From an uncultured Actinomycetes bacterium (GTDB taxonomy: Bacteria; Actinomycetota; Thermoleophilia; Miltoncostaeales; Miltoncostaeaceae), in contig CAJAPZ010000063.1 in NCBI GenBank assembly GCA_903943955.1, forward strand, positions 1-64,000: a stretch of DNA of 64,000 bases, given 5' to 3'. The notes under the pieces are model-generated. The model was not told the DNA's origin. It saw nothing but the letters and a program-made list of their open reading frames with translations, and made no database searches. A program made the position numbers and the translations under genes. Below are positions 1 to 64,000 of the stretch, in pieces; position 1 is the stretch's first letter, and each line of letters opens with the position of its first letter.

Positions 1-2
1 AT

Positions 3-1166
3 GCCCTGCCCGTGCTTACCGGGATGGAGGAGGAGTGGCGCTTCACTCCTCCAGCAGATCTCGCCATGACCGGCCCCGAGCCATCGGGTGCCGGCGCCAC
101 GGGCACCGTCGAATTGCCTGCGACCGAAGGACGATCAGCACGCCTGGCCTTTACCGACGGCGTACCGGCTCCCGCGGAGATCATCGACCTTCCCGATGGC
201 GTCATCGTGTCCGAGCTGGGGCAGGCGCTCATCGACCACGAGTCTCTCGTGCGTCCCCGCCTGTACTCGCTGGCCGGGTTTGACGATCGCCCCGGTGCGC
301 TGAACGCCGCACACTGGGACGCGGGCACATTCGTGTACGTGCCGCGCGGCGTGCACCTCACACTTCCGGTCGAGACGGTGCTCACCGCAACGGGAGCCAC
401 CGGCCGCGTATTTGGCCGCACGCTCATCATCGTGGAGGAGGGTGCCAAGGCAACCGTGGTTGACCGCTACGTGTCGCCCGACCTCGACGGCCCGGTGCAG
501 GCGTCGTCGGTGGTGGAGATGTTCGTGGCCGAGGGCGGTGAGCTGGAGCACGTCTCGTACATCGGATGGGGTTCCGGCATGCGCCACCACGCCACCATCC
601 GTGCCTCGACCGGCAAGGACGCCCGGGCACGCTCGGTCAACGTCACGCTGGGTGGCGATGTCGTGCGCGTGGAGCCCACTATGTACTGCCATGGCAGCGG
701 ATCGGACGCGCGCGCGCTCGGCATGTACTTCGCCACTGGCAACCAGCACTTTGAGCACCGCGTCGTGTCGCGCCACGAGGCGCCGCAGGCGTACTCGAAC
801 CTGCTCTACAAGGGTGCGATTCAGGACACCGCCCACACGGTGTTCTTCGGAAACCTCGTGGTGCCCCCGGGCGCCCCGGGCACCGACGCCTACCAGACCA
901 ATCGCAACCTCATCCTCACGGAGGGGGCGCGTGCCGACACCATCCCGTTTCTCGAGATCGAGACGGCCGAGGTCAAGTGCTCGCACGCCGGTGCGGTGGG
1001 CCGCGTGGACGACGAGCAGGTCTTCTACCTCATGAGCCGCGGTGTGCCCGAGCTCGAGGCGAAGCACCTCATCGTGTACGGGTTCTTCCAGGAGGTCCTC
1101 GACCAGATCTCGTTCGGCGAGCTGCGCGACGAACTTGCTGCCGCCGCACGCGCCAAGGTGCGATGA
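3..1166 (+). CDS. sufD: Fe-S cluster assembly protein SufD (5' end outside window)
   Basis: SufD is a scaffold subunit of the SufBCD complex, which builds [4Fe-4S] clusters in the cytosol. The frame is open from the first bases and the conserved EEEWRFTPP motif lies only about 10 codons in, so the true start is upstream of the window. A GTG at 12 would give 384 residues but would cut the N-terminus. The C-terminal SufB/SufD core is complete: it includes the conserved C-S-H-A-G motif and ends in a SufD-like segment (SRGVPELEAKHLIVYGFF). The stop overlaps the next gene by four bases (ATGA), so the two are probably translationally coupled. sufB is expected just upstream. Confidence 0.93.
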   Translation, partial: ALPVLTGMEEEWRFTPPADLAMTGPEPSGAGATGTVELPATEGRSARLAFTDGVPAPAEIIDLPDGVIVSELGQALIDHESLVRPRLYSLAGFDDRPGALNAAHWDAGTFVYVPRGVHLTLPVETVLTATGATGRVFGRTLIIVEEGAKATVVDRYVSPDLDGPVQASSVVEMFVAEGGELEHVSYIGWGSGMRHHATIRASTGKDARARSVNVTLGGDVVRVEPTMYCHGSGSDARALGMYFATGNQHFEHRVVSRHEAPQAYSNLLYKGAIQDTAHTVFFGNLVVPPGAPGTDAYQTNRNLILTEGARADTIPFLEIETAEVKCSHAGAVGRVDDEQVFYLMSRGVPELEAKHLIVYGFFQEVLDQISFGELRDELAAAARAKVR

Positions 1167-1507
1167 ACGTGGTCGATGTCATGTCGCTCGACGACATCCC
1201 TCCCGGCACCATGACCCGGGTCGAGGTCGGTGGCCAGCCCATCTGCCTGGCAAATGTCGAGGGCACCCTTCACGCGGTGCACGACACCTGCACTCATGGC
1301 ATGGCATCGCTCAGCGCGGGCTGGCTCGACCCCGACATGGGTCGCGTCGAGTGCCCGCGCCACGGCGCCTACTTCCGCCTTTCCGACGGAGCGGCAATCA
1401 CACCGCCCGCCACGGCCTCGCTGCCGGTGTTCCGGGTCGAGGTCCGGGATGGCCGGGTGTGGATCGACCCCACACCCGACACCACACACCCATTCGATGC
1501 CCGATGA
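1163..1507 (+). CDS. Rieske-type [2Fe-2S] ferredoxin in the suf operon
   Basis: This 114-residue protein carries the Rieske ligand pattern C-T-H-G (Cys43, His45) and C-P-R-H-G (Cys64, His67), the two-Cys/two-His set that binds a [2Fe-2S] cluster. It has no signal peptide or membrane segment and resembles the small soluble NirD/dioxygenase-type ferredoxins. The ATG overlaps the sufD stop (ATGA). A longer frame opens upstream but lies inside sufD. Rieske genes between sufD and sufC occur in other actinobacterial suf operons. An electron-transfer role during cluster assembly is plausible but inferred from position only. Confidence 0.9.
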   Translation: MNVVDVMSLDDIPPGTMTRVEVGGQPICLANVEGTLHAVHDTCTHGMASLSAGWLDPDMGRVECPRHGAYFRLSDGAAITPPATASLPVFRVEVRDGRVWIDPTPDTTHPFDAR

Positions 1508-1531
1508 CTCATTCCAAGGAGATTCCGTTTC

Positions 1532-2296
1532 GTGCCTGACCCCATCCTGAAGATCACCGGCCTCGAGGTTGCCGTCGATAACACGCCCATTCTCAAGGGT
1601 GTGGACCTCGAAGTGCCTCAGGGCGAGGTGCATGCCCTCATGGGGCCAAATGGCTCGGGCAAGAGCACGCTCGCATACGCCCTCGCCGGCCACCCGCGTT
1701 ACGAGATCACGGGCGGCTCTGTGCTGTTCGGCGGCGAGGACCTCGCCGAGATGGCTGCCGACGAGCGCGCCCAGAAGGGCCTGTTTCTGGCCATGCAGTA
1801 CCCGGTCGAGGTGCCCGGTGTGTCGGTGATGAACTTCCTGCGCACCGCAGTCAATGCGTCGCGCGGCGAGGAGATCCCCGTGCGCGAGTTCGCCAAGCTG
1901 TTCAAGGAGAAGAGCGCACTCCTGCAGTTCGACCCGTCGTTCTCGGACCGCTACCTGAATGAGGGCTTCTCAGGCGGCGAGAAGAAGCGCCACGAGATCC
2001 TGCAGATGGCGCTCCTCGAGCCGAAGTTCGCCATCCTCGACGAGACCGACTCAGGACTCGACGTCGATGCGCTGCGCATTGTGTCGGAGGGCGTCAACGC
2101 CCAGCGCGGCCCCGACCTCGGATGCCTCATCATCACCCACTACACGCGCATCCTGCGCTACATCACACCGGACGTCGTGCACGTGATGTTTGAGGGGCGC
2201 ATCGCCCAGACCGGCGGTCCCGAGCTGGCCGAGCACCTCGAGGACAAGGGTTACGTGGAGTTCGGCTCGCACGAGCCGGCCAACGCCCCGAACTGA
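1532..2296 (+). CDS. sufC: Fe-S assembly ATPase SufC
   Basis: ABC-family ATPase of the SufBCD scaffold, 254 residues, the usual SufC size. It shows a Walker A (GPNGSGKST, residues 38-46), the SufC-type signature FSGGEKKRHEILQM, and a Walker B followed by the D-loop (LDETDSGLD). ATP hydrolysis by SufC drives the conformational change in SufB-SufD that allows cluster assembly. The start is GTG, preceded by an AAGGAG ribosome site about 10 nt upstream. Its stop overlaps the sufS start (TGATG). Confidence 0.96.
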   Translation: MPDPILKITGLEVAVDNTPILKGVDLEVPQGEVHALMGPNGSGKSTLAYALAGHPRYEITGGSVLFGGEDLAEMAADERAQKGLFLAMQYPVEVPGVSVMNFLRTAVNASRGEEIPVREFAKLFKEKSALLQFDPSFSDRYLNEGFSGGEKKRHEILQMALLEPKFAILDETDSGLDVDALRIVSEGVNAQRGPDLGCLIITHYTRILRYITPDVVHVMFEGRIAQTGGPELAEHLEDKGYVEFGSHEPANAPN

Positions 2297-3543
2297 TGAC
2301 GACCACGGGGAGCCCCGCGCTGGACGCCCGCGCGATCCGCGCGGAGTTCCCCATGTTCGTCGCCCCGCGGCCCGACGGCCGCCCTCTGCACTACCTCGAT
2401 TCCGCGGCCACCTCGCAGAAGCCTCAGGTGGTGCTGGACGCGATGAACGCGTACTACCGCGAGACCAACGCCAACGTGCACCGTGGCGTGTACGAGATGG
2501 CGGCAGAGGCCACCGATCGCTTTGAGTTCGGGCGCACAGCGGCTGCGCGCCTCATCAACCACCCGCGCGAGGCGCTGGTGCTCACCAAGAACGCCACCGA
2601 GGCCATCAACCTGGTGGCCTGGGCGTGGGGTGCGCGCGAGCTGCGCGAGGGCGACGAGATCGTGGTCACCGAGATGGAGCACCACTCCAACATCGTGCCG
2701 TGGCAGATCGTGGCCAGCATGACCGGCGCCAAGGTGCTGTTCGCCCCGGTTACCCCTCAGGGTGAGGTCGAGCTCGATGCCCTGCGGGCGCTCATCGGGC
2801 CCTGCACCCGCATGGTGGCCGCCGTGCATGTGTCCAACGTGCTTGGAACCATCAACCCCGTGCGCGAGATCGTGGAGATGGCGCATCAGGCCGGCGCGCT
2901 CACCATGATTGACGCCACCCAGAGCGTGCCCCACATGCCGGTTGATGCCACGTCAATCGGCAGCGACTTCCTGGTGTTCACCGGTCACAAGATGCTTGGC
3001 CCCACCGGCATCGGCGCGCTGGCCGCCTCCCCCGAGCGACTCAATGCGATGGAGCCGTTCCTGGGCGGTGGCGAGATGATCTCCGACGTCACCACCGAAG
3101 GGTCCACCTGGGCCGAGATCCCCTGGAAGTTTGAGGCGGGAACCCCGCCAATCGCCGAGGCCGTGGGGCTCGGGGCCGCGGTTGAATACCTCGAGGCGCT
3201 CGGAATGGACCGTGTGCGCGAGCACGAGCGGGCCACCGCAGAACTGATGATCAACGCGCTCGGCGAGGTGCCCGGCCTCACCATTCTCGGGCCCACAGAT
3301 CCCGACCGGCGCGGCGCGGCCGTGTCGTTCACCCTCGACGCCGTCCACCCCCACGACATCGCGCAGTTCCTCGATTCGAAAGGCGTGTGCGTGCGGGCCG
3401 GCCACCACTGCGCCAAGCCACTCATGCGCGTGCTCGGGACCCAGAGCACCACGCGCGCCAGTGCCCACGTCTACACCACTGATGAGGACATCCTCGCCCT
3501 GCAGGGCGCCCTCATCGAGTGCCGCTCCTGGTTTGGGGCCTGA
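2296..3543 (+). CDS. sufS: Cysteine desulfurase SufS (group II)
   Basis: PLP-dependent enzyme of 415 residues that takes sulfur from cysteine as a persulfide for cluster assembly. The PLP lysine is Lys232 in TGHKMLGPTG. The catalytic cysteine is Cys372 in RAGHHCAKPLM, with the short active-site loop typical of SufS rather than IscS. Other class V aminotransferase motifs (the THHHSN-like EMEHHSN segment) are present. The start ATG overlaps the sufC stop, and sufU follows 2 nt after the stop, matching the SufS-SufU sulfur-relay partnership. Confidence 0.96.
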   Translation: MTTTGSPALDARAIRAEFPMFVAPRPDGRPLHYLDSAATSQKPQVVLDAMNAYYRETNANVHRGVYEMAAEATDRFEFGRTAAARLINHPREALVLTKNATEAINLVAWAWGARELREGDEIVVTEMEHHSNIVPWQIVASMTGAKVLFAPVTPQGEVELDALRALIGPCTRMVAAVHVSNVLGTINPVREIVEMAHQAGALTMIDATQSVPHMPVDATSIGSDFLVFTGHKMLGPTGIGALAASPERLNAMEPFLGGGEMISDVTTEGSTWAEIPWKFEAGTPPIAEAVGLGAAVEYLEALGMDRVREHERATAELMINALGEVPGLTILGPTDPDRRGAAVSFTLDAVHPHDIAQFLDSKGVCVRAGHHCAKPLMRVLGTQSTTRASAHVYTTDEDILALQGALIECRSWFGA

Positions 3544-3545
3544 CC

Positions 3546-3995
3546 ATGGGCGGACTCGACGACCTGTACCAGCAGCTCATCCTCGATCACTACCGCAACC
3601 GCCGGGGCCGCGGGCGCATCGAGAATGCCTCGGCATCGGTGCACGAGCACAACCCAGTATGCGGCGACGAGTGCTTCCTCGACATCCTCGTGGAAGACAA
3701 CCGCATCGTCGAGATCAGAGCCGACGGTGACGGCTGCTCCATCTCCCAGGCCGCCGCATCGATGCTCACCGAGGTGGTGGCGGACAAGGACCTGAATGAG
3801 GCCCTCGAGATCGTGGAGCACTTCCGCCGGATGATGCACGGCGACGCGGAGCCCGACGAGGACCTGCTGGGCGATGCCATCGCCCTGGAGGGCGTGGCCA
3901 AGTACCCAGTGCGCGTCAAATGCGCACTGCTGTCATGGCTGGCGCTTCGCGACGCGATCGCCAGCTATCGTGAGACCACCGCACACGGAGGCTGA
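3546..3995 (+). CDS. sufU: Zn-dependent sulfurtransferase SufU
   Basis: This 149-residue IscU-fold protein accepts persulfide sulfur from SufS in Gram-positive and actinobacterial Suf systems. The three conserved cysteines are in N-P-V-C-G-D, D-G-C-S-I-S and V-K-C-A-L. The Asp in C-G-D completes the zinc site known in the family. The roughly 18-residue insertion that separates SufU from IscU scaffolds appears to be present (MMHGDAEPDEDLLGD). I chose the ATG 2 nt after the sufS stop; a frame beginning earlier lies inside sufS. Confidence 0.94.
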   Translation: MGGLDDLYQQLILDHYRNRRGRGRIENASASVHEHNPVCGDECFLDILVEDNRIVEIRADGDGCSISQAAASMLTEVVADKDLNEALEIVEHFRRMMHGDAEPDEDLLGDAIALEGVAKYPVRVKCALLSWLALRDAIASYRETTAHGG

Positions 3996-3996
3996 G

Positions 3997-4311
3997 ATGG
4001 TGAACCAGGACGACGTCCGCGAGGCGATGAAGCAGGTGGACGACCCAGAGATCGGTATCAACGTGGTCGATCTGGGCCTGCTCTACAACGTGACTGTGGA
4101 TGAGGCCACCGGCAAGGTGGACATCGACATGACCCTCACATCCATGGGGTGCCCACTCACCGAGCAGATCATCGCCGACGTGCGCAAGTTCGTGGAGCCG
4201 CTCGATGGTGTGACGGCTGTCGACGTCAACTGGGTCTGGGATCCGCCCTGGGGTCCGGACAAGATGACCGACGACGGCAAGTTGTTGATGAAGGTCATGG
4301 GCTATGGCTGA
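3997..4311 (+). CDS. sufT: SufT/MIP18-family (DUF59) Fe-S maturation protein
   Basis: 104 residues of the DUF59/MIP18 fold, with the hallmark DPEIGINVVDLGL near the N-terminus, the conserved cysteine in TSMGCPL, and a C-terminal W-D-P-P-W motif. SufT homologues help load clusters onto client proteins, especially when demand is high. The gene starts one base after the sufU stop and its end overlaps the next gene by 8 bases. PaaD-like proteins share the fold, but the suf operon context makes SufT the better name. Confidence 0.9.
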   Translation: MVNQDDVREAMKQVDDPEIGINVVDLGLLYNVTVDEATGKVDIDMTLTSMGCPLTEQIIADVRKFVEPLDGVTAVDVNWVWDPPWGPDKMTDDGKLLMKVMGYG

Positions 4312-4744
4312 TCAGGCCGCCCCTGCCCCAGCGCTCACGCTCGACCAGAAGAAGGCCGCCGCCCGCGAGCGCGCGCGAGCTGCCCGCGAGCAGCAGGCCA
4401 CAGGTGCCGGGGCTGGCCTCGCGGTGACCGATGCGGCCGCCGGATACGTGCGCGAGTCGGCTGACCGCGAGGGGATGGACCATGGCGTGCGGCTGCGTAT
4501 CCACGCCGGTGGCTGCTCCGGCCTCGAATACTCCATCGATCTGATCCCGCGTGGTGCGGTGCCCGCGCCCGACGAGCGGCAGATCGAGAGCAACGGCATC
4601 CGCGTGCTACTGGATCTCAAAAGCGCCATTTACGTAAGTGGATCAGTGGTTGACTACACCACCACGCTCATGCGACGCGGCTTCGTGATCAAAAATCCCA
4701 ACGCCACCAGTACCTGTTCGTGCGGGGACAGTTTCGGCGTCTGA
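4304..4744 (+). CDS. A-type Fe-S carrier (SufA/ErpA-like) with N-terminal extension
   Basis: A 146-residue HesB/IscA-family carrier that receives clusters and passes them to apo-proteins. The cluster ligands are in G-G-C-S-G and C-S-C-G near the C-terminus. Typical A-type carriers have about 105-120 residues. This one has about 40 extra N-terminal residues rich in Ala, Arg, Glu and Gln (including AAARERARAAREQQ) that look helical or coiled-coil. The ATG lies inside sufT with an 8-base overlap. The paralogue (SufA, ErpA or IscA) cannot be told from sequence alone. It closes the suf operon. Confidence 0.88.
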   Translation: MADQAAPAPALTLDQKKAAARERARAAREQQATGAGAGLAVTDAAAGYVRESADREGMDHGVRLRIHAGGCSGLEYSIDLIPRGAVPAPDERQIESNGIRVLLDLKSAIYVSGSVVDYTTTLMRRGFVIKNPNATSTCSCGDSFGV

Positions 4745-4763
4745 CCAGAGGACATACCACTCA

Positions 4764-5618
4764 ATGCCCAAGCAATCACGATTCCGCACCGGAATCGCAC
4801 TCGCGAAGATCAGCTGGCGCACACTGCGCGATCACAAGAGCCTCATAAGCTTCCCCATCGCGGGAATGGCCGTTGCTCTTGCCATCGCGATCATCTTCGT
4901 GCTGCCCGGCATCCTCCTGCTGATGGTCGCCAACGTCCTGTGGGCCGCAATCGTGCTGTTCGCCGTCAGCGGCTATCTGGCCGCGTTCACCGGGGTGTTC
5001 TTCGGGGTGGGCCTCTGCGCGGCAACCGATCGGGCGCTGCGCGGTGAATCGTGCACTCTGAGAGACGGCCTTCACGTATCGCGCGAGCGCATCCCGCAGA
5101 TCGCCAAGTGGGCACTTGTGGTGACCACGGTCGCCATCATCATCCGGGCGATCGAGGCCCGCTTCGATGGCGCGGGTGGTGCCATCGTCGGCGCGCTCGC
5201 CGGTGTCGCCTGGGCGCTCGTGTCGTTTCTCGCGGTGCCCGTCATCACCTTTGAGGGTGCCGGACCCATCAACGCCCTCAAGCGCTCATCGTCGCTGTTC
5301 AAGCAGCGCTGGGGCCAGCAGGTAACCGGTCAGGCCGTCACCGGTGGCATCGTCGGCGTGCTGATCGTGCTCCCCGGCATCATCCTGATCGTCCTGGGCA
5401 TTGCCATGGCAGGGGGCACGTCAGCAGCCGCAGGCATCGCCCTGGCTGTCGTCGGCGGGCTGCTCGTCATCATCGGATCGGTGCTCGCCAACACGCTCAA
5501 CCAGATCCTGTCGGTGGCCCTGTACCACTACGCGGTGGACGGTGAGGGCGTGGGTGCCTTCAACGCCGACGTGCTGCAGGCCGTCGTGCGTCCCAAGCGT
5601 GGGGCACGCGCCGTTTAG
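4764..5618 (+). CDS. DUF6159-like polytopic membrane protein
   Basis: 284 residues with about six hydrophobic segments. The N-terminus (ISWRTLRDHKSLISFP) and overall pattern resemble the uncharacterised DUF6159 membrane family. There are no catalytic motifs, so I cannot give a function. A GAGG element sits about 14 nt before the ATG. It starts 19 nt after the suf operon and could be read through from it. The stop codon overlaps that of the convergent gene at 5615 within a TTAG tetramer, leaving no room for a terminator. Confidence 0.75.
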   Translation: MPKQSRFRTGIALAKISWRTLRDHKSLISFPIAGMAVALAIAIIFVLPGILLLMVANVLWAAIVLFAVSGYLAAFTGVFFGVGLCAATDRALRGESCTLRDGLHVSRERIPQIAKWALVVTTVAIIIRAIEARFDGAGGAIVGALAGVAWALVSFLAVPVITFEGAGPINALKRSSSLFKQRWGQQVTGQAVTGGIVGVLIVLPGIILIVLGIAMAGGTSAAAGIALAVVGGLLVIIGSVLANTLNQILSVALYHYAVDGEGVGAFNADVLQAVVRPKRGARAV

Positions 5619-7048
5619 CGGACGGCCACTGCAGTGCCATTGCCGGGGCCGGTGACGGCCTCGGCAATGGGAACCGCACCCAGAAGCGTGGCACCGGCGG
5701 CGGGCACATGGCCCACCGACACGGTGGCAGCAGTAAATGCCCGGGCCACCGGTGCGTTACGCAGCCACGCCATCAGGTACGGATATGGATTCACGCTGTC
5801 GCCATTCCCCGGGTGCATCTCAAAGTGCAGGTGTGGCGGGGTGCTGATCGCATTTCCCGTGTTACCCATAAACCCGATGACGTCACCAGCCCGCACCCGG
5901 GCCCCTTCGGTGGCAGCGAGTGAAAACGCTGAGAGATGCGCGTAGTAGTAGGCCGTGCCACGGTCGTCGGTGAGCCACAGGCGGTTACCACCCAGGCGGT
6001 TGACCCCCACCTTCGACAACGTGCCATCGGCCACGGCCACCAGCGGGGTACCCGCCGACCCAAAGATGTCGTTGCCCTGGTGCCATCCGGTGTCGGCACG
6101 GGGGTTTCCGTAGTCGTCTGAGAAGTCGTTGGACGTGCCACCCGCGACCGGGAATACATAGCCTGCTGATGTGGGCACCACCGCCACACCCGGAGCGACC
6201 TGGCGCGGCAGCCCGAGACCCGACGACGGAGTGAGTGGCGACGTCGCACCGGGTACCGGGGTCATCGACGGAGCCGGGGCAATGGGGAGCGCGCGACCGC
6301 CTGCCGAAGGCGACCCATCGGCACCATCTGCGGGCCCGGCAGCTCCCGGGGCACTCGGTGCACTCCCGGGGTCAGGAGATGGCGAATCGGGAATAGGATC
6401 CCCGGTCGTGGCCTTCACGTGCCCGAGCACCACGTCCGTGCCCACTGCGAGGCCCGAGGCAGGATCGGTGATCTGCACGCGCAGGGCGTTGGCGGTCACC
6501 GTTCCGCCATCCACCAATTGCTCCATCAACGTCAGTGTGCCGATGCCCGCAATGTCAACGGGCGTCCCGGGCTGCTCCGCGATGTCCTGACCATCCACGG
6601 TGATGTCGGCAGACCAGGCCACCACGCCCGCTTCGGTGCCCTGGACACCGGCATCGGACCGGATGCCCACATGCAGCGCATTCACCACCACCCGGCCGCC
6701 AAACAGCCGTACGCCCGAGGCGTCGGCCTCGGCCTCGGCGAGCGCGCCCGATCCGCCTGGCCCTGCCCCCACATTCACCGACACGGTGCCGCCTGCTGCG
6801 ACGGCACCAGATGGGGTTGCGGTGGCCGACCGCGTGGGGTGATGCGGCCCAGCGGCGGCCGTGGCGAGGTTGCGGCCGGGCACGATGGCGCCGATACCAC
6901 GAGCGCTCGGGTCGGAAGTGCCCGCGCCAAAGGCGGATCCGGCCGCCAGGGCGCAAATGCAGGCCCCGGCGGCGATCCCGCGAAATGCACATGGCACGCG
7001 TCGCCTCACGTACCGGATTGTGCTTATGGCTCCGGACGGGATCAACAC
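5615..7048 (-). CDS. Secreted M23 (LytM-type) metallopeptidase with anchor-like and Pro-rich regions
   Basis: 477 residues from a GTG start. An N-terminal basic and hydrophobic signal sequence comes first, then a beta-rich region of about 150 residues resembling choice-of-anchor P domains. A Pro/Ser/Gly-rich linker follows, then a C-terminal LytM peptidase. The zinc ligands are visible: H-Q-G-N-D (HxxxD) and H-L-H-F-E (HxH). Several neighbouring motifs (VAVADGTLSKVG, YYYAHLS, GNTGNA) fit an active or scaffold-type LytM domain. It probably cleaves or binds peptidoglycan cross-bridges outside the cell. It is divergent from the NlpC/P60 gene at 7138, with only 89 bp between them. Confidence 0.88.
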   Translation of the reverse strand: MLIPSGAISTIRYVRRRVPCAFRGIAAGACICALAAGSAFGAGTSDPSARGIGAIVPGRNLATAAAGPHHPTRSATATPSGAVAAGGTVSVNVGAGPGGSGALAEAEADASGVRLFGGRVVVNALHVGIRSDAGVQGTEAGVVAWSADITVDGQDIAEQPGTPVDIAGIGTLTLMEQLVDGGTVTANALRVQITDPASGLAVGTDVVLGHVKATTGDPIPDSPSPDPGSAPSAPGAAGPADGADGSPSAGGRALPIAPAPSMTPVPGATSPLTPSSGLGLPRQVAPGVAVVPTSAGYVFPVAGGTSNDFSDDYGNPRADTGWHQGNDIFGSAGTPLVAVADGTLSKVGVNRLGGNRLWLTDDRGTAYYYAHLSAFSLAATEGARVRAGDVIGFMGNTGNAISTPPHLHFEMHPGNGDSVNPYPYLMAWLRNAPVARAFTAATVSVGHVPAAGATLLGAVPIAEAVTGPGNGTAVAVR

Positions 7049-7137
7049 GAAACGCCGTATGTGTCACGTGCAACCGGGATTTCCCTACGGGGCGCCATTT
7101 CGTGAAAGGGTCGCAATTCGTGCAGCAGGCCAATCAC

Positions 7138-8178
7138 ATGCCACGAGCGCGTCGCGTGCTCGCCTCGATCCTCGCCGGTACCGCCCTTATGGCAGGCGTT
7201 GGCGTGCCCGCAATTACGTCGGGTGCCCCGTACACGGTGCGCGAGAAGAAGGCTGCCGTCAAGCGCCTGCAGGCGAAGCTCGATGCACTTGGCCATCAGG
7301 TCGGGGTCGCAGCCGAGAAGTACAACGGCGCCGTGTGGAAGCTCGGCAACATCCGGGCCGACATCACGAAGAACGAGGGTGTGCTCAAAAAGGCGACCGC
7401 CGACCTGCACATCTCGCAGCGCATCCTCAGCGAGCGCATGGATGCGCTCTACCGGCATCCCGATCCGTCACTCGTCGAAGTGCTCGTCTCAAGCGGCAGC
7501 CTCACCGATGCCGTGAGCCAGGTGGACGCTATTCAGCGTGCCGGCACCGAGGACGCCCATGTGGTCGGCAACATGCGCACCTTCCGAGACCGCACCGTCC
7601 GCATCGGGGTGCAACTCACCAAGGATCGCGAGTACGCCAAGGTTGAGGTGACCAAGGCTGCTGCGGCGAAGTCACGCATTGAGGCCATCCTGGCCCAACG
7701 AAAGAGCGTGCTTCAGAGCGCACGGGCCGACCTGCGTGCCGCGATCGCCGAAGAGGCGGCGCGCCAGCGCAGCGCTGCACTCGCCGCTGCATCAACTGGC
7801 TACAAACCTTTTGACGGGCCGCTGCCCGATGGCGCCGGCAACGCAGAAGCCGCACGTATCGCCATGCAGTACCAGGGCGTCCCGTATGTATGGGGGGGTG
7901 CCTCCCCGTCCGGTTTCGACTGCTCCGGGCTTGCCAGTTACGCATACGCCCAGATCGGCAAAAGCGTTCCGCATTACACGTATGCCATCTGGTCCGCATT
8001 CCCGCAGGTCCCCCCGGGGCAGTATCAGCCCGGCGATCTGGTGATGCTGAATGGGCTCGGCCATATGGGCATCTATATCGGTGACGGCATGATGGTCCAT
8101 GCCCCGAGTACGGGCGACGTGGTGCGTGTGGTGCCCATGTCGAGCCGCAGCGACCTTGTGGGTGTGGTCCGCCCCTAG
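7138..8178 (+). CDS. Secreted NlpC/P60 endopeptidase with coiled-coil (RipA-like)
   Basis: 346 residues from the ATG at 7138, which directly precedes a signal peptide (MPRARRVLASILAG...). A frame continues upstream but would place hydrophobic signal residues internally. Residues about 33-220 are charged heptad-like helices, as in RipA/CwlO. The C-terminal NlpC/P60 domain has the catalytic Cys in F-D-C-S-G-L, a His in G-H-M-G-I-Y and a polar third residue in V-H-A-P. It likely cleaves D-Glu-mDAP stem peptides during septum splitting, a role inferred from family. The coiled coil may mediate autoinhibition or recruitment by an FtsEX-like system. Confidence 0.9.
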   Translation: MPRARRVLASILAGTALMAGVGVPAITSGAPYTVREKKAAVKRLQAKLDALGHQVGVAAEKYNGAVWKLGNIRADITKNEGVLKKATADLHISQRILSERMDALYRHPDPSLVEVLVSSGSLTDAVSQVDAIQRAGTEDAHVVGNMRTFRDRTVRIGVQLTKDREYAKVEVTKAAAAKSRIEAILAQRKSVLQSARADLRAAIAEEAARQRSAALAAASTGYKPFDGPLPDGAGNAEAARIAMQYQGVPYVWGGASPSGFDCSGLASYAYAQIGKSVPHYTYAIWSAFPQVPPGQYQPGDLVMLNGLGHMGIYIGDGMMVHAPSTGDVVRVVPMSSRSDLVGVVRP

Positions 8179-8282
8179 GGCGAGCGTGCCTTACCGGGCC
8201 GACGTCCCCCACCGACCGGCCGCGTGAAGCGCCGAAACCGCCATAGGGGTCGATGCAACCAACCCGCGCGGTCCGCCGTGTC

Positions 8283-8298
8283 GGATTGCGTACAATCC
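8283..8298 (+). promoter_or_regulatory. Inverted repeat overlapping a possible -10 box upstream of the small protein/lgt pair
   Basis: GGATTG-CGTA-CAATCC is a perfect 6+6 inverted repeat; the outer C and G extend each arm to 7. The right half contains TACAAT, a good -10 match, 26 nt before the ATG at 8322. No convincing -35 is visible. It could be an operator over a promoter, or a chance palindrome. Confidence 0.35.
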
Positions 8299-8321
8299 GC
8301 GTGTCAACCCCGAGGTCTCTC

Positions 8322-8501
8322 ATGTGCATCGTCTGCCAGAACATCCCGGCCCTGATGGCCGGAATCTCAGGAACGGGCCTTGTGGTCCGCACCGCCGTGC
8401 GTCGGGTGCGCGCCGACCGCGAGTCGACACCGGCGGGCCCGGTTGAGGCACCCACTGGGACGACGGACGTCGTCGTCGCCTCCGGTGTGGCCCCCGCCTA
8501 G
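8322..8501 (+). CDS. Small Cys-containing membrane-associated protein upstream of lgt
   Basis: 59 residues starting MCIVCQNIPALMAGIS, with a C-x-x-C pair at the very N-terminus, then a short hydrophobic stretch (roughly residues 8-24) and a basic, then Pro/Thr-rich tail. GAGG precedes the ATG by 6 nt. The stop is 3 nt before the lgt start, so the two genes are probably co-translated. I do not know a named family. The C-x-x-C plus hydrophobic segment suggests a small membrane protein. Confidence that it is coding rests on the ribosome site and spacing. Confidence 0.6.
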   Translation: MCIVCQNIPALMAGISGTGLVVRTAVRRVRADRESTPAGPVEAPTGTTDVVVASGVAPA

Positions 8502-8504
8502 CGC

Positions 8505-9260
8505 GTGCTGCCCTCATTCGGCTCGATCGGGCCGTTCACGTTCTATTCATTCGGCCTCATGGCCGCGGTGGCCATCGTGCTGGCTGGCATCTTTCTGGCC
8601 ACCGATCTCCGCCAGCGCGGGTACGACCCGTCCAGCGCGCTTGAGATCATGTTCGCGGGCGGTATCGGCGGCTTCCTCGGCGCCCGCATCTACTACGCGG
8701 TGGAACACTGGGGCGAGCCGGGAGAGGACCTGTTCTCCGGGTCGGGGCTCGTCTGGTACGGCGGGGTCGCAGGTGGCCTCATCGCCGTCATCCTCCTCAC
8801 CACATGGCGCCGCATCCCGTTGGGCGTCATGGCGAATATGGTGGCCGCGCCGCTGGCACTCGCGTACGCAATCGGACGCATCGGCTGCCAGCTCGCAGGT
8901 GACGGCGACTACGGCCGGGCGACTGACCTGCCATGGGGCATGTCCTACCCGGAGGGCACGGTGCCCACGATGGAGATCGTCCATCCCACACCCGTCTACG
9001 AGACGGTCGCCATGCTGGTGGTGTTCTGGGTGCTGTGGCGGTTCCGGGGCCGGCTCACCACCCCGTGGTCGCTGTTCGGGCTCTATCTCGTGCTGAGCGG
9101 CATCGAGCGTCTGCTCGTCGAGTTCGTACGCGCCACGCCGGTGACCTTCGCCGGAATGACCACCGCGCAGGTCATCTCGGTGCTGTTCATCATCATCGGG
9201 CTTCCACTGGTGTGGCGTGGGATCACCCGAAACGGCGCGGCGCCCGCGCACCCCGCTTAG
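8505..9260 (+). CDS. lgt: Prolipoprotein diacylglyceryl transferase
   Basis: 251-residue polytopic inner-membrane enzyme that transfers diacylglyceryl from phosphatidylglycerol to the lipobox cysteine, the first step of lipoprotein maturation. The Lgt signature is seen around G-R-I-G-C-Q-L-A-G-D-G-D-Y-G. The conserved H-P-T-P-V-Y-E segment and C-terminal E-R-L-L-V-E-F-V-R helix are also present. About seven hydrophobic segments fit the family. The start is GTG, 3 nt after the preceding small ORF. The stop overlaps the convergent gene in a TTAG tetramer. Confidence 0.95.
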   Translation: MLPSFGSIGPFTFYSFGLMAAVAIVLAGIFLATDLRQRGYDPSSALEIMFAGGIGGFLGARIYYAVEHWGEPGEDLFSGSGLVWYGGVAGGLIAVILLTTWRRIPLGVMANMVAAPLALAYAIGRIGCQLAGDGDYGRATDLPWGMSYPEGTVPTMEIVHPTPVYETVAMLVVFWVLWRFRGRLTTPWSLFGLYLVLSGIERLLVEFVRATPVTFAGMTTAQVISVLFIIIGLPLVWRGITRNGAAPAHPA

Positions 9261-9832
9261 GGGTGGCTGGTGCCCCCGCCGGGCACCCACAGCACGTCGG
9301 GGCGTCCGACGGCATGGTTGGCACCGCGGGCGAGGATGAAGAAGAGGTCGGACAGCCGGTTGAGATAGGCGATGACGTGCTCGCCGATCTCCTCGTGGTC
9401 GGACAGCATGACCGTGGCACGCTCGGCACGGCGGCACACGGTGCGGGCCACGTGCATGTGCGCCGCGGCGGCGGTGCCGCCCGGCAACACGAAGCTGTCG
9501 AGGGGTGCGAGCGTGGCGTTCACCTCGTCACACCAGTGCTCGATGGATGTCACCTGCGCGCCGGTGATGCGCAGGTGTGAGCCCTCGGCGCCCATTGGCA
9601 CCGCGAGGTCGGCGCCCAGGTCGAACAATTCGTTCTGCACCTGACCCAGGCGTTCGTCCCAGCCCTCGGGAAGCTCCTGCAGGCGCACCACGCCAAGTAC
9701 GGCGTTCAGTTCGTCCACCTCGCCGTAGGCGTTCACACGCAGGTTGTCCTTGCGCACAAGGCTCATGTCCCCAAGGCGCGTGTCGCCCTGATCACCGGTG
9801 CGGGTGTAGATACGTGTGAGATGAACTGCCAT
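9257..9832 (-). CDS. Cob(I)alamin adenosyltransferase, PduO type
   Basis: 191 residues. The N-terminal Y-T-R-T-G-D-Q-G-D-T motif binds ATP. The conserved R-L-S-D helix near the end and a V-C-R-R-A-E-R motif are typical of PduO-type ATP:cob(I)alamin adenosyltransferases, which make coenzyme B12. The chosen ATG gives the family's usual length and starts two residues before HLTRIYTRTG. An upstream extension of 35 residues is low-complexity and lies in spacer DNA. No other cobalamin genes are near, so this may serve B12 salvage. Confidence 0.9.
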   Translation of the reverse strand: MAVHLTRIYTRTGDQGDTRLGDMSLVRKDNLRVNAYGEVDELNAVLGVVRLQELPEGWDERLGQVQNELFDLGADLAVPMGAEGSHLRITGAQVTSIEHWCDEVNATLAPLDSFVLPGGTAAAAHMHVARTVCRRAERATVMLSDHEEIGEHVIAYLNRLSDLFFILARGANHAVGRPDVLWVPGGGTSHP

Positions 9833-9875
9833 AACGGCGTGGACTCTAGAGCGCGGGTCGGCCGGACTTCGGTGA

Positions 9876-11303
9876 CTACGGAGCGTCGGGGTTGGCTGCG
9901 TCCCAGTCGCGGGCAAATCGCTCGGTCGCCACGGCATCGCCGAGGCGCCCCATCAGCCGCTCCTCGCGAATGGCAATAAGCAGTTCGGCCACCCACGGAC
10001 CGGGACCGCGCGCGAGCAACTCGGCCAACTTCGCACCGTCGATGGCCGACCGGATGGGCTCCAGCTCCTCGATGCGGGCGTGGGCCGCGAGCATGTCTCG
10101 TGCCAGCGCCAGGTGCCGGGTGATCTGGCTGGGAGTGGTGCGGGGCCCATCGGTGGCCAGCCGGTCGGCCACTGACAGCACGATGGCCTCGATGGGATCG
10201 GGTGCCACGCGCCGCAGATACCGGTCGTACTGCACCAGCGACAGCGGCTGCCGGTGTACGAGGAATCCCAGCACCAGATGCTGGCGTACGCCGTGCACCA
10301 CGAACTCCCGCAGGCGGTTGGATGTACGCAGCCGGCGCATGAGCGCATCGGCCATATCGGCTCCCACACGGTCATGCCACACGAAGGTGACCCGCCCTTC
10401 GTCAGTAACGCCCCGGGTCTGTGCCTTGGCCATGTCGTGCAGAAGCGCGGTAATGCGCAGGGCATCGCCGCACGTGAACCCGTCGGCAAGCGGGGTGCGA
10501 AGGGCGACCGCCACCATGGGGGCATTGCCGCGGAACACCTCTGCTGGATCGCGCTGTATCCGGGCCACGTTGCCCAGCACCTCGAAAGTGTGCCCCAGCA
10601 CATCAAGGTGGTGGTAGGTGCTCTGCTCCACTCCCCGACAGTCGCCGAGCTCCGGAATGAGGGCCGCGAGCCCCCCCACGTCGTCAAGTGCAGCGACCGC
10701 CGCCACTGGGTCGCTGGCACGGATGATGCGCGAGAACTCCTCCATCACGCGCTCCCCGGGTGCACTCAGCAGCCCGGCGGCCGCGGTGCGAGCGGCGGTG
10801 CGGGCATCTGGGTCCACCGTGAAGCCGAGCGAATCAGCCAGGCGCGCGACCCGGATGACGCGCACCGGGTCGTCGGTGAGCGCCGCGGGCGCCACCAGCA
10901 CGAGGCGCCTGCGGATCAGGTCATCAACGCCCCCGTGATGATCGACAATCACGGGATCACCGGCCACCGAGAGCGCAAGGGCATTCACCGTGAAGTCCCG
11001 CCGGCGCAGATCCTCGTCGAGCGTCTCCCCGAGCATCGGCATGATGTCCACCTGCCACGGCAGGGTGCCACCCGTGAGCCTCCATGCACCGAAGTCCCGC
11101 GACAACTCAAACCTGCTTGCCCCATGGGCCCGGGAGAGCGCCCTGGCGGCCACCGCGGGGTCGCCTGAGGTGATGACATCCACATCTGCCACCGGGCGCC
11201 CGAGCAGGGCGTCGCGTACGCAGCCGCCCACGAGCCACGCAGGCTCCGGAAGCGACGCGAGAGGATCGCGCAGGGCGAGGGCGGCCGGAGGTGCTGCGCT
11301 CAC
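9876..11303 (-). CDS. cca: CCA-adding enzyme / poly(A) polymerase family nucleotidyltransferase with HD domain
   Basis: About 475 residues. The class II nucleotidyltransferase head shows W-L-V-G-G-C-V-R-D and the metal-binding D-V-D-V, followed by R-R-R-D-F-T-V-N-A-L-A and R-V-A-R-L. A C-terminal HD phosphohydrolase-type domain follows (H-H-L-D-V-L-G-H and L-L-H-D-M-A-K). In this family the enzyme repairs or adds CCA at tRNA 3' ends. The tRNA-Thr gene in this window encodes no CCA, consistent with a need for it. I favour GTG at 11303, which overlaps the alr stop (GTGA); an ATG at 11342 would add 13 residues. Confidence 0.88.
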   Translation of the reverse strand: MSAAPPAALALRDPLASLPEPAWLVGGCVRDALLGRPVADVDVITSGDPAVAARALSRAHGASRFELSRDFGAWRLTGGTLPWQVDIMPMLGETLDEDLRRRDFTVNALALSVAGDPVIVDHHGGVDDLIRRRLVLVAPAALTDDPVRVIRVARLADSLGFTVDPDARTAARTAAAGLLSAPGERVMEEFSRIIRASDPVAAVAALDDVGGLAALIPELGDCRGVEQSTYHHLDVLGHTFEVLGNVARIQRDPAEVFRGNAPMVAVALRTPLADGFTCGDALRITALLHDMAKAQTRGVTDEGRVTFVWHDRVGADMADALMRRLRTSNRLREFVVHGVRQHLVLGFLVHRQPLSLVQYDRYLRRVAPDPIEAIVLSVADRLATDGPRTTPSQITRHLALARDMLAAHARIEELEPIRSAIDGAKLAELLARGPGPWVAELLIAIREERLMGRLGDAVATERFARDWDAANPDAP

Positions 11304-12418
11304 CCGACGTGGACCCGCGCCACACGCGGGCTCACGGCGCATGTGACCTCGTATGAGATGCTGCCCCGCAGGCGTGCGATCTCATCAGCGGTGATGCGCT
11401 CGCGGCCCTGCGAGCCGATGATCACCACCTCCTCCCCGCCGCGCTCGGTGGCCTCTGGGCCCAGATCCACGGTGATGAGGTCCATCGAGACGGTGCCGAT
11501 CACCGGAACGCGCCGACCGCCTACGAGGACCTCGCCGCAGTTCGAGAGGTCACGGGCAAACCCATCCGCGTATCCCACGGGGATGGTGCCCACCCACGTG
11601 CCACGCGCTGCGCGCCAGGTGCGTCCGTAGCCCACGCTCTCGCGTGAGCCGAAATGCTTCACGAGGGATAGGCGGGATCGCCAAGACATGACCGGGATGA
11701 GGTCGTCGGTGACCGGATCGCCGCCAAATGGCGAGCATCCATAGAGGGCGATACCGCACCGCACCATGTCAAAGCAGGCATCGGGGTCGCGCAGCGTGCC
11801 CGCGCTATTGGCTGCGTGTACGGTGATACCCGGAAAGCGATCGCGGAACGTGGGCGCCAGCGCCCGAAACCGCACCAACTGCTCACGCATGAACCCGGCC
11901 TCGGGCCCGTCTGTCACATCAGCCGTGGCGAAGTGGGTCATCAGGCCCACCACGTGGGCACCCGCGATCTTCGCAGCATCGGCAAGCGCCAGCGCGTGGT
12001 CAAGCGGCACGCCAAGGCGTCCCATCCCCGTGTCCACCTCCACGTGAACGCGCACATCGGCGTCGGGTGCCGCAACAGCCATCAGACGTTCGAGCGCTGG
12101 GAGATCGCTGATGGCCACCTCACATCGCTGTCCGAGCGCACGCAGCCCCGCCGGCTCTGTAAGCGGGCTCATGATGAGAATGGTCACGTCATCGAGTCCG
12201 GCGAGGCGCAACTCCTCGGCCTCCTCCACGCTGGCCACGGCCAGTGCCACCGCTCCACCGGCGAGCGCCGCCCGGGCGCACTCAATCGCGCCGTGCCCGT
12301 AGGCATCAGCCTTCACCACGGCCATCAGGCCTGCCTGGCCTGCCGCGCGGTCGAGCGTCACGGCGTTGTGCCGCACCGCGTCGAGGTCGATGTATGCGCT
12401 GGAGCGGGCGTCGCTCAT
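11300..12418 (-). CDS. alr: Alanine racemase
   Basis: 372-residue PLP enzyme that interconverts L- and D-alanine for peptidoglycan. The N-terminal PLP-binding lysine is in A-V-V-K-A-D-A-Y-G-H-G. The C-terminal V-S-M-D motif that precedes the second-domain active site is also present, and length is normal. The ATG overlaps the stop of the preceding nnr gene (ATGA), and the gene's own stop overlaps cca. Pairing with nnr and acpS is a common arrangement in Gram-positive genomes. Confidence 0.95.
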   Translation of the reverse strand: MSDARSSAYIDLDAVRHNAVTLDRAAGQAGLMAVVKADAYGHGAIECARAALAGGAVALAVASVEEAEELRLAGLDDVTILIMSPLTEPAGLRALGQRCEVAISDLPALERLMAVAAPDADVRVHVEVDTGMGRLGVPLDHALALADAAKIAGAHVVGLMTHFATADVTDGPEAGFMREQLVRFRALAPTFRDRFPGITVHAANSAGTLRDPDACFDMVRCGIALYGCSPFGGDPVTDDLIPVMSWRSRLSLVKHFGSRESVGYGRTWRAARGTWVGTIPVGYADGFARDLSNCGEVLVGGRRVPVIGTVSMDLITVDLGPEATERGGEEVVIIGSQGRERITADEIARLRGSISYEVTCAVSPRVARVHVG

Positions 12419-13959
12419 GTGGCGTGCGCCTCCGGGAGTGATTCGATGATGTCGCTGGCGATGGTGCCTTCCCCACGCCCTGCCAAAACCCCTGCCCGGG
12501 CGTGGAGCACAGCCCCCGCCGCGGCGGCATCGCGTCCGTTCATCCCACGTGCGAGGAGTGCCGTGATGATGCCCGTGAGCACATCGCCGGATCCCGCAGT
12601 GGCCAGCGCCGGGGTACCACCCTCCAGCACGATCGGCACCTCGTCCGGTACCGCGATGATGGTGCCGGGGCCCTTCAGCAGCGCAACGTGCCCCGACCGC
12701 TCAGCCAGTGCGGCGGCCGCGGCAAGACGCCCAGCCTCCACCTCTATGCGATCAATACCGAGAAGGCGGGCAGCCTCCCCGGCGTGGGGCGTGATGACGG
12801 TGACCGCGGAGCGGTTACGAAGCGCGGCAAGGTCGTCCGCGAGATGCCAGAGGCCATCCGCATCGATGACCATCGGCCGGTCCACGTCGTTCACCAGCGA
12901 CCTGACGAGTTGCGTTGTGCGTTCCTCACGCCCGAGCCCGGGGCCGACGCCCACCGCTGCCACCCGTGCGATCTGCTGATCGATCTCCGTGCGCGCGTCG
13001 GTTCCGAGCCCCGCGTCATCCGAACCCGCCCGCATCACCATGACCTCAGGTGTCCACGCCGACACCTCGGCACGCACCGACGGCGGTACACAGGCGATTA
13101 CGATTCCGGCTCCCGCACGCAGCGCCGCACGCGTTGCCAGCCGGGCCGCACCGCTGAGCCCCGGCGCACCCGCCACGATGAGCACACCACCCGCTGCGTA
13201 CTTGTCATCCCCGGCGGCACGCCGCGGGATTGCCCGCACCGCGTCGTCTCCCACCAGCCATGCGGCCTCACCGCAGCGGATGTCCCGTGGCACACCGATG
13301 TCCACCACCGTCACCCGCCCGGTATGGGTGCGCCCCGGGGCTACGCGGAGCCCCGGCATGTCGCCGCCAAAGGTGATCGTGAGCTCAGCGCGTACGGCCG
13401 CGCCCTGCACGGTGCCGGTATCCGCGTCCACGCCAGTAGGGATATCCAACGCGACAACAGGAGCCCCCGATGCGACGACGGCATCCACGACATCAGCGAT
13501 CGCACCGTGTGGTGCACCGACCGTGCCGGTCCCGAGCAGCGCATCAATGACGATGGCATCACTGGCTGCGATCGCTGCCGTATCGGCCTCAACGGGAACC
13601 AGACCGGCCGCCTCAGCCCGTTCGGTCATGACAAGCGCATCTGGAGTGCCCGGGCGGCGCCCTCCGGGCAGCGCCACGCACACATCCCAACCTGACTCAG
13701 CCAGGTACCGCGCAACCACCATTCCGTCGCCCCCATTGTTGCCGGGGCCGACGAGCACCAGTGCACGCGAACCGGCGGGGTACGACTCAAGGATCTCCCG
13801 GGCAGCCAGAAATCCTGCGCGCTCCATGAGCGCGTCGCCGGAGATCCCACCGGCGATCGCCCGCGCATCGGCCTCGCGCAGTGCGGCGGCGTTGAAGAGC
13901 GGACGTGCACCGGGAAGCGGCACGGGTCCGTGGGCGCGGGCGATTGGCACGCCACGCAT
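12415..13959 (-). CDS. nnr: Bifunctional NAD(P)H-hydrate epimerase / ADP-dependent dehydratase
   Basis: 514-residue fusion of the YjeF N-terminal epimerase domain (G-P-G-N-N-G-G-D-G near residue 70; D-I-P-T-G-V) and the C-terminal ribokinase-like dehydratase domain (T-P-H-A-G-E; A-G-S-G-D-V-L-T-G). It repairs damaged NAD(P)H hydrates. It starts 15 nt downstream of acpS and overlaps alr, so it belongs to the long leftward operon. Confidence 0.94.
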   Translation of the reverse strand: MRGVPIARAHGPVPLPGARPLFNAAALREADARAIAGGISGDALMERAGFLAAREILESYPAGSRALVLVGPGNNGGDGMVVARYLAESGWDVCVALPGGRRPGTPDALVMTERAEAAGLVPVEADTAAIAASDAIVIDALLGTGTVGAPHGAIADVVDAVVASGAPVVALDIPTGVDADTGTVQGAAVRAELTITFGGDMPGLRVAPGRTHTGRVTVVDIGVPRDIRCGEAAWLVGDDAVRAIPRRAAGDDKYAAGGVLIVAGAPGLSGAARLATRAALRAGAGIVIACVPPSVRAEVSAWTPEVMVMRAGSDDAGLGTDARTEIDQQIARVAAVGVGPGLGREERTTQLVRSLVNDVDRPMVIDADGLWHLADDLAALRNRSAVTVITPHAGEAARLLGIDRIEVEAGRLAAAAALAERSGHVALLKGPGTIIAVPDEVPIVLEGGTPALATAGSGDVLTGIITALLARGMNGRDAAAAGAVLHARAGVLAGRGEGTIASDIIESLPEAHAT

Positions 13960-13974
13960 CCTATTGCCCCGGCG

Positions 13975-14346
13975 CTACGCCCCGCGCAGCACGGCCACCG
14001 CAGCGGCCATCCCACGCGAATGCGTCAACGAGAGCAGCACTTCGACCACGCCGAGATCCGACGCACGGCGCAGGCAGCGCCCCGTGAGGATCGCCGTTGG
14101 GGCGCCCCTCCCCCGTATTACTTCAGCCTCATGCCACCTGGTCATTCCGATACCGAGCGCCTTGCCCACGGCCTCCTTGGCCGCGAACCGCGCGGCGAAG
14201 TGCTGCGGGGGGAACTTGCGCGACATGCAGTAGGCGCGCTCGGCATCGGTGAAACAGCGCTCCGCGAACCTGGGCTGGCGCGCGAGCACGGCTGCAACGC
14301 GATCGATCTCGATCAGATCGATTCCCACGCCGACGACCTCGCTCAC
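13975..14346 (-). CDS. acpS: Holo-[acyl-carrier-protein] synthase
   Basis: 123 residues. It transfers 4'-phosphopantetheine from CoA to acyl carrier protein. The Mg-binding V-G-I-D-L-I-E motif lies at the N-terminus, the F-A-A-K-E-A-V-G-K-A-L-G helix is central, and S-L-T-H-S-R-G-M-A-A-A ends the protein. The GTG start lies 7 nt after the glmS stop and gives VSEVVGVGIDLIE, the normal AcpS beginning. An upstream in-frame ATG lies inside glmS and is unlikely. Confidence 0.93.
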   Translation of the reverse strand: MSEVVGVGIDLIEIDRVAAVLARQPRFAERCFTDAERAYCMSRKFPPQHFAARFAAKEAVGKALGIGMTRWHEAEVIRGRGAPTAILTGRCLRRASDLGVVEVLLSLTHSRGMAAAVAVLRGA

Positions 14347-14353
14347 CCGTGCC

Positions 14354-16183
<1,830 letters not shown>

Positions 16184-16184
16184 G

Positions 16185-17552
16185 TCAGTGACCCCCCTCG
16201 ATCAGGCCAAGCGCACGCCCCGCAGCGTCCGCGATCTCGTCGGCGATCCTGTCGCACTGCTCGGACGTCGGTGCCTCTACCATTACGCGCACGAGGGGTT
16301 CGGTGCCGGACGCGCGAAGCACGATGCGCCCGTCATCCCCAAGATCGGCCTCATGGGCCCGCACCAGGTCCCACACGCCGGTGGCATCGGCCAGATCTCC
16401 CTTGCGCTCCACCCGGATGCTCACGAGGCGCTGTGGCATGCGCTGCATCACCGATGCTGCATCGGCGAGGGTGAGGTCGCGCTCCGCCAGTGCCGAGAGC
16501 AGCAGGATGGCGGCACTCAGGCCGTCGCCGGTCGGTCCGCTGGGCAGGTGGATGAGGTGCCCGCTCTGTTCACCACCCAGCACCAGATCATTCGCGCGCA
16601 TGTCCTCCAGCACGTAGCGGTCACCCACGTCGGTCCAGCGCACTTCGATACCGCTGTCGGCCATCGCGCGGCGAAACCCGAGGTTGGTCATGGTGGTGGT
16701 GACTACCGCGGGGCCCGGCAACTCGCCGCGCCCCTGCAACCAGATGGCAAGCGTGGCGAGGATCTGATCGCCATCCACCACGGCGCCCGCGGCGTCAACA
16801 GCCAGCATGCGGTCGCCGTCGCCATCGAAGGCGATCCCAAGTGACGCGCCGTGCCCAGTCACCGCCGCCTGCAACGCCGAGAGGTCGGTTGACCCGCAGC
16901 CCACGTTGATGTTGACCCCATCGGGGTCGGCACCAATCACCCGAACGTCGGCGCCAAGGTCGGTGAGCACGGCCTCTGCCGTCGTCACCGCGGCGCCGTT
17001 GGCACAGTCGATAACCACGTGGACGCCATCGAACCGGGTACCGGTGCGGGCCACCATTCGATCGCGGTATGTCGCGGCTGCGTCCAGCCAGTGCCGGATT
17101 TCACCGATGTCACCAGCCGTGGGCCGGTTGCCACCGGCCTCGTCGATGCGCTGCTCAAGCGCCGCCTCGGCGGCATCGGGCAATTTGAAGCCGTCCGGCC
17201 CGAACAACTTGATGCCGTTATCGGGAAATGGGTTGTGCGAGGCGCTGATGACAACGCCCGCCCCGAAGTCCGGATCGGCCGCCACGAGCTCCGCCACGGC
17301 AGGCGTGGGAAGCACCCCGCCCAGCACGACATCGGCACCGGCCGAGGCAATACCCGCTGCGAGGGCCGCCTCGAGCATTGGGCCACTCCGGCGTGTGTCG
17401 CGCCCCACCAGTACCGCTCCGGAACCAGCGACCGACTGGCCAAGGGCCCGCCCGATCGCCAGTGCAAGTTCCGGCGTGAGGTCGGCATTCGCGACCCCCC
17501 TGACGCCGTCCGTCCCGAAGAGCCTCCGGGCCGGCCGCGCCTCCCCGCTCAG
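16185..17552 (-). CDS. glmM: Phosphoglucosamine mutase, apparent CTG start
   Basis: Converts glucosamine-6-phosphate to glucosamine-1-phosphate. The phosphoserine loop (I-S-A-S-H-N-P) and metal loop (D-G-D-G-D-R) are present. A GTG at 17408 would give 407 residues but would remove the family N-terminus R-R-L-F-G-T-D-G-V-R-G, which is intact in frame upstream. Between that motif and the first upstream in-frame stop (TAA) there is no ATG, GTG or TTG. The only near-standard start is CTG at 17552-17550, overlapping the rpsI stop as CTGA and giving 455 residues (usual length about 450). No clear Shine-Dalgarno site precedes it, so coupling to rpsI is likely. Confidence 0.9.
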   Translation of the reverse strand: MSGEARPARRLFGTDGVRGVANADLTPELALAIGRALGQSVAGSGAVLVGRDTRRSGPMLEAALAAGIASAGADVVLGGVLPTPAVAELVAADPDFGAGVVISASHNPFPDNGIKLFGPDGFKLPDAAEAALEQRIDEAGGNRPTAGDIGEIRHWLDAAATYRDRMVARTGTRFDGVHVVIDCANGAAVTTAEAVLTDLGADVRVIGADPDGVNINVGCGSTDLSALQAAVTGHGASLGIAFDGDGDRMLAVDAAGAVVDGDQILATLAIWLQGRGELPGPAVVTTTMTNLGFRRAMADSGIEVRWTDVGDRYVLEDMRANDLVLGGEQSGHLIHLPSGPTGDGLSAAILLLSALAERDLTLADAASVMQRMPQRLVSIRVERKGDLADATGVWDLVRAHEADLGDDGRIVLRASGTEPLVRVMVEAPTSEQCDRIADEIADAAGRALGLIEGGH

Positions 17553-17947
17553 CGCTTCGAGAACTGGGGACGCTTACGAGCGCCCTTGAGGCCCGCCTTC
17601 TTGCGCTCCTTCTCACGAGCGTCACGCGTGAGGAAGCCCTCGCGCTTGAGCTCGGGGCGAAGATTCTCATCCATCTCCACCAGAGCGCGGGCCACGGCGT
17701 GACGCAGCGCGCCGGCCTGACCCGAGATGCCGCCGCCATCGAGGCGAGCCTTCACCGAGAACTGGCCCTCGACGCCTGCGGCGACGAGCGGCGACTTGGC
17801 GGCCGTCACGAGCACCTTGCGACCGAAGAAGTCCTCAATCGGGCGACCGTTGCACGTGATGGTGCCATCGCCCGACTCGAGGATGATGCGGGCGACCGAG
17901 GTCTTGCGCTTGCCGGTTGCCTGGATGCGGATCTGGGCGGTGCTCAT
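17549..17947 (-). CDS. rpsI: 30S ribosomal protein S9
   Basis: 132 residues with the S9 pattern: [11 protein letters not shown] at the start, a central [19 protein letters not shown], and the conserved C-terminal tail ending Q-F-S-K-R that reaches the P-site tRNA. It follows rplM with a 4-base overlap. This L13-S9 pair is near-universal. Its stop overlaps the inferred CTG start of glmM. Confidence 0.98.
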
Positions 17948-18411
17948 GCGATGACCTTCCTCTCGAGCCGGAGCGGCTCGGGCGACTGCGCCTCATGGGG
18001 ATGCTCGGAACCGGCGTACACCTTCATCTTCAGAAGCTGCTTCCGGCCAAGAGAGTTCTTGGGGAGCATGCCGCGCACAGCCATGCGGATGACCTCTTCC
18101 GGACGGCGGTCGAGCTGCTCGCGGAGCGTGCGGCTGCGGATACCACCGGGGTAGCCCGAGTGGCGCCAGTAGCGCTTCTGGTCGAGCTTCTGACCGGTGA
18201 CCGTAATCTTTCCGGCGTTGGTGACGACGACGAAATCGCCGCAGTCAACGTGCGGGGTGAAGGACGGCGAGCGCTTGCCGCGCAGCGTCTCCGCGATGGT
18301 CGCGGCGAGACGGCCCAGGTTCTGACCCTCGGCGTCCACGATGTACCAGCGGCGATCAACCTCGCCTGGCTTGGCACTCATGGTCGACTTCGTGGGGTGA
18401 GCGGTTGGCAC
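17944..18411 (-). CDS. rplM: 50S ribosomal protein L13
   Basis: 155 residues from the GTG at 18411, or 145 from an ATG at 18381. The GTG is preferred: GGAGG lies 3-4 nt before it, whereas nothing similar precedes the ATG. Conserved segments include [23 protein letters not shown] and R-G-M-L-P-K-N. A longer frame upstream has no family similarity. It heads the leftward operon rplM-rpsI-glmM-glmS-acpS-nnr-alr-cca. Confidence 0.97.
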
Positions 18412-18633
18412 GGTCCTCCAATGCATAGGCAGGCGGTGTCCACACCACCCGGAACGACGCGGGATCCTAGGGGAGGGAGGGGCATGCTGCAACCGCAGAC
18501 TGTGGGGAATCGTCCTCAGCGGTCTCGCATCGTGAACTCTCGTCCCATTTATTGGGCGGGGGGGCGCTGGTTGTGTCACATTTGTTGCCTAATACACCCC
18601 TGTGTAGCACCACAGACACGAAAAGGATTGAGG
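18412..18633. promoter_or_regulatory. Divergent intergenic region between rplM and a small Cys/His protein gene
   Basis: 222 bp. On the minus strand TAGGAT (18465-18470) is a possible -10 box for rplM, giving a leader of about 50 nt. On the plus strand a T/A-rich patch with TAATAC near 18593 is the best candidate for the rightward gene. No convincing -35 hexamers, riboswitch fold or autogenous leader structure could be recognised by eye. Confidence 0.35.
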
Positions 18634-18948
18634 ATGAAGGAGCGCTTTCCCGCCATGAACCGTTGCAGGGCAGTCGCGGCCCACGGCCGTCGCTGCGTGC
18701 AGACCCCGTTCATGACAAGCCCCTTCTGCTGGCACCACACCGCCCGCACAGATCGTGATGCACTGCGTCAGGAGAACATGCGCAGTGAGGACCACGCCAA
18801 GCTGTCGATCGACCGCATCGTCCACATCCTGGGCGACCGCGAGGTCACCGAGATCGCCGAGTTCCTCGAGTCGGGCGATCAGGGCGAGATCCGCATTGAG
18901 CGCCGGGGCGACCAGATCGTGGCCCACACGGAGCGCACCGGCTCGTAG
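18634..18948 (+). CDS. Small protein with N-terminal Cys/His zinc-finger-like motif
   Basis: 104 residues from the ATG at 18634, with GAGG immediately upstream. Residues 11-32 have the spacing C-x9-C-x10-C-x2-H, like the DUF5763-type motif in which a basic peptide binds zinc. The rest is charged and probably helical, with a C-terminal I-R-I-E-R-R-G-D-Q-I-V strand. No catalytic motif is visible. The gene stands alone, divergent from rplM and convergent with guaA. Regulatory or nucleic-acid binding is a guess from the motif only. Confidence 0.7.
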   Translation: MKERFPAMNRCRAVAAHGRRCVQTPFMTSPFCWHHTARTDRDALRQENMRSEDHAKLSIDRIVHILGDREVTEIAEFLESGDQGEIRIERRGDQIVAHTERTGS

Positions 18949-18979
18949 CCGCAGGACCCGCGGGCGTCTCAGCCCGGGG

Positions 18980-20545
18980 TCACTCCCACTCGATGGTTCC
19001 GGGGGGCTTGCTCGTGATGTCGAGCACCACCCGGTTCACACCCGGTACCTCATTGATGATGCGGCTTGAGATCTTCTCAAGCAGGTCATGCGGCAGTCGC
19101 GCCCAGTCGGCGGTCATGGCGTCGTCTGACGTGACCGCGCGGATGACAATGGGATAGGCATAGGTGCGGCTGTCGCCCTGCACGCCAACCGAGCGGATGG
19201 CCGGCAGCACGGCAAATGACTGCCACAGGTCTCGGTAGAGACCGGCGAGACGGATCTCCTCCTGCAGCACGAAGTCGGCATGGCGCAGGATCTCCAGCCG
19301 CTCGGCCGTGACCTCGCCGATGATGCGGATGGCGAGTCCGGGGCCCGGGAATGGCTGGCGCCACACCATGCGCTCCGGCAGGCCGAGCTCCTCGCCCACC
19401 AGGCGCACCTCGTCCTTGAACAATTGGCGAAGCGGCTCCACCAGCGCCATGTCCATGTCATCGGGCAGGCCACCCACGTTGTGATGGCTCTTGATGACGG
19501 CCGCGTTGGTGCCGCCCCCCGACTCGATGACGTCGCTGTAGAGCGTGCCCTGCACGAGAAACTTCTCGTTGCCGAGCTTCGCCGCTTCCTGATCGAAGGT
19601 GCGGATGAACTCACCGCCGATGAACTTCCGCTTCTCCTCGGGGTCGGTCACACCCTTGAGCCCCGCAAGGAATGCCTCTTCGGCGCGCACGTGGACCAGC
19701 GGCACGTTGAAGTGCTTGCCAAAGGCCTCCTCCACCTGCGTGCCCTCATTCATGCGCAGCATGCCGTGATCAACGAATACACAGGTGAGGCGGTCGCCGA
19801 TGGCGCGGTGTACCAGCAGCGCGGCCACCGCGCTGTCCACTCCGCCCGACAAACCACACATGGCGCGCTGGTCACCCACCTGTTCGCGAATGCGCGCCAC
19901 CTGATCATCGATCACGTTGGCGGGGGTCCACGTGGGTGTCAGGTCGCAGGCATCAAACAAAAAGCCCTTGAGAAGATCGGTACCAAATGGCGTGTGCACA
20001 ACCTCGGGGTGAAATTGCACGCCAAAGCGGCGGTTCGCCGGGTCCTCCATGGCCGCCACGGGGGCACCGGGGGTCTCGGCCGTCACGGTGAAGCCATCGG
20101 GCGCCGACGTGACGGCGTCGCGGTGACTCATCCAGCAGGTATCCACGGGCAGGTCGCGGAAGAGCCCCTCACGCGAATGCACACGGATCTCGGTGCGCCC
20201 GAATTCACCGATGCCGCTGTTGGTCACCACGCCGCCCAGCGCCTGCGCCATCGACTGCATGCCGTAACAGATACCCAGAACCGGGATCCCCAGGTTCAGG
20301 AGCCTCGGATCGAGCGACGGCGCACCATCCTCGTACACCGACGCCGGACCACCCGACAGGATGATGCCGCCGGGCGCGATCCGCACCACCTCGTCCGGAT
20401 CGACGTCGTGGGGCACGATGGCCGAGAACACACGGCATTCGCGCACGCGGCGTGCGATGAGCTGGCTGTACTGGGCGCCGAAGTCAACGACCAGAATGCC
20501 CCCGCGGGCCTGATCGACCAGTTCGGGGGCGAGTGCGAACGCCAT
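18980..20545 (-). CDS. guaA: GMP synthase (glutamine-hydrolyzing)
   Basis: 521 residues. The class I glutaminase domain has its nucleophile Cys in L-G-I-C-Y-G-M-Q and the His/Glu in F-H-P-E-V. The ATP pyrophosphatase loop is G-L-S-G-G-V-D-S, and the C-terminal dimerization domain ends P-P-G-T-I-E-W-E. It converts XMP to GMP. I chose the ATG 2 nt after guaB3; longer upstream frames overlap that gene and lack similarity. The pair forms a guanine-nucleotide operon. Confidence 0.96.
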
Positions 20546-20547
20546 CC

Positions 20548-21708
20548 TCAGCCCATGCCGACGGACTGCGCCTGCTGCAACTTCTTGCCCTCGGTCTTGA
20601 GCGCAGGCGCGACCATGACCTCGCACTTCTGGAAGCTCTGGATCGACTCGTACCCGCATGTGGCGAGCGCATTTCGCAGCCCGCCGATGAGGTTGAGCGA
20701 ACCGTCGTTCTCGTGTGCCGGGCCCAAGAGGATCTCCTGAAGTGTGCCGATGGTCTTCGTACGCACCCGGGTGCCGCGCGGCAACTCCGGGTGGAACGTG
20801 GCCATGCCCCAGTGACTGCCGCGGCCGGGGGCCTCTACGGCCTTGGCCAGCGGAGAGCCCACCATGCAGGCATCGGCGCCACAGGCGACAGCCTTGGCCA
20901 GGTCGCCGCCGTATGCCATTCCGCCATCGGCGATGACGTTGACGTAGTCGCCGGTCTCGAGCACGTGCTGCATGCGGGCGCCTGCGGCGTCGGCAATGGC
21001 CGTGGCCTGGGGAACACCCACGCCGATGACCTGACGGGTGGTACATGCAGCGCCCGGGCCCACGCCCACCAGCACGCCCACCGCACCCGTACGCATAAGG
21101 TGCAGCGCCGTGGAGTACGACGCGCAGCCTCCGACGATGACCGGTACTGGCAGGTCGGCGATGAACTGCTTCAGGTTGAGCGGCTCGACCAGTGATGAGA
21201 CGTGCTCGGCCGACACGACCGTGCCCTGGATCACCAGGATGTCGAGGCCTGCTTCGAGGGCCGGGCCGATGAACTGCCGAACGCGCTGCGGGGTGAGCGA
21301 CCCGGCGGTGATCACGCCCGAGGCCTTGATCTCCTTGATGCGTTGCACCATCAGATCGACATCCACGTCGCGGGCGCGGTAGATCTCCTGCAGCCCCCGG
21401 GTTGCTGTCTCGGGCGGATACTCCGCGATGCGGGCGAGCTCGGCGTCGGGATCCTCGTACCTGCTCTGGATTCCCTCAAGATTCAGAACCCCGAGACCGC
21501 CGAGCTTTCCGAGGGCGATTGCCGTGGCCGGGTTGACCACGCCGTCCATGGCCGATGCCAGCAGGGGCATCTCCATCTTGTACGGGCCCAACTGCCACGA
21601 GAGATCGACATCTTCGGGGTCACGCGTGCGGCGGCTCGGGACGATTGCGATCTCGTCAAGCCCATACGCCCTGCGCCCGCGCTTGCCACGGCCGATCTCG
21701 ATCTCCAC
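20548..21708 (-). CDS. guaB3: GuaB3-family IMP dehydrogenase-related protein
   Basis: 386 residues of the IMPDH/GMP-reductase barrel without CBS domains. The catalytic loop has the cysteine in G-P-G-A-A-C-T-T-R. The substrate-binding D-G-G-M-A-Y-G-G-D and N-terminal R-R-T-R-D-P motifs fit the GuaB3 group found beside guaA in actinobacteria and cyanobacteria. Whether it makes XMP in this organism or another guaB supplies it is unknown from this window, but adjacency to guaA supports an IMP dehydrogenase role. Confidence 0.9.
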
Positions 21709-21799
21709 CCGGGACCCCTCTCGTCAGTCGTTCGAAGGGGCAACCTACCATCCCCGCCCGGATGGCGATGTGGGTCACTGGCTGCGACGCGGGGGCCCC

Positions 21800-22753
21800 T
21801 TAACCCCCTGCTGCGACCTCGTGCACGGTCACCTGGCGGGCGATTGCCTCCACGTCGCCGGGCGCCAATACACCTGCACCAAGCAGCTGCGTGCTTGCCG
21901 CGCCACAGGCGACCGCCTCGCGCAAGGCATCTTCCTCGGACGCGCCCACGTATATACCGGACAGGTACCCGGCCAGAAACGCATCACCCGAACCCACGCT
22001 GCTCACCACCTCGCTCATGGAATCCACGCGGGCCAGCAAGGTGCGAGTTCCCCCGTCACCAGTGAGGCTCGCCACGCATCCGCGCTCATCGTGCACCAAC
22101 GCATTTCCCGCGCCCATTTGGCACAGCATCGCGGCTCCGGTTGCTGCGTCCTCGTCGTCGGCGAACTCGTTGCCCACAACGTCCTCCGCCTCGCGGGTGT
22201 TCGGGCTCACGAGCCATGGCTCAGCCGACAGCGCCTCGCGCAGCGCGGGCCCCGGTGCATCCACCACGATGCGCAGATCGGGCCGTGCGAGTTTCTGTGC
22301 CAGCACCGCGTAGTACTCCGCTGGCACGTCGCGTGGGAGCGACCCGGCCAGCACCACGATGTCGGCGCCACGCGAGAGGTATCCGAGCTTCTCGCCAAGA
22401 AGCGCCAGTTCGGCATCGGTCACGCTCGGCCCGTACTCATTGATCTCGGTCTGTTGATTGCCTGTGGGGTCAACCACAGCCGTTGATGTACGCGACTCAT
22501 CACCAATGCGCACGAAGTCGTTGAGGATTCCCTCTGCGGTCAGTTGCTCGATGATCGCAGTCCCAGTACGCCCACCCGCGAGTCCGGTGGCGATCACCGG
22601 CTGTCCCAGATTCCGGAGCGCACGGGCGATGTTCACGCCCTTGCCGCCCGGCAGGGTGAGCGAGTCACTTGCGCGATGGCGCCGCCCCGCCTGAAAGTTC
22701 GGCACGCTGAGCGTGCGGTCGAGCGCGGCGTTGAGGGTGACGGTGAGGATCAT
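21800..22753 (-). CDS. PfkB-family hexose-phosphate kinase (1-phosphofructokinase-like)
   Basis: 317 residues. The N-terminal T-L-N-A-A-L-D and G-G-K-G-V-N-I-A-R-A-L motifs and the C-terminal G-S-G-D-A-F-L-A-G anion-hole motif are those of the FruK/LacC subgroup. Substrates could be fructose-1-phosphate or tagatose-6-phosphate. There is no PTS gene nearby to decide. The ATG overlaps the stop of the carboxypeptidase gene (ATGA), so the two are co-translated although the metabolic link is not obvious. Confidence 0.88.
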   Translation of the reverse strand: MILTVTLNAALDRTLSVPNFQAGRRHRASDSLTLPGGKGVNIARALRNLGQPVIATGLAGGRTGTAIIEQLTAEGILNDFVRIGDESRTSTAVVDPTGNQQTEINEYGPSVTDAELALLGEKLGYLSRGADIVVLAGSLPRDVPAEYYAVLAQKLARPDLRIVVDAPGPALREALSAEPWLVSPNTREAEDVVGNEFADDEDAATGAAMLCQMGAGNALVHDERGCVASLTGDGGTRTLLARVDSMSEVVSSVGSGDAFLAGYLSGIYVGASEEDALREAVACGAASTQLLGAGVLAPGDVEAIARQVTVHEVAAGG

Positions 22754-23883
22754 GTGAATACTGACCCTATTCCTTCAAATGCGGCCATCAGGTGATCGGT
22801 GAATCCGGGTGACGCCACAGCAACCGGCGCAACGAGCGCCGATCTGGCCACCACCGTGTCGCCCTGCAGCACCGCAACGCTGCCCACCCCCTGGCCGCGC
22901 GCAAGCGGCGCGCTGATCACCGAGGGCGCCGTGATGCGCAGCCGGATGGGCTTTCCCAGACGCACTGTGGCGGTAACAGCCGACGCCGGGCGCAGCGCCA
23001 CATCACGACCTGGGGCACCCTGAACAGGTACTCGCACCACAGTGGTGCCCTTGGCCACGACTGTGGGACGAGCGTAGTTGGAGAAGCCCCACTCAAGGAG
23101 TGCCTTCGCGTCGCGGGCGCGCTGGGCACGACTGTCTTCGCCCATCAGCACGGCAAAGAGGCCCACTCCGAGGCTGGGCGACGTCGCGTGCGCCACCTCC
23201 ACGTAGCCCGCGCCATCGGTGTGTCCGGTCTTCACGCCATCCGCCGACGGCATGATCGACAGGAGGTCGTTCTCACTCGTGAGGGTGCGCGGCCCGTCCG
23301 GCCCTGGGATGGTGATGGTGCGGCGCCCGACGATGTCGCGCAGCACCGGCTGCTTCATCACCGCCTTCGCCACGGTGAGCAGGTCACGCGGAGATGACTG
23401 ATGGCCGGCGGCATCGAGTCCATGGGGATTAGCGAAGTTGGTCGCCGAAAGCCCCATTTCCTTCGCCTTCTGATTCATCAGGTCGACAAACGCCGACTCC
23501 GATCCCGCCACTCCCGTGGCAATTGCCACGGCGGCATCGTTTCCGCTCTGCACCAGCAGCGCCCGCAGGAGGTTGCGCATTACAATCCTCTCGCCCGGCT
23601 TGAGGCCGGCCGACGACTCGCCCACGGCTGCGGCCGAGGGCGGCACCGTGACCACCCGATCGAGGGCGCCACTGTCAAGCGCCACAAGCGCCGCCAGCAT
23701 CTTGGTGAGACTCGCCATGGGCCGCGCGGTGTCGGCGTTGTGCTCGGCGAGCACTTCACCCGTGGCGCCGTCGGCCAGCAGCCATGCGGAGCCGCCCGGG
23801 ACGGGCGGAGGTCCAACGCCCAAGGCGGCGGACGGGATGGTCACAGCGGCGAGGACACCGAGTACCAGCGGGAGGCGCTTCAC
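22750..23883 (-). CDS. Secreted D-alanyl-D-alanine carboxypeptidase (S11 family)
   Basis: 377 residues from GTG at 23883, which directly begins a signal peptide (VKRLPLVLGVLAAVTIP). The penicillin-binding motifs are complete: S-L-T-K, Q-S-G-N and K-T-G-H. A C-terminal PBP5-type beta domain and a hydrophobic end segment could anchor it. It trims D-Ala from peptidoglycan stems. A TACCAT box sits 7 nt before the GTG, suggesting leaderless transcription. Frames extending further upstream overlap the divergent ATPase gene and look non-coding. Confidence 0.93.
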   Translation of the reverse strand: MKRLPLVLGVLAAVTIPSAALGVGPPPVPGGSAWLLADGATGEVLAEHNADTARPMASLTKMLAALVALDSGALDRVVTVPPSAAAVGESSAGLKPGERIVMRNLLRALLVQSGNDAAVAIATGVAGSESAFVDLMNQKAKEMGLSATNFANPHGLDAAGHQSSPRDLLTVAKAVMKQPVLRDIVGRRTITIPGPDGPRTLTSENDLLSIMPSADGVKTGHTDGAGYVEVAHATSPSLGVGLFAVLMGEDSRAQRARDAKALLEWGFSNYARPTVVAKGTTVVRVPVQGAPGRDVALRPASAVTATVRLGKPIRLRITAPSVISAPLARGQGVGSVAVLQGDTVVARSALVAPVAVASPGFTDHLMAAFEGIGSVFT

Positions 23884-23890
23884 GACGCTG

Positions 23891-23896
23891 ATGGTA
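23891..23896 (-). promoter_or_regulatory. Leaderless-type -10 box for the D,D-carboxypeptidase
   Basis: TACCAT (TANNNT) on the minus strand lies 7 nt before the GTG, and no Shine-Dalgarno site is present. Transcription would begin at or next to the start codon. Confidence 0.5.
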
Positions 23897-23952
23897 CCAG
23901 CGCCCACACGACCCCCGAGGCACGCCGGGTGGCCGGATGAGAACCTTCCATC

Positions 23953-26373
23953 GTGAGCAACGACGTACCGCAGGTGGTTACGCACCCCAACGATCCGGGC
24001 CCGGGCGGCCTGTCGGCGGCCGAGGCGGCGCGGCGGCGCCCACATCGCCGTCGCCGCCGCGCGGGGCGGTCGTACGCCGCCATCGTGTTCGCGAACGTCT
24101 TCACGCTGTTCAACCTCATCCTCGCCGCCTTCGCCGTACTCACGCTGATATTTGGCGACTGGCGCGACGGCTTCTTCCTGGTAATCCTCATCCTCAACAC
24201 CGGCATCGGCCTGTTTCAGGAAATACGGGCCAAGCGCGCCCTGGATCGGCTGGCCGCACTCGTGGCACCCACCGCGCGCGTCGTACGCGAGGGCACTGAG
24301 CGGCGCATTGACCTCGATGATGTGGTGCCGGGCGACCTGGTCGTGCTCAGGACCGGGGACCAGGTGGCGGCCGATGGCGTGCTGAGGTCCGCCGAGGGTC
24401 TGGCGCTCGACGAGTCGGTGCTCACAGGCGAGCCCCGCCCGGTCGCCCGCGACCGTGGCGACCACGTTCGCGCAGGGGCGTTCTGCGCGGAGGGCGCGGG
24501 CACCTTCATCGCCACGGCTGTCGGGCCCGATTCATATGCGGGTCGCCTTGCGGGCGTCGCCCGTGGATTTCGCCACCAGCTCTCCCCCCTCCAGCGTGGG
24601 ATGAATCGTCTAATGGTGACCATGGTCGCGCTCATGATCCCCCTGGGAGCGGTACTCGCGCTGGCCCTGTGGCATCGGAACGCTGATGCCAGTGAGACAG
24701 TCTCCACCGCGACCGCGGCAGTGGTCACGCTGTTTCCGGAGGGGCTCATTCTTCTGGCCAGCATCACCTACGCGGTCGCTGCCATTCGAATGACCCGACG
24801 TGGTGCGCTGTCGCAACAACTCGCCGCCATCGAGTCGCTTGCCGCGGTAGACGTGGTGCTGCTCGACAAGACCGGCACGCTCACCACCGGCCATGCGCGG
24901 TTGGTGGCGCGCGAACCGTCCCCCGGGGTGCGTCCAGAGGACCTCGACCGGGCACTCGGGCGATTCGCGGCGGCATGGGGGGACCTCGACGAAACGCTCT
25001 CGGCCATCGCACTGGCCATTCCCGCCATCAATGAGACGCCCGATGAGGTCACGCACTTCTCGTCGCGCCGGCGGTGGTCGGCAGTGCGGTTCGGTGACAG
25101 CACGCTGGTGCTCGGGGCACCCGGGGTGATCAACGCCGGGCCGCTCGCGGATGAGGTGGCCCGCGAATCGGAGGGCGGGCGGCGCGTGCTGGTACTGGCG
25201 CGTGGGCACATGCCACTGGGTACGCCCGGCCCCGATGATGCCCCCCCAGTGGACATCATTCCCATGGGAATGATTGCCCTCTCCGAGACCCTGCAGCCGG
25301 ACGTGCGCGAGGCCATCAGTTTTCTCGATCGCGAGGGTATCCCGGTGCACGTCATCTCGGGCGATGCCCCGACCACGGTCGGTGCCATTGCCCGCGACTG
25401 TGGTGTGCGGGCAACCGCGCCCACCCTGGCGTCGGACCTGCCGACCGAACCCGCTTCTCTTGCCCGCGCGGTTGCACACGCGGGTGTAATCGGCCGTGCG
25501 GGCCCCGACGACAAGGAGCGCATTGTGCGTGCGCTGACCGCGCAGGGTGCGACCGTGGCCATGTTCGGCGACGGGGTGAACGACGTGCCGGCGCTCAAGG
25601 CGGCGCACGTCGCCATCGCTCCCGGCACAGCCACCGAGATGGCCCGGGCGGTCGCCGATGTGGTGCTCGTACGGGGCGGGTTCTCGACGCTTGCACCCAT
25701 GGTGGCAGAGGGACGGCAGGTGCTTCGCAATCTGCAGCGGGTGAGCAATCTCTTTGTCACCAAGTCATTTCTCGCGGCGTTCCTCATCCTCACCATCGGG
25801 CTCACCCCTGCCAGCTATCCATTCCTGCCCCGACACCTCTCACTGCTCTCGGCGCTCACCATCGGCATCCCGGCCCTATTTCTGGCTCTTGCACCCAGCA
25901 CCGGCGAGTGGCGGCCGCGGGAGTTCGTGGCCAGCACATTCAGGTTTGCGCTCCCGGCTGGTGTTGCCGCCGGATTGGGCGTGACCTCGAGCTATCTCTT
26001 TGCCACCAACGTGGAGGGCGCCGATGTGATGACGGCCCGCACGATCGCCGTCACCGCGCTGATGACCATCGGTCTCTGGCTGGTGCTGGTGCTCGAGCTG
26101 TCAGGGGTGCGACGCAGCGCCTGGGTCATCCTCCTGTGTCTGGCGATGGGCGGGGCCTATGCCGCCGTCGTCATCGTCACGCCGCTGCGCGACTTCTTCG
26201 CACTCACGCTCATCAGTCCGCTCGACATCGCCATCGCGCTGTCGGGAGCGGCCATCACCGCGGCCGGCCTATGGATCCTTGACCGGCGATTCCGGCCCGA
26301 GCCCCTTCGCGGATCACTTCCACGGTGGATGGCCCGGATGGTTCCCAGGTCCATGAGGGCCGACGACGACTGA
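23953..26373 (+). CDS. P-type cation-transporting ATPase (CtpE-like)
   Basis: 806 residues from GTG. The phosphorylation motif D-K-T-G-T, the actuator T-G-E and the hinge G-D-G-V-N-D-V-P-A-L-K are intact. Transmembrane segments flank them in the P2-like layout. The ion-site helix reads F-P-E-G-L, and the N-terminus is an Arg-rich cytosolic tail with no metal-binding domain. This resembles CtpE-type Ca2+ pumps of actinobacteria, but ion choice cannot be fixed by eye. It is divergent from the carboxypeptidase, with 69 bp between. The stop abuts the convergent GST gene. Confidence 0.9.
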   Translation: MSNDVPQVVTHPNDPGPGGLSAAEAARRRPHRRRRRAGRSYAAIVFANVFTLFNLILAAFAVLTLIFGDWRDGFFLVILILNTGIGLFQEIRAKRALDRLAALVAPTARVVREGTERRIDLDDVVPGDLVVLRTGDQVAADGVLRSAEGLALDESVLTGEPRPVARDRGDHVRAGAFCAEGAGTFIATAVGPDSYAGRLAGVARGFRHQLSPLQRGMNRLMVTMVALMIPLGAVLALALWHRNADASETVSTATAAVVTLFPEGLILLASITYAVAAIRMTRRGALSQQLAAIESLAAVDVVLLDKTGTLTTGHARLVAREPSPGVRPEDLDRALGRFAAAWGDLDETLSAIALAIPAINETPDEVTHFSSRRRWSAVRFGDSTLVLGAPGVINAGPLADEVARESEGGRRVLVLARGHMPLGTPGPDDAPPVDIIPMGMIALSETLQPDVREAISFLDREGIPVHVISGDAPTTVGAIARDCGVRATAPTLASDLPTEPASLARAVAHAGVIGRAGPDDKERIVRALTAQGATVAMFGDGVNDVPALKAAHVAIAPGTATEMARAVADVVLVRGGFSTLAPMVAEGRQVLRNLQRVSNLFVTKSFLAAFLILTIGLTPASYPFLPRHLSLLSALTIGIPALFLALAPSTGEWRPREFVASTFRFALPAGVAAGLGVTSSYLFATNVEGADVMTARTIAVTALMTIGLWLVLVLELSGVRRSAWVILLCLAMGGAYAAVVIVTPLRDFFALTLISPLDIAIALSGAAITAAGLWILDRRFRPEPLRGSLPRWMARMVPRSMRADDD

Positions 26374-27042
26374 CTAGATGGGCTGGCCGCCCCGCAGCTC
26401 TGGGTGGAAGCGCATGAGGCGCTCGTCGAGGTCGTCCAGGGCGCGGGCGCGGACAACCCCCGGCAGTGCCCCCACCCGCTCGTAGTGGTCCGCGAGGCGC
26501 GGACCGCCGAGGGCGAGGTCGTCGTAGTAACTCCCCCAACCGGTGAGCATGTACAGGTAGATATCCGAGACCCCCGGCAGATCTCCCGCGAGCCACTCGC
26601 GCCCTTCAAGCCATGCCTCGACATGCGCGCCATGGCGCGCCATCGCATCCCTGCCCTGGGCCTCCATCGCTGGCCACGCGGCTTCATCCGGTGTGAAGGC
26701 CCGAGGGACCATCACCGGCCACCATCCCGGGTGGAACGTGTTGGCCAGCCACACCACCCAGCGCAGGTGATCCGCGAATGCCGGCGTGCCATAGGCCGGT
26801 GAGAGGTGAGCGGCGGGAAACCGCTCTGCGATCCACAGCAGCACGGCGCCGGTCTCGGAGATCGTCACGTCGCCCTCGCAGAGGGCGGGCACGCGCATGA
26901 GCGGGTTGGCATCGGCGAACCCCGGTGACTCCTCGCGCCGCTTTGGATGCACGTTGACCACGTCGTACCCGGCATCCGCGCACTCAAGCGCGGCGCGTGC
27001 TGCAAATGATGACGAGCCGGTGATCTGGAAAAGGGTGATCAT
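26374..27042 (-). CDS. Glutathione S-transferase-like protein
   Basis: 222 residues. The N-terminal thioredoxin-like domain ends with the GST signature N-P-L-M-R-V-P-A-L and S-E-T-G-A-V-L, followed by an all-helical C-terminal domain including L-A-G-D-L-P-G-V-S-D-I-Y. The active-site segment reads T-G-S-S-S-F-A, so a Ser is the probable thiol activator. Actinobacteria usually lack glutathione, so the thiol used is uncertain. The ATG overlaps the dehydrogenase stop upstream (ATGA). Confidence 0.87.
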   Translation of the reverse strand: MITLFQITGSSSFAARAALECADAGYDVVNVHPKRREESPGFADANPLMRVPALCEGDVTISETGAVLLWIAERFPAAHLSPAYGTPAFADHLRWVVWLANTFHPGWWPVMVPRAFTPDEAAWPAMEAQGRDAMARHGAHVEAWLEGREWLAGDLPGVSDIYLYMLTGWGSYYDDLALGGPRLADHYERVGALPGVVRARALDDLDERLMRFHPELRGGQPI

Positions 27043-27884
27043 TGCGGGGCCTCCGGTAGGTCCATGAGAAGGCGCGCCACCGCGCCGTAGTCGAGTGCGC
27101 CATCCACTTGATCAAACAGGGCCGACGCGGCGCCGCCGATGGCGAGCGGACCTCCGGCGAGGTCGCGGGCGTGCCCAAGGTCCTTACGCAGGTCGCGTGC
27201 ACGGAATCCGGGCCGGTGATCGCCACGCAGCACCCGCGGGAACAGATTCTGAAGTTGCCACGAGTCGCCCGATGCGGCCCCCACCACGCGGGTGAGTACA
27301 GCCGGATCGACACCTGCGCGCTGACCCATGCCAAGTGCCTCGGCCGTGCCGGCGGAGATGATGGCCACGAGCAGGTTGTTGACCAGCTTGGCCACCAGCC
27401 CCGACCCCACCGGCCCGCAGTGCACGCGCTTTGCCGGGTCTCCGATGGCATTGAGCACGGGGGCTACGGTGGCGATGCCGGCAGCGCTCCCACCGCACAT
27501 GACCGCGAGCGTCCCCGCATCGGCACCCGGGGGACCACCGCTCACCGGGCAGTCGAGGTACTCGCACCCGCCGGCTGCCGCCAGGCCGGCCGCCTCGCGT
27601 GCGGCGGCAGGGGCGATGGTCGAGGTATCCACAATGAGCAGGGGCGGAACCGGCGCGGCCATGGCGGCGCCAACCACTTCAATGACATCGTCGGAGTCGG
27701 TGACCGACAGCAGCAGCAGGTTGGCCCCATCAACCGCGGCGGCCACACCAGCTACCGGGATGGCGGGCAACCCCTCGGCGCGGGAGGCGGTCCGCGCATA
27801 TACCCGCACTTCGTACCCGGCGCCAGCGAGGTTGCGGATCATGCCCGCCCCCATCAGCCCGGCTCCCACCACTCCCACGCGCAT
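27039..27884 (-). CDS. Beta-hydroxyacid dehydrogenase (3-hydroxyisobutyrate dehydrogenase family)
   Basis: 281 residues. The Rossmann motif G-V-V-G-A-G-L-M-G-A-G-M starts at the N-terminus. The substrate motif D-C-P-V-S-G-G-P-P-G-A and catalytic lysine in G-L-V-A-K-L-V-N-N are present. The family reduces or oxidises beta-hydroxyacids such as 3-hydroxyisobutyrate or tartronate semialdehyde; the exact substrate is unknown. The ATG is 7 nt after a TAGGGT box and there is no ribosome site, so it likely heads a leaderless dehydrogenase-GST operon. Confidence 0.9.
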   Translation of the reverse strand: MRVGVVGAGLMGAGMIRNLAGAGYEVRVYARTASRAEGLPAIPVAGVAAAVDGANLLLLSVTDSDDVIEVVGAAMAAPVPPLLIVDTSTIAPAAAREAAGLAAAGGCEYLDCPVSGGPPGADAGTLAVMCGGSAAGIATVAPVLNAIGDPAKRVHCGPVGSGLVAKLVNNLLVAIISAGTAEALGMGQRAGVDPAVLTRVVGAASGDSWQLQNLFPRVLRGDHRPGFRARDLRKDLGHARDLAGGPLAIGGAASALFDQVDGALDYGAVARLLMDLPEAPQ

Positions 27885-27891
27885 CCCGCCC

Positions 27892-27897
27892 ACCCTA
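27892..27897 (-). promoter_or_regulatory. Leaderless-type -10 box for the beta-hydroxyacid dehydrogenase
   Basis: TAGGGT on the minus strand lies 7 nt before the ATG at 27884. The sequence between is G-rich, which could also act as a weak ribosome site. Confidence 0.45.
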
Positions 27898-28473
27898 CCC
27901 CGCCACCTCATCGTCACCGCGCGCCACCGCGTCGCGGTCGGCGCCGCGCGGCAGACCACCCCGCCAGTCGCATCCCGGGCACCGCTCCTCGCCCTCCAAG
28001 TGCCCTTCGGCCCATGCCCGTGCGGCCACCATGGGCAGCACCCGATCAGTGGGACGCCCCTCACGCAGCATGCCGAGCGCACCGATCACAATGGCCGCGA
28101 GCACGGAATCGGCTGGATCGGGGAATGGCGGCACAGGGCCGGGGGCCTCAAGCCCGGGGATGGCGCCAGGGCGGTGCCCGGGGAAGCAGGCCTCGGCGAT
28201 CAACTCCGGGCGCGCGATGCCACGGGCGAATCCACAACCGCCATCGCAGCCGTCGCAGCGGTCCTCGCCATCGATATGCCCCTCCATCCATGCATGCACC
28301 GCCAGGTCCACCACGGCCTGCGGCACCGAGGCCGAGTCGGCCATGCGCAGGGCCCGGTCAAGTAGGCCCGCGAGTACGGCCCCATCGGCGATGGGGGCCG
28401 GTGGCACATCGACATCGCCCGAGTAGAGCGGGTGTGCCGTGGGGCGAAAGCCGGTGGGACCTGCGTCGGTCAA
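27895..28473 (-). CDS. Unknown protein with two internal repeats, each ending in a His-Cys-Cys motif
   Basis: 192 residues, not recognised. Residues about 33-85 and 124-177 are two copies of one unit: V-L-A, a helix ending A-L-x-M, then A-W-x-E-G-H-x-x-G-E-x-R-C-x-G-C and a following R-G. The paired H and C-x-x-C in each unit could form a metal site. No signal peptide or membrane segment is visible. Its start overlaps the stop of the membrane protein gene at 28470 (ATGA), so the two are co-translated and may work together. The linker is Pro/Gly-rich. Confidence 0.75.
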   Translation of the reverse strand: MTDAGPTGFRPTAHPLYSGDVDVPPAPIADGAVLAGLLDRALRMADSASVPQAVVDLAVHAWMEGHIDGEDRCDGCDGGCGFARGIARPELIAEACFPGHRPGAIPGLEAPGPVPPFPDPADSVLAAIVIGALGMLREGRPTDRVLPMVAARAWAEGHLEGEERCPGCDWRGGLPRGADRDAVARGDDEVAG

Positions 28474-29246
28474 TGTTCATCCCCGGGTGCCACGTGGGGA
28501 TCCACCACGTCACCCGCGCGGCCCGTGAGGCGACGGCACCCGGCGAGTACCACGGGGGCGAGCGCCAACGCCGCGATGTCGAACAGCACATAACCCGCAG
28601 CCGCGCCGCTCGGCGGATTTCCATTCATCAGGCCGAGTCCCGGGATGTACTCCTGCCACCGCCATGTGCCCACCCATGTACCCCAGATCTCGAGGAATGC
28701 CACGAAGAAGAACACGCCTGCGTACAGCTCAGGTGCGCGCCCGCGCAGCAGAAATACGATGAGGATTGCCGAGGCAATGGCCCCGGCCACGTCAATGCGC
28801 CCGAGCACGCCCGAGAGGCCGAGGCCCGCCCACGTGGCCACGCCCACGATGGCCGCCGCGCGCACGATCGCATGGTGTGCGTTGGCCAGACGCGTCTGGG
28901 AGAAGCGGTACCCCACCAGATACACGAGGCCGTGTCCGGCGGGGACGAAGATGGGGAGATTTCCCAGGCGGTAGTCGTAGATGCCCCAGATGAGCGAGCA
29001 CAGAATCTCCGCCGTGGTGGCCACCACCACCACCACGGCGACCCGGGCCCGATCAAGCGGGGACAACGGGATGCACGAGACGAGCAGCACCACCCAGGCA
29101 ACCGCCGAAAGCACGAGTTGCAGGCCGATACCCCCCAGCGAGTCAAGCCAGAGGCCCGCCGTGGTCAGCACGACGATGAAGGGGATGAACGCCCACGGCC
29201 GCCCGAGCAGACGAAGGGGATCATGATTTGCGACTGCCGCGGTCAC
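28470..29246 (-). CDS. Unknown polytopic membrane protein
   Basis: 258 residues from GTG at 29246, with about eight hydrophobic segments. Polar residues conserved-looking within or near the membrane include I-W-G-I-Y-D-Y-R-L-G-N, V-P-A-G-H-G-L-V-Y and L-E-I-W-G-T-W-V-G-T-W-R-W, which could line an active site or substrate path. I could not assign a family with confidence. Frames extending upstream are probably non-coding, because a TACCCT box sits 8 nt before this GTG. It is divergent from the PhoU-like gene. Confidence 0.8.
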   Translation of the reverse strand: MTAAVANHDPLRLLGRPWAFIPFIVVLTTAGLWLDSLGGIGLQLVLSAVAWVVLLVSCIPLSPLDRARVAVVVVVATTAEILCSLIWGIYDYRLGNLPIFVPAGHGLVYLVGYRFSQTRLANAHHAIVRAAAIVGVATWAGLGLSGVLGRIDVAGAIASAILIVFLLRGRAPELYAGVFFFVAFLEIWGTWVGTWRWQEYIPGLGLMNGNPPSGAAAGYVLFDIAALALAPVVLAGCRRLTGRAGDVVDPHVAPGDEH

Positions 29247-29254
29247 GACGACCG

Positions 29255-29260
29255 AGGGTA
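29255..29260 (-). promoter_or_regulatory. Leaderless-type -10 box for the membrane protein gene
   Basis: TACCCT on the minus strand lies 8 nt before the GTG at 29246; no Shine-Dalgarno site is seen. Confidence 0.45.
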
Positions 29261-29329
29261 CTCCCGGACGACAGAGGGCCGTGGATGAACGGGTCAACGG
29301 TTCCACGGGACAACCCCGGGGTACACCCG

Positions 29330-29335
29330 TACATT
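29330..29335 (+). promoter_or_regulatory. Leaderless-type -10 box for the PhoU-like gene
   Basis: TACATT lies 6 nt before the ATG at 29342. GGGACA at 29307-29312 is 17 bp upstream and half-matches a -35 hexamer. No ribosome site precedes the ATG. Confidence 0.5.
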
Positions 29336-29341
29336 CCCCAC

Positions 29342-30007
29342 ATGGGATCAACGGATTTCGGCACACAGATGGCAGGGGTCCGTGACGCGATGGTCGAGAT
29401 GGCCAGTCTCGTGCTGTCGCAGGTGGAGCAGGCCGTGGATGCATGGGAAACGCACGATCCCGACCTCGCCGGACGGGTGATGGCGCAGGACGAGGCCGTC
29501 GACGATCGCCTACTGGACCTGGATCTTCGTATCTACGAACTGCATCTCGTGCACGCGCCGCTCGCGGGCGATCTGCGCCTTCTGCACGTGGGGCTCATCA
29601 CCGCCGTGGCCCTTGAACGCGTGGGGGATCTCGCCGTCTCCATCTCCCGACTGGCCGAATCGGTTCCCGTCGGCGTGGCAGTGCCCCACATCGCCGCCAT
29701 CATCCGCCGGATGTCGGCGCGTGCGGTTGACAGCCTTGCCCGGGGCGTACAGGCGATCGCCCGGGTGGATGCCGATCTGGGCGACGAGGCGCGCATTGAG
29801 GCCGACACGGTGCGATTGATGCTCGAGGACGTGCGTGCGGCGGCGTCAAATGAGACCGAGCAGGGCGACCGCGAGTGGATCACCGCATCAGTGCTGGTGG
29901 CCCGCCATCTGGAGCGCGTGGCCAACAACGCCGCCGAATTAGGAGGGCGGGTGCGATTCATCGCGACCGGAGAACCCTTCGTCCGAAACCCCCGCCCGCC
30001 GGGCTAG
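29342..30007 (+). CDS. PhoU-like domain protein
   Basis: 221 residues of two three-helix PhoU repeats. The E-x-x-x-D metal-cluster motifs are seen as Q-D-E-A-V-D-D in the first half and E-A-D-T-V in the second, and R-H-L-E-R-V-A-N-N-A-A-E matches the second-repeat signature. PhoU proteins damp phosphate uptake and signalling through Pst and PhoR. No pst or phoR gene is adjacent, so this may act on other transporters. The chosen ATG follows the -10 box and directly precedes the first helix. The stop overlaps the convergent small gene in a CTAG tetramer. Confidence 0.88.
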   Translation: MGSTDFGTQMAGVRDAMVEMASLVLSQVEQAVDAWETHDPDLAGRVMAQDEAVDDRLLDLDLRIYELHLVHAPLAGDLRLLHVGLITAVALERVGDLAVSISRLAESVPVGVAVPHIAAIIRRMSARAVDSLARGVQAIARVDADLGDEARIEADTVRLMLEDVRAAASNETEQGDREWITASVLVARHLERVANNAAELGGRVRFIATGEPFVRNPRPPG

Positions 30008-30183
30008 TCGTCCGTGGCCTCCGGCGGGGAGGCGGGTGCATCGGTGGCGTCAGGGGATGCGTCCCCTCGTGCCTCCTCTTCGACGGCCTCCAGAGCCGCA
30101 ATCGCGTCAAGGCGTGACAGCACATCGTCGCCGCCGTCCATGGTCCGGAAACTGCTCCGGCGCGCCCGCTTGGCCTTCGCCAT
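30004..30183 (-). CDS. Small protein, basic N-terminus and acidic tail
   Basis: 59 residues, beginning MAKAKRARRSSF and ending in an Asp/Glu/Pro/Ala-rich tail. A strong GGAGG lies 5 nt before the ATG, which is why I call it coding despite its size. The central L-S-R-L-D-A-I-A-A-L-E-A-V segment may be an amphipathic helix. No family is recognised. The charge split resembles small nucleic-acid- or ribosome-associated proteins, but that is speculation. It ends in a stop-codon overlap with the PhoU-like gene. Confidence 0.6.
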   Translation of the reverse strand: MAKAKRARRSSFRTMDGGDDVLSRLDAIAALEAVEEEARGDASPDATDAPASPPEATDD

Positions 30184-30197
30184 ATAAACCTCCGTCG

Positions 30198-30641
30198 TTA
30201 CGAGCCTGATCGTACCGGGCGCCTGCGGCGTCGCCGTCGCCGGCGTCGCCCGATGCCATCACCGGCCAGCGCTGCCACCAGCCGGTCGTCGGCCGGAGGG
30301 AAGTCGTACCCGAGCAGATCCTCGCGGCGCACCCATCGGAACTGGGGGCTCACGATGGCCCGCGGACGCTGGAGCGGCGGGTACGAGCAGGCATAGAAAC
30401 GAAGGCGCAGTGGGCCGGCGTCCTCGCGCCAGATCATTCGCGGGTCACCGATCTCGATGTTGAGCTCCTCGCGCAGTTCGCGACGCAGCGCCGTGATGTC
30501 GCGCTCCCCGGGCTCACGCTTACCGCCCGGAAACTCCCATCGCCCCGCGTTGCCGGACGTCTTCGGGCGCTGCGTGATGAGGATCCAACCGCCGCGCTCG
30601 ATGACCGCGGCCACCACGATGATGGGTTCCTTGCGTTTCAT
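30198..30641 (-). CDS. mutT: MutT/NUDIX hydrolase with poly-arginine C-terminus
   Basis: 147 residues. The NUDIX box is complete (G-G-K-R-E-P-G-E-R-D then R-R-E-L-R-E-E-L). The N-terminal V-V-A-A-V-I-E and W-E-F-P-G-G-K segments are those of MutT/8-oxo-dGTP pyrophosphohydrolases. The protein ends with ten consecutive arginines and R-S-G-S. The ATG overlaps the mutY stop (ATGA). Sanitising oxidised dGTP next to MutY fits the GO repair system. The tail is unusual and may bind nucleic acid or polyphosphate. Confidence 0.88.
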   Translation of the reverse strand: MKRKEPIIVVAAVIERGGWILITQRPKTSGNAGRWEFPGGKREPGERDITALRRELREELNIEIGDPRMIWREDAGPLRLRFYACSYPPLQRPRAIVSPQFRWVRREDLLGYDFPPADDRLVAALAGDGIGRRRRRRRRRRPVRSGS

Positions 30642-31435
30642 CGAAGCGCCGCCCGGCCCACCGGCACCAGAGAATGTCCCCGGCGCTCGGCCAGCCCGTC
30701 GCCCACCAGACTGTCGGCGGCCTCCGGGTCGGATGACACCGGGGCCCGCCCCCGCTCGGTGAGGGTGCGTAGCAACGTCCCCCGGCGCTGGCGCAACGAA
30801 CCCTCGTAGGGGGACTGGCGGCGCGTCGGGGGCGTGACCTGATGCACCGCACCGGCGTCGGCTGCCGGACACGCCGTACGCAGCGGGCAACCATCGTCGC
30901 ACCGGGGAGCCCGGGCACTGCACACCTCGCGCCCGAGATCCATCAGGGCCTGACCCACATCCCACCCACGGCCCCGGGGGGTACCGGGCCAGCCACCGGG
31001 AAACCGCCGCGCCACAACCCGCCTGATGTTCACGTCCTCGGGCAGTACGGCCTCGCCGTCGGCGAAGCAGCGGATCGCAGCGGCCGTGTAGGCACCGACG
31101 CCCGGCAGGTCAGTGAGGTTGTCGGAATCCGGCCAGCCGTGTTCGCCAATGATCCCCGCGGCCGCATGCAGGTTGCGCGCACGGCGCGGGTAGCCGAGCC
31201 CCTGCCACTGCGCAAGCACCTCCCCCAGCGGCGCAGCAGCCAGATCGGCAGCCCCCGGCCAGCGCGTCATCCAGGCCTCGTAGTACGGAACGACCCGCGA
31301 CACCTGAGTGGACTGAAGCATGACCTCGGACACAAGGATGGCCCAGCGATCACGCGTATTGCGCCATGGAAAGTCGTGCCCCTCGCGGCCAAACCAGCGG
31401 AGGAGGGCCCGTACTGCACGGGCATCGGGGGTCAT
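30638..31435 (-). CDS. mutY: A/G-specific adenine glycosylase, short form
   Basis: 265 residues. It removes A opposite 8-oxoG. The catalytic Glu37 (S-E-V-M-L-Q), helix-hairpin-helix (L-P-G-V-G-A-Y-T) and Asp134 (E-D-V-N-I-R-R-V) are present. The Fe-S cysteines are at 172, 179, 183 and 189, a C-x6-C-x3-C-x5-C spacing in place of the usual x6-x2-x5. It lacks the usual C-terminal NUDIX-like 8-oxoG recognition domain, and a separate NUDIX gene follows with a 4-base overlap. An in-frame GTG 6 nt upstream is an alternative start. Confidence 0.88.
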   Translation of the reverse strand: MTPDARAVRALLRWFGREGHDFPWRNTRDRWAILVSEVMLQSTQVSRVVPYYEAWMTRWPGAADLAAAPLGEVLAQWQGLGYPRRARNLHAAAGIIGEHGWPDSDNLTDLPGVGAYTAAAIRCFADGEAVLPEDVNIRRVVARRFPGGWPGTPRGRGWDVGQALMDLGREVCSARAPRCDDGCPLRTACPAADAGAVHQVTPPTRRQSPYEGSLRQRRGTLLRTLTERGRAPVSSDPEAADSLVGDGLAERRGHSLVPVGRAALR

Positions 31436-31490
31436 CGTCACCCGCCGAGTGTCCCATGCCCGTTCGGCGTATGGCGCCCCCACGGTGAGA

Positions 31491-33365
31491 TCACGCGGCG
31501 GTGGCGATCCCGGGCTCGGCATCGGTCTCGACCAGACGGAGCGATTGAGCAGCCCGGCGAAGGGCATCCACAAGAGCACCCGTGTGTGACGGCGCAGGAA
31601 TGAGCGCTGGGTGGTCCGAGCGCGAGGCCACGCGACGGCGCACCAACGCGATCTCCTCAAGTGCCTCGGGCGGGAGCGGCTCATGGGTACGTGGGGCCCC
31701 CAGCGCCGCGAGGATGCGGTGGGCTGCACCAGCCTCCGAGCCTGCGTGCACCTCCACCCGCGCGACGACCAGGCCATCACGCACCACGAACGCCACCACC
31801 TGACCATCCTGCGCCCCATCCTCCACCAACACGCAACGGGCATCGCGAGCCCGGGCGAGCGCAGCGATTTCGGCGATCACGCCGACCAGGGCATCGATCT
31901 CGGCGGTGTACGCGCCATCGTCGAGCACCCCGGTGCGCGCGGCGCGGTCGATGAGCACGGCCGTCTCCTCGGCCGAGGCGATCGGGTCGTCCCCCAGCAC
32001 GCGGCGGCATGCGGCCGGAGGCCCCCCCTCGGCCTGCGACAGCGGCAGCAGCACCTGAAGGGCGTCGCTGGCCAGCAACGCGGTGCGCTCTGCGGCGAGG
32101 GGCCCGAAGTGCTCCCCGGCCCGGGATGCTCGCGCGACCGCGGTGATGCGCACGTCGTCCCCAGCGGCGGACAGCCGGAGGTAGCGCCGCGACCGGCTGC
32201 CGACAGCCGGGCGGTTACAAGTGGGCACGAGTTCGGTGATCAGGCGATGCGCCCGCAACTGCGCCTCAAACTCGGATCCGGTCTCCTCGTGATCGACACG
32301 ATCGGCGGCCTCCACTGCACGCTCAATCAAACGGCCGTGGCGTTTGCCCGAGGCGAAGTACCCGCGCACGCGGCGCCGGACATTGGGGGCGTACCCCACG
32401 TGCACCACGCGCCCCTGCGCGTCCCGAATGAGGTACACGCCGATCGTCGCCGGGAGGTCCTCCGCCAGGGCAACCTTGTGCGCCATTCGCCCGCCGCCCG
32501 GCTGCCCCAGCGCAACGGCGTGATCGAGCGGCGTTGCATCGCCATCGGCCATCAGATCGACCAGCCGCGCAAGCACGACCGCCGTCGCTTCGGCATCTGC
32601 GAGCGCGCGGTGGCGCGTGGTTATGGTGACGCCCGCCCAGTCGGCGAGGGTGCCCAGATCGTGCCGCTCCACCCGCGGGCCGAGCAGGCGGCGCGCCAGC
32701 ACAAGGGTGTCGAGCCACGCGTTGTGGAAGTAGTCGCCCATGAGGCGTCGGCGTTCGTAGTTGAGGAAGCGCAGATCGAATGGTGCGTTGTGCGCCACCA
32801 GCACATCAGACCCCGCGAAGTCGATGAATTGCCGCAGTGCGATCTCAATTCCCGGTGCGCCGCGCACCATCGAATCGTCGATACCGGTGATTCCCGTGAT
32901 GTGTGCCGGGATGGGGCGTCCAGGGTCCACGAGCGTGGAGAACCGGTCCACAACAACCAGCCCCTCCACCCGGACGGCGCCAATCTCGGTGATTCGCGAG
33001 GCGCCGGGTGAGCCCCCGGTGGTCTCAAGGTCCACGATGCAGAGCGGCACGTCGGCGATGGCCGGGGAGGAACCGCCGCCGCCAGCCGGGGACAGGCACA
33101 CCGCGCCATCGGCATCCCAATCCAGACGGGAGTCGCCATCAACGATGGTGGCCACCAGCCGGCGGGCGACCTCGAGCGGACATCCCTCGATACCAAGCAC
33201 GACCGCGACGGCGTCGGCCGCAGGGACCGGGGCCCCACGGCGGGCCACAAATACCTGCAAACGGTCACCCGCGCTGGCTGCGGGTTCCGACCCGGGCGAC
33301 GGCGCCACGGAAGGGATCGAAGATGAGTGTGACGACGGTTCAGGTGATGCCATTGGTGAGAACAT
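31491..33365 (-). CDS. DEDD exonuclease fused to GIY-YIG (UvrC/Cho-like) domain
   Basis: 624 residues. After a Ser/Pro-rich start and a winged-helix-like region comes a DnaQ-type 3'-5' exonuclease: D-L-E-T-T-G (ExoI), H-N-A-P-F-D (ExoII) and a C-terminal H-R-A-L-A-D-A (ExoIII). A GIY-YIG endonuclease follows (G-V-Y-L-I-R-D and V-H-V-G-Y-A at about residue 330), then a UvrC-like region and a long C-terminus. Actinobacteria carry such DnaQ-UvrC fusions. It probably processes damaged DNA ends. It lies 55 nt upstream of mutY on the same strand, making a repair cluster. An ATG four codons in is an alternative start. Confidence 0.9.
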   Translation of the reverse strand: MFSPMASPEPSSHSSSIPSVAPSPGSEPAASAGDRLQVFVARRGAPVPAADAVAVVLGIEGCPLEVARRLVATIVDGDSRLDWDADGAVCLSPAGGGGSSPAIADVPLCIVDLETTGGSPGASRITEIGAVRVEGLVVVDRFSTLVDPGRPIPAHITGITGIDDSMVRGAPGIEIALRQFIDFAGSDVLVAHNAPFDLRFLNYERRRLMGDYFHNAWLDTLVLARRLLGPRVERHDLGTLADWAGVTITTRHRALADAEATAVVLARLVDLMADGDATPLDHAVALGQPGGGRMAHKVALAEDLPATIGVYLIRDAQGRVVHVGYAPNVRRRVRGYFASGKRHGRLIERAVEAADRVDHEETGSEFEAQLRAHRLITELVPTCNRPAVGSRSRRYLRLSAAGDDVRITAVARASRAGEHFGPLAAERTALLASDALQVLLPLSQAEGGPPAACRRVLGDDPIASAEETAVLIDRAARTGVLDDGAYTAEIDALVGVIAEIAALARARDARCVLVEDGAQDGQVVAFVVRDGLVVARVEVHAGSEAGAAHRILAALGAPRTHEPLPPEALEEIALVRRRVASRSDHPALIPAPSHTGALVDALRRAAQSLRLVETDAEPGIATAA

Positions 33366-33444
33366 TACGGTCGCCCCCCGACGGCCCCGCCACCATGCCG
33401 CAGCCGCGATGACGACGTTCCGGGAGGCAGGGGGGCGCTCCGGT

Positions 33445-33450
33445 TATCCT
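33445..33450 (+). promoter_or_regulatory. Leaderless-type -10 box for marR
   Basis: TATCCT lies exactly 6 nt before the ATG at 33457. The intervening TCCCCC excludes a ribosome site. Confidence 0.5.
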
Positions 33451-33456
33451 TCCCCC

Positions 33457-33957
33457 ATGGCGACACAGCGATCACGCCCGACACCCCCCACCGGCGACCT
33501 CGATGCGACCGAGATGGTCGCGTGGGGCGGACTTCTGCGCACACATGCCGCACTGGTGCGAGCACTCGATGACGAGATGCAGGCGGCCCACGGGATCTCC
33601 CTCACCCAGTACGAGGTTCTGCTGCTGCTCTCGCGATCCGAAGATGGCGCACTGCGCATGAATGAACTGGCCGATGGGGCGCTCTTGTCATTGTCCGGCC
33701 TCTCCCGCCTGGTGGACCGCCTCGTAACCCTCGGGTTGGTCGAACGCGCCCAGTGCCCCACCGACCGGCGTGGGGCCTTCGCGGTCATCACGCCCACCGG
33801 GCGGGACCGCTTCGCTGCCGCTCGACCTGTGCATCTGGACGCCGTGCGGCGCCAGTTCATCGACCGGCTGTCGCCCGACGCCGTCTCGGCGCTCGCTGCG
33901 GCCTGGACGACCCTCGGTGCCAGCGGTGGCGGGGAGTGCGAGCCCGAAGGGGACTAG
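33457..33957 (+). CDS. MarR-family transcriptional regulator
   Basis: 166 residues. The winged helix-turn-helix is clear: I-S-L-T-Q-Y-E-V-L-L-L-L, R-M-N-E-L-A, then S-L-S-G-L-S-R-L-V-D-R-L as recognition helix, and the wing D-R-R-G-A-F-A-V-I. MarR proteins usually repress nearby efflux or stress genes. The neighbours here are an amidase and the DNA-repair cluster, so its target is not evident. It is divergent from the exonuclease gene (91 bp). Its stop overlaps the amidase stop in a CTAG tetramer. Confidence 0.92.
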   Translation: MATQRSRPTPPTGDLDATEMVAWGGLLRTHAALVRALDDEMQAAHGISLTQYEVLLLLSRSEDGALRMNELADGALLSLSGLSRLVDRLVTLGLVERAQCPTDRRGAFAVITPTGRDRFAAARPVHLDAVRRQFIDRLSPDAVSALAAAWTTLGASGGGECEPEGD

Positions 33958-35006
33958 CGGACGCGGGCCGGTACGTCGCCGCGCGCGTTGACGCGGATGC
34001 CCGGAAGGGCCACGGCCACGTTCAGGCGACCGCGGCGGCGCGGAACCGCGAGCAGCGCCTTGCCATCACCACGCGTGCTCACCGACACGCCCTTGCCATT
34101 GGGCAGGCGCGCAGTGAGTGGCACTCCTGCCATCGGGATGCCCGACTGGTCAATGACCGTGGCCACCCACAGATCGCCGCGTGACGGGTTGATGCCGGCC
34201 CGACGCGAGACGGCTCCGCCCGACCGGGCAAGGCTGATCTTGGTGGGCACCGGCTGCTGCACGACACCGGCCCCGAGCATTCCCGCATAGCTGAGGACCC
34301 CCGTGCCAATACCCTCGGCCATGGCCTGGCGCACATCCGGGCTTGCAACGGCCAGGGCATCTGTGGAGTTTGAGAGGAACGCCCCCTCCACCAGCACCGC
34401 GGGCATCGCGCTGTTGCGAAGCACGTAGAAGTTGGCCTCGCGCACACCGCGGTCGGTGAGCAGGAGCCGGGCGATCACCGACTGCTGGATGGCCAGCGCC
34501 AGGGCACGCGAGGCCGGACCAGTACCGGTGAGCACGTACGTCTCAGTACCGGTCGCGAGGGCTGACCGTGCACTGTTCTGGTGGATGGATACGAACAACT
34601 GTGCCGCCTGGGCATTCGCCAGATCGGTGCGGGCCTTGAGATCCGCGCCCTCGCTGACGTAGGGCACATCGCCCCCGGCGCTATCGGTGTTGCGGGTCAT
34701 CAGCGTGGGCACGCCATTGGCCTGGAGAATCGCATTGAGCCGCTGACCGACGTCGAGGTTGACGTCCTTCTCGAAGATCAGCGGGTTTCCGGCGGCATCG
34801 GCGCGGGGGGTGAGCCCTGTGACCGTGCCGGGGGGCAGTGAACCCACGGCACCGCTGTCGGCCCCCCCATGCCCTGGGTCGATCGCGACGAGTGGCAGGC
34901 CGAGTGCCGGGGCGGCAGATGCCGCCCCGATGGCCAACGCCACGAGGAGTGTCCGGATGCGGGGCACGGGGGCATTCAAGCCGTAACCGGTGTCCCCATG
35001 CCGCAT
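33954..35006 (-). CDS. Secreted N-acetylmuramoyl-L-alanine amidase (Amidase_3)
   Basis: 350 residues from ATG, or 337 from GTG at 34967. The GTG places the signal peptide (VPRIRTLLVALAIG) at the very N-terminus and may be the better start. The zinc ligands are in D-P-G-H-G-G, the Glu of F-E-K-D and S-I-H-Q-N-S, and the catalytic Glu is in L-V-E-G-A-F-L-S-N. About 85 C-terminal residues form a beta-rich domain with carboxypeptidase-regulatory-like features. It cleaves the amide between MurNAc and the stem peptide. Confidence 0.92.
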   Translation of the reverse strand: MRHGDTGYGLNAPVPRIRTLLVALAIGAASAAPALGLPLVAIDPGHGGADSGAVGSLPPGTVTGLTPRADAAGNPLIFEKDVNLDVGQRLNAILQANGVPTLMTRNTDSAGGDVPYVSEGADLKARTDLANAQAAQLFVSIHQNSARSALATGTETYVLTGTGPASRALALAIQQSVIARLLLTDRGVREANFYVLRNSAMPAVLVEGAFLSNSTDALAVASPDVRQAMAEGIGTGVLSYAGMLGAGVVQQPVPTKISLARSGGAVSRRAGINPSRGDLWVATVIDQSGIPMAGVPLTARLPNGKGVSVSTRGDGKALLAVPRRRGRLNVAVALPGIRVNARGDVPARVR

Positions 35007-35052
35007 CGTGTTGCGACGGCACCTGAGGGCGGTCGGTGACCGGAGGCACGAC

Positions 35053-35058
35053 TACCCT
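35053..35058 (+). promoter_or_regulatory. Leaderless-type -10 box for the beta-propeller protein
   Basis: TACCCT lies 8 nt before the ATG at 35067, with no Shine-Dalgarno site between. Confidence 0.45.
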
Positions 35059-35066
35059 CCCCGTCC

Positions 35067-36926
35067 ATGCCGGTACGCACCCTGTTCGCGCTCGCCATCG
35101 GGGCGACTCTTGTCGTGCCTGTGGCCCTTGGCGCCGCCGGGGACGTCACGCGTGTGACCCTCACCAGCGCCGGTACCCAGCTCACCCAGGCTGCCGACGG
35201 GCCAGTCATCTCCGGCGACGCCACGCATGTGCTCTTCACGTCGACCGGCGCCTTCAGCGGGGTCGCAACGGGATTCGTGCGGCAACTCTTCTCGCACGAC
35301 GTCACCACAGGTCGAAATACCCTGGTGTCGTCCAGTGCCAGCGGGTCGCCCACGCAGTCGGATGTCGACGACGCGGCGAGCCGCACCAGCACCCCCTATG
35401 CGCTCTCTTTCAACGGCCGCTACGTCGCCTTTACCTCCACGGCCTCGGGGCTCGTGGGAGGCGACACGAACGGGCGCGCACGCGACGTATTCCGCAAGGA
35501 CCTCGTCACCGGGGCCATCACGATCGTCTCCCGCGATTCCGCCGGGGCCGCGCCCGCTGCCGGAGTAACCGGCGACCCCTCCATCTCGGCCGATGGATCG
35601 CGCGTGGCATTTACGTCGGGCGATTCCCCGCTCGTGGCATCAGACACCAATGGGGTTGCGGACATCTACGTGGCCGACCTTCGCAGCCGTTCCATCAATC
35701 TCATCAGCCGGACGGCAGCGGGCGCGCAGTCACCCGTTGCCACCGGGCACGCGTCGATAAGCGCAGATGGTCGCGCTGTGGCATTTGAGGGAGACGGGGC
35801 CGCCTCGGTGCTGGCACCGGCAGACGCCGATTCGCTGCCCGATATCTACGTCGCACGGATTGCACCGCGCACGATCACTCTCGCCAGCCAGCCGCCCAGC
35901 GGCCAGCCGGATGCCACAGCCTGTCTGCCATCGCTGTCGGGCACGGGTACGCGGGTCGCATTTACGTCAGGGGCCGCCATGACCGACTGCGGCGTGGCCA
36001 CGGGGACCCGGGCGATTGACGTACGCGACATCCCGGCACAGACCACTACCCGGGCATCCGACCCCATCACCGGGGCCACCGGCGGCGCGGTGATGGCCTT
36101 CGACGGCGATCGCGTGGCCTTTACGGATGCCGCAACTCCAACGGCAGTACAGGTGCGCGCAACCGTCGCGGGCTCGCTCACCCGGGTGTCGCAGACCGCG
36201 ACCGGGACCACGCTCGGTGCCGATGCCTCACGGCCGGCCCTCTCGGGGAGCGGCCGCCTTGCGGGGTTCGCCTTTCTGGACCCGCAGGTTGGTGTCACCC
36301 CCGTGGCGGGCGACACCAACCGGCAAATCGACGCGTTCACCGGCGATCTCGGTGGCGGCGACACGACTGCACCCGCCCTGAGCGCCACGGTCGCCCCGGC
36401 GGGCGCGAAGGTGATCATCTCCGGGCGTGCCACCGATGTATCGGGAGTGATGGACGTGACCGTCGGGGGCCGGTACGCCGCGGTGGCCGATGACGGCTCG
36501 TTCGCGGTGCGCATCACTCCTGGCGTGGAAAGACGCACGATTCCCGTGGTGGCGCGCGACGTGACCGGCCTTTCCACCAGCACCACCGTCGCGACCTCCC
36601 GCGACGCATCCGGCCGTACTCCGGGATCGAGTCCGGCACGGCCCCAGAGGATCCGTGTGACCATCGTGGGCCGCACAGCACGTGTGCGGTTTCGCACCGG
36701 CATCAGTGCCATGTGCCGGGTTGAGATACGCAAGCGGGTCACCGGATCGGTGCACCTGTCGTCGTTCCGCGTGCTGGGGGCGCGCCAGGGCCGCCGGGCC
36801 GCCGGCACCCACATGGTGCGACTGCCCCTGCCAAAGACGATGCCGGCGGGCCGCTATCAGGTGCGTGTGCTGATGTCGTCGGCACGTGGGCTGGGCACGG
36901 CGGCGGTCACCATCACCCTGCCCTGA
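35067..36926 (+). CDS. Secreted TolB/PD40-type beta-propeller protein
   Basis: 619 residues. A signal peptide (MPVRTLFALAIGATLVVPVALG) is followed by repeated propeller blades of the form S-x-D-G-x-x-V-A-F-x-S with D-T-N-G-x-x-D-I-Y-V, as in TolB-like WD40 proteins. Clear blades begin near residues 45, 110, 165 and 225. The last 180 residues are beta-rich and Ig-like. The function is probably extracellular binding; no catalytic residues are visible. Its stop overlaps the start of the PH-like gene (TGATG). Confidence 0.87.
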   Translation: MPVRTLFALAIGATLVVPVALGAAGDVTRVTLTSAGTQLTQAADGPVISGDATHVLFTSTGAFSGVATGFVRQLFSHDVTTGRNTLVSSSASGSPTQSDVDDAASRTSTPYALSFNGRYVAFTSTASGLVGGDTNGRARDVFRKDLVTGAITIVSRDSAGAAPAAGVTGDPSISADGSRVAFTSGDSPLVASDTNGVADIYVADLRSRSINLISRTAAGAQSPVATGHASISADGRAVAFEGDGAASVLAPADADSLPDIYVARIAPRTITLASQPPSGQPDATACLPSLSGTGTRVAFTSGAAMTDCGVATGTRAIDVRDIPAQTTTRASDPITGATGGAVMAFDGDRVAFTDAATPTAVQVRATVAGSLTRVSQTATGTTLGADASRPALSGSGRLAGFAFLDPQVGVTPVAGDTNRQIDAFTGDLGGGDTTAPALSATVAPAGAKVIISGRATDVSGVMDVTVGGRYAAVADDGSFAVRITPGVERRTIPVVARDVTGLSTSTTVATSRDASGRTPGSSPARPQRIRVTIVGRTARVRFRTGISAMCRVEIRKRVTGSVHLSSFRVLGARQGRRAAGTHMVRLPLPKTMPAGRYQVRVLMSSARGLGTAAVTITLP

Positions 36927-37312
36927 TGGCAACACTCTTCCCGCTCCGTACGGCCCGCTGGTCGGACATCCTTCTGCTGAACCGACCTGACCGGATGGAG
37001 GCCGAGGTCGGCGACGACATGGTGTCCATCCGGATGGGCTGGCTTGGCCACGCAGAGATTCCGCTCGATCGCATCGCGCGCATCGACGGCTATCGCTGGC
37101 CCTGGTGGGGCGGATACGGCGTGCGTATCGGGAAGGGCCTCGTGGCATTCGTACCGACCCCCGGCGCGGCCACGCTGATCGAACTCGACCAGCGCATCAC
37201 CGTGCACGCCCCGGCCGCGTGGGACACATCTCGAGTGGTGGCCGCCGTGGCCGACCCCGCCGGATTCGCCGAGGCCATCGCCGCCGCGCGCAGTGCGCGC
37301 AACGGCGCCTGA
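36926..37312 (+). CDS. Unknown protein, possible bacterial PH-like domain
   Basis: 128 residues with an alternating hydrophobic pattern suggesting a small beta-barrel and a final helix (P-A-G-F-A-E-A-I-A-A-A-R). The central W-P-W-W-G-G-Y-G-V-R-I segment resembles the turn of bacterial PH/DUF1707-type domains, but similarity is weak. No signal peptide. The start overlaps the propeller gene's stop, so the two are co-translated. One nucleotide separates its stop from the convergent VOC gene. Confidence 0.65.
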   Translation: MATLFPLRTARWSDILLLNRPDRMEAEVGDDMVSIRMGWLGHAEIPLDRIARIDGYRWPWWGGYGVRIGKGLVAFVPTPGAATLIELDQRITVHAPAAWDTSRVVAAVADPAGFAEAIAAARSARNGA

Positions 37313-37313
37313 C

Positions 37314-37676
37314 TCAACCCTCGAGGACCTGCGTCGCAACAAGCTTGTTGCCGTCGGGGTCGTAGAACTCGAGTGACAGGGCACCGCCCATGTCCTCGAC
37401 GACGTCCTTCTGTACGGCCGCGTCGACCAGCATCTGGTCGAACACCTTGATGTCGGACACCCGGAATGAGACGGTGGCGCCGCCCTGGTGAGGCGGCGTG
37501 GCGAGCTCGCCGTACAGGCCGATCTCGGTTGATCCCACGGTGAACTGCGCCCAGTCGTTGCCTGCGCGATGGCTCAGCTCGAGACCGAGAACGCCCTCGT
37601 AAAAGGCCACCGATCGGTTCATGTTGCAGATGCCATAGAAGACGACGTCAACACCCTCGATGAGACTCACTGTCAC
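37314..37676 (-). CDS. VOC-superfamily (glyoxalase-like) protein
   Basis: 120 residues with the paired beta-alpha-beta-beta-beta modules of the vicinal-oxygen-chelate fold: V-F-Y-G-I-C-N-M-N-R-S-V-A-F-Y-E-G-V-L-G-L-E at the start and L-E-F-Y-D-P-D-G-N-K-L at the end. The Glu of L-E-F-Y-D-P-D-G is the usual metal ligand. Substrate unknown. GTG at 37676 has GGGAG 4 nt upstream; TTG at 37691 and GTG at 37670 are alternatives. Confidence 0.85.
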   Translation of the reverse strand: MTVSLIEGVDVVFYGICNMNRSVAFYEGVLGLELSHRAGNDWAQFTVGSTEIGLYGELATPPHQGGATVSFRVSDIKVFDQMLVDAAVQKDVVEDMGGALSLEFYDPDGNKLVATQVLEG

Positions 37677-37766
37677 GGTGCTCCCGGTCAATCCGTCCCC
37701 CGATGGGACAGGCTCGCCGCGATCCTAGCCGCGGCGAGCCCGGCGTGGCGGTACGATCCCACCTCG

Positions 37767-37823
37767 ATGAGGTTGATCTCCAAGAGCGCGCGTCGTCGTG
37801 CCCGGCGCTTCCGCAGGGTGTAG
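37767..37823 (+). CDS. Possible 18-residue Arg-rich leader peptide before the APC permease
   Basis: MRLISKSARRRARRFRRV, with nine arginines, ends 3 nt before the permease ATG. There is no ribosome site before its ATG, so evidence is limited to position and composition. If translated it could couple to the permease or act as an attenuator sensing arginine or charged tRNA-Arg. It may equally be chance. Confidence 0.3.
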   Translation: MRLISKSARRRARRFRRV

Positions 37824-37826
37824 CGC

Positions 37827-39788
37827 ATGGCGATCCGCCGACGCAGGCAGGAGCGCCTTGAGCGCGTGGTGGGCGTTCCGGGGCTGTGGGCCACGGCCTA
37901 CGGCAATGTCGGGTCGTCGATCTACTACGCGCTGGGCCTGGTGGCCGCGTACGCCCTCGGCCTCACCCCCGTGGTGTTCCTCATCGCGGGCCTCATCTTC
38001 GCGGCCACGGCGGTCAGTTACACCGAGGGCACCGCGCTCTTCCCGGAAGCCGGCGGCTCATCCTCCTTCGCCCGTCATGCATTCAACGAGGGCACGGCGT
38101 TCGGGGCCGCGTGGGCCCAGATGCTCAACTACATCATCACGATCGCCATCTCGGCATTCTTCGTGCCGCACTACCTGGGCGTGTTCTGGGCACCGCTCAA
38201 AGAGAACCCCTGGGACATCATCGTGGGCATCGGAGTGGTGCTGCTCCTCGCCCTCATCAACACCGTGGGCATCAAGGAGGCCGCCAAGCTGAACGTGGGC
38301 CTGGCGCTGCTCGATCTGGCCACGCAGCTGCTCCTGGTGATCGTGGGCCTGTTCATCCTCTTCTCCCCCACCACCCTCTGGGACAACATCGTGTGGGGAG
38401 TGGCCCCCACCTGGAGCAACCTCATCATCGGCGTCACGCTGGCAATGATCGCCTATACCGGTATCGAGACCATCTCGAACATGGCCGAGGAGGCGCAGGT
38501 GCCCGAGCGCACCATTCCCGCCTCCATCCGCGCGACTGTGCTCACCGTGCTGGTGATGTACGCGCTCATCCCCGCGGTTGCGCTGTCGGCGCTGCCGGTG
38601 GTGCAACTGCCCGATGGCAGCTACGAGACGGAACTCGGCACCACCTACGCCGGTGATCCGATCCTGGGGATCGTTGATCAATTCGGGCTATCGGGAGTCC
38701 CACTCGATCTGCTGCGCGGATTCGTGGGCATTCTTGCCGCCACGATCCTGATCATCGCCACGAATGCCGGTGTGATCGGCGTGTCGCGACTCACCTACTC
38801 GATGGGCTTCTACCGCCAGCTCCCGTCGGTGATCAGAAAGCTGCACCCACGCTTCAACACGCCCTACGTGGCCATCGGCATCTTCTGCGTCATCGCCGCC
38901 CTCGTGATGATCCCGGGCAAGGCCGACTTCCTGGCCAATATCTACGCCTTCGGCGCGATGCTCTCGTTCAGCATCGCGCATATCTCGATCATCTGGATGC
39001 GATGGAAATCGCCTGAACTCAAGCGCCCATTTCGCGGTGCGCCCAACATCGCGTGGCGCGGCCGCAGCATCCCCCTGTTCGCCATCTTCGGTCTACTGGG
39101 CACCGGCGGCGCGCTGGTGGCAGTGCTCGTGCTGCGGCCCGATGCGCGCTGGATCGGAATCATCTGGATGGCCGTGGGGCTCGTGATGTACGTGGCCTAC
39201 CGCAAGCACATCAAGGTGCCGTGGACCGAGACGGTCACGCTTGAGCGCACCGCGCCGGTGGCCGAAGTGGACATCGCCTACACCAACATCCTCGTGCCCA
39301 TCGTCGCCACCGAGGCGTCGGAGGAGATGATGGTGACCGCAGGCAAACTGGCCGCAGACGCCGATGTGCAGATCGCGGTGATCAACGTGGTGGAGGTTCC
39401 GGTCGAGCTGCCCCTCGAGGCGCGCATGCCCCGTGAGGAGCGTGCGGCAGACGAACTTCTCACTCACGCCCGTGCCATCGCCGAGGAGTACGGAGCCACC
39501 GTGGTGACACGCGTTATCCGCGGGCGCCAGGCCGGTCGCGCAATCGTTGACGAGGCCAGGGCGACGAAGGCCGAGGTGATCATGATGGGCGTGGCATCAC
39601 GGCGTCGCGTGGGCGATCGGCTCTTCGGACACACGGTGGACTACGTGTTGCGGCACGCACCCTGCCGGGTGGTCGTCACCAGCGACCGGCGTCCGCCAAG
39701 TCCGAGCGCCACAGCCGCGTTGGGTGCGGCGGCCTCCACCGCCGTCTCCGGTGTCCGCAAGCGGCCCTCAGATCCCGAAACGCGCTAA
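37827..39788 (+). CDS. APC-superfamily permease fused to a UspA domain
   Basis: 653 residues. Residues about 15-470 form roughly 12 transmembrane segments of an amino-acid/polyamine permease (G-S-S-I-Y-Y-A-L-G near the start, then F-P-E-A-G-G-S-S and a conserved Y-T-G-I-E-T). Residues about 485-630 are a universal-stress-protein domain with the ATP-loop-like G-x-x-x-R-R-R-V-G-D-R-L-F-G-H-T-V motif. Such fusions occur in several phyla and suggest nucleotide-dependent control of transport. The substrate is unknown. It is followed by a 195-bp spacer. Confidence 0.9.
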   Translation: MAIRRRRQERLERVVGVPGLWATAYGNVGSSIYYALGLVAAYALGLTPVVFLIAGLIFAATAVSYTEGTALFPEAGGSSSFARHAFNEGTAFGAAWAQMLNYIITIAISAFFVPHYLGVFWAPLKENPWDIIVGIGVVLLLALINTVGIKEAAKLNVGLALLDLATQLLLVIVGLFILFSPTTLWDNIVWGVAPTWSNLIIGVTLAMIAYTGIETISNMAEEAQVPERTIPASIRATVLTVLVMYALIPAVALSALPVVQLPDGSYETELGTTYAGDPILGIVDQFGLSGVPLDLLRGFVGILAATILIIATNAGVIGVSRLTYSMGFYRQLPSVIRKLHPRFNTPYVAIGIFCVIAALVMIPGKADFLANIYAFGAMLSFSIAHISIIWMRWKSPELKRPFRGAPNIAWRGRSIPLFAIFGLLGTGGALVAVLVLRPDARWIGIIWMAVGLVMYVAYRKHIKVPWTETVTLERTAPVAEVDIAYTNILVPIVATEASEEMMVTAGKLAADADVQIAVINVVEVPVELPLEARMPREERAADELLTHARAIAEEYGATVVTRVIRGRQAGRAIVDEARATKAEVIMMGVASRRRVGDRLFGHTVDYVLRHAPCRVVVTSDRRPPSPSATAALGAAASTAVSGVRKRPSDPETR

Positions 39789-39834
39789 TTCTCACACCTT
39801 CTTCACGATTGGCGTAACACGTTGTTGGGCAGGT

Positions 39835-39850
39835 CGTAACCGTCGTTACG
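39835..39850 (+). promoter_or_regulatory. Inverted repeat upstream of the first MFS gene, candidate operator
   Basis: CGTAAC-CGTC-GTTACG is a perfect 6+6 inverted repeat 134 bp before the MFS ATG. A related GCGTAACACGTTGT stretch lies just upstream, near 39813. It could bind a dimeric regulator. A TACCGT box lies 9 nt before the ATG and might be a -10. The remaining 195-bp spacer shows nothing else I can identify. Confidence 0.4.
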
Positions 39851-39983
39851 AACTCTCTCAGGCGCGTGGATAAGCGGAGTGTCGGCATGTTTGGCGTGCC
39901 GATAGACCGGCGAATACACGTCGACTTCGTGCGACTCCGAACTTATTGACGCGCCCATGATGTGGACCTACCGTCGTTGATGC

Positions 39984-41219
39984 ATGAGGAACGACCAGCG
40001 AAACCCACTTCTGCGAACCCGTGACGGGCGCGCGCTCCTGCTCACGCAGGCTGCTCACGCGCTCGCGCAGGGAATGATGACGGTCATCATTCCGTGGCTC
40101 ATCCTCGAGAGCGGCGGATCGCTCTCACAGGCCACCATCGGGTTTGCCATCACCTTCGTGCCATTCCTTCTGCTGGCCGTACCGGCCGGAATTGCCGGTG
40201 ACCGCCTTCCACGGCGACCGCTGCTCGCCGTAGCCCTCGGGTCCGGGATCGTCATCGCAGCCGCGCTGGCCATTGCGCTGTCGGTGGGCCAGCCGGGAAT
40301 CTGGGTGCTGTACGCCGGCGCCTTCCTCATCGGATCCGTACGTGTATTCGTGGATGCCGCCATGTTCGGCGCACTGTCCACCATGACGGAGCGCTACGAA
40401 ATCATGCCCGCACAGGCCGCACTGGCACAGGCGTTCAACCTCGGGTACTTCGGCGGCCCCGCAATTGCCGGGCTCGCGCTGGTGCTCGGCGCCAGCGACG
40501 CCATCTGGATGGTTGCCGGAGCGCTCGCCATCGCCGTTATCGGTGCCACGTCGGCATCGGCCCGGTTCGACGAGCGCGTGCGGTCTGATGCACCGAAGCT
40601 CCCCATCCGCCGCGGCCTGACATTCCTGTTCCTCTCGCGCAACCTTCGTGCGCTCACGGTCACCGCGATCGCGTGGAGTGTGGCGTCTGGTGCCGCCATC
40701 AGTCTGGCGGTACCGCTCCTTCGCAACGATCTCCATATGTCGGGGGCCGCACTGGCCGCCGTGCTCGGGGCCGGTGTTGCCTGCATGATGCTGGCGACGC
40801 CCATCATCACCCGGCTCGACCGACGGCATGCTGATGAGACCATCGTGGTGCTCGCCTGCGCCATCTACGTCATCCCTGCCCTCGCCATGGCGATTGTGCC
40901 CGGCGTGCTCGGCACCGCACTCGTCTATGCGCCGCTCATGCTGGCCAATGCGCTGTGCTCCGCGACGCTCATCGGCGCCCGCGCACGACGCGTGCCGCAG
41001 TCGATGCAGGCCCTGGCAGGAGTCGCCGGCCGCACGCTGGTAATGGCCGGCCTCGCCGTGGGAGCATCGCTCGGTGGCTTCACCGCAGAGTGGGTGGGTC
41101 CGCGTGGTGCCTACGCCATCGTGGCGCTGGCGCTGGCCATCACGGCCCTCTCCGCACGCCCCGCGCTGTCCCGTGCGCGCGACCGCCGCCTGCAGGGTCG
41201 CACCGTCATCGCCCGATAG
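39984..41219 (+). CDS. MFS transporter (12 TM, drug/metabolite efflux type)
   Basis: 411 residues with about 12 hydrophobic segments. The loop 2-3 motif A reads G-I-A-G-D-R-L-P-R-R-P, the major-facilitator signature. It resembles the MFS group with a cytosolic R-F-D-E-R-V linker between halves. The substrate cannot be deduced; export of a drug or metabolite is usual for the group. Another MFS gene follows 35 bp downstream and may be independently transcribed (see the -10 box there). Confidence 0.88.
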   Translation: MRNDQRNPLLRTRDGRALLLTQAAHALAQGMMTVIIPWLILESGGSLSQATIGFAITFVPFLLLAVPAGIAGDRLPRRPLLAVALGSGIVIAAALAIALSVGQPGIWVLYAGAFLIGSVRVFVDAAMFGALSTMTERYEIMPAQAALAQAFNLGYFGGPAIAGLALVLGASDAIWMVAGALAIAVIGATSASARFDERVRSDAPKLPIRRGLTFLFLSRNLRALTVTAIAWSVASGAAISLAVPLLRNDLHMSGAALAAVLGAGVACMMLATPIITRLDRRHADETIVVLACAIYVIPALAMAIVPGVLGTALVYAPLMLANALCSATLIGARARRVPQSMQALAGVAGRTLVMAGLAVGASLGGFTAEWVGPRGAYAIVALALAITALSARPALSRARDRRLQGRTVIAR

Positions 41220-41242
41220 CACCGTGCGCCCGCAGACCCGGC

Positions 41243-41248
41243 TAGGGT
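41243..41248 (+). promoter_or_regulatory. Leaderless-type -10 box for the DHA2 transporter
   Basis: TAGGGT lies 6 nt before the GTG at 41255. CGCGCC separates them, so no ribosome site is possible. Confidence 0.5.
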
Positions 41249-41254
41249 CGCGCC

Positions 41255-42862
41255 GTGCGCAAGTGGTCGGCAATCATCATTCTGGGGTTAGCCCAGTTCA
41301 TCATGGTGCTCGACGGCACCGTCATGAATGTGTCGATCACGACCGTCGTGCGCGACCTCGACACCACGGTGCAGGCGATGCAGCTAGCCATCGCCACATT
41401 CGCACTGACCATGGCGGCATTCATGCTCACCGGTGCGGCCATCGGCGACCGGCTTGGCCGCAGACGAACATTCGTCATCGGGCTGTGCATTTACGCCGTG
41501 GGTTCGTTCCTCACGGCGGTCGCCCCGGGGTTCACCATGCTGTTCATCGGGTGGTCGGTGATTGAGGGCCTTGGCGCCGTGCTGGTGATCCCGGCCATCG
41601 CCGCACTGGCCGCCGCCAACTATCAAGGCCGTGATCGCGCCATCGCCTACGGCATCCTGGGCGGTATCGCCGGGGCTGCCGCGGCCGCCGGGCCGCTCAT
41701 CGGCGGCTGGGTGACCACGTACTTCTCGTGGCGCTGGGTGTTTGCCGCCGAGACCATCATCATTCTCGTGGCGATCCTCCCGCTGGTGCGACAGATCGGC
41801 GACGGCGCCCGCCGTCCGGCGAAGAGCCGGTTCGATCTGGTCGGAGTCGCGCTGTCAGCGCTGGCGATGGGCCTGGTTGTGCTCGCCCTGGTCAGCGCCA
41901 GTTCATGGGGACTGATCGAGCCCATCGACCCGCCGTTCACCATCGCCGGCTTCTCGCCCGTCATTCCCATCGTGATGGTGGGCCTCTTCGTCGGCTGGGC
42001 ATTCATGCGATGGGAGGGCCGTGTGAATGCAAAGGGGCACACCCCGCTCCTCGGCACCGATCTCCTCCAGATCCCGGTGCTGCGCGCGGGGCTCGGATCA
42101 ACCATGGTCATGTACTTCATCGTCGCGGGCTCCTTCTTCATCCTGCCGCTCTACCTGCAGACCGTGCTCGGGCTTGACGCGCTGGGATCGGGTCTGCGCA
42201 TCCTCCCCATGTCGCTCGCGTTGTTCGTCCTGGCGCTTGTGGGCTCGCGCCTGTCGGCACGCATCTCTCCACGCACGCTCGTGCAGGTGGGTCTGGCGCT
42301 CGGTGTCATTGGCGTCGCCCTGCTCATGACCAGCATCGGCCCCGAGCTCACCGGACCCCGCTTTGCCATCGCCATGACCATCCTCGGCGCCGGACTGGGG
42401 CTCGCCTTCTCGCAACTGGGCAACGTCAACCTGTCGGCCGCCGACATCACGCGAAGCAGCGAGGTGGGTGGCCTGCAGGGCACGATGCAGAATCTGGGCA
42501 TGTCACTGGGCACTGCCCTGGCGGGCACCGTGCTGTTCATCGGGCTGGCCACCACGTTCCAGACCCAACTGTCCAACCAGCCGGCCGTCAACGAGCAGCT
42601 GACCCAGCAGGCGGCAGCGGCCACCGCGAGCGGCATCGCCGTGGTACCGGCATCAGACGTGCAGATAGCCGCCACCAACGCCGGCCTGCCGCCAGACGAG
42701 GTGGATGCCGTGGTCACCGCGTACTCCGATGCCAAGCTGCAATCCCTGCGAGCCGCACTTGCCATCGTGGCCATCGTCGGTCTCTTCGGCCTATTGCTGA
42801 CCCGACGCCTGCCAAGCGCGCCCCTCACCGACTCTCCTGCCGCAGCAGGGACTCCCCCGTGA
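41255..42862 (+). CDS. DHA2 (EmrB/QacA) family MFS drug exporter
   Basis: 535 residues with about 14 membrane segments. The DHA2 pattern includes L-D-G-T-V-M-N-V near the N-terminus (motif D1), G-D-R-L-G-R-R (motif A) and G-A-A-A-A-A-G-P-L-I-G-G-W (motif C, typical of antiporters). A periplasmic loop of about 80 residues lies before the last helix. It is likely a proton-coupled efflux pump for hydrophobic compounds. Confidence 0.92.
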   Translation: MRKWSAIIILGLAQFIMVLDGTVMNVSITTVVRDLDTTVQAMQLAIATFALTMAAFMLTGAAIGDRLGRRRTFVIGLCIYAVGSFLTAVAPGFTMLFIGWSVIEGLGAVLVIPAIAALAAANYQGRDRAIAYGILGGIAGAAAAAGPLIGGWVTTYFSWRWVFAAETIIILVAILPLVRQIGDGARRPAKSRFDLVGVALSALAMGLVVLALVSASSWGLIEPIDPPFTIAGFSPVIPIVMVGLFVGWAFMRWEGRVNAKGHTPLLGTDLLQIPVLRAGLGSTMVMYFIVAGSFFILPLYLQTVLGLDALGSGLRILPMSLALFVLALVGSRLSARISPRTLVQVGLALGVIGVALLMTSIGPELTGPRFAIAMTILGAGLGLAFSQLGNVNLSAADITRSSEVGGLQGTMQNLGMSLGTALAGTVLFIGLATTFQTQLSNQPAVNEQLTQQAAAATASGIAVVPASDVQIAATNAGLPPDEVDAVVTAYSDAKLQSLRAALAIVAIVGLFGLLLTRRLPSAPLTDSPAAAGTPP

Positions 42863-42994
42863 CGCCGATCCGATCGCGCCCGGCAATCCCGATATTTGTG
42901 CGCAGCGCATCTACACCCACTGCCGCGGCCTGATCCGCGGCATCTCACATGAACGCCAGTTCGCTGGCCAACGCCACTCGCGAAGGAGACTCCC

Positions 42995-43396
42995 ATGGGT
43001 TCTGAATTTGAGGTCGTGCTCGACGTGCAGGCATCGCCCGCCGAGGCGTGGGCCGTGGTGGGCGACCCGTGCGGTGTCACCCGTTGGTATCCGCTGTACA
43101 CGTCGTGCACCCTTGAGGGCAATACCCGCACACTTGCGCGCGCTGATGGGGCGGTTGTGGTGGAGGACCTGCTCTCCCGCGACGACGACGATATGTCGTA
43201 TTCGTACGCCGTCACGGCCGGGCTCCCGCTGGCCGAGCACGAGGCCTCGTTCCGGGTAGATGCAGAGGGCAGCGGGTCGCGCATCACCTGGCGCACCCGG
43301 GCCGTGCATGAGGACCCCTCCATCGATATGGAGGATCGCCTGGCTGATCGCCAGCGCGAGGCCCTTGAGGGGCTCCGGGCACTCCTCGACGACTAA
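42995..43396 (+). CDS. SRPBCC-family (polyketide cyclase-like) protein
   Basis: 133 residues with the START/Bet v1-like pattern: an initial strand (F-E-V-V-L-D-V-Q-A-S-P-A-E-A-W-A-V-V-G-D-P), a central hydrophobic-cavity sheet and a long C-terminal helix (E-A-L-E-G-L-R-A-L-L). It probably binds a small hydrophobic ligand; substrate unknown. GGAGA precedes the ATG at 42995 by about 7 nt. Confidence 0.82.
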   Translation: MGSEFEVVLDVQASPAEAWAVVGDPCGVTRWYPLYTSCTLEGNTRTLARADGAVVVEDLLSRDDDDMSYSYAVTAGLPLAEHEASFRVDAEGSGSRITWRTRAVHEDPSIDMEDRLADRQREALEGLRALLDD

Positions 43397-43516
43397 GCCG
43401 CATTCTTCAGTGGTTCTTCGATTTCTTTTGCCGTGCCCTGACATTGGGAATGCATCATGGGGATGCGCGGATCACACCCGTGGTTCGCAAACCCCTGTGA
43501 ACGCCGGAGGACAGAC

Positions 43517-43600
43517 GTGAAGACCGACTCAAAGCGCGTCGCCGGTCTCGCGACGTCGGCGGCCCCTCAGGGGCCCGGTACGGCAGACTCGTCCCCATGA
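43517..43600 (+). CDS. 27-residue leader peptide overlapping the response-regulator start
   Basis: A GTG preceded by GGAGG at 6 nt opens a 27-codon frame ([16 protein letters not shown]...) whose TGA overlaps the response-regulator ATG as ATGA. The response regulator itself has no ribosome site (CTCGTCCCC lies upstream), so its translation probably depends on this frame. A GGCCCC/GGGGCC hairpin sits inside the last third. I see no family match for the peptide. Confidence 0.5.
43561..43575 (+). promoter_or_regulatory. Hairpin within the leader ORF, possible translational control element
   Basis: GGCCCC-TCA-GGGGCC is a perfect 6-bp stem with a 3-nt loop, 21 nt before the response-regulator ATG. 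Ribosomes translating the leader would open it. No T-tract follows, so it is unlikely to be a terminator. Confidence 0.4.
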
Positions 43601-44277
43601 GAGTTCTGGTGGTGGACGACGAGGAGGCAGTGCGTACCGCCGTACGGCGGGCGCTGACCCTCGCCGGCTACGAGGTGGAGATGGCAGCGGATGGCGAAGA
43701 GGCCCTCCAGTCGCTGGCCGAGCGGGCACCCGACGCCATCGTGCTCGACATCCTCATGCCCGGTGTTGACGGCATTGAGGTGTGCAGGCGCCTGCGAGCC
43801 GCTGGCGATCACACGCCGGTACTCATGCTCACTGCACGCGATGCGGTGGGCGACAGGGTGGCCGGTCTCGATGCCGGTGCCGACGACTACATGGTCAAGC
43901 CCTTCGCCCTTCAGGAGCTCCTGGCACGACTGCGCGCGCTTCTGCGGCGCACGGGCAACGGCGGATCCGACGATGCCGCCATTCTCAGATTCGACGACCT
44001 CACACTCGACCTCGCGGGACACATGGCCGAGCGGGCCGGACGGCCGATCGATCTCACCCGAACCGAGTTTCTGCTTCTCGAGCTACTCATGCGCAACCCG
44101 CGCGTGGTGCTCACGCGATCGGTCATCCATGAGCGGGTATGGGGCTACGACTTCGGCCCGGCATCGAACTCTTTGGGCGTGTACATCGGGTACCTCCGGC
44201 GCAAGATCGAGGACGCCGACGGGTCGCGCCTTATCCATACAATCCGCGGCGTCGGCTACGTGCTGCGCGAGCCATGA
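43597..44277 (+). CDS. OmpR/PhoB-family response regulator
   Basis: 226 residues. The receiver domain has D-D-E near residue 8, the phosphoacceptor Asp51 in V-L-D-I-L-M-P and the Lys in Y-M-V-K-P-F. The C-terminal winged-helix domain has the [10 protein letters not shown] and R-G-V-G-Y-V-L signatures. The stop overlaps the kinase start (ATGA), so the pair is a two-component system. The closest family pattern is the MprA/TrcR-type actinobacterial regulators; the signal is not known. Confidence 0.95.
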
Positions 44278-45638
44278 CCCTTCGTACCCGCCTCGCCGTC
44301 GGGGCTGCGGTCGCCGTCGCAGTAACGGTGATCGCCGCATCGCTGTCGGCGTTCCTTGTCACGCGCGCGCGCCTTCTGAGTGATGTCGACCAAAGCCTGC
44401 AGCAACAGGTGGAGAAGGTCCTCCATGACGGCCGGGCCGAGCGCATACCGCGCGGCCCCTTTCGGGGGGGCGACCGCTTCGGTGGACCCCAATTCGCGTC
44501 TCAGGTGATCACTGCATCCGGAGTTCTCGACGGTGCGTCACCGCTGCCCGGCGACCTCCCAGTGACAGCCCGCGACAAGGCCGTCGCCGCAGGCACCGAG
44601 CCTGACTACTTCTGGGACGCAAACATCAACGGCGTGCCGGTCCGGGGTCTCACGGCTCGGCTCGGGCCCGTGCTGGCCGACGGCACCGGGGCAGCCTACG
44701 AGGTCGCACGCCCTATTGACGAAGTGCGCTCCGTGCTCTCGGGCCTCGGCATCATCCTGCTCGTCGTCGCGGGAGCTGGCATCGCACTCGGCGCTGGACT
44801 CGGCTGGTTCATCTCGGGCCGGGCGCTCAGACCGGTCGCGATGTTCACCGACGAGACCGAAGATCTCGCAGATGCCGGCGACCTCTCGCGCCGGCTCACC
44901 GAGGGTGGCGATGATGAGATCGGGCGCCTCGCGCGCGTGTTCAACGCCACTCTCGACCAGCTCGAGGCGTCAGCTGACGCGCAGCGGCGTCTTGTGGCAG
45001 ATGCCTCCCATGAGCTGCGCACCCCGCTCGCGTCACTCCGGGCAAACATCGAGGTGCTGCAGCAGGCTGGATCACTGCCGCCCGAGGAGCACGGTGCCCT
45101 ACTGCGCGATGTCGTGCAACAGACGGATGAACTGACCGCGCTGGTCACGGACATCGTGCATGCCGGGGAGAACGCCAACATGCCCGAAGAGGTTCAGGAC
45201 GTGCGTCTGGATGATCTCGTTGCGGCATCGATCGAGCGGACCCGGCGCCTTACCCCCGGCATCACAGTGCTGCAGGACCTCTCGGAGACGGTTGTCGACG
45301 GCGTCCCCGAGCGGTTAGCGCGCCTGGTGGCCAATCTGCTGGACAACGCGGTGAAATGGACCCCGGCGGACCGCCCCATCGAGGTGCGCCTGCACGACCG
45401 CACGCTGACCGTGCGCGATCACGGGCCGGGCTTTGCCACCGACGACCTGCCCCATGTATTCGACCGCTTCTACCGGTCGCCCGCCGCTCGGGGTATGCCC
45501 GGGTCAGGGCTCGGGCTCTCGATCGTGCGCCAAGTCGCCGACATCCACGGCGCAGCGGTCTCCGCTGGCAATGCCGACGGGGGTGGCGCGGTGATGACCG
45601 TCGTCTTCCCACCCCTCTCGGAGTTCGACGACAACTAG
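44274..45638 (+). CDS. Sensor histidine kinase partner
   Basis: 454 residues. Transmembrane helix 1 is at about 9-29, then an extracytoplasmic sensor of about 120 residues and helix 2 at about 157-182. A HAMP domain follows, then HisKA with His246 in [10 protein letters not shown] and a HATPase domain ([23 protein letters not shown]). The chosen ATG starts the first hydrophobic helix. The last 43 codons have a diverged copy at 47331-47459. The stop overlaps the convergent hydrolase in a CTAG tetramer. Confidence 0.95.
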
Positions 45639-47062
45639 GTTGCGAGGACGGCGTCGAGCCAGTCGAAGATGAACTCCTGAGAGGCCTGCGGCCCCAGGGG
45701 CTGGTCGTGGAACTGCGTCCCTGTCTGCACCGTGAGCGGGCGCAGGAACTTCTGGTCGGCATTCAATCCGGTGAGCATGCCCGGGATCCTGCGCGCCTGT
45801 GGCCCGAAGAACTCATCGAGCTGGTTGTCGCAGATGTACATGGGAATACGGATTCGGGGGAGATCTTCCTGATACTGAAACGCGAGAATGGCCTTGCCAA
45901 GCCCGTAGTAGTCGCTTGGAGGAACTCCCCTGCGACCGCATTGGAGGGCATTGGGCGTGTAGAGCTCACTCCGCTTGGACAGCGTGAACCGCTCCAGAGC
46001 AGTCATGTGCTTCCAGGCGTTGGCCATTCCCGCATTCACCTCGGCCGCCACCTTTCTCTGCACTGACGCCGGGGCATCGGCTGTCTCGCGGATGGCCGTG
46101 AGGGACTGCTTATCGCCCCACACCTGCGGAAGCGAATACGCGCCCGGCTCCAGCACGCATGCGGCGAGCCCGGCGGACCCGGCGGCGGCGCTCGACAACA
46201 CCATCCCCAGCAGGCTGATACCGACCGCGGCGATCCTTGAGGCGTCCACATCGGGCCGAGGGATCAGCCACGCGACAACTGCATCGATGATGCCGCTCCA
46301 GTCGGCCTGCATGGGCTGCTGCTGCACGAACAGCAACGACATCTGACCAGGCGCCTCGAACGTAATCGCGTTGTATCCGCGGTCAAGCGCTGCCGTGATG
46401 CCCTCGGCCAGTAGATCGACATTCTGCCCGTCGCTCCCATTGCAGATGATCACCGTCGGACGGGCACGCCCGTCATCCGCAGGTCGGAACAGATAGGCGG
46501 GCATGGTGACGCCCTGGTGGGGGATGCCCACCTGCACGACCGGGACGTCCCACAGCGCGATGCCATTCAGCCAGTCCTGCTCGCATGACCGGAAGATGGC
46601 CGCTTCGCGGCCCGGGCGTGACGTGCCCAGCACGAAGAAGAGCGCCTGTGCCTGATAGGTGGAGGCGCGTAGCCACTGCTGCCGGGCACTCACCAGATTG
46701 CCCGCAGCCTGTGCCTCAGCCGCGCGCCGCTCCAAGCGCGCCGCAAGGCGCTGCCACTCGTGCACGAGAACCGTGAAGTCGCCCCGGGTGGGGTTGACCG
46801 GGTCGCCGGTGCGCTCACGCACCACGCGCACCAACTGCATCACCTCACCGAGCTCAGCGGCCCCCGACGCGGCGCTGCCGAAGGTGAAGAGCGTGGAGTC
46901 GTTCCACGAATCGCACCTGAACATCTGCCAAGGGTCGGGAAGGTCCGGCGTGCCTCCGCCCGGTGCGGCTCCCAGGGCGGCACCGGTAGTGCCCATCGCC
47001 GCCGTGGCGCCGGCAGCGATGGCAGCCCGCCCCAACAACTGGCGCCGGGTGAAATGGTTCAT
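45635..47062 (-). CDS. Tat-exported alpha/beta hydrolase (FrsA/DUF1100-like)
   Basis: 475 residues from the ATG at 47062; a TTG two codons earlier is weaker. The N-terminus has a twin-arginine signal (F-T-R-R-Q-L-L-G). The hydrolase core has P-T-V-I-I-C-N-G-S-D-G near residue 215, a nucleophile-like G-I-S-L-L-G (Ser at the elbow, though the usual G-x-S-x-G has Leu at the fourth position and Gly at the fifth) and an Asp in Y-I-C-D-N-Q-L-D-E. The role may be ester or peptide hydrolysis outside the cell. It lies between the kinase gene and the duplicated remnants. Confidence 0.82.
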   Translation of the reverse strand: MNHFTRRQLLGRAAIAAGATAAMGTTGAALGAAPGGGTPDLPDPWQMFRCDSWNDSTLFTFGSAASGAAELGEVMQLVRVVRERTGDPVNPTRGDFTVLVHEWQRLAARLERRAAEAQAAGNLVSARQQWLRASTYQAQALFFVLGTSRPGREAAIFRSCEQDWLNGIALWDVPVVQVGIPHQGVTMPAYLFRPADDGRARPTVIICNGSDGQNVDLLAEGITAALDRGYNAITFEAPGQMSLLFVQQQPMQADWSGIIDAVVAWLIPRPDVDASRIAAVGISLLGMVLSSAAAGSAGLAACVLEPGAYSLPQVWGDKQSLTAIRETADAPASVQRKVAAEVNAGMANAWKHMTALERFTLSKRSELYTPNALQCGRRGVPPSDYYGLGKAILAFQYQEDLPRIRIPMYICDNQLDEFFGPQARRIPGMLTGLNADQKFLRPLTVQTGTQFHDQPLGPQASQEFIFDWLDAVLAT

Positions 47063-47139
47063 TGTCAAAGTTTCGCACCCATACCTTCAATCCACAACGC
47101 ATCGGTCAGGAAATGAAGCCATTCCACCTCCCACCCGGT

Positions 47140-47327
47140 TACTCCGGCGGGCGGGGCACGTTGACGGCATCAACGGGAATGCCTGCGTGCTTCTCGACCT
47201 TCGCGCCCGCGTCGGCGCCGAATGCCCGGCCCTGGAATACGCGGTGCCCATACCCGACCGCGATCACCTGGCAGTGGTGGCCCGTGCCGGTCTCCATGAT
47301 CGGGCTGCCGGGCTCACCGATGGCCCA
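47140..47327 (-). pseudogene. Remnant of a usp 3' end plus tRNA-Thr 5' fragment
   Basis: 47141-47327 aligns without gaps to 47600-47786 at an offset of 459, about 85% identical by my count. It covers 11 bases of the tRNA-Thr 5' end and then the last third of the universal stress protein. Read on the minus strand the usp frame is still open (A-I-G-E-P-G-S-P-I-M-E-T-G through G-R-A-F-G-A-D to K-H-A-G-I-P-V). The original stop is lost, and reading ends at a TAA in the tRNA fragment. The 5' two thirds are missing, so this is a truncated copy. Transition and wobble changes dominate. Confidence 0.85.
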
Positions 47328-47330
47328 AGG

Positions 47331-47459
47331 CTGGGGCTCTCAATCGTGCGGCAAGTCGCCGATCTGCACGGCGCATCCGTCTCTGCCGGGAATGCCGATG
47401 GTGGAGGCGCAGTGATGACGGTTGTCTTCCCGCCCCTATCGGATCTCGACGATGCGTAG
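47331..47459 (+). pseudogene. Remnant of a histidine-kinase 3' end
   Basis: 47331-47459 aligns without gaps to 45510-45638, the last 43 codons of the intact kinase, offset 1821, about 80% identical by my count. It keeps the reading frame from [10 protein letters not shown] to V-V-F-P-P-L-S and the stop codon in the same position. It has no start codon or upstream kinase sequence, because it begins at the junction with the usp remnant, which points the other way. Confidence 0.85.
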
Positions 47460-47494
47460 CGGCAGTGCCCGCGGGTGCTGGTTCCCGTCGCACG

Positions 47495-47521
47495 CCACTC
47501 GTACCCCGGTGGCACGAGTGG
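47495..47521 (-). terminator. Hairpin 3' of tRNA-Thr, possible terminator
   Basis: CCACTCGT and ACGAGTGG form a perfect 8-bp stem with an 11-nt loop, 14 nt beyond the tRNA 3' end on the minus strand. There is no T-tract, so it may act in processing or be a weak terminator. Confidence 0.4.
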
Positions 47522-47534
47522 AGGCCTCCCGCGA

Positions 47535-47608
47535 AGCCGAAGCCGGGATTCGAACCCGGGACCCCCTGTTTACAAGACAGGTGCTCTGGCCATCTGAGCT
47601 ACTCCGGC
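47535..47608 (-). tRNA. tRNA-Thr (anticodon UGU)
   Basis: Minus-strand cloverleaf: acceptor GCCGGAG pairs with CTTCGGC (one G-U), D arm AGCTCAGATGGCCAGAGC, anticodon loop CTTGTAA, T loop GTTCGAATC and discriminator U. Anticodon TGT reads threonine ACA (and ACG by wobble). The 3' CCA is not encoded. It sits 8 nt beyond the usp stop codon on the same strand. A fragment of its 5' end is repeated at 47141. Confidence 0.97.
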
Positions 47609-47616
47609 GGGTGGGG

Positions 47617-48063
47617 CTAGTCGACGACCTCGACGGGAATGCCCGCGTGCTTCTCAACCTCGGCGGCCGTGTCGGCGCCGAATGCCCGGCCCAGGAATGA
47701 GTGGTGACCTTGTCCGACCACGATCAACTGGCAGTGGTGGTCCTTGCCGGTCTCCACGATCAGGCTGCCGGGCTCACCGATGGCCCAGGCGTAGGTGGCC
47801 TTCTTCACGCCAGCGGCATTTACCTTCTCGCGCGCCTCACCCAGCACCTCGTGCATGTCGGGGAGCTCGGGGAATGGGCCAACCATGGGGCTGCCGTCGC
47901 CCATGGTGCCGAAGGCCCGAGGTCCTGTTGGATCAAGCGCCGCCTCGTGGACTGCGAGCACCAGCAGCGACGCGTGGCGCTCATGAGCCAGAGCAATTGC
48001 GCGGGTGAGGGCGCGATCGGCCGACTCGCTACGCTCGTAGCCGACCAGAATGGGTGAGCTCAT
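47617..48063 (-). CDS. Universal stress protein
   Basis: 148 residues of the UspA fold. The start I-L-V-G-Y-E-R-S-E-S-A-D-R-A-L is typical. The C-terminal nucleotide-binding motif is degenerate (G-Q-G-H-H-S-F-L-G-R-A-F-G), lacking the classical G-x2-G-x9-G-S, so ATP binding is doubtful. Its 3' end, together with the tRNA boundary, is duplicated at 47141-47327. It has no partner gene in its own operon. Confidence 0.9.
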   Translation of the reverse strand: MSSPILVGYERSESADRALTRAIALAHERHASLLVLAVHEAALDPTGPRAFGTMGDGSPMVGPFPELPDMHEVLGEAREKVNAAGVKKATYAWAIGEPGSLIVETGKDHHCQLIVVGQGHHSFLGRAFGADTAAEVEKHAGIPVEVVD

Positions 48064-48147
48064 CGGGATTCCTCAGCAGGCGTGGACAATGCGTCCCGCA
48101 CGCTACCCGTCAGACCCCCCGGACGCCATGCCCATCGCCACGGCATC

Positions 48148-48189
48148 AAACCCTCAACCTCGCATCGAGGCTGAGGGAAACCCTCAACC
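48148..48189. repeat. 12-bp direct repeat pair downstream of sigH
   Basis: AAACCCTCAACC occurs at 48148-48159 and 48178-48189, 30 bp apart, and a third copy lies upstream of sigH at 48904-48915. The sigH gene is thus flanked on both sides. The first copy forms part of the hairpin at 48151. Confidence 0.7.
48151..48177 (-). terminator. Candidate intrinsic terminator of sigH
   Basis: CCCTCA-A-CCTCG-CAT-CGAGG-C-TGAGGG folds into an 11-bp stem with one internal A-C mismatch and a 3-nt loop, about 20 nt past the sigH stop on the minus strand. Only a short TTTGA follows, so termination may be weak or factor-assisted. Confidence 0.5.
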
Positions 48190-48195
48190 ATCTGT

Positions 48196-48864
48196 CTAGA
48201 GGTCCAGAACCGAACGCTCGCCGAGGTGCGTCTCCACCTTGCGCTTCACCCGCTGAAGTGCGTTGTCCACGCTCTTTGGGTTGCACTCCAGACGCTCGGC
48301 CACCTCTTCGTATGAGCGACCTTCGAGATACATCGCCAGGACCTGAGTCTCGAGCGGGCTCAAGACCCGGCCGAGGCACTCGATCAGGCTTGTGAGCTCC
48401 TCGGTGGAGATTGCCTGGTTGATCGGATCGGTTACCGGGTCGTCGGGCAGCACGTCGGCGAGGGTGGTCTCCTGCTCGGAGCCCGCGCGGGTGTTGCTGA
48501 ACGACACGTAGGTGTTCAGCGGCGAGTGCTTGTTGCGGGCAGCGGTCTTGATCGCCGTAATGATCTGGCGGGTGACGCACAGCTCAGCAAACGATCGGAA
48601 ACTGGCCTCGCGCTCAGGGCGATAATCACGTACCGCCTTGAAGAGACCGATGAGCCCCTCCTGGATGAGGTCCTCGGAGTCGCCGCCGGCGAGGAAGTAC
48701 GCGCTGGCCTTCAGGCGCACGAATCCCCGGTAGCGGGAAATGATCTGGTCCATGGCCTGCTGGTCCCCTCCGCGCGCACGGCGGACAAGGCCCTCGTCGA
48801 CCACGTCGACGTAGCCCTGCTGGTCCAGATCGGTCTGCCTCCTGGCGGTGGCTCCCATTTTCAC
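48196..48864 (-). CDS. sigH: SigH (Spo0H)-family sigma factor
   Basis: 222 residues. Region 2 matches the SigH family closely: S-R-Y-R-G-F-V-R-L-K-A-x-x-Y-F-L, D-L-I-Q-E-G-L-I-G-L-F-K-A and the R-Q-I-I-T-A-I-K-T-A segment. Region 4 has Y-E-E-V-A-E-R-L and a helix-turn-helix. GGGAG lies about 6 nt before the ATG. It is the last gene of the clpC-to-sigH block, the place it has in Bacillus. In Firmicutes SigH runs early sporulation; its role here is open. It has a 149-bp spacer upstream. Confidence 0.93.
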   Translation of the reverse strand: MKMGATARRQTDLDQQGYVDVVDEGLVRRARGGDQQAMDQIISRYRGFVRLKASAYFLAGGDSEDLIQEGLIGLFKAVRDYRPEREASFRSFAELCVTRQIITAIKTAARNKHSPLNTYVSFSNTRAGSEQETTLADVLPDDPVTDPINQAISTEELTSLIECLGRVLSPLETQVLAMYLEGRSYEEVAERLECNPKSVDNALQRVKRKVETHLGERSVLDL

Positions 48865-48903
48865 TCCCGGTCGGTCAATCGATTCATGATCATCCGGATC
48901 CCC

Positions 48904-48915
48904 AAACCCTCAACC
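48904..48915. repeat. Third copy of the 12-bp repeat, upstream of sigH
   Basis: AAACCCTCAACC lies 40 bp before the sigH ATG, on the same strand orientation as the two downstream copies. A CCTCA-CA-TGAGG mini-hairpin follows it directly. The rest of the 149-bp spacer between rlmB and sigH contains a CCTTC/GAAGG inverted repeat near 48938 but no clear promoter. Confidence 0.6.
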
Positions 48916-49013
48916 CTCACATGAGGAAAAGGCTGAACCTTCAGTCGAAGGTAAGAGATCCGATGTCGGATTGATACCGACCGCACAAGCGGCTGTCAAC
49001 CTCTGGAGCGAAA

Positions 49014-49751
49014 TCAGTTCTGGCGAACTGCTTCAAATACCAGCACCGATGCCGCTGTAGAGAGGTTCAGGGACCCCACGTTCCCCCGCATTGGAATGCG
49101 CACCAGGCGGTCGCACACATCCCTCACCTTGGGCCTGAGGCCTGCACCTTCGGCCCCCAATACGATCACCGCGCCCGCGTCCCAGGGCACTTCCCGGTAG
49201 TCCATCCCGGCATCTGAATCCGCGCCGGCAGACCATCGGCCAGCGCCCGCAAGATCGTTGATAAATGCGACCAAACTGCCGATTCGGGCGATCGGGAGGT
49301 GCTCAACTGCGCCGGCTGAGGCCTTGCACGCGACCGGCGTAATGCCCGGGCTGCCGCGGGTGGGGATCACCAGCCCCGCACATCCGGCTGCGTCAGCGAC
49401 ACGGGCAACCGCCCCGAGATTGCGTGGATCCTGAACCTCATCGAGAACGATGACCGGACCCGTACCCTCAAGTATGTCTTGAGGGTCTGCGTATGGGTAT
49501 TCCTCGGTGAACGCGACCATCCCCTGATGATCACCGGTGCCCGCCACGCGAGCGAGTTCCTCGCGGGTCTTCACGGCAATGGCGACACCCTCGAGCGCCG
49601 GATCGTCAGCGGCCTGCGTCAGCACCCACACCTCCGATACCTCGCGCCGCCCCGCCTTGATGAGTTCGCGCACGGGATTACGCCCGTACACAAGGATCGG
49701 CCCTTCATCCTCGTCGCGCCTGCGACGTCCGTATCCGCCGCGGCTGCTCAT
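49014..49751 (-). CDS. rlmB: 23S rRNA (guanosine-2'-O-)-methyltransferase RlmB / TrmH family
   Basis: 245 residues. SpoU-family motifs: N-P-V-R-E-L at the N-terminus, D-E-V-Q-D-P-R-N-L-G-A (motif 1), L-G-A-E-G-A-G-L (motif 2) and the knot-forming I-P-M-R-G-N-V-G-S-L-N-L-S (motif 3). It methylates a 2'-O of a guanosine in 23S rRNA. The start overlaps the cysS stop (ATGA). In Bacillus, yacP lies between it and sigH; here there is no such gene. Confidence 0.93.
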   Translation of the reverse strand: MSSRGGYGRRRRDEDEGPILVYGRNPVRELIKAGRREVSEVWVLTQAADDPALEGVAIAVKTREELARVAGTGDHQGMVAFTEEYPYADPQDILEGTGPVIVLDEVQDPRNLGAVARVADAAGCAGLVIPTRGSPGITPVACKASAGAVEHLPIARIGSLVAFINDLAGAGRWSAGADSDAGMDYREVPWDAGAVIVLGAEGAGLRPKVRDVCDRLVRIPMRGNVGSLNLSTAASVLVFEAVRQN

Positions 49752-51157
49752 ATTGATGCGTAGACCTCCGGCCCGTCCGGGCCATCGCGAAGTTCAAATC
49801 CGTGGGCGAGAATCTGGTCGCGCAGCGCGTCTGCTGCGGCGAAATCACGTCCGGCACGGGCCGCCTCGCGGGCTGCCAGCAGATCGAGCACCTCCTGCGG
49901 TGCGTTGGCCCCCACCGGGTCACCGAGCCCGGCCAGCCCCAGCATGTCGAGCAGGCCGATCAGCTCGAGTCGCACCTCGCGCAGTTGCCCAGACGCGGGG
50001 CGGCCCCGATCGAGGGTCTGGTTGATGACACGTACGAGATCGAACACCGCCGCGATGGCCCCCGGTGTACCGAAGTCGTCGTCCATCGCCTCATGAAATC
50101 GCTGGCGGGCATCCACGAGGGCCTTCATCAGATCCGCGTCGTTGGCGGCCTCATCGGCCTCTGGCGCACCGAGCGCGCGGTCGAGCGCACGCACCGCATT
50201 ACGAATGCGATCGCAGGCGGCCTCGGCATCGCGCAGGCGGTCATCCGAGAAGGGCAGCCGCGATCGGTAGTGGCTCTGCATGAAATATGCGATGACCGTG
50301 TCGGCACCCCATCGATCCACCACGTCGGCAAGCAGCGCAATGTTGCCGATGCTCTTGCTCATCTTGCTGTCCGACAGCTCGAGCATCTCATTGTGCATCC
50401 ACACATGGGCAAATGGCACGCCGTCGTGGGCGCCCTCGCTCTGGGCGATCTCGTTCTCGTGATGCGGAAAGGCCAGGTCGATGCCACCACCGTGCACCGC
50501 GAAACCCATGCCCAGCTCACGTTCCGCCATCGCCGAGCACTCGATATGCCAGCCAGGGCGCCCGGGGCCCCACGGGGAGTCCCACCAGGCATCCTCCCCC
50601 TCCTTGTGCCCCTTCCACAGGGCGAAATCGAGAGGGTCATCCTTTAGGTCGCCATCGTCGCCCGGCACCATGTCCACGAGGTTTCGACCGGAGAGCCTGC
50701 CGTACCCCGGGAAGGCCGCCACACGGAAGTACACGTCGCCATCGGCCGGGTATGCCAGCCCCCGCTCAATCAGGCTGCCGATGAGCGCCACGATCTCGTC
50801 CATCGTGTCGGTGACCTTCGGCTCGGCGTCCGGGCGCCCAAGCCCCAGCATGTCGGTGTCCTCCACGTAATGCCGGGCGTAGCGCTCGGCCAGTTGCGTG
50901 GACGGCACTCCCTCAGCCCGTGCGGCGTCGTAGATCTTGTCGTTGACATCCGTGATGTTGATAACCAGACGGCAGCGCTCGCCACGTCGTTCGAGGTAGC
51001 GCTTGAGCACTGAGAACACCACGAATGGCCGGGCGTTGCCGATGTGGATGCGCGAGTACACGGTGGGCCCGCATGCGTAGATGCCAATAACGCCGTTGGC
51101 ATCGGGGTGCAGCGGTTCGGCACACCCCGTCAGGGTCGAGTGGAGCCTGACGGTCAT
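49748..51157 (-). CDS. cysS: Cysteinyl-tRNA synthetase
   Basis: 469 residues from ATG at 51157; a longer upstream frame lies inside ispF. Class I synthetase motifs are H-I-G-N (in S-R-I-H-I-G-N-A-R) and K-M-S-K-S. The zinc and active-site residues include C-G-P-T-V-Y and W-H-I-E-C-S-A-M. Length is normal. Both ends overlap neighbours by 4 bases (ispF upstream, rlmB downstream). Confidence 0.95.
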   Translation of the reverse strand: MTVRLHSTLTGCAEPLHPDANGVIGIYACGPTVYSRIHIGNARPFVVFSVLKRYLERRGERCRLVINITDVNDKIYDAARAEGVPSTQLAERYARHYVEDTDMLGLGRPDAEPKVTDTMDEIVALIGSLIERGLAYPADGDVYFRVAAFPGYGRLSGRNLVDMVPGDDGDLKDDPLDFALWKGHKEGEDAWWDSPWGPGRPGWHIECSAMAERELGMGFAVHGGGIDLAFPHHENEIAQSEGAHDGVPFAHVWMHNEMLELSDSKMSKSIGNIALLADVVDRWGADTVIAYFMQSHYRSRLPFSDDRLRDAEAACDRIRNAVRALDRALGAPEADEAANDADLMKALVDARQRFHEAMDDDFGTPGAIAAVFDLVRVINQTLDRGRPASGQLREVRLELIGLLDMLGLAGLGDPVGANAPQEVLDLLAAREAARAGRDFAAADALRDQILAHGFELRDGPDGPEVYASI

Positions 51158-51624
51158 GCGGGTATCTCGACCAGCGCCACAGCCTGGCAACCGATGCCCT
51201 CACCGCGACCGATGGATCCCATGCCGTCAGTGGTGGTTGCGTGTACCGACACGGGCGCACCCACGAGCGCCGTGAGCGCCTGCTCCATGGCCTGCCGATG
51301 CGGGCCGATACGCGGACGCTCGCACATGACGATCACGTGCACGTTTGCCGGGATCGCGCCTTGATCGCGGAGCCGTCCCATCACGTGGGTGATCATCTGT
51401 GCCCCAGTGACGCCCGCCCATTCGGCGGTACCGGGAAACAGCACCCCGATGTCGGGGCCGCCCGATGCGGACAACAGGGCGTCACAGACCGCATGCGCCA
51501 CGACGTCGCCATCGGAGTGGCCAGCCAGGCCGGCGTCGTGCTCCACCTCCAGTGTGCCGAGCATCAGGGGGCGGCCCGCCTCCAGGCGGTGCGCATCCGT
51601 GCCCATTCCAACTCTCAGTCCCAT
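51154..51624 (-). CDS. ispF: 2-C-methyl-D-erythritol 2,4-cyclodiphosphate synthase
   Basis: 156 residues. Fourth enzyme after DXS on the MEP isoprenoid pathway. The zinc ligands are in G-T-D-A-H-R and A-G-H-S-D-G-D-V; a third His is likely in H-A-T-T-T-D-G-M-G. The C-terminal G-R-G-E-G-I-G-C-Q-A-V-A-L segment is typical. Its start overlaps the end of the PHP gene by 10 bases, and its stop overlaps cysS. Confidence 0.95.
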   Translation of the reverse strand: MGLRVGMGTDAHRLEAGRPLMLGTLEVEHDAGLAGHSDGDVVAHAVCDALLSASGGPDIGVLFPGTAEWAGVTGAQMITHVMGRLRDQGAIPANVHVIVMCERPRIGPHRQAMEQALTALVGAPVSVHATTTDGMGSIGRGEGIGCQAVALVEIPA

Positions 51625-52475
51625 GTGATCGCCACCTGCTCGGGTTCACGTGCGCGAAAGCGCGTGATCGTCTTATAGCCAGCGCCACGCAGGGCCGCCA
51701 CGGCCGTGGGGTAATCCCGGGCGACATCCTCCGGACGGTGGGCGTCGCTCGACAGCGTCACCGGCACGCCGGCGCGACAGAAGGCCGCCAGCCAGTCCGG
51801 GTCGGGATACAACTCGCCGATGGGCTTCCTGAGCCCCGCAGATGAGCACTCCACCGCCACGCCGCAATCGGCGATCGCCGCAATGACCTCATCCCGCCGC
51901 CCGGCAAGGTGGGCGGGCATCCGGGTTCCGAACACCTTTGGCAGATCGGGATGCGCGAGGACGTCAAACAGGCCGCTGACTGCGGCTGCTGCCAGTTCGT
52001 CGAGGTACCGCCCCCACGTCTCATCGGCCCCCAGGTCGTCCCAGCAGGGGTAATCGGGATGATCGACGGCCAGATCTCCCAGCCAGTGCACTGACCCGAG
52101 GACGATGTCGAAGGGGTGAGCAGCAAGCAGGGCGCGGGTCTCATCCACCCGATCCGGGATCCAATCCATCTCAATCCCGACGAGCACCGGCAGGCCACCA
52201 TCGCGGGCCGCGATAAGGGCGTCGCAGTGGGCGCCCAAGTCCTCAGTGGCCTCGCCCTGCCACCACGGGTTGGGGTGCCAATGGCGCACGTCTGCGAATC
52301 GGTGCACGTGCTCAGTGATTGCGATCTCTGATACCGCGCAGGCGCGGGCCCGATCCACATACCGGGAAATCCATCCCGGTGATCGCGGGCCTCCCTCGGC
52401 GTCCCATCTCGCATGATCGGCCTGGCGGGCCTCCTCGCCATCAGGCTGCAGGTGAAGGTGGTAGTCGGTCAGCAC
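51615..52475 (-). CDS. PHP-domain phosphatase (histidinol-phosphatase-like)
   Basis: 286 residues. The metal motifs of the PHP fold are clear: D-Y-H-L-H near the start, I-T-E-H, E (G-I-E-M-D) and C-terminal S-S-D-A-H-R-P-E. Some relatives are histidinol-phosphate phosphatases (HisK) and others remove phosphates from nucleotides. It is inserted between ispD and ispF, which are usually adjacent in this block, so its link to isoprenoid synthesis is unclear. It could supply histidine synthesis or act as a general phosphatase. Confidence 0.87.
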   Translation of the reverse strand: MLTDYHLHLQPDGEEARQADHARWDAEGGPRSPGWISRYVDRARACAVSEIAITEHVHRFADVRHWHPNPWWQGEATEDLGAHCDALIAARDGGLPVLVGIEMDWIPDRVDETRALLAAHPFDIVLGSVHWLGDLAVDHPDYPCWDDLGADETWGRYLDELAAAAVSGLFDVLAHPDLPKVFGTRMPAHLAGRRDEVIAAIADCGVAVECSSAGLRKPIGELYPDPDWLAAFCRAGVPVTLSSDAHRPEDVARDYPTAVAALRGAGYKTITRFRAREPEQVAITWD

Positions 52476-52487
52476 GGGCGGATGACG

Positions 52488-53177
52488 TTACGCAATACGC
52501 AGGCCGCCGAGGAGGGCCTCGACGAGCGCCAGGTCAGCGGGCACGGTCACCTTGGGATTGGGTGATTGCGGGTTCACGAGCGCCACCCTCACGCCTCGCC
52601 TCTCAGCCATTCCCGCGCAGTCGGTGGCCGTATCCATCTCGATTGGGTCGGCCTCGGCGAACATGCGGCGGATGACCTCGGCACGGAACGCCTGCGGGGT
52701 CTGCGCGCCCCACAGCCCCACGCGATCGATCGTCTCGGCAATCATGCCGCCAGCACCCTCACGTTTGAGCGTATCGGCCACCGGAGCCGCAGCGATCGCG
52801 CCATCGTGCACCGCAAGCTCCGCGAGCACGCACTCCACCATCGCGGGTGTCACGAGCGGCCTGGCGGCGTCGTGCACGAGGATGGCGTCCACATCGGTGG
52901 GCAGGGCCGCGATACCGGCCGCTACCGAGCGCTGGCGCGTTGCTCCGCCGGGCACGATCGCGTGCACCCGCACCACGTCACCGATCGCAGCGGCAATCGC
53001 CTTCTCCTCGCCGGGCGGCGACACGATCACCAGTGCGTCCACGCCACGGGCCGCGGACAGGGCAATGGCGCACCACGCTACGAGCGGCCTGCCCGCCACG
53101 CGCACCATCGCTTTGGGCAGGCTGGCACCAAGCCTCTCGCCAGATCCCGCTGCCACGATGATCGCGCCCGCGCCCAT
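52488..53177 (-). CDS. ispD: 2-C-methyl-D-erythritol 4-phosphate cytidylyltransferase
   Basis: 229 residues. The nucleotide-binding motif A-A-G-S-G-E-R-L-G-A and K-A-M start the enzyme. The V-H-D-A-A-R-P-L-V metal site and the C-terminal E-M-D-T-A-T-D motif are normal for IspD. It couples CTP to methylerythritol phosphate. The start follows the PIN/TRAM gene's stop by about 20 nt, and the PHP gene begins 12 nt after its end. Confidence 0.95.
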   Translation of the reverse strand: MGAGAIIVAAGSGERLGASLPKAMVRVAGRPLVAWCAIALSAARGVDALVIVSPPGEEKAIAAAIGDVVRVHAIVPGGATRQRSVAAGIAALPTDVDAILVHDAARPLVTPAMVECVLAELAVHDGAIAAAPVADTLKREGAGGMIAETIDRVGLWGAQTPQAFRAEVIRRMFAEADPIEMDTATDCAGMAERRGVRVALVNPQSPNPKVTVPADLALVEALLGGLRIA

Positions 53178-53197
53178 GCGCCTCTGCCGACCGGCCG

Positions 53198-54397
53198 TCA
53201 GACCGAGCCAGGCCGGCGGGCGAAGATCATCTTCCCCGACGGGTTCTGGATGATGCTGGTCACCTCGACGTCCTGTGCGGCGTCCCCCACCAGTGAGCGC
53301 CCGCCCTCAACCACGACCATGGTGCCGTCGTCGAGGTAACCCACGCCCTGGTCGTACTCGCGCCCCTCGCGGATCACGCGCACGTTCAGCGACTCACCGG
53401 GCAGCACCGCAGGCTTGAGTGCATTCGCCAACTCATTGACGTTGAGCACTTCGATGCCCTGGATACGGGCCACCTTGTTGAGCGCGTAATCGGTGGTGAC
53501 GATTGAGCCATGCAGGTCGCGGGCGAGGCTCACCAACTTGGCGTCCACCCCATCCACACCCGGCTGGTCACCGCTGCGGATCTGCACGCGGCTCTCCCCC
53601 ACGGCCTTCAGTTCCTCAATCAGGTCGAGGCCCCGGCGACCGCGCGCACGCTTTTCGGGGTCGGTGGAGTCGGCCACACGGTGCAGTTCTTCAATCACGA
53701 AGGTGGGAACAATAATCTGACCCGGAAGAAACCGCGCGCGCGCAATGTCGATGATGCGACCATCGATGATGGCGCTGGTGTCAATGATGCGCGGCGGAAC
53801 GGTGGCAGAGCTACGGGACCTGATGCCCACGAGGCGCAGGATGTCGGCGTGCTTACGCGCGGCGATGCGCGTGAAGACGTAGGCCACCAGCAGCACGACG
53901 GGCAGCAACAGGTATGGGCCGACGACCGGCAGGCTGGCAACGGCGATTCCGGCGAGCGCGGCTGCCAGAAGGCCCACCACGAGTCCGATGGCTCCCACGG
54001 CGAGTTCCCCAGCCGATCGCTTGTCGGCTGCTGTGTCAATGGCGCGCATGCGGGACGGAAGCCAGCGCCCGATCACCCCGCCGATGACCCACCCCACGAG
54101 TGCACCGATGATAATGGCGCCGATGTACACCGGATATTGGAGCGCATCGCCCACAAGATTGCCGAAGTCGATTCTGCGGCCCACCTGATACGCCCCGAGC
54201 GCCCCAAGCAGAGCGAGAACGGACTGGGTGACCCTCAGCACCACAGGATTGGCCGACCGGCGCCGGGGCTGTGGGCCGGGATACGGCAGGCCGAATGGTT
54301 CCGCGGGCGGGCGGGGGGGCTGCCCATCGCCACGATCGGGTGGTGGGTCGGTCACCGGCACCCCGGTGCCATGTCCATCAGTTGACGTCGCAATCAC
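53198..54397 (-). CDS. Membrane PIN/TRAM protein (YacL-like)
   Basis: 399 residues from GTG at 54397, which has a strong GGAAGGGGGG directly upstream. An ATG at 54529 overlaps the radA stop and would add 44 residues of low complexity. Four or so hydrophobic helices come first. A PIN RNase domain follows (I-I-D-T-S-A-I-I-D-G-R with conserved acidic residues), then a TRAM RNA-binding domain near the end (P-G-E-S-L-N-V-R-V-I-R-E-G). YacL holds the same position in Bacillus. It is probably a membrane-tethered endoribonuclease. Confidence 0.88.
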   Translation of the reverse strand: MIATSTDGHGTGVPVTDPPPDRGDGQPPRPPAEPFGLPYPGPQPRRRSANPVVLRVTQSVLALLGALGAYQVGRRIDFGNLVGDALQYPVYIGAIIIGALVGWVIGGVIGRWLPSRMRAIDTAADKRSAGELAVGAIGLVVGLLAAALAGIAVASLPVVGPYLLLPVVLLVAYVFTRIAARKHADILRLVGIRSRSSATVPPRIIDTSAIIDGRIIDIARARFLPGQIIVPTFVIEELHRVADSTDPEKRARGRRGLDLIEELKAVGESRVQIRSGDQPGVDGVDAKLVSLARDLHGSIVTTDYALNKVARIQGIEVLNVNELANALKPAVLPGESLNVRVIREGREYDQGVGYLDDGTMVVVEGGRSLVGDAAQDVEVTSIIQNPSGKMIFARRPGSV

Positions 54398-54525
54398 CCC
54401 CCTTCCGGCTTCGTTCCCACCACTGATTGCGGTATGACGGAACGGATTTCCACGTACCACCCCATGCTTCCTCCGTACGTCACGCAGCAAGCGGCCTGCG
54501 AGCATTGCACGCGGCGGGCGCTCCG

Positions 54526-55899
54526 TCATCCCCCCACGGGCCGAAATGCCTCTCTGATGGCGTCTTTGAGATCCACGGCGGGGTGCACAACCGCCGGGCG
54601 GACCCCGACTTCGACGGAATCGCCCAGTGGCCCGGTGAAGGCCCGCGCCACAGAGTGGTCTGCCGACACCCGCAGCCGGCGCCCGGCATGACTCACCGGA
54701 CGCAGCGCCCCGGTAAGTCCGATTTCGCCCATGGCGGCCACGGGGCCGGGCAATGGTTCGTTTCTGGCGGCGCTTGCCACGGCGAGGGCGATGGCGAGGT
54801 CGGCGGCCGGGTCAGGCGCGCGGGCACCACCGGCCACGCTCACGAAAACGTCCTGGTCCCCTACGCGCACACCGGCGTGGCGGCTCATGACGGCCAGTAC
54901 CTGCGCCAGTCGCGTTCGATCGATACCGCCGGCCACCCGGCGTGGCGGCACGATGTCGGTGGGGCCCACCAACGCCTGCACCTCCACCAGCACGGCGCGT
55001 GTGCCCTCGATGGCGGGGAACAGACACGAACCAACGCGTTCACCGGCTTCGGCGAGATAGATGTCGGATGGATCGTCCACCGAGACAAGCCCCTCCATGC
55101 GCATCTCGAGGATGCCGGTCTCATTGGTTGACCCGAAGCGGTTCTTCAGTGCCCGCAGCACGCGCTGGGCCCGTACGCCGTCGCCCTCGAAGGAGATGAC
55201 GGCATCCACGAGGTGCTCGAGCAGGCGGGGACCCGCGAGGCCACCATCCTTGGTGACCTGCCCCACCAGAATCATCGCGATGTCACGTGACTTCGCGATG
55301 CGCACCAGTTCAGCGGTGACCTGACGCACCTGCGCCGGGCTGCCAGGGGCGCTCTCGAGCGAATCCGACGTGAGCGTCTGCACCGAATCGATGGCGCAGA
55401 TGCCCGGGGGGCTCGCCTCAAGCAGTTCCGCAATCGCCTCAAGCCGGGTCTCGGGGTACACGACGATGGCATCGCACGATGCCGTGAGCCGCTGGGCACG
55501 GGCGCGTACCTGAGTGGGCGACTCCTCGCCGGTCACCAGCAGGGCGGGGCGGGACGCTGACATGTGGGCAAGGGCCTGCAGCACGAGCGTGCTCTTGCCG
55601 ATTCCGGGCTCGCCGCCGATGAGCACCAGGGAGCCCGGAACTATGCCTCCCCCAAGCACGCGATCCAGTTCCGATACGCCTGTGGGAATGCGCTCCTCAG
55701 CAAGGGCGCGTACCTCGGACAGCGGGATAGCCCTGGGGCCGGCAACCGACACCGGTCCGCGTCGCCCGGGTGACGGCAGTACCGCCCCCTCCTTCAGGGT
55801 GTCCCACTCCCCACATGCCGGACACTTGCCCAGCCAGCGAGGCGACACGTGCCCGCAGCCGTCACACTGGAATCGGCTGCGGGCACGCGGCGGGCTCAG
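54526..55899 (-). CDS. radA: DNA repair ATPase RadA, apparent CTG start
   Basis: About 457 residues. RadA helps branch migration in recombination. The N-terminal zinc finger (C-D-G-C and C-P-A-C; Cys12, 15, 25, 28), Walker A (G-E-P-G-I-G-K-S-T) and K-N-R-F-G motif are all present, and a Lon-like domain ends it. A GTG at 55848 would lose the first zinc pair. Between that pair and the upstream stop there is no ATG, GTG or TTG, and the only near-standard codon is CTG at 55899. It follows the clpC stop by 3 nt, with GGAG 6 nt upstream. Confidence 0.9.
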   Translation of the reverse strand: MSPPRARSRFQCDGCGHVSPRWLGKCPACGEWDTLKEGAVLPSPGRRGPVSVAGPRAIPLSEVRALAEERIPTGVSELDRVLGGGIVPGSLVLIGGEPGIGKSTLVLQALAHMSASRPALLVTGEESPTQVRARAQRLTASCDAIVVYPETRLEAIAELLEASPPGICAIDSVQTLTSDSLESAPGSPAQVRQVTAELVRIAKSRDIAMILVGQVTKDGGLAGPRLLEHLVDAVISFEGDGVRAQRVLRALKNRFGSTNETGILEMRMEGLVSVDDPSDIYLAEAGERVGSCLFPAIEGTRAVLVEVQALVGPTDIVPPRRVAGGIDRTRLAQVLAVMSRHAGVRVGDQDVFVSVAGGARAPDPAADLAIALAVASAARNEPLPGPVAAMGEIGLTGALRPVSHAGRRLRVSADHSVARAFTGPLGDSVEVGVRPAVVHPAVDLKDAIREAFRPVGG

Positions 55900-55902
55900 G
55901 GA

Positions 55903-58443
55903 TTACTCCGCGTCGTCGGCCGGCTCGGCATCTGCTCCGACCGCTGCCACGACGACCTCCGGCTCAGCCGGGGCGGGCGGGGGCTCGGTGCGGTCCATCC
56001 GCATCGTGTCACCGTCACGGTCACAAACGATCACCAGCCCATCGGTGAGCGTTCCGTGCAGCAGTTCATCGGCCAACGGGTCCTCGATGAGGCGCTGGAT
56101 CGCGCGGCGCAGGGGCCGGGCACCCATCGCCGGGTCGTAGCCCTCGTCCACGAGCAGGTCCTTCGCCGCATCGGTGAGATGGAACGACACACCCTGATCG
56201 GCCATCTGCTTCTGCAGACGCACCAGCATGAGGTCGATGATCTGCTTGATCTCTTCCTTGGTCAGCTGGTGGAAGACGATGATCTCGTCGATGCGGTTGA
56301 TGAGCTCGGGCCGGAAGGCCTTCTTGAGCTCACCCATGATGCGGCCCTTCATGTCCTCGTACGCCATGCCGCCACCCTCTTCAGCCACGCTGAAGCCCAG
56401 CGGGGTGGTGCGGGTGATGGTGGCGGCGCCGATGTTCGACGTCATGATCACGATGCAGTGGCGGAAGTCCACCACGCGACCCTGAGCATCCGTGAGGCGT
56501 CCGTCCTCGAGAATCTGCAGGAGGATATTGGACACCTCCGGGTGCGCCTTCTCGATCTCATCGAGCAGCACCACGGAGTACGGCTTGCGGCGCACCTGCT
56601 CAGTGAGCTGGCCGCCTTCGTCGTAGCCCACATACCCGGGAGGCGATCCCACGAGCCTGGAGACCGCGTGCTTCTCCATGTACTCGGACATGTCAACCTG
56701 GATGAGGGCCTGCTCGTCGCCGAACAGGAACTCAGCCAGCGTGCGGGCGAGCTCGGTCTTGCCCACGCCCGACGGGCCCAGGAAGATGAATGAACCGGCA
56801 GGCCGCTTGGGGTCCTTGATTCCGGCACGGGCGCGACGGATGGCACGACTGGTAGCGGTGATCGCCGCTTCCTGACCGATGACCCGCTTGTGCAGCTCCT
56901 CTTCCATACGCAGCAGCTTCTGCGTTTCGGCCTCGGTGAGCTTGAACACCGGAATACCGGTCCACATGGAGACGATGTCGGCAATCTCCTCCTCGCCGAT
57001 GGACGGCCGCGGAGCATCCTCGGCCTTCCACTCCTCTTCGAGATCGCGCTTCTTGTTCGTGAGGCGCCGCTCCGTGTCACGGAGGTTGGCGGCCTTCTCG
57101 AATTCCTGCGCCTCGATGGCGGCTTCCTTGTCCTTGCGCACGGTCTCGATCTCATCCTCGAGCTCGCGGTACGACGGCGGTGCCGTCATGGTGCGGATTC
57201 GCATGCGGCTGCCGGCCTCATCGATGAGATCGATGGCCTTGTCCGGTAGGAAGCGCTCAGAGATGTAGCGATCAGACAGCACTGCAGCGGCTTCGAGGGC
57301 CTCATCGGTGATGTTGATCTTGTGGTGGTCCTCATACCGCTCGCGGAGGCCCCGCAGGATCTGCTGGGTTTCCTCAATCGAGGGCTGGTCCACCTTCACC
57401 TGCTGGAAGCGGCGCTCCAACGCGGCGTCGCGCTCGAGGTACTTGCGATATTCGTCGAGCGTGGTGGCACCCACGGTCTGCAACTCGCCGCGGGCGAGTG
57501 CCGGCTTGAGGATCGAGGCCGCGTCGATCGCGCCCTCAGCGGCACCCGCACCCACGAGATTGTGGATCTCGTCGATGAACAGGCTGATGTCGCCGCGCTG
57601 GCCGATCTCCTTCATCACCTTCTTCAGGCGCTCCTCGAACTCACCGCGGTACTTCGAACCCGCGACGAGTGCTGCAAGGTCGAGCGTGTAGATCTGCTTG
57701 CCGCGGAGAAGCTCGGGTACCTGACCCGATGAGATGCGCTGGGCAAGGCCTTCGACCACCGCGGTCTTGCCGACGCCCGGCTCGCCGATGAGCACCGGGT
57801 TGTTCTTGGTGCGGCGGGCCAGGATCTGCATGACCCGCTCGATCTCCTTCTGGCGACCGACCACCGGGTCGAGCTTGCCGTCCTCCGCCATCTTGGTGAG
57901 GTTCCGACCGAACTGGTCGAGCAACTTGCTGGACTTCTTGTCGCCCGCCTGGCCCGCGGCACCACCGCCGCCGCCACTCCCGCCACCACTCTGCCCCTGT
58001 CGGCGCCCAGGGCCTGACAGCATGCGGATGATCTCGTTTCGGATCTTCTCGGAGTCGGCGTCGAAGTCGGCGAGGATGCGGGCGGCAACGCCCTCGTTCT
58101 CGCGCACGAGACCGAGGAGGATGTGCTCGGTGCCGATGTAGTTGTGGCCGAGCGACAGTGCCTCGCGCAGCGCCAGTTCGAGCACCTTCTTGGCGCGCGG
58201 CGTGAACGGGATCTGCCCAGAGGTCACCTCTTCGCCCGATCCGACGATGCGGATTACCTGGGCGCGCACCTCTTCCACCGTGATCTCGAGGCCCTCGAGT
58301 ACACGGGCGGCGAGGCCCTCTTCCTCACGCAGCAGCCCGAGCAGGATGTGCTCGGTGCCAATGTAATTGTGCTTGAGGGTGCGGGCTTCTTCCTGTGCCA
58401 GCACGACAACCTGACGGGCGCGTTCGGTAAAGCGTTCGAACAT
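55903..58443 (-). CDS. clpC: ClpC ATP-dependent chaperone/protease ATPase
   Basis: 846 residues. Two Clp_N repeats (about 1-145), then AAA1 with Walker A G-E-P-G-V-G-K-T (220-227), a UVR/coiled middle domain near 430-470, AAA2 with G-P-S-G-V-G-K-T, and an ATPase C-terminal D2-small domain. A Gly-rich linker (148-162) precedes AAA1. The acidic C-terminus is longer than usual. It feeds proteins to ClpP. A GGATTGAGG element precedes the ATG. A 17-bp inverted repeat lies 21 nt upstream. Confidence 0.96.
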
Positions 58444-58449
58444 CGGGCC

Positions 58450-58686
58450 TCAATCCTTCTGATGGTTCCCCTCGGGAACCTTTGCGGCGGATGAAATGGG
58501 AGTCGAACGTAGCACCGGGACGACATCTCCCACCGGGGGATCGGTCATATCGGGTTCGCTACTTACGCATGCCTGTGGAGCCCCCTCACAGCAGGTCTCC
58601 ACCTTGCGGTGGCACCGGTCGCACCACAAACCGTTGTGTCGCCACATAAGGCCGGCATCACATGCCGGGCATGCACCCATCTCCAT
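58450..58686 (-). CDS. Small zinc-ribbon-like protein upstream of clpC (position of mcsA)
   Basis: 78 residues starting MEMGACPACDAGL. Cysteines at C-P-A-C and C-D-R-C form a zinc-ribbon pattern, and another pair (T-C-C-E) follows. The rest is Pro/Ser-rich with no known fold. A GATAAT box is 6 nt before this ATG, which suggests leaderless transcription; an ATG one codon upstream is the alternative. In Bacillus, the zinc protein McsA precedes clpC, but similarity here is only in the ribbon and place. Confidence 0.55.
   Translation of the reverse strand: MEMGACPACDAGLMWRHNGLWCDRCHRKVETCCEGAPQACVSSEPDMTDPPVGDVVPVLRSTPISSAAKVPEGNHQKD
58464..58480 (-). promoter_or_regulatory. 17-bp inverted repeat upstream of clpC
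   Basis: GGTTCCC-CTC-GGGAACC is a perfect 7+7 repeat, inside the 3' end of the zinc-ribbon ORF and 21 nt before the clpC ATG. It could be an operator for a stress regulator or a hairpin between the two genes. It does not match the CtsR, HspR or ClgR consensus that I know. Confidence 0.5.
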
Positions 58687-58692
58687 CATGGG

Positions 58693-58698
58693 ATTATC
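58693..58698 (-). promoter_or_regulatory. Leaderless-type -10 box for the zinc-ribbon gene
   Basis: GATAAT on the minus strand lies 6 nt before the second ATG (58686) and 3 nt before the first (58689). Confidence 0.4.
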
Positions 58699-58754
58699 GC
58701 ACGGCGGGTCGGATCACCCGGGGGTTCGGGTCGCACGGGCCCCCGAAACGCAAA

Positions 58755-58776
58755 GCGGCGCCCCGAGGGGCGCCGC
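58755..58776 (-). terminator. Intrinsic terminator of rpsR
   Basis: GCGGCGCCCC-GA-GGGGCGCCGC is a perfect 10+10 inverted repeat, 30 nt beyond the rpsR stop on the minus strand, followed by TTTGCGTTT. It separates rpsR from the zinc-ribbon/clpC unit. Confidence 0.8.
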
Positions 58777-58806
58777 CAAGCGATCAATCATGTGCCGCTG
58801 GGGACG

Positions 58807-59310
58807 TCAGGCCTCGACGTCATCCTCAGGCGGTGCGTCGCCTGCAGCGACGGCCACGGGCTCCTCGATGACCTCGGTCTCAACGACCTCAATCTCGGTG
58901 CCATCCGGCTCGATGATGTCCGTCTCGACGACGTCGATCGCGGCGCCATCGACGACCACCAGATCCTCAGTGATAACGATCTCCCCATCACCAGCAGTGG
59001 CGCCCTCCGCCGCGACAGGGCTCGGGTTCGCGGCGCGATGCGCCTTGACCGAACGGTCCTGGTCGGGGTACGGCAGCAGGCCCATCATCCGGGCGCGCTT
59101 CACTGCCTGAGCGAGCTGCGTCTGCTGGCGACGGGACAGGCCCGTGATCCGGCGGGAACGAAGCTTGCCCCGCTCGGACAGAAAACGCCGGAGCGACGGG
59201 AAGTTCTTCCAGTCAAGCTCCTCGGCAGAAAGAAGGGGACGACGCTTGCGAGGCGCGGTCGCCCCACCCTTCTTCTTCTTGATCCGCCCGCGTCCGCGCG
59301 GCTTCGCCAT
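58807..59310 (-). CDS. rpsR: 30S ribosomal protein S18 with long acidic C-terminal extension
   Basis: 167 residues. Residues 1-90 are S18: a basic start, R-K-R-R-P-L-L, D-W-K-N-F-P-S-L-R-R-F-L-S-E-R-G-K, and R-R-Q-Q-T-Q-L-A-Q-A-V-K-R-A-R-M-M-G-L-L-P. No zinc cysteines, so it is the zinc-independent type. Residues about 91-167 are an added Glu/Asp/Val-rich tail with a repeated V-V-E-T motif. S18 normally has 75-90 residues. GGAAGG lies 4 nt before the ATG. It is not with rpsF or ssb as it often is elsewhere. Confidence 0.93.
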   Translation of the reverse strand: MAKPRGRGRIKKKKGGATAPRKRRPLLSAEELDWKNFPSLRRFLSERGKLRSRRITGLSRRQQTQLAQAVKRARMMGLLPYPDQDRSVKAHRAANPSPVAAEGATAGDGEIVITEDLVVVDGAAIDVVETDIIEPDGTEIEVVETEVIEEPVAVAAGDAPPEDDVEA

Positions 59311-59402
59311 GTGACCTTCCAGTTCGGACTGCTCTTAGAAACGGCGCGGGACGCTATCACCTCGACGACCTGCCGTGCCAGCTTCTCCGGTATTGGGTGC
59401 CG

Positions 59403-60920
59403 TTAGGTCCTCATCGCAGGGAAGAGGATGACCTCGCGGATCGAGTGGCGATCCGTCAGCACCATGACGAGGCGGTCGATTCCGAGCCCCAGGCCGCCCG
59501 TGGGAGGCATGCCGTGCTCAAGCGCCGTAAGGAAGTCCTCATCGGCGGGCTGGGCCTCGTCGTCTCCCGCAGCGCGGTCGGCCTGCAGCATCGCGAACCG
59601 CTCGCGCTGGTCGTCGGGGTCGTTGAGTTCGGAGAACGCGTTGGCGATCTCCATGCCGGCGCAGAACGCCTCGAAGCGCTCCACGAGCCGCGGATCGTCC
59701 TCACGACGCTTCGCGAACGGCGAGAGCTCGAGCGGATAGTCCAGCAGGATGGTGGGCTGGATGAGGGTGGGTTCAAGCGACTGACTGAGGATGCCGTCCA
59801 CCAGTTTGGACCACGGCGCAGTGTCGGGCGCGTCAAGCCCGGCGGCGCGCATTACGGCGCGAAGGGAGTCGGCATCGGGGTGGGCCAGCACGTCGATACC
59901 GCTCGTCTGTTCAAGCGCATCGGTGAGGCGCACACGACGCCAGGGCGGGGTGAGGTCAATCTCCCCACCCTTCCACGGGACCTTCATGTCCCCGGTGGCC
60001 TCGACCGCCGCGGCCGAGACCATCTCCTCGAGCATTGCGGCCACATCCTCGTAGTCCGCGTATGCCTCGTAGGTCTCCAGCATCGTGAACTCGGGGTTGT
60101 GCTTGAACGACACGCCCTCGTTGCGGAAATCCTTGCCGAGCTCGTAGACCTTCTCGAGCCCGCCCACGATGCAGCGCTTGAGGTACAGCTCAGTGGCGAT
60201 GCGCAGAAACAGCTCGCGATCGAGTTCGTTGTGGTGCGTGACGAACGGTCGCGCCGCAGCACCACCGTAGATGGGCTGCAGGGCAGGCGTCTCCACCTCG
60301 ATGAACCCACGCGAGTCGAGGAATCGGCGCACGCCAGAGATGGCACGCGCCCGCATGACGAACTGGCTGCGTACATCTTCGGATGCCATGAGGTCGAGGT
60401 ACCGCTGCCGATAGCGGGTCTCCGGGTCGATGAGACCGGCATGGCGATCAGGCGGCGGGCGCAGTGCCTTGGCGAGCATCTCCACTGAGTCGGCGGCGAC
60501 CGAGATCTCGCCTCGCCGGGTACGCACGACCGTGCCCCGGATACCGATGATGTCACCGAGGTGTGCCCCGGCGAGCAGGCCCAGGCCAGCCTCTCCGAGG
60601 CGATCAAGCGCTGCCCACGCCTGCACGGTGCCCGAGCGGTCCTCGACATCCGCGAATACGGTCTTGCCCTGACCACGGCGCGCAACAAGGCGGCCGGCGA
60701 TGGTCACCTGCCCGGTGGCCTCGTCGCCAGGCTCCAGCCCATCGCCAATCGCACGGGCGTCTGCGATGGACCCCCGGCCCGTGAACCGGGCCGGGAACGG
60801 GTTGACACCCGCGGCTCGCAACTCGTCCGCCTTCTGACGGCGGTCGGCGATGAGGCGGTCAATGCCGCCATCGGCGCCCCCGGGCGACGCCCCGCCCAGG
60901 GCGTCGGCGGGCGTGCTCAG
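59403..60920 (-). CDS. lysS: Lysyl-tRNA synthetase (class II), apparent CTG start
   Basis: 505 residues from CTG at 60920. The class II motifs are present: motif 2 F-R-N-E-G-V-S-F-K-H-N-P-E-F and motif 3 G-L-G-I-G-I-D-R-L. The N-terminal OB fold starts with the family's R-R-Q-K-A-D-E-L-R-A-A-G-V-N-P-F-P. A TTG at 60821 would cut into this motif; upstream of it in frame there is no ATG, GTG or TTG. CTG overlaps the greA stop as CTGA, and GAGG lies 7 nt upstream. ATT at 60863 is a weaker alternative. Confidence 0.9.
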   Translation of the reverse strand: MSTPADALGGASPGGADGGIDRLIADRRQKADELRAAGVNPFPARFTGRGSIADARAIGDGLEPGDEATGQVTIAGRLVARRGQGKTVFADVEDRSGTVQAWAALDRLGEAGLGLLAGAHLGDIIGIRGTVVRTRRGEISVAADSVEMLAKALRPPPDRHAGLIDPETRYRQRYLDLMASEDVRSQFVMRARAISGVRRFLDSRGFIEVETPALQPIYGGAAARPFVTHHNELDRELFLRIATELYLKRCIVGGLEKVYELGKDFRNEGVSFKHNPEFTMLETYEAYADYEDVAAMLEEMVSAAAVEATGDMKVPWKGGEIDLTPPWRRVRLTDALEQTSGIDVLAHPDADSLRAVMRAAGLDAPDTAPWSKLVDGILSQSLEPTLIQPTILLDYPLELSPFAKRREDDPRLVERFEAFCAGMEIANAFSELNDPDDQRERFAMLQADRAAGDDEAQPADEDFLTALEHGMPPTGGLGLGIDRLVMVLTDRHSIREVILFPAMRT

Positions 60921-61396
60921 TCCTCCGCCTCGATCTTCACGACCTGATACTCGACCTGGCCGCGGGGACTCACGACGGTAACCTTGTCGCCCTTCTTGCG
61001 TCCCATCAAGGCCTTGCCGATCGGACTCTCATTCGACAGCCGGTCACTGAGCGGATCGGCCTCGGCCGAACCGACAACCGAGAAACTCCTGGTCTTCTTG
61101 TCGGCAGTGGTACGCACCGTCACCTTGACTCCAATGCTCACGACATCAGTCGGCACGTCATGCGTGTCGATGATGCTGGCATTCCTGAGCTGGTGCTCGA
61201 TCTGGATGATCCGGGTCTCGACGTGCGCCTGTTCGTTCTTGGCGTCGTCGTACTCGGAGTTCTCTGAGATGTCACCGAATTCACGCGCAGTCTTGATGCG
61301 CTCGGCGACCTCACGACGCTTTTTCGTCGTCAGGTACTCGATCTCGTCTTGGAGCTTGTTGTAGCCCTCTTCGGTGAGGATTACCTCACGGTCCAC
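60917..61396 (-). CDS. greA: Transcription elongation factor GreA
   Basis: 159 residues. The N-terminal coiled coil ends with the acidic tip D-I-S-E-N-S-E-Y-D-D-A, which reaches the RNA polymerase active site. The C-terminal FKBP-like domain has P-I-G-K-A-L-M-G-R-K-K-G-D. It rescues backtracked polymerase. The stop overlaps the lysS start (CTGA). A 100-bp spacer with an inverted repeat separates it from dus. Confidence 0.96.
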   Translation of the reverse strand: MDREVILTEEGYNKLQDEIEYLTTKKRREVAERIKTAREFGDISENSEYDDAKNEQAHVETRIIQIEHQLRNASIIDTHDVPTDVVSIGVKVTVRTTADKKTRSFSVVGSAEADPLSDRLSNESPIGKALMGRKKGDKVTVVSPRGQVEYQVVKIEAED

Positions 61397-61465
61397 TGCG
61401 GCCTCCCATGGACGTCATTGCCCCGTACGCGGTCGCGGACGATAGCCGAGAAGGTCGGGGGCGGG

Positions 61466-61480
61466 CAACTTTCAAAGTTG
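61466..61480. promoter_or_regulatory. Perfect 15-bp palindrome upstream of greA
   Basis: CAACTTT-C-AAAGTTG is a perfect 7+1+7 inverted repeat about 70 nt before the greA ATG and 17 nt past the dus stop. It could be an operator or the stem of a weak terminator for dus. The rest of this 100-bp spacer shows no clear promoter. Confidence 0.45.
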
Positions 61481-61496
61481 AAGCGGGTGCAATGTC

Positions 61497-62552
61497 TCAC
61501 GCGGCGAGAATCGCCGCCTCGCGAAGGCGGGCCAGGCGGTCGAGCGCCACGTCGAGCGTCGGGTCCTCCATGAGGGCCTGCAGCTCGTCGTCAGGCACGC
61601 CCCGGCCGATGAGATACCACGAGTGGAACTTGCGCAGGTAGTGGCATGCGTTGTCGGCACCAAGCACGCCCGTGATGTCGTTGCTGAACCCGATGAGCTC
61701 ATCAATCACCTCGTACAGCGGCGGCCGGGGGTCGGCTGACCCCTCCCCGATCGCCCGGAACACCCACGGATTACCGAGAGCCGCCCTGCCGATCATCACG
61801 CCTGCGGCACCGGTGCGCTCGAGGGCGTCCCGGGCCCCTGCGGCATCAGCGATGTCGCCACTGATAAGGACGGGAACCTGCACGGCGCGCACAACCTCCG
61901 CGCTGATCTGATGGTCTGCGCTGCCGGAATACTCCTCAGCGGCGGCGCGAGGGTGGATGGTGATCATCGCCGCACCGGCATCCTCAAACCGCCGTGCAAG
62001 TTCGGCCGGGTCGCAGTCACCCGGCTTCAGCCCCCGCCGCATCTTGACCGTCACCGGAATGCGCACGGCTTCGGCCATCGCACGGATCACCGCCACTGCG
62101 CGGTCCGGGTCGGCCAGCAGCGACGCCCCTGCACCGGTCTTCATGATCTTCGGCACCGGGCACCCCATGTTGATGTCCACCATGTCGGCACCGGCCTCCT
62201 CCACCGCTCTGGCGGCCTCGGCCATCACGTCGGGGGCACCGCCAAATACCTGGATGCACATCGGGTGCTCACCGGGTACCACCTCGAGCATGGAGGTGGT
62301 ACGCCGATTCCCGTGCCGGATGCCGTGGGCCGCAACCATCTCCGATATCACCAGCCCGGCACCGTGGCGACGGGACTGGGCCCGGAATGCCCGGTTGCCG
62401 ATGCCCGCAAGCGGGGCCTGCACCACCCGATTGGGAATGACCACATCCCCAACGCTGAAGGGCTCGGCGAGCGGCCAGTGGCCATCCGATGGCGGCGGTG
62501 CCACCGGATCGCGCTGGCGCGCCGCCACGAGGGCACGCATGCGCTTCTTCAC
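61497..62552 (-). CDS. dus: tRNA-dihydrouridine synthase
   Basis: 351-residue FMN enzyme that reduces uridines in the tRNA D-loop. The barrel motifs are A-P-L-A-G-I-G-N-R-A-F, N-M-G-C-P-V-P-K-I (catalytic Cys), K-M-R-R-G and I-H-P-R-A. An N-terminal extension of about 30 residues precedes the usual start; the ATG chosen overlaps the coaX stop (ATGA). It lies at the place of dusB in Bacillus. Confidence 0.93.
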   Translation of the reverse strand: MKKRMRALVAARQRDPVAPPPSDGHWPLAEPFSVGDVVIPNRVVQAPLAGIGNRAFRAQSRRHGAGLVISEMVAAHGIRHGNRRTTSMLEVVPGEHPMCIQVFGGAPDVMAEAARAVEEAGADMVDINMGCPVPKIMKTGAGASLLADPDRAVAVIRAMAEAVRIPVTVKMRRGLKPGDCDPAELARRFEDAGAAMITIHPRAAAEEYSGSADHQISAEVVRAVQVPVLISGDIADAAGARDALERTGAAGVMIGRAALGNPWVFRAIGEGSADPRPPLYEVIDELIGFSNDITGVLGADNACHYLRKFHSWYLIGRGVPDDELQALMEDPTLDVALDRLARLREAAILAA

Positions 62553-63340
62553 CGGCGGCGACTGCGCATCGTGGCGCCGGTGGTGCGCTCGTGCACGAGC
62601 CTGAGTCCCTCGATGGTGAGCATGGGCTCATGCTCCTCAATGAGCACCGAATGCGGCAGCACCAACGGCGCGAGACCTCCCGTGGCAATGACGATGGGCT
62701 GCGCGCCAAGCTCAATGGCAATCCGGCTCACCATGCCGTCCACCATCGCGGCGGCACCCAGCACCAGCCCCGACTGCATGCATTCCACCGTGTTGCGCCC
62801 GATCGTGGTCGGCGGCGCTGCGAGCTCCACGCGCATCAGACGCGCGGCACGCTGCGAGAGGGCATCGAGGCCGCTGTCCACACCGGGAGCAATCACGCCA
62901 CCGACGAACTCGCCATTTGCCGACACCACATCGAGTGTGGTGGCAGTTCCAAAGTCCACCACCACGCATGGCCCGCCAAATCGGGCGTGGGCAGCCACTG
63001 CGTTGGCGATGCGATCGGCACCGACCTCATGCGGATTGTCCACCAGAAGCGGCATGCCGGTGCGCACGCCGGGACCCACGACCACCGCGGGATGATCGAG
63101 ATACCTGTCGGCCAGCGCCTGATACGCAACGGTCAGCTCGGGCACCACCGACGCCACCACCACGTGGTCCACCTCGGTCAGGCTTCCGCCACGCAGCTCC
63201 AGAATGGTGTCGTAGCTCGCCGCCAGCTCATCAACCGTCGTGCGGCGAACCGTGGAGACACGCCAGTCGTGCAGCAACTCGTTACCCGAGAAGAGCCCTG
63301 CCACGGTCTGCGAGTTGCCGACATCGACGGCGAGCAGCAC
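62549..63340 (-). CDS. coaX: Type III pantothenate kinase
   Basis: 263 residues. CoaX-type pantothenate kinase (first step of CoA synthesis). The ASKHA motifs are D-V-G-N-S-Q-T at the N-terminus, D-F-G-T-A-T-T and G-V-I-A-P-G-V in the middle, and A-T-G-G-L-A-P. The start is GTG. The stop overlaps dus by 4 bases and the DUF2469 gene ends 2 nt upstream, so it is in the same operon. Confidence 0.95.
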   Translation of the reverse strand: MLLAVDVGNSQTVAGLFSGNELLHDWRVSTVRRTTVDELAASYDTILELRGGSLTEVDHVVVASVVPELTVAYQALADRYLDHPAVVVGPGVRTGMPLLVDNPHEVGADRIANAVAAHARFGGPCVVVDFGTATTLDVVSANGEFVGGVIAPGVDSGLDALSQRAARLMRVELAAPPTTIGRNTVECMQSGLVLGAAAMVDGMVSRIAIELGAQPIVIATGGLAPLVLPHSVLIEEHEPMLTIEGLRLVHERTTGATMRSRRR

Positions 63341-63342
63341 GT

Positions 63343-63669
63343 TCAGTCCTCCAGGACGACCGCGTCGAGGTCATCCACATCGTCCATGCGCAGCATCTCC
63401 ACCGTCACGTCCTGGGTGGTGTGCACCTCAACCCGGGGAATGATGCGTGTGGGGCGGTTCTTGTCCCACACCCACACATCCTCCATGGTGATGTGGAAGT
63501 ACGGGTAGGCCGTCTGCGGATCGAACTTGCGATCCAGGTGATTGCACAGGTACGTCGCCTCCTGTGTGAGCACGCAGTAGCGAAAGAGCGGGAACACATC
63601 TGAGTACTCGCGCTTGAGGCGGAGTTCCAGTTCTGCGTCGTACTCATCAAGTTCATCGGTCTGGGACAT
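63343..63669 (-). CDS. DUF2469 family protein
   Basis: 108 residues with the family pattern: D-E-Y-D-A-E-L-E-L-R-L-K-R-E-Y and D-V-W-V-W-D-K-N-R-P-T-R, then V-E-V-H-T-T-Q-D-V-T-V-E. It is a common small actinobacterial protein of unknown function, often beside rnhB; here it lies between folK and coaX. GAGGG precedes the ATG at 63669 by 4-5 nt; an upstream ATG at 63696 is less likely. Confidence 0.87.
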   Translation of the reverse strand: MSQTDELDEYDAELELRLKREYSDVFPLFRYCVLTQEATYLCNHLDRKFDPQTAYPYFHITMEDVWVWDKNRPTRIIPRVEVHTTQDVTVEMLRMDDVDDLDAVVLED

Positions 63670-63708
63670 CACGCCCTCTCTGGCGTCGAGCGGCATTCCG
63701 GGGCGGGA

Positions 63709-64000
63709 TCATAGACCCGGCGGGGCAGAGCCCGGGAGCGCCAGTGCCAGCCGGGTGCTGTCGACGGGCTGCGACGGTACATCGAGGGCATCGAGCAGTG
63801 CGCTGATCCGCGAGCCATCTGGCAGTTCCATGAAGGGCTCAATCTCCACCAGAGGTACAAGCACAAAGCGCCGATCGCGGATGCGTGGATGCGGGATCAC
63901 AAGATCGGGGTCAGTGGTATGCCACTCGCCCCCCTCCCATGCCAGCAGGTCCACGTCGAGCGGCCGCGGGCCGTAGCGGGGACCGGCGGTGCGACCCGCC
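63709..64000 (-). CDS. folK: Hydroxymethyl-dihydropteridine pyrophosphokinase (5' end outside window)
   Basis: The last 96 codons of FolK, which pyrophosphorylates 6-hydroxymethyl-dihydropterin in folate synthesis. The signature R-Y-G-P-R-P-L-D-V-D-L-L and the I-P-H-P-R-I-R-D-R-R-F-V-L-V-P-L motif are present. The start lies beyond the right edge of the window. It precedes the DUF2469 gene by 39 nt on the same strand. Confidence 0.93.
   Translation of the reverse strand, partial: AGRTAGPRYGPRPLDVDLLAWEGGEWHTTDPDLVIPHPRIRDRRFVLVPLVEIEPFMELPDGSRISALLDALDVPSQPVDSTRLALALPGSAPPGL

Follow-up and report, generated by a model that had tools for sequence, protein, structure and literature searches.

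Gene order and the mosaic patch beside tRNA-Thr

The window, meaning the whole stretch of 64,000 nucleotides that was analysed, comes from a small-genome (about 2 Mb) actinobacterial assembly (G000), whose closest named relatives are metagenome-assembled genomes (MAGs) labelled Actinobacteria, Actinomycetota or Thermoleophilia. The locus was found to contain a response regulator, a sensor histidine kinase, an FrsA/S15-like alpha/beta hydrolase, tRNA-Thr, a universal stress protein (Usp), a sigma factor and a SpoU methylase. The features on which the analysis draws are the following, where G002, G003 and G017 denote other genomes of the same genus.

43597-44277: OmpR-type response regulator, adjoining the kinase gene (ORF list, Pfam)
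44271-45638, + strand: complete sensor histidine kinase with HAMP, HisKA and HATPase_c domains (Pfam, ORF list)
45120-47060: tract probably imported from a donor like G003 and G017 (change-point in the G000-G003 difference)
45508-45638, + strand: K1, the 3' tail (allele A) of the working kinase and most likely a replacement, from the G2-box codons GLGLSIV to the stop
45635-47062, - strand: alpha/beta hydrolase (FrsA/S15-like), the cargo gene (Pfam, ORF list)
47140-47327, - strand: U1, the first 9 nt of tRNA-Thr plus the usp 3' part, a neutrally decaying pseudogene fragment
47325-47334: U1/K2 junction (read from the sequence)
47331-47459, + strand: K2, a kinase 3' end (allele B) without 5' part, most likely the displaced native end (match to G002)
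47460-47534: native kinase-tRNA spacer, G002-like, carrying a hairpin (CCACTCGT...ACGAGTGG, by eye) at 47495-47521
47535-47608, - strand: intact tRNA-Thr (TGT) (ARAGORN)
47617-48063, - strand: intact usp gene, U2 (Pfam Usp, 4.6e-17)

The convergent kinase and hydrolase genes overlap in their stop codons, which form the palindrome CTAG at 45635-45638.

A repeat search of the window recovered positions 47140-47327 as a gapless 86% copy of 47600-47787 (188 nt, spacing 460) and positions 47326-47452 as a gapless 83% copy of 45505-45631 (127 nt); the gapless copy of the kinase 3' end runs over about 47331-47459 at approximately 80-83% identity. BLAST found the same similarities in relatives with E values of 1e-31 for the kinase tail and 1e-56 for usp, far past chance. 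Self-alignment and comparison with relatives bore out the original prediction that the 3' ends of usp and of the kinase gene stand head to head here, both derived from this very locus.

An assembly artefact was excluded, since the structure recurs in independent MAGs. The kinase-hydrolase-U1 part is present in two others (G003 and G017, 67-69% complete) and the U1/kinase junction in one of them (G003), and the mosaic is thus not a one-off misassembly. A + strand frame across the mosaic (46659-47459) is open over 266 aa in the window; it was rejected as a fused gene and regarded as a chance frame because it is closed in both G003 and G017. The junction pattern had no match among IMG/VR contigs, so that a phage or virus origin is unsupported.

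Decay of the usp fragment and ancestry of the kinase tails

U1 opens with the first 9 nt of tRNA-Thr (TACTCCGGC on the + strand) and contains no more of the tRNA. Compared with the intact usp, it gave a dN/dS of 0.97 and its changes were spread 8/10/8 over the three codon positions; the usp stop codon is gone, and the copy in G003 has an in-frame stop. These findings rule out selection on U1 and show that it is ordinary dead DNA undergoing neutral decay, as had been supposed. About fifteen changes are common to all three U1 copies and absent from every intact usp of four close genomes, indicating that U1 had a single origin.

The statement that both remnants keep their frames held as far as the lack of indels is concerned, but not for U1 as a reading frame, given its lost stop codon, its dN/dS and the stop in G003. 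Nor did the lack of indels prove surprising for dead DNA. With 26 substitutions, the chance that U1 would show no indel was about 7-27% at assumed indel:substitution ratios of 0.1-0.05, and its unbroken frame follows from its short length and the few indels expected; K2, on the other side of the joint, appears to be recent.

K2 was 96-97% identical to the kinase end of G002 and only 80-83% identical to K1, and the kinase end plus spacer of G002 matched window positions 47326-47489 at 96%. The dN and dS values, which are rough in the case of dS since the tails are only about 130 nt long, were 0.08 and 0.89 for K1 vs K2, 0.01 and 0.06 for K2 vs the G002 tail, and 0.09 and 0.90 for K1 vs the G002 tail, compared to a G000-G002 background dS of 0.23 in the kinase body and 0.21 in usp. 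Tail A of K1 was 97.4-99.1% identical to the G003 and G017 tails over 38 codons. Because a dS of 0.06 and one of approximately 0.9 flank a background of approximately 0.2, K2 is of the G002 type and the K1 tail comes from another allele. On these distances K2 appears to be a G002-type tail that recently stopped coding, which would account for its intact look, and is most likely the displaced native end of the window's kinase; the working kinase most likely carries a foreign tail that arrived with the hydrolase and U1. The nearly exclusively synonymous differences between K1 and K2 were rejected as a sign of selection on K2, since they reflect selection before displacement. The outgroup G009 was somewhat closer to tail A (78%) than to tail B (70-71%), so that either of the two may be the ancestral tail of the clade.

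The locus in related genomes

Nineteen same-genus genomes were searched for the locus and the matching loci were compared. Kinase, hydrolase and U1 are common to the window, G003 (L023) and G017 (L024) at about 95%, and the architectures differ past U1. In G003, the same U1/kinase boundary is followed by a third tail (tail C, starting GLGRSIMRQVSEMHGATATAGNAPGRGG... and about 70% identical to tail B) and about 3.2 kb of other cargo including a MauE/thioredoxin-like gene. In G017, U1 is lost at the position equivalent to 47269 and an AbiEii-like gene precedes the tRNA. G002 (L025) has no hydrolase and no insert, only kinase, 234 bp, tRNA and usp. A search for further kinase or usp remnants in the spacers of ten other genus members found none, so that among the loci compared they were seen, besides the window, in G003 and G017 only.

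Besides the MauE/thioredoxin-like protein, the G003 cargo (L023:5485-8460) encodes two proteins that have no Pfam match: one of 208 aa is Cys-rich and looks by eye like a methylamine dehydrogenase light chain, and the other, of 500 aa, is membrane/beta-propeller-like. The kinase-tRNA spacer of G002 holds about 150 bp more than that of the window (L025:1287-1440), bounded by CCCGTC repeats.

The original prediction had explained the patch by a tandem duplication of kinase-tRNA-usp in one genome, followed by a deletion from the first usp into the second kinase. Order and orientation fit such a history, the synonymous distance between U1 and usp is low enough for a local duplicate, and a short microhomology at the joint suits a deletion. 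A duplicate made within the genome should, however, be nearest to K1, and K2 is the sister not of K1 but of the G002 kinase end (dS 0.06 vs 0.89). Moreover, a third tail occupies the same place in G003, which has the same mosaic and no tandem form, the very case that the original prediction had named as its refutation. The full tandem arrangement, sought in relatives, appeared in none of the genus loci read: tRNA-Thr(TGT) occurs at most once in each, and so does a complete usp. The proposed duplication is therefore quite improbable for this genome, whereas a duplication in an older ancestor is a possible first source of the U1/kinase joint.

The joint in G003 reads GGCCCAGGGCTGGGG, and by inspection usp (..CCCAGGCG) and kinase (..TCAGGGCT) share CAGG there, a 4-bp microhomology. 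An unlikely reading is that homology-facilitated illegitimate recombination (HFIR) with donor DNA from the same locus produced the U1/K2 joint directly, the donor pairing within the kinase at one end and its usp being closed onto the recipient kinase through the 4 bp of microhomology at the other. Such a process would leave homology at one end and microhomology at the opposite one, and CAGG falls within the reported signature of 3-10 bp (PMC3240628). Competence genes are present as well: ComEC and DprA were found in 12/12 genomes tested, which makes DNA uptake plausible, not proven. HFIR usually brings a deletion of similar size, yet the window has lost none of the recipient-type sequence, from the kinase tail through spacer and tRNA to usp. 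In addition, the identical joint stands in G003 before a different tail, and the first U1/kinase joint is for that reason most likely older than the window's K2; it may first have formed either by HFIR, whose illegitimate joints it resembles, or by an old duplication followed by deletion.

Over 13 loci of the genus, the distance from kinase stop to tRNA varied between 48 bp and 5.0 kb, and the cargo differed among them (hydrolase, MauE-thioredoxin, AbiEii-like, polysaccharide deacetylase, pentapeptide and LRR genes). With the same flanks and different content in close relatives, the locus is a flexible island beside a tRNA gene, or a recombination hotspot. In the window the insert is not bounded by direct repeats of the tRNA 3' end, only the 5' 9 nt being repeated, and such a repeat was seen in G015 only. 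There, the 3' half of tRNA-Thr recurs as a 46-bp copy with 87% identity (L033:4278-4323) about 1.5 kb from the intact tRNA-Thr (5823-5896), with small ORFs and no obvious integrase gene in between, as is typical of insertions at tRNA 3' ends. G013 has an MFS transporter gene (L031:1902-3477) inserted on the opposite flank of the tRNA, where it separates tRNA-Thr from usp.

A scan of the named genomes for the hydrolase returned three loci, in G003, G017 and one Thermoleophilia MAG contig. Several relatives of the hydrolase were observed beside tRNA genes elsewhere. The last 68 residues of a member of the same family (81% identical) form a 5'-truncated remnant in G011 (L061:2468-2876), head to head with the 3' end of another frame and near tRNA-Lys, an architecture like that of the window's mosaic at another tRNA. 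Further hydrolase relatives lie directly after tRNA-Thr(CGT) in G016 (L026:5212-6796) and about 1.9 kb from tRNA-Lys in G001 (L028:536-3889).

Import of a block into the kinase gene and comparison with known systems

The difference between G000 and G003 was 7.7% to the left of approximately 45120 and 2.0% to the right, and this change-point had a log-likelihood ratio of 33.0, with permutations reaching 9.4 at most. G000 matched G002 at the majority of shared informative sites up to approximately 45080, and matched G003/G017 from approximately 45120, apart from a short four-site G002-like patch at 45488-45503, after which tail A begins; scattered recipient patches inside mosaic tracts have been reported for transformation (PMC13344027). 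The hydrolase dS between G000 and G003 was 0.038 vs 0.12-0.17 in flanking genes, indicating that the segment from approximately 45120 to the hydrolase end was exchanged recently. The parts of the locus group the genomes differently, with G003 and G017 together in kinase body and usp, G000 and G003 in the hydrolase, and G000 and G017 in U1, which argues for repeated exchange. G000 and G003 are further apart in U1 (0.107) than in the hydrolase (dS 0.038), so the two parts cannot have come together from a G003-like donor in a single transfer unless further exchange took place.

Taken together, the 320-bp mosaic is probably the right-hand scar of a horizontally imported block that was inserted in the kinase gene by homologous import. 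The block would have consisted of kinase tail A, the hydrolase and U1, the last already a dead usp fragment, and the recipient kinase would have been a G002-like allele with tail B. RecA-type recombination may have acted on DNA from a G003-like donor with the order tail A-hydrolase-U1-second kinase tail, pairing in the kinase on the left and between the donor's second tail and the recipient's single tail on the right, so that the block was inserted. The import would have split the recipient kinase in conserved G2-box DNA (CAGGGCTSGGGCTCTC), at CAGGGCT; with tail A, the upstream part would again have formed a working kinase, and the native tail B would have been shoved 1.8 kb downstream to lie beside the tRNA as K2. 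The first U1/kinase joint may have formed earlier, by illegitimate (microhomology) joining of a fragment of the locus. Against import of the block stands that no compared genome has tail C as its native kinase end without the block. It is equally possible that tail B is not native and that recombination at K2 and the tRNA brought it to its present place at a later time.

Site-specific integration would yield a similar arrangement, if a small circle (tail A-hydrolase-U1) had entered through a single crossover at a core within the G2 box of the kinase, after the model of phages and islands that target the 3' ends of genes and bring a replacement end with them. The clean break in the native kinase at a common core of about 30 bp, the replaced tail with displacement of the native one, and the same boundary in G000 and G003 before different tails all agree with this. 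However, the block carries only hydrolase and U1 and no recombinase, and the only two tyrosine recombinases of G000 are Xer-like, lying side by side elsewhere in the genome, and probably are XerC and XerD. Further, the G000-G003 similarity begins about 400 bp left of the core, and on the right the block ends in a piece of the adjacent usp, pointing to DNA of the same locus. Integration of this kind is thus very unlikely, and homologous import is the reading followed here.

A wider proposal, doubtful at present but conceivable, is that cargo blocks with their own kinase tail insert repeatedly at G2-box DNA across lineages, which would make the 3' end of this kinase a landing site that can be used again. 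If so, the kinase would be regenerated each time and the old tail left as a scar, and cargo and alternative kinase C-termini would travel together without a recombinase of their own.

The scar itself is functionless; what may matter is the gain of the hydrolase and the swapped kinase C-terminus. When cargo is swapped at the island beside the tRNA, the sensor-kinase 3' end would go with it, and the C-terminal change would be a side effect. Displaced gene ends of this type serve as datable fossils of single gene-transfer events in uncultured bacteria, revealing donor type, direction and order of insertion. A caution also follows, as gene fragments that preserve their frame in GC-rich genomes may lack selection. 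Informative as it is, the patch is on the whole an ordinary trace of gene exchange; its less usual detail is that the end of a protein gene serves as the recombining flank and is left as a scar.

Some elements insert in the 3' end of a gene and supply a replacement end, for example e14 in icd. In the window, too, the working gene has acquired a divergent 3' end while its native one lies beyond the insert; unlike such elements, the insert has no integrase or element genes, only one hydrolase and a usp fragment. HFIR is known from Streptococcus pneumoniae, Acinetobacter baylyi and Pseudomonas stutzeri (PMC3240628), and the window's joint resembles its products in having one homology-anchored side and a short microhomology joint on the other. 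It differs in that the joint is common to two lineages before different kinase tails, and the latest event needs homologous recombination alone. Streamlined aquatic bacteria such as 'Ca. Actinomarinales' have flexible genomic islands, additive or replacement, at tRNA genes (PMC7771536). As in those islands, the cassettes beside the tRNA vary from relative to relative and are exchanged between lineages, whereas what is repeated in the window's scar is the tRNA 5' end with usp and the 3' end of a protein gene, and not the tRNA 3' end.
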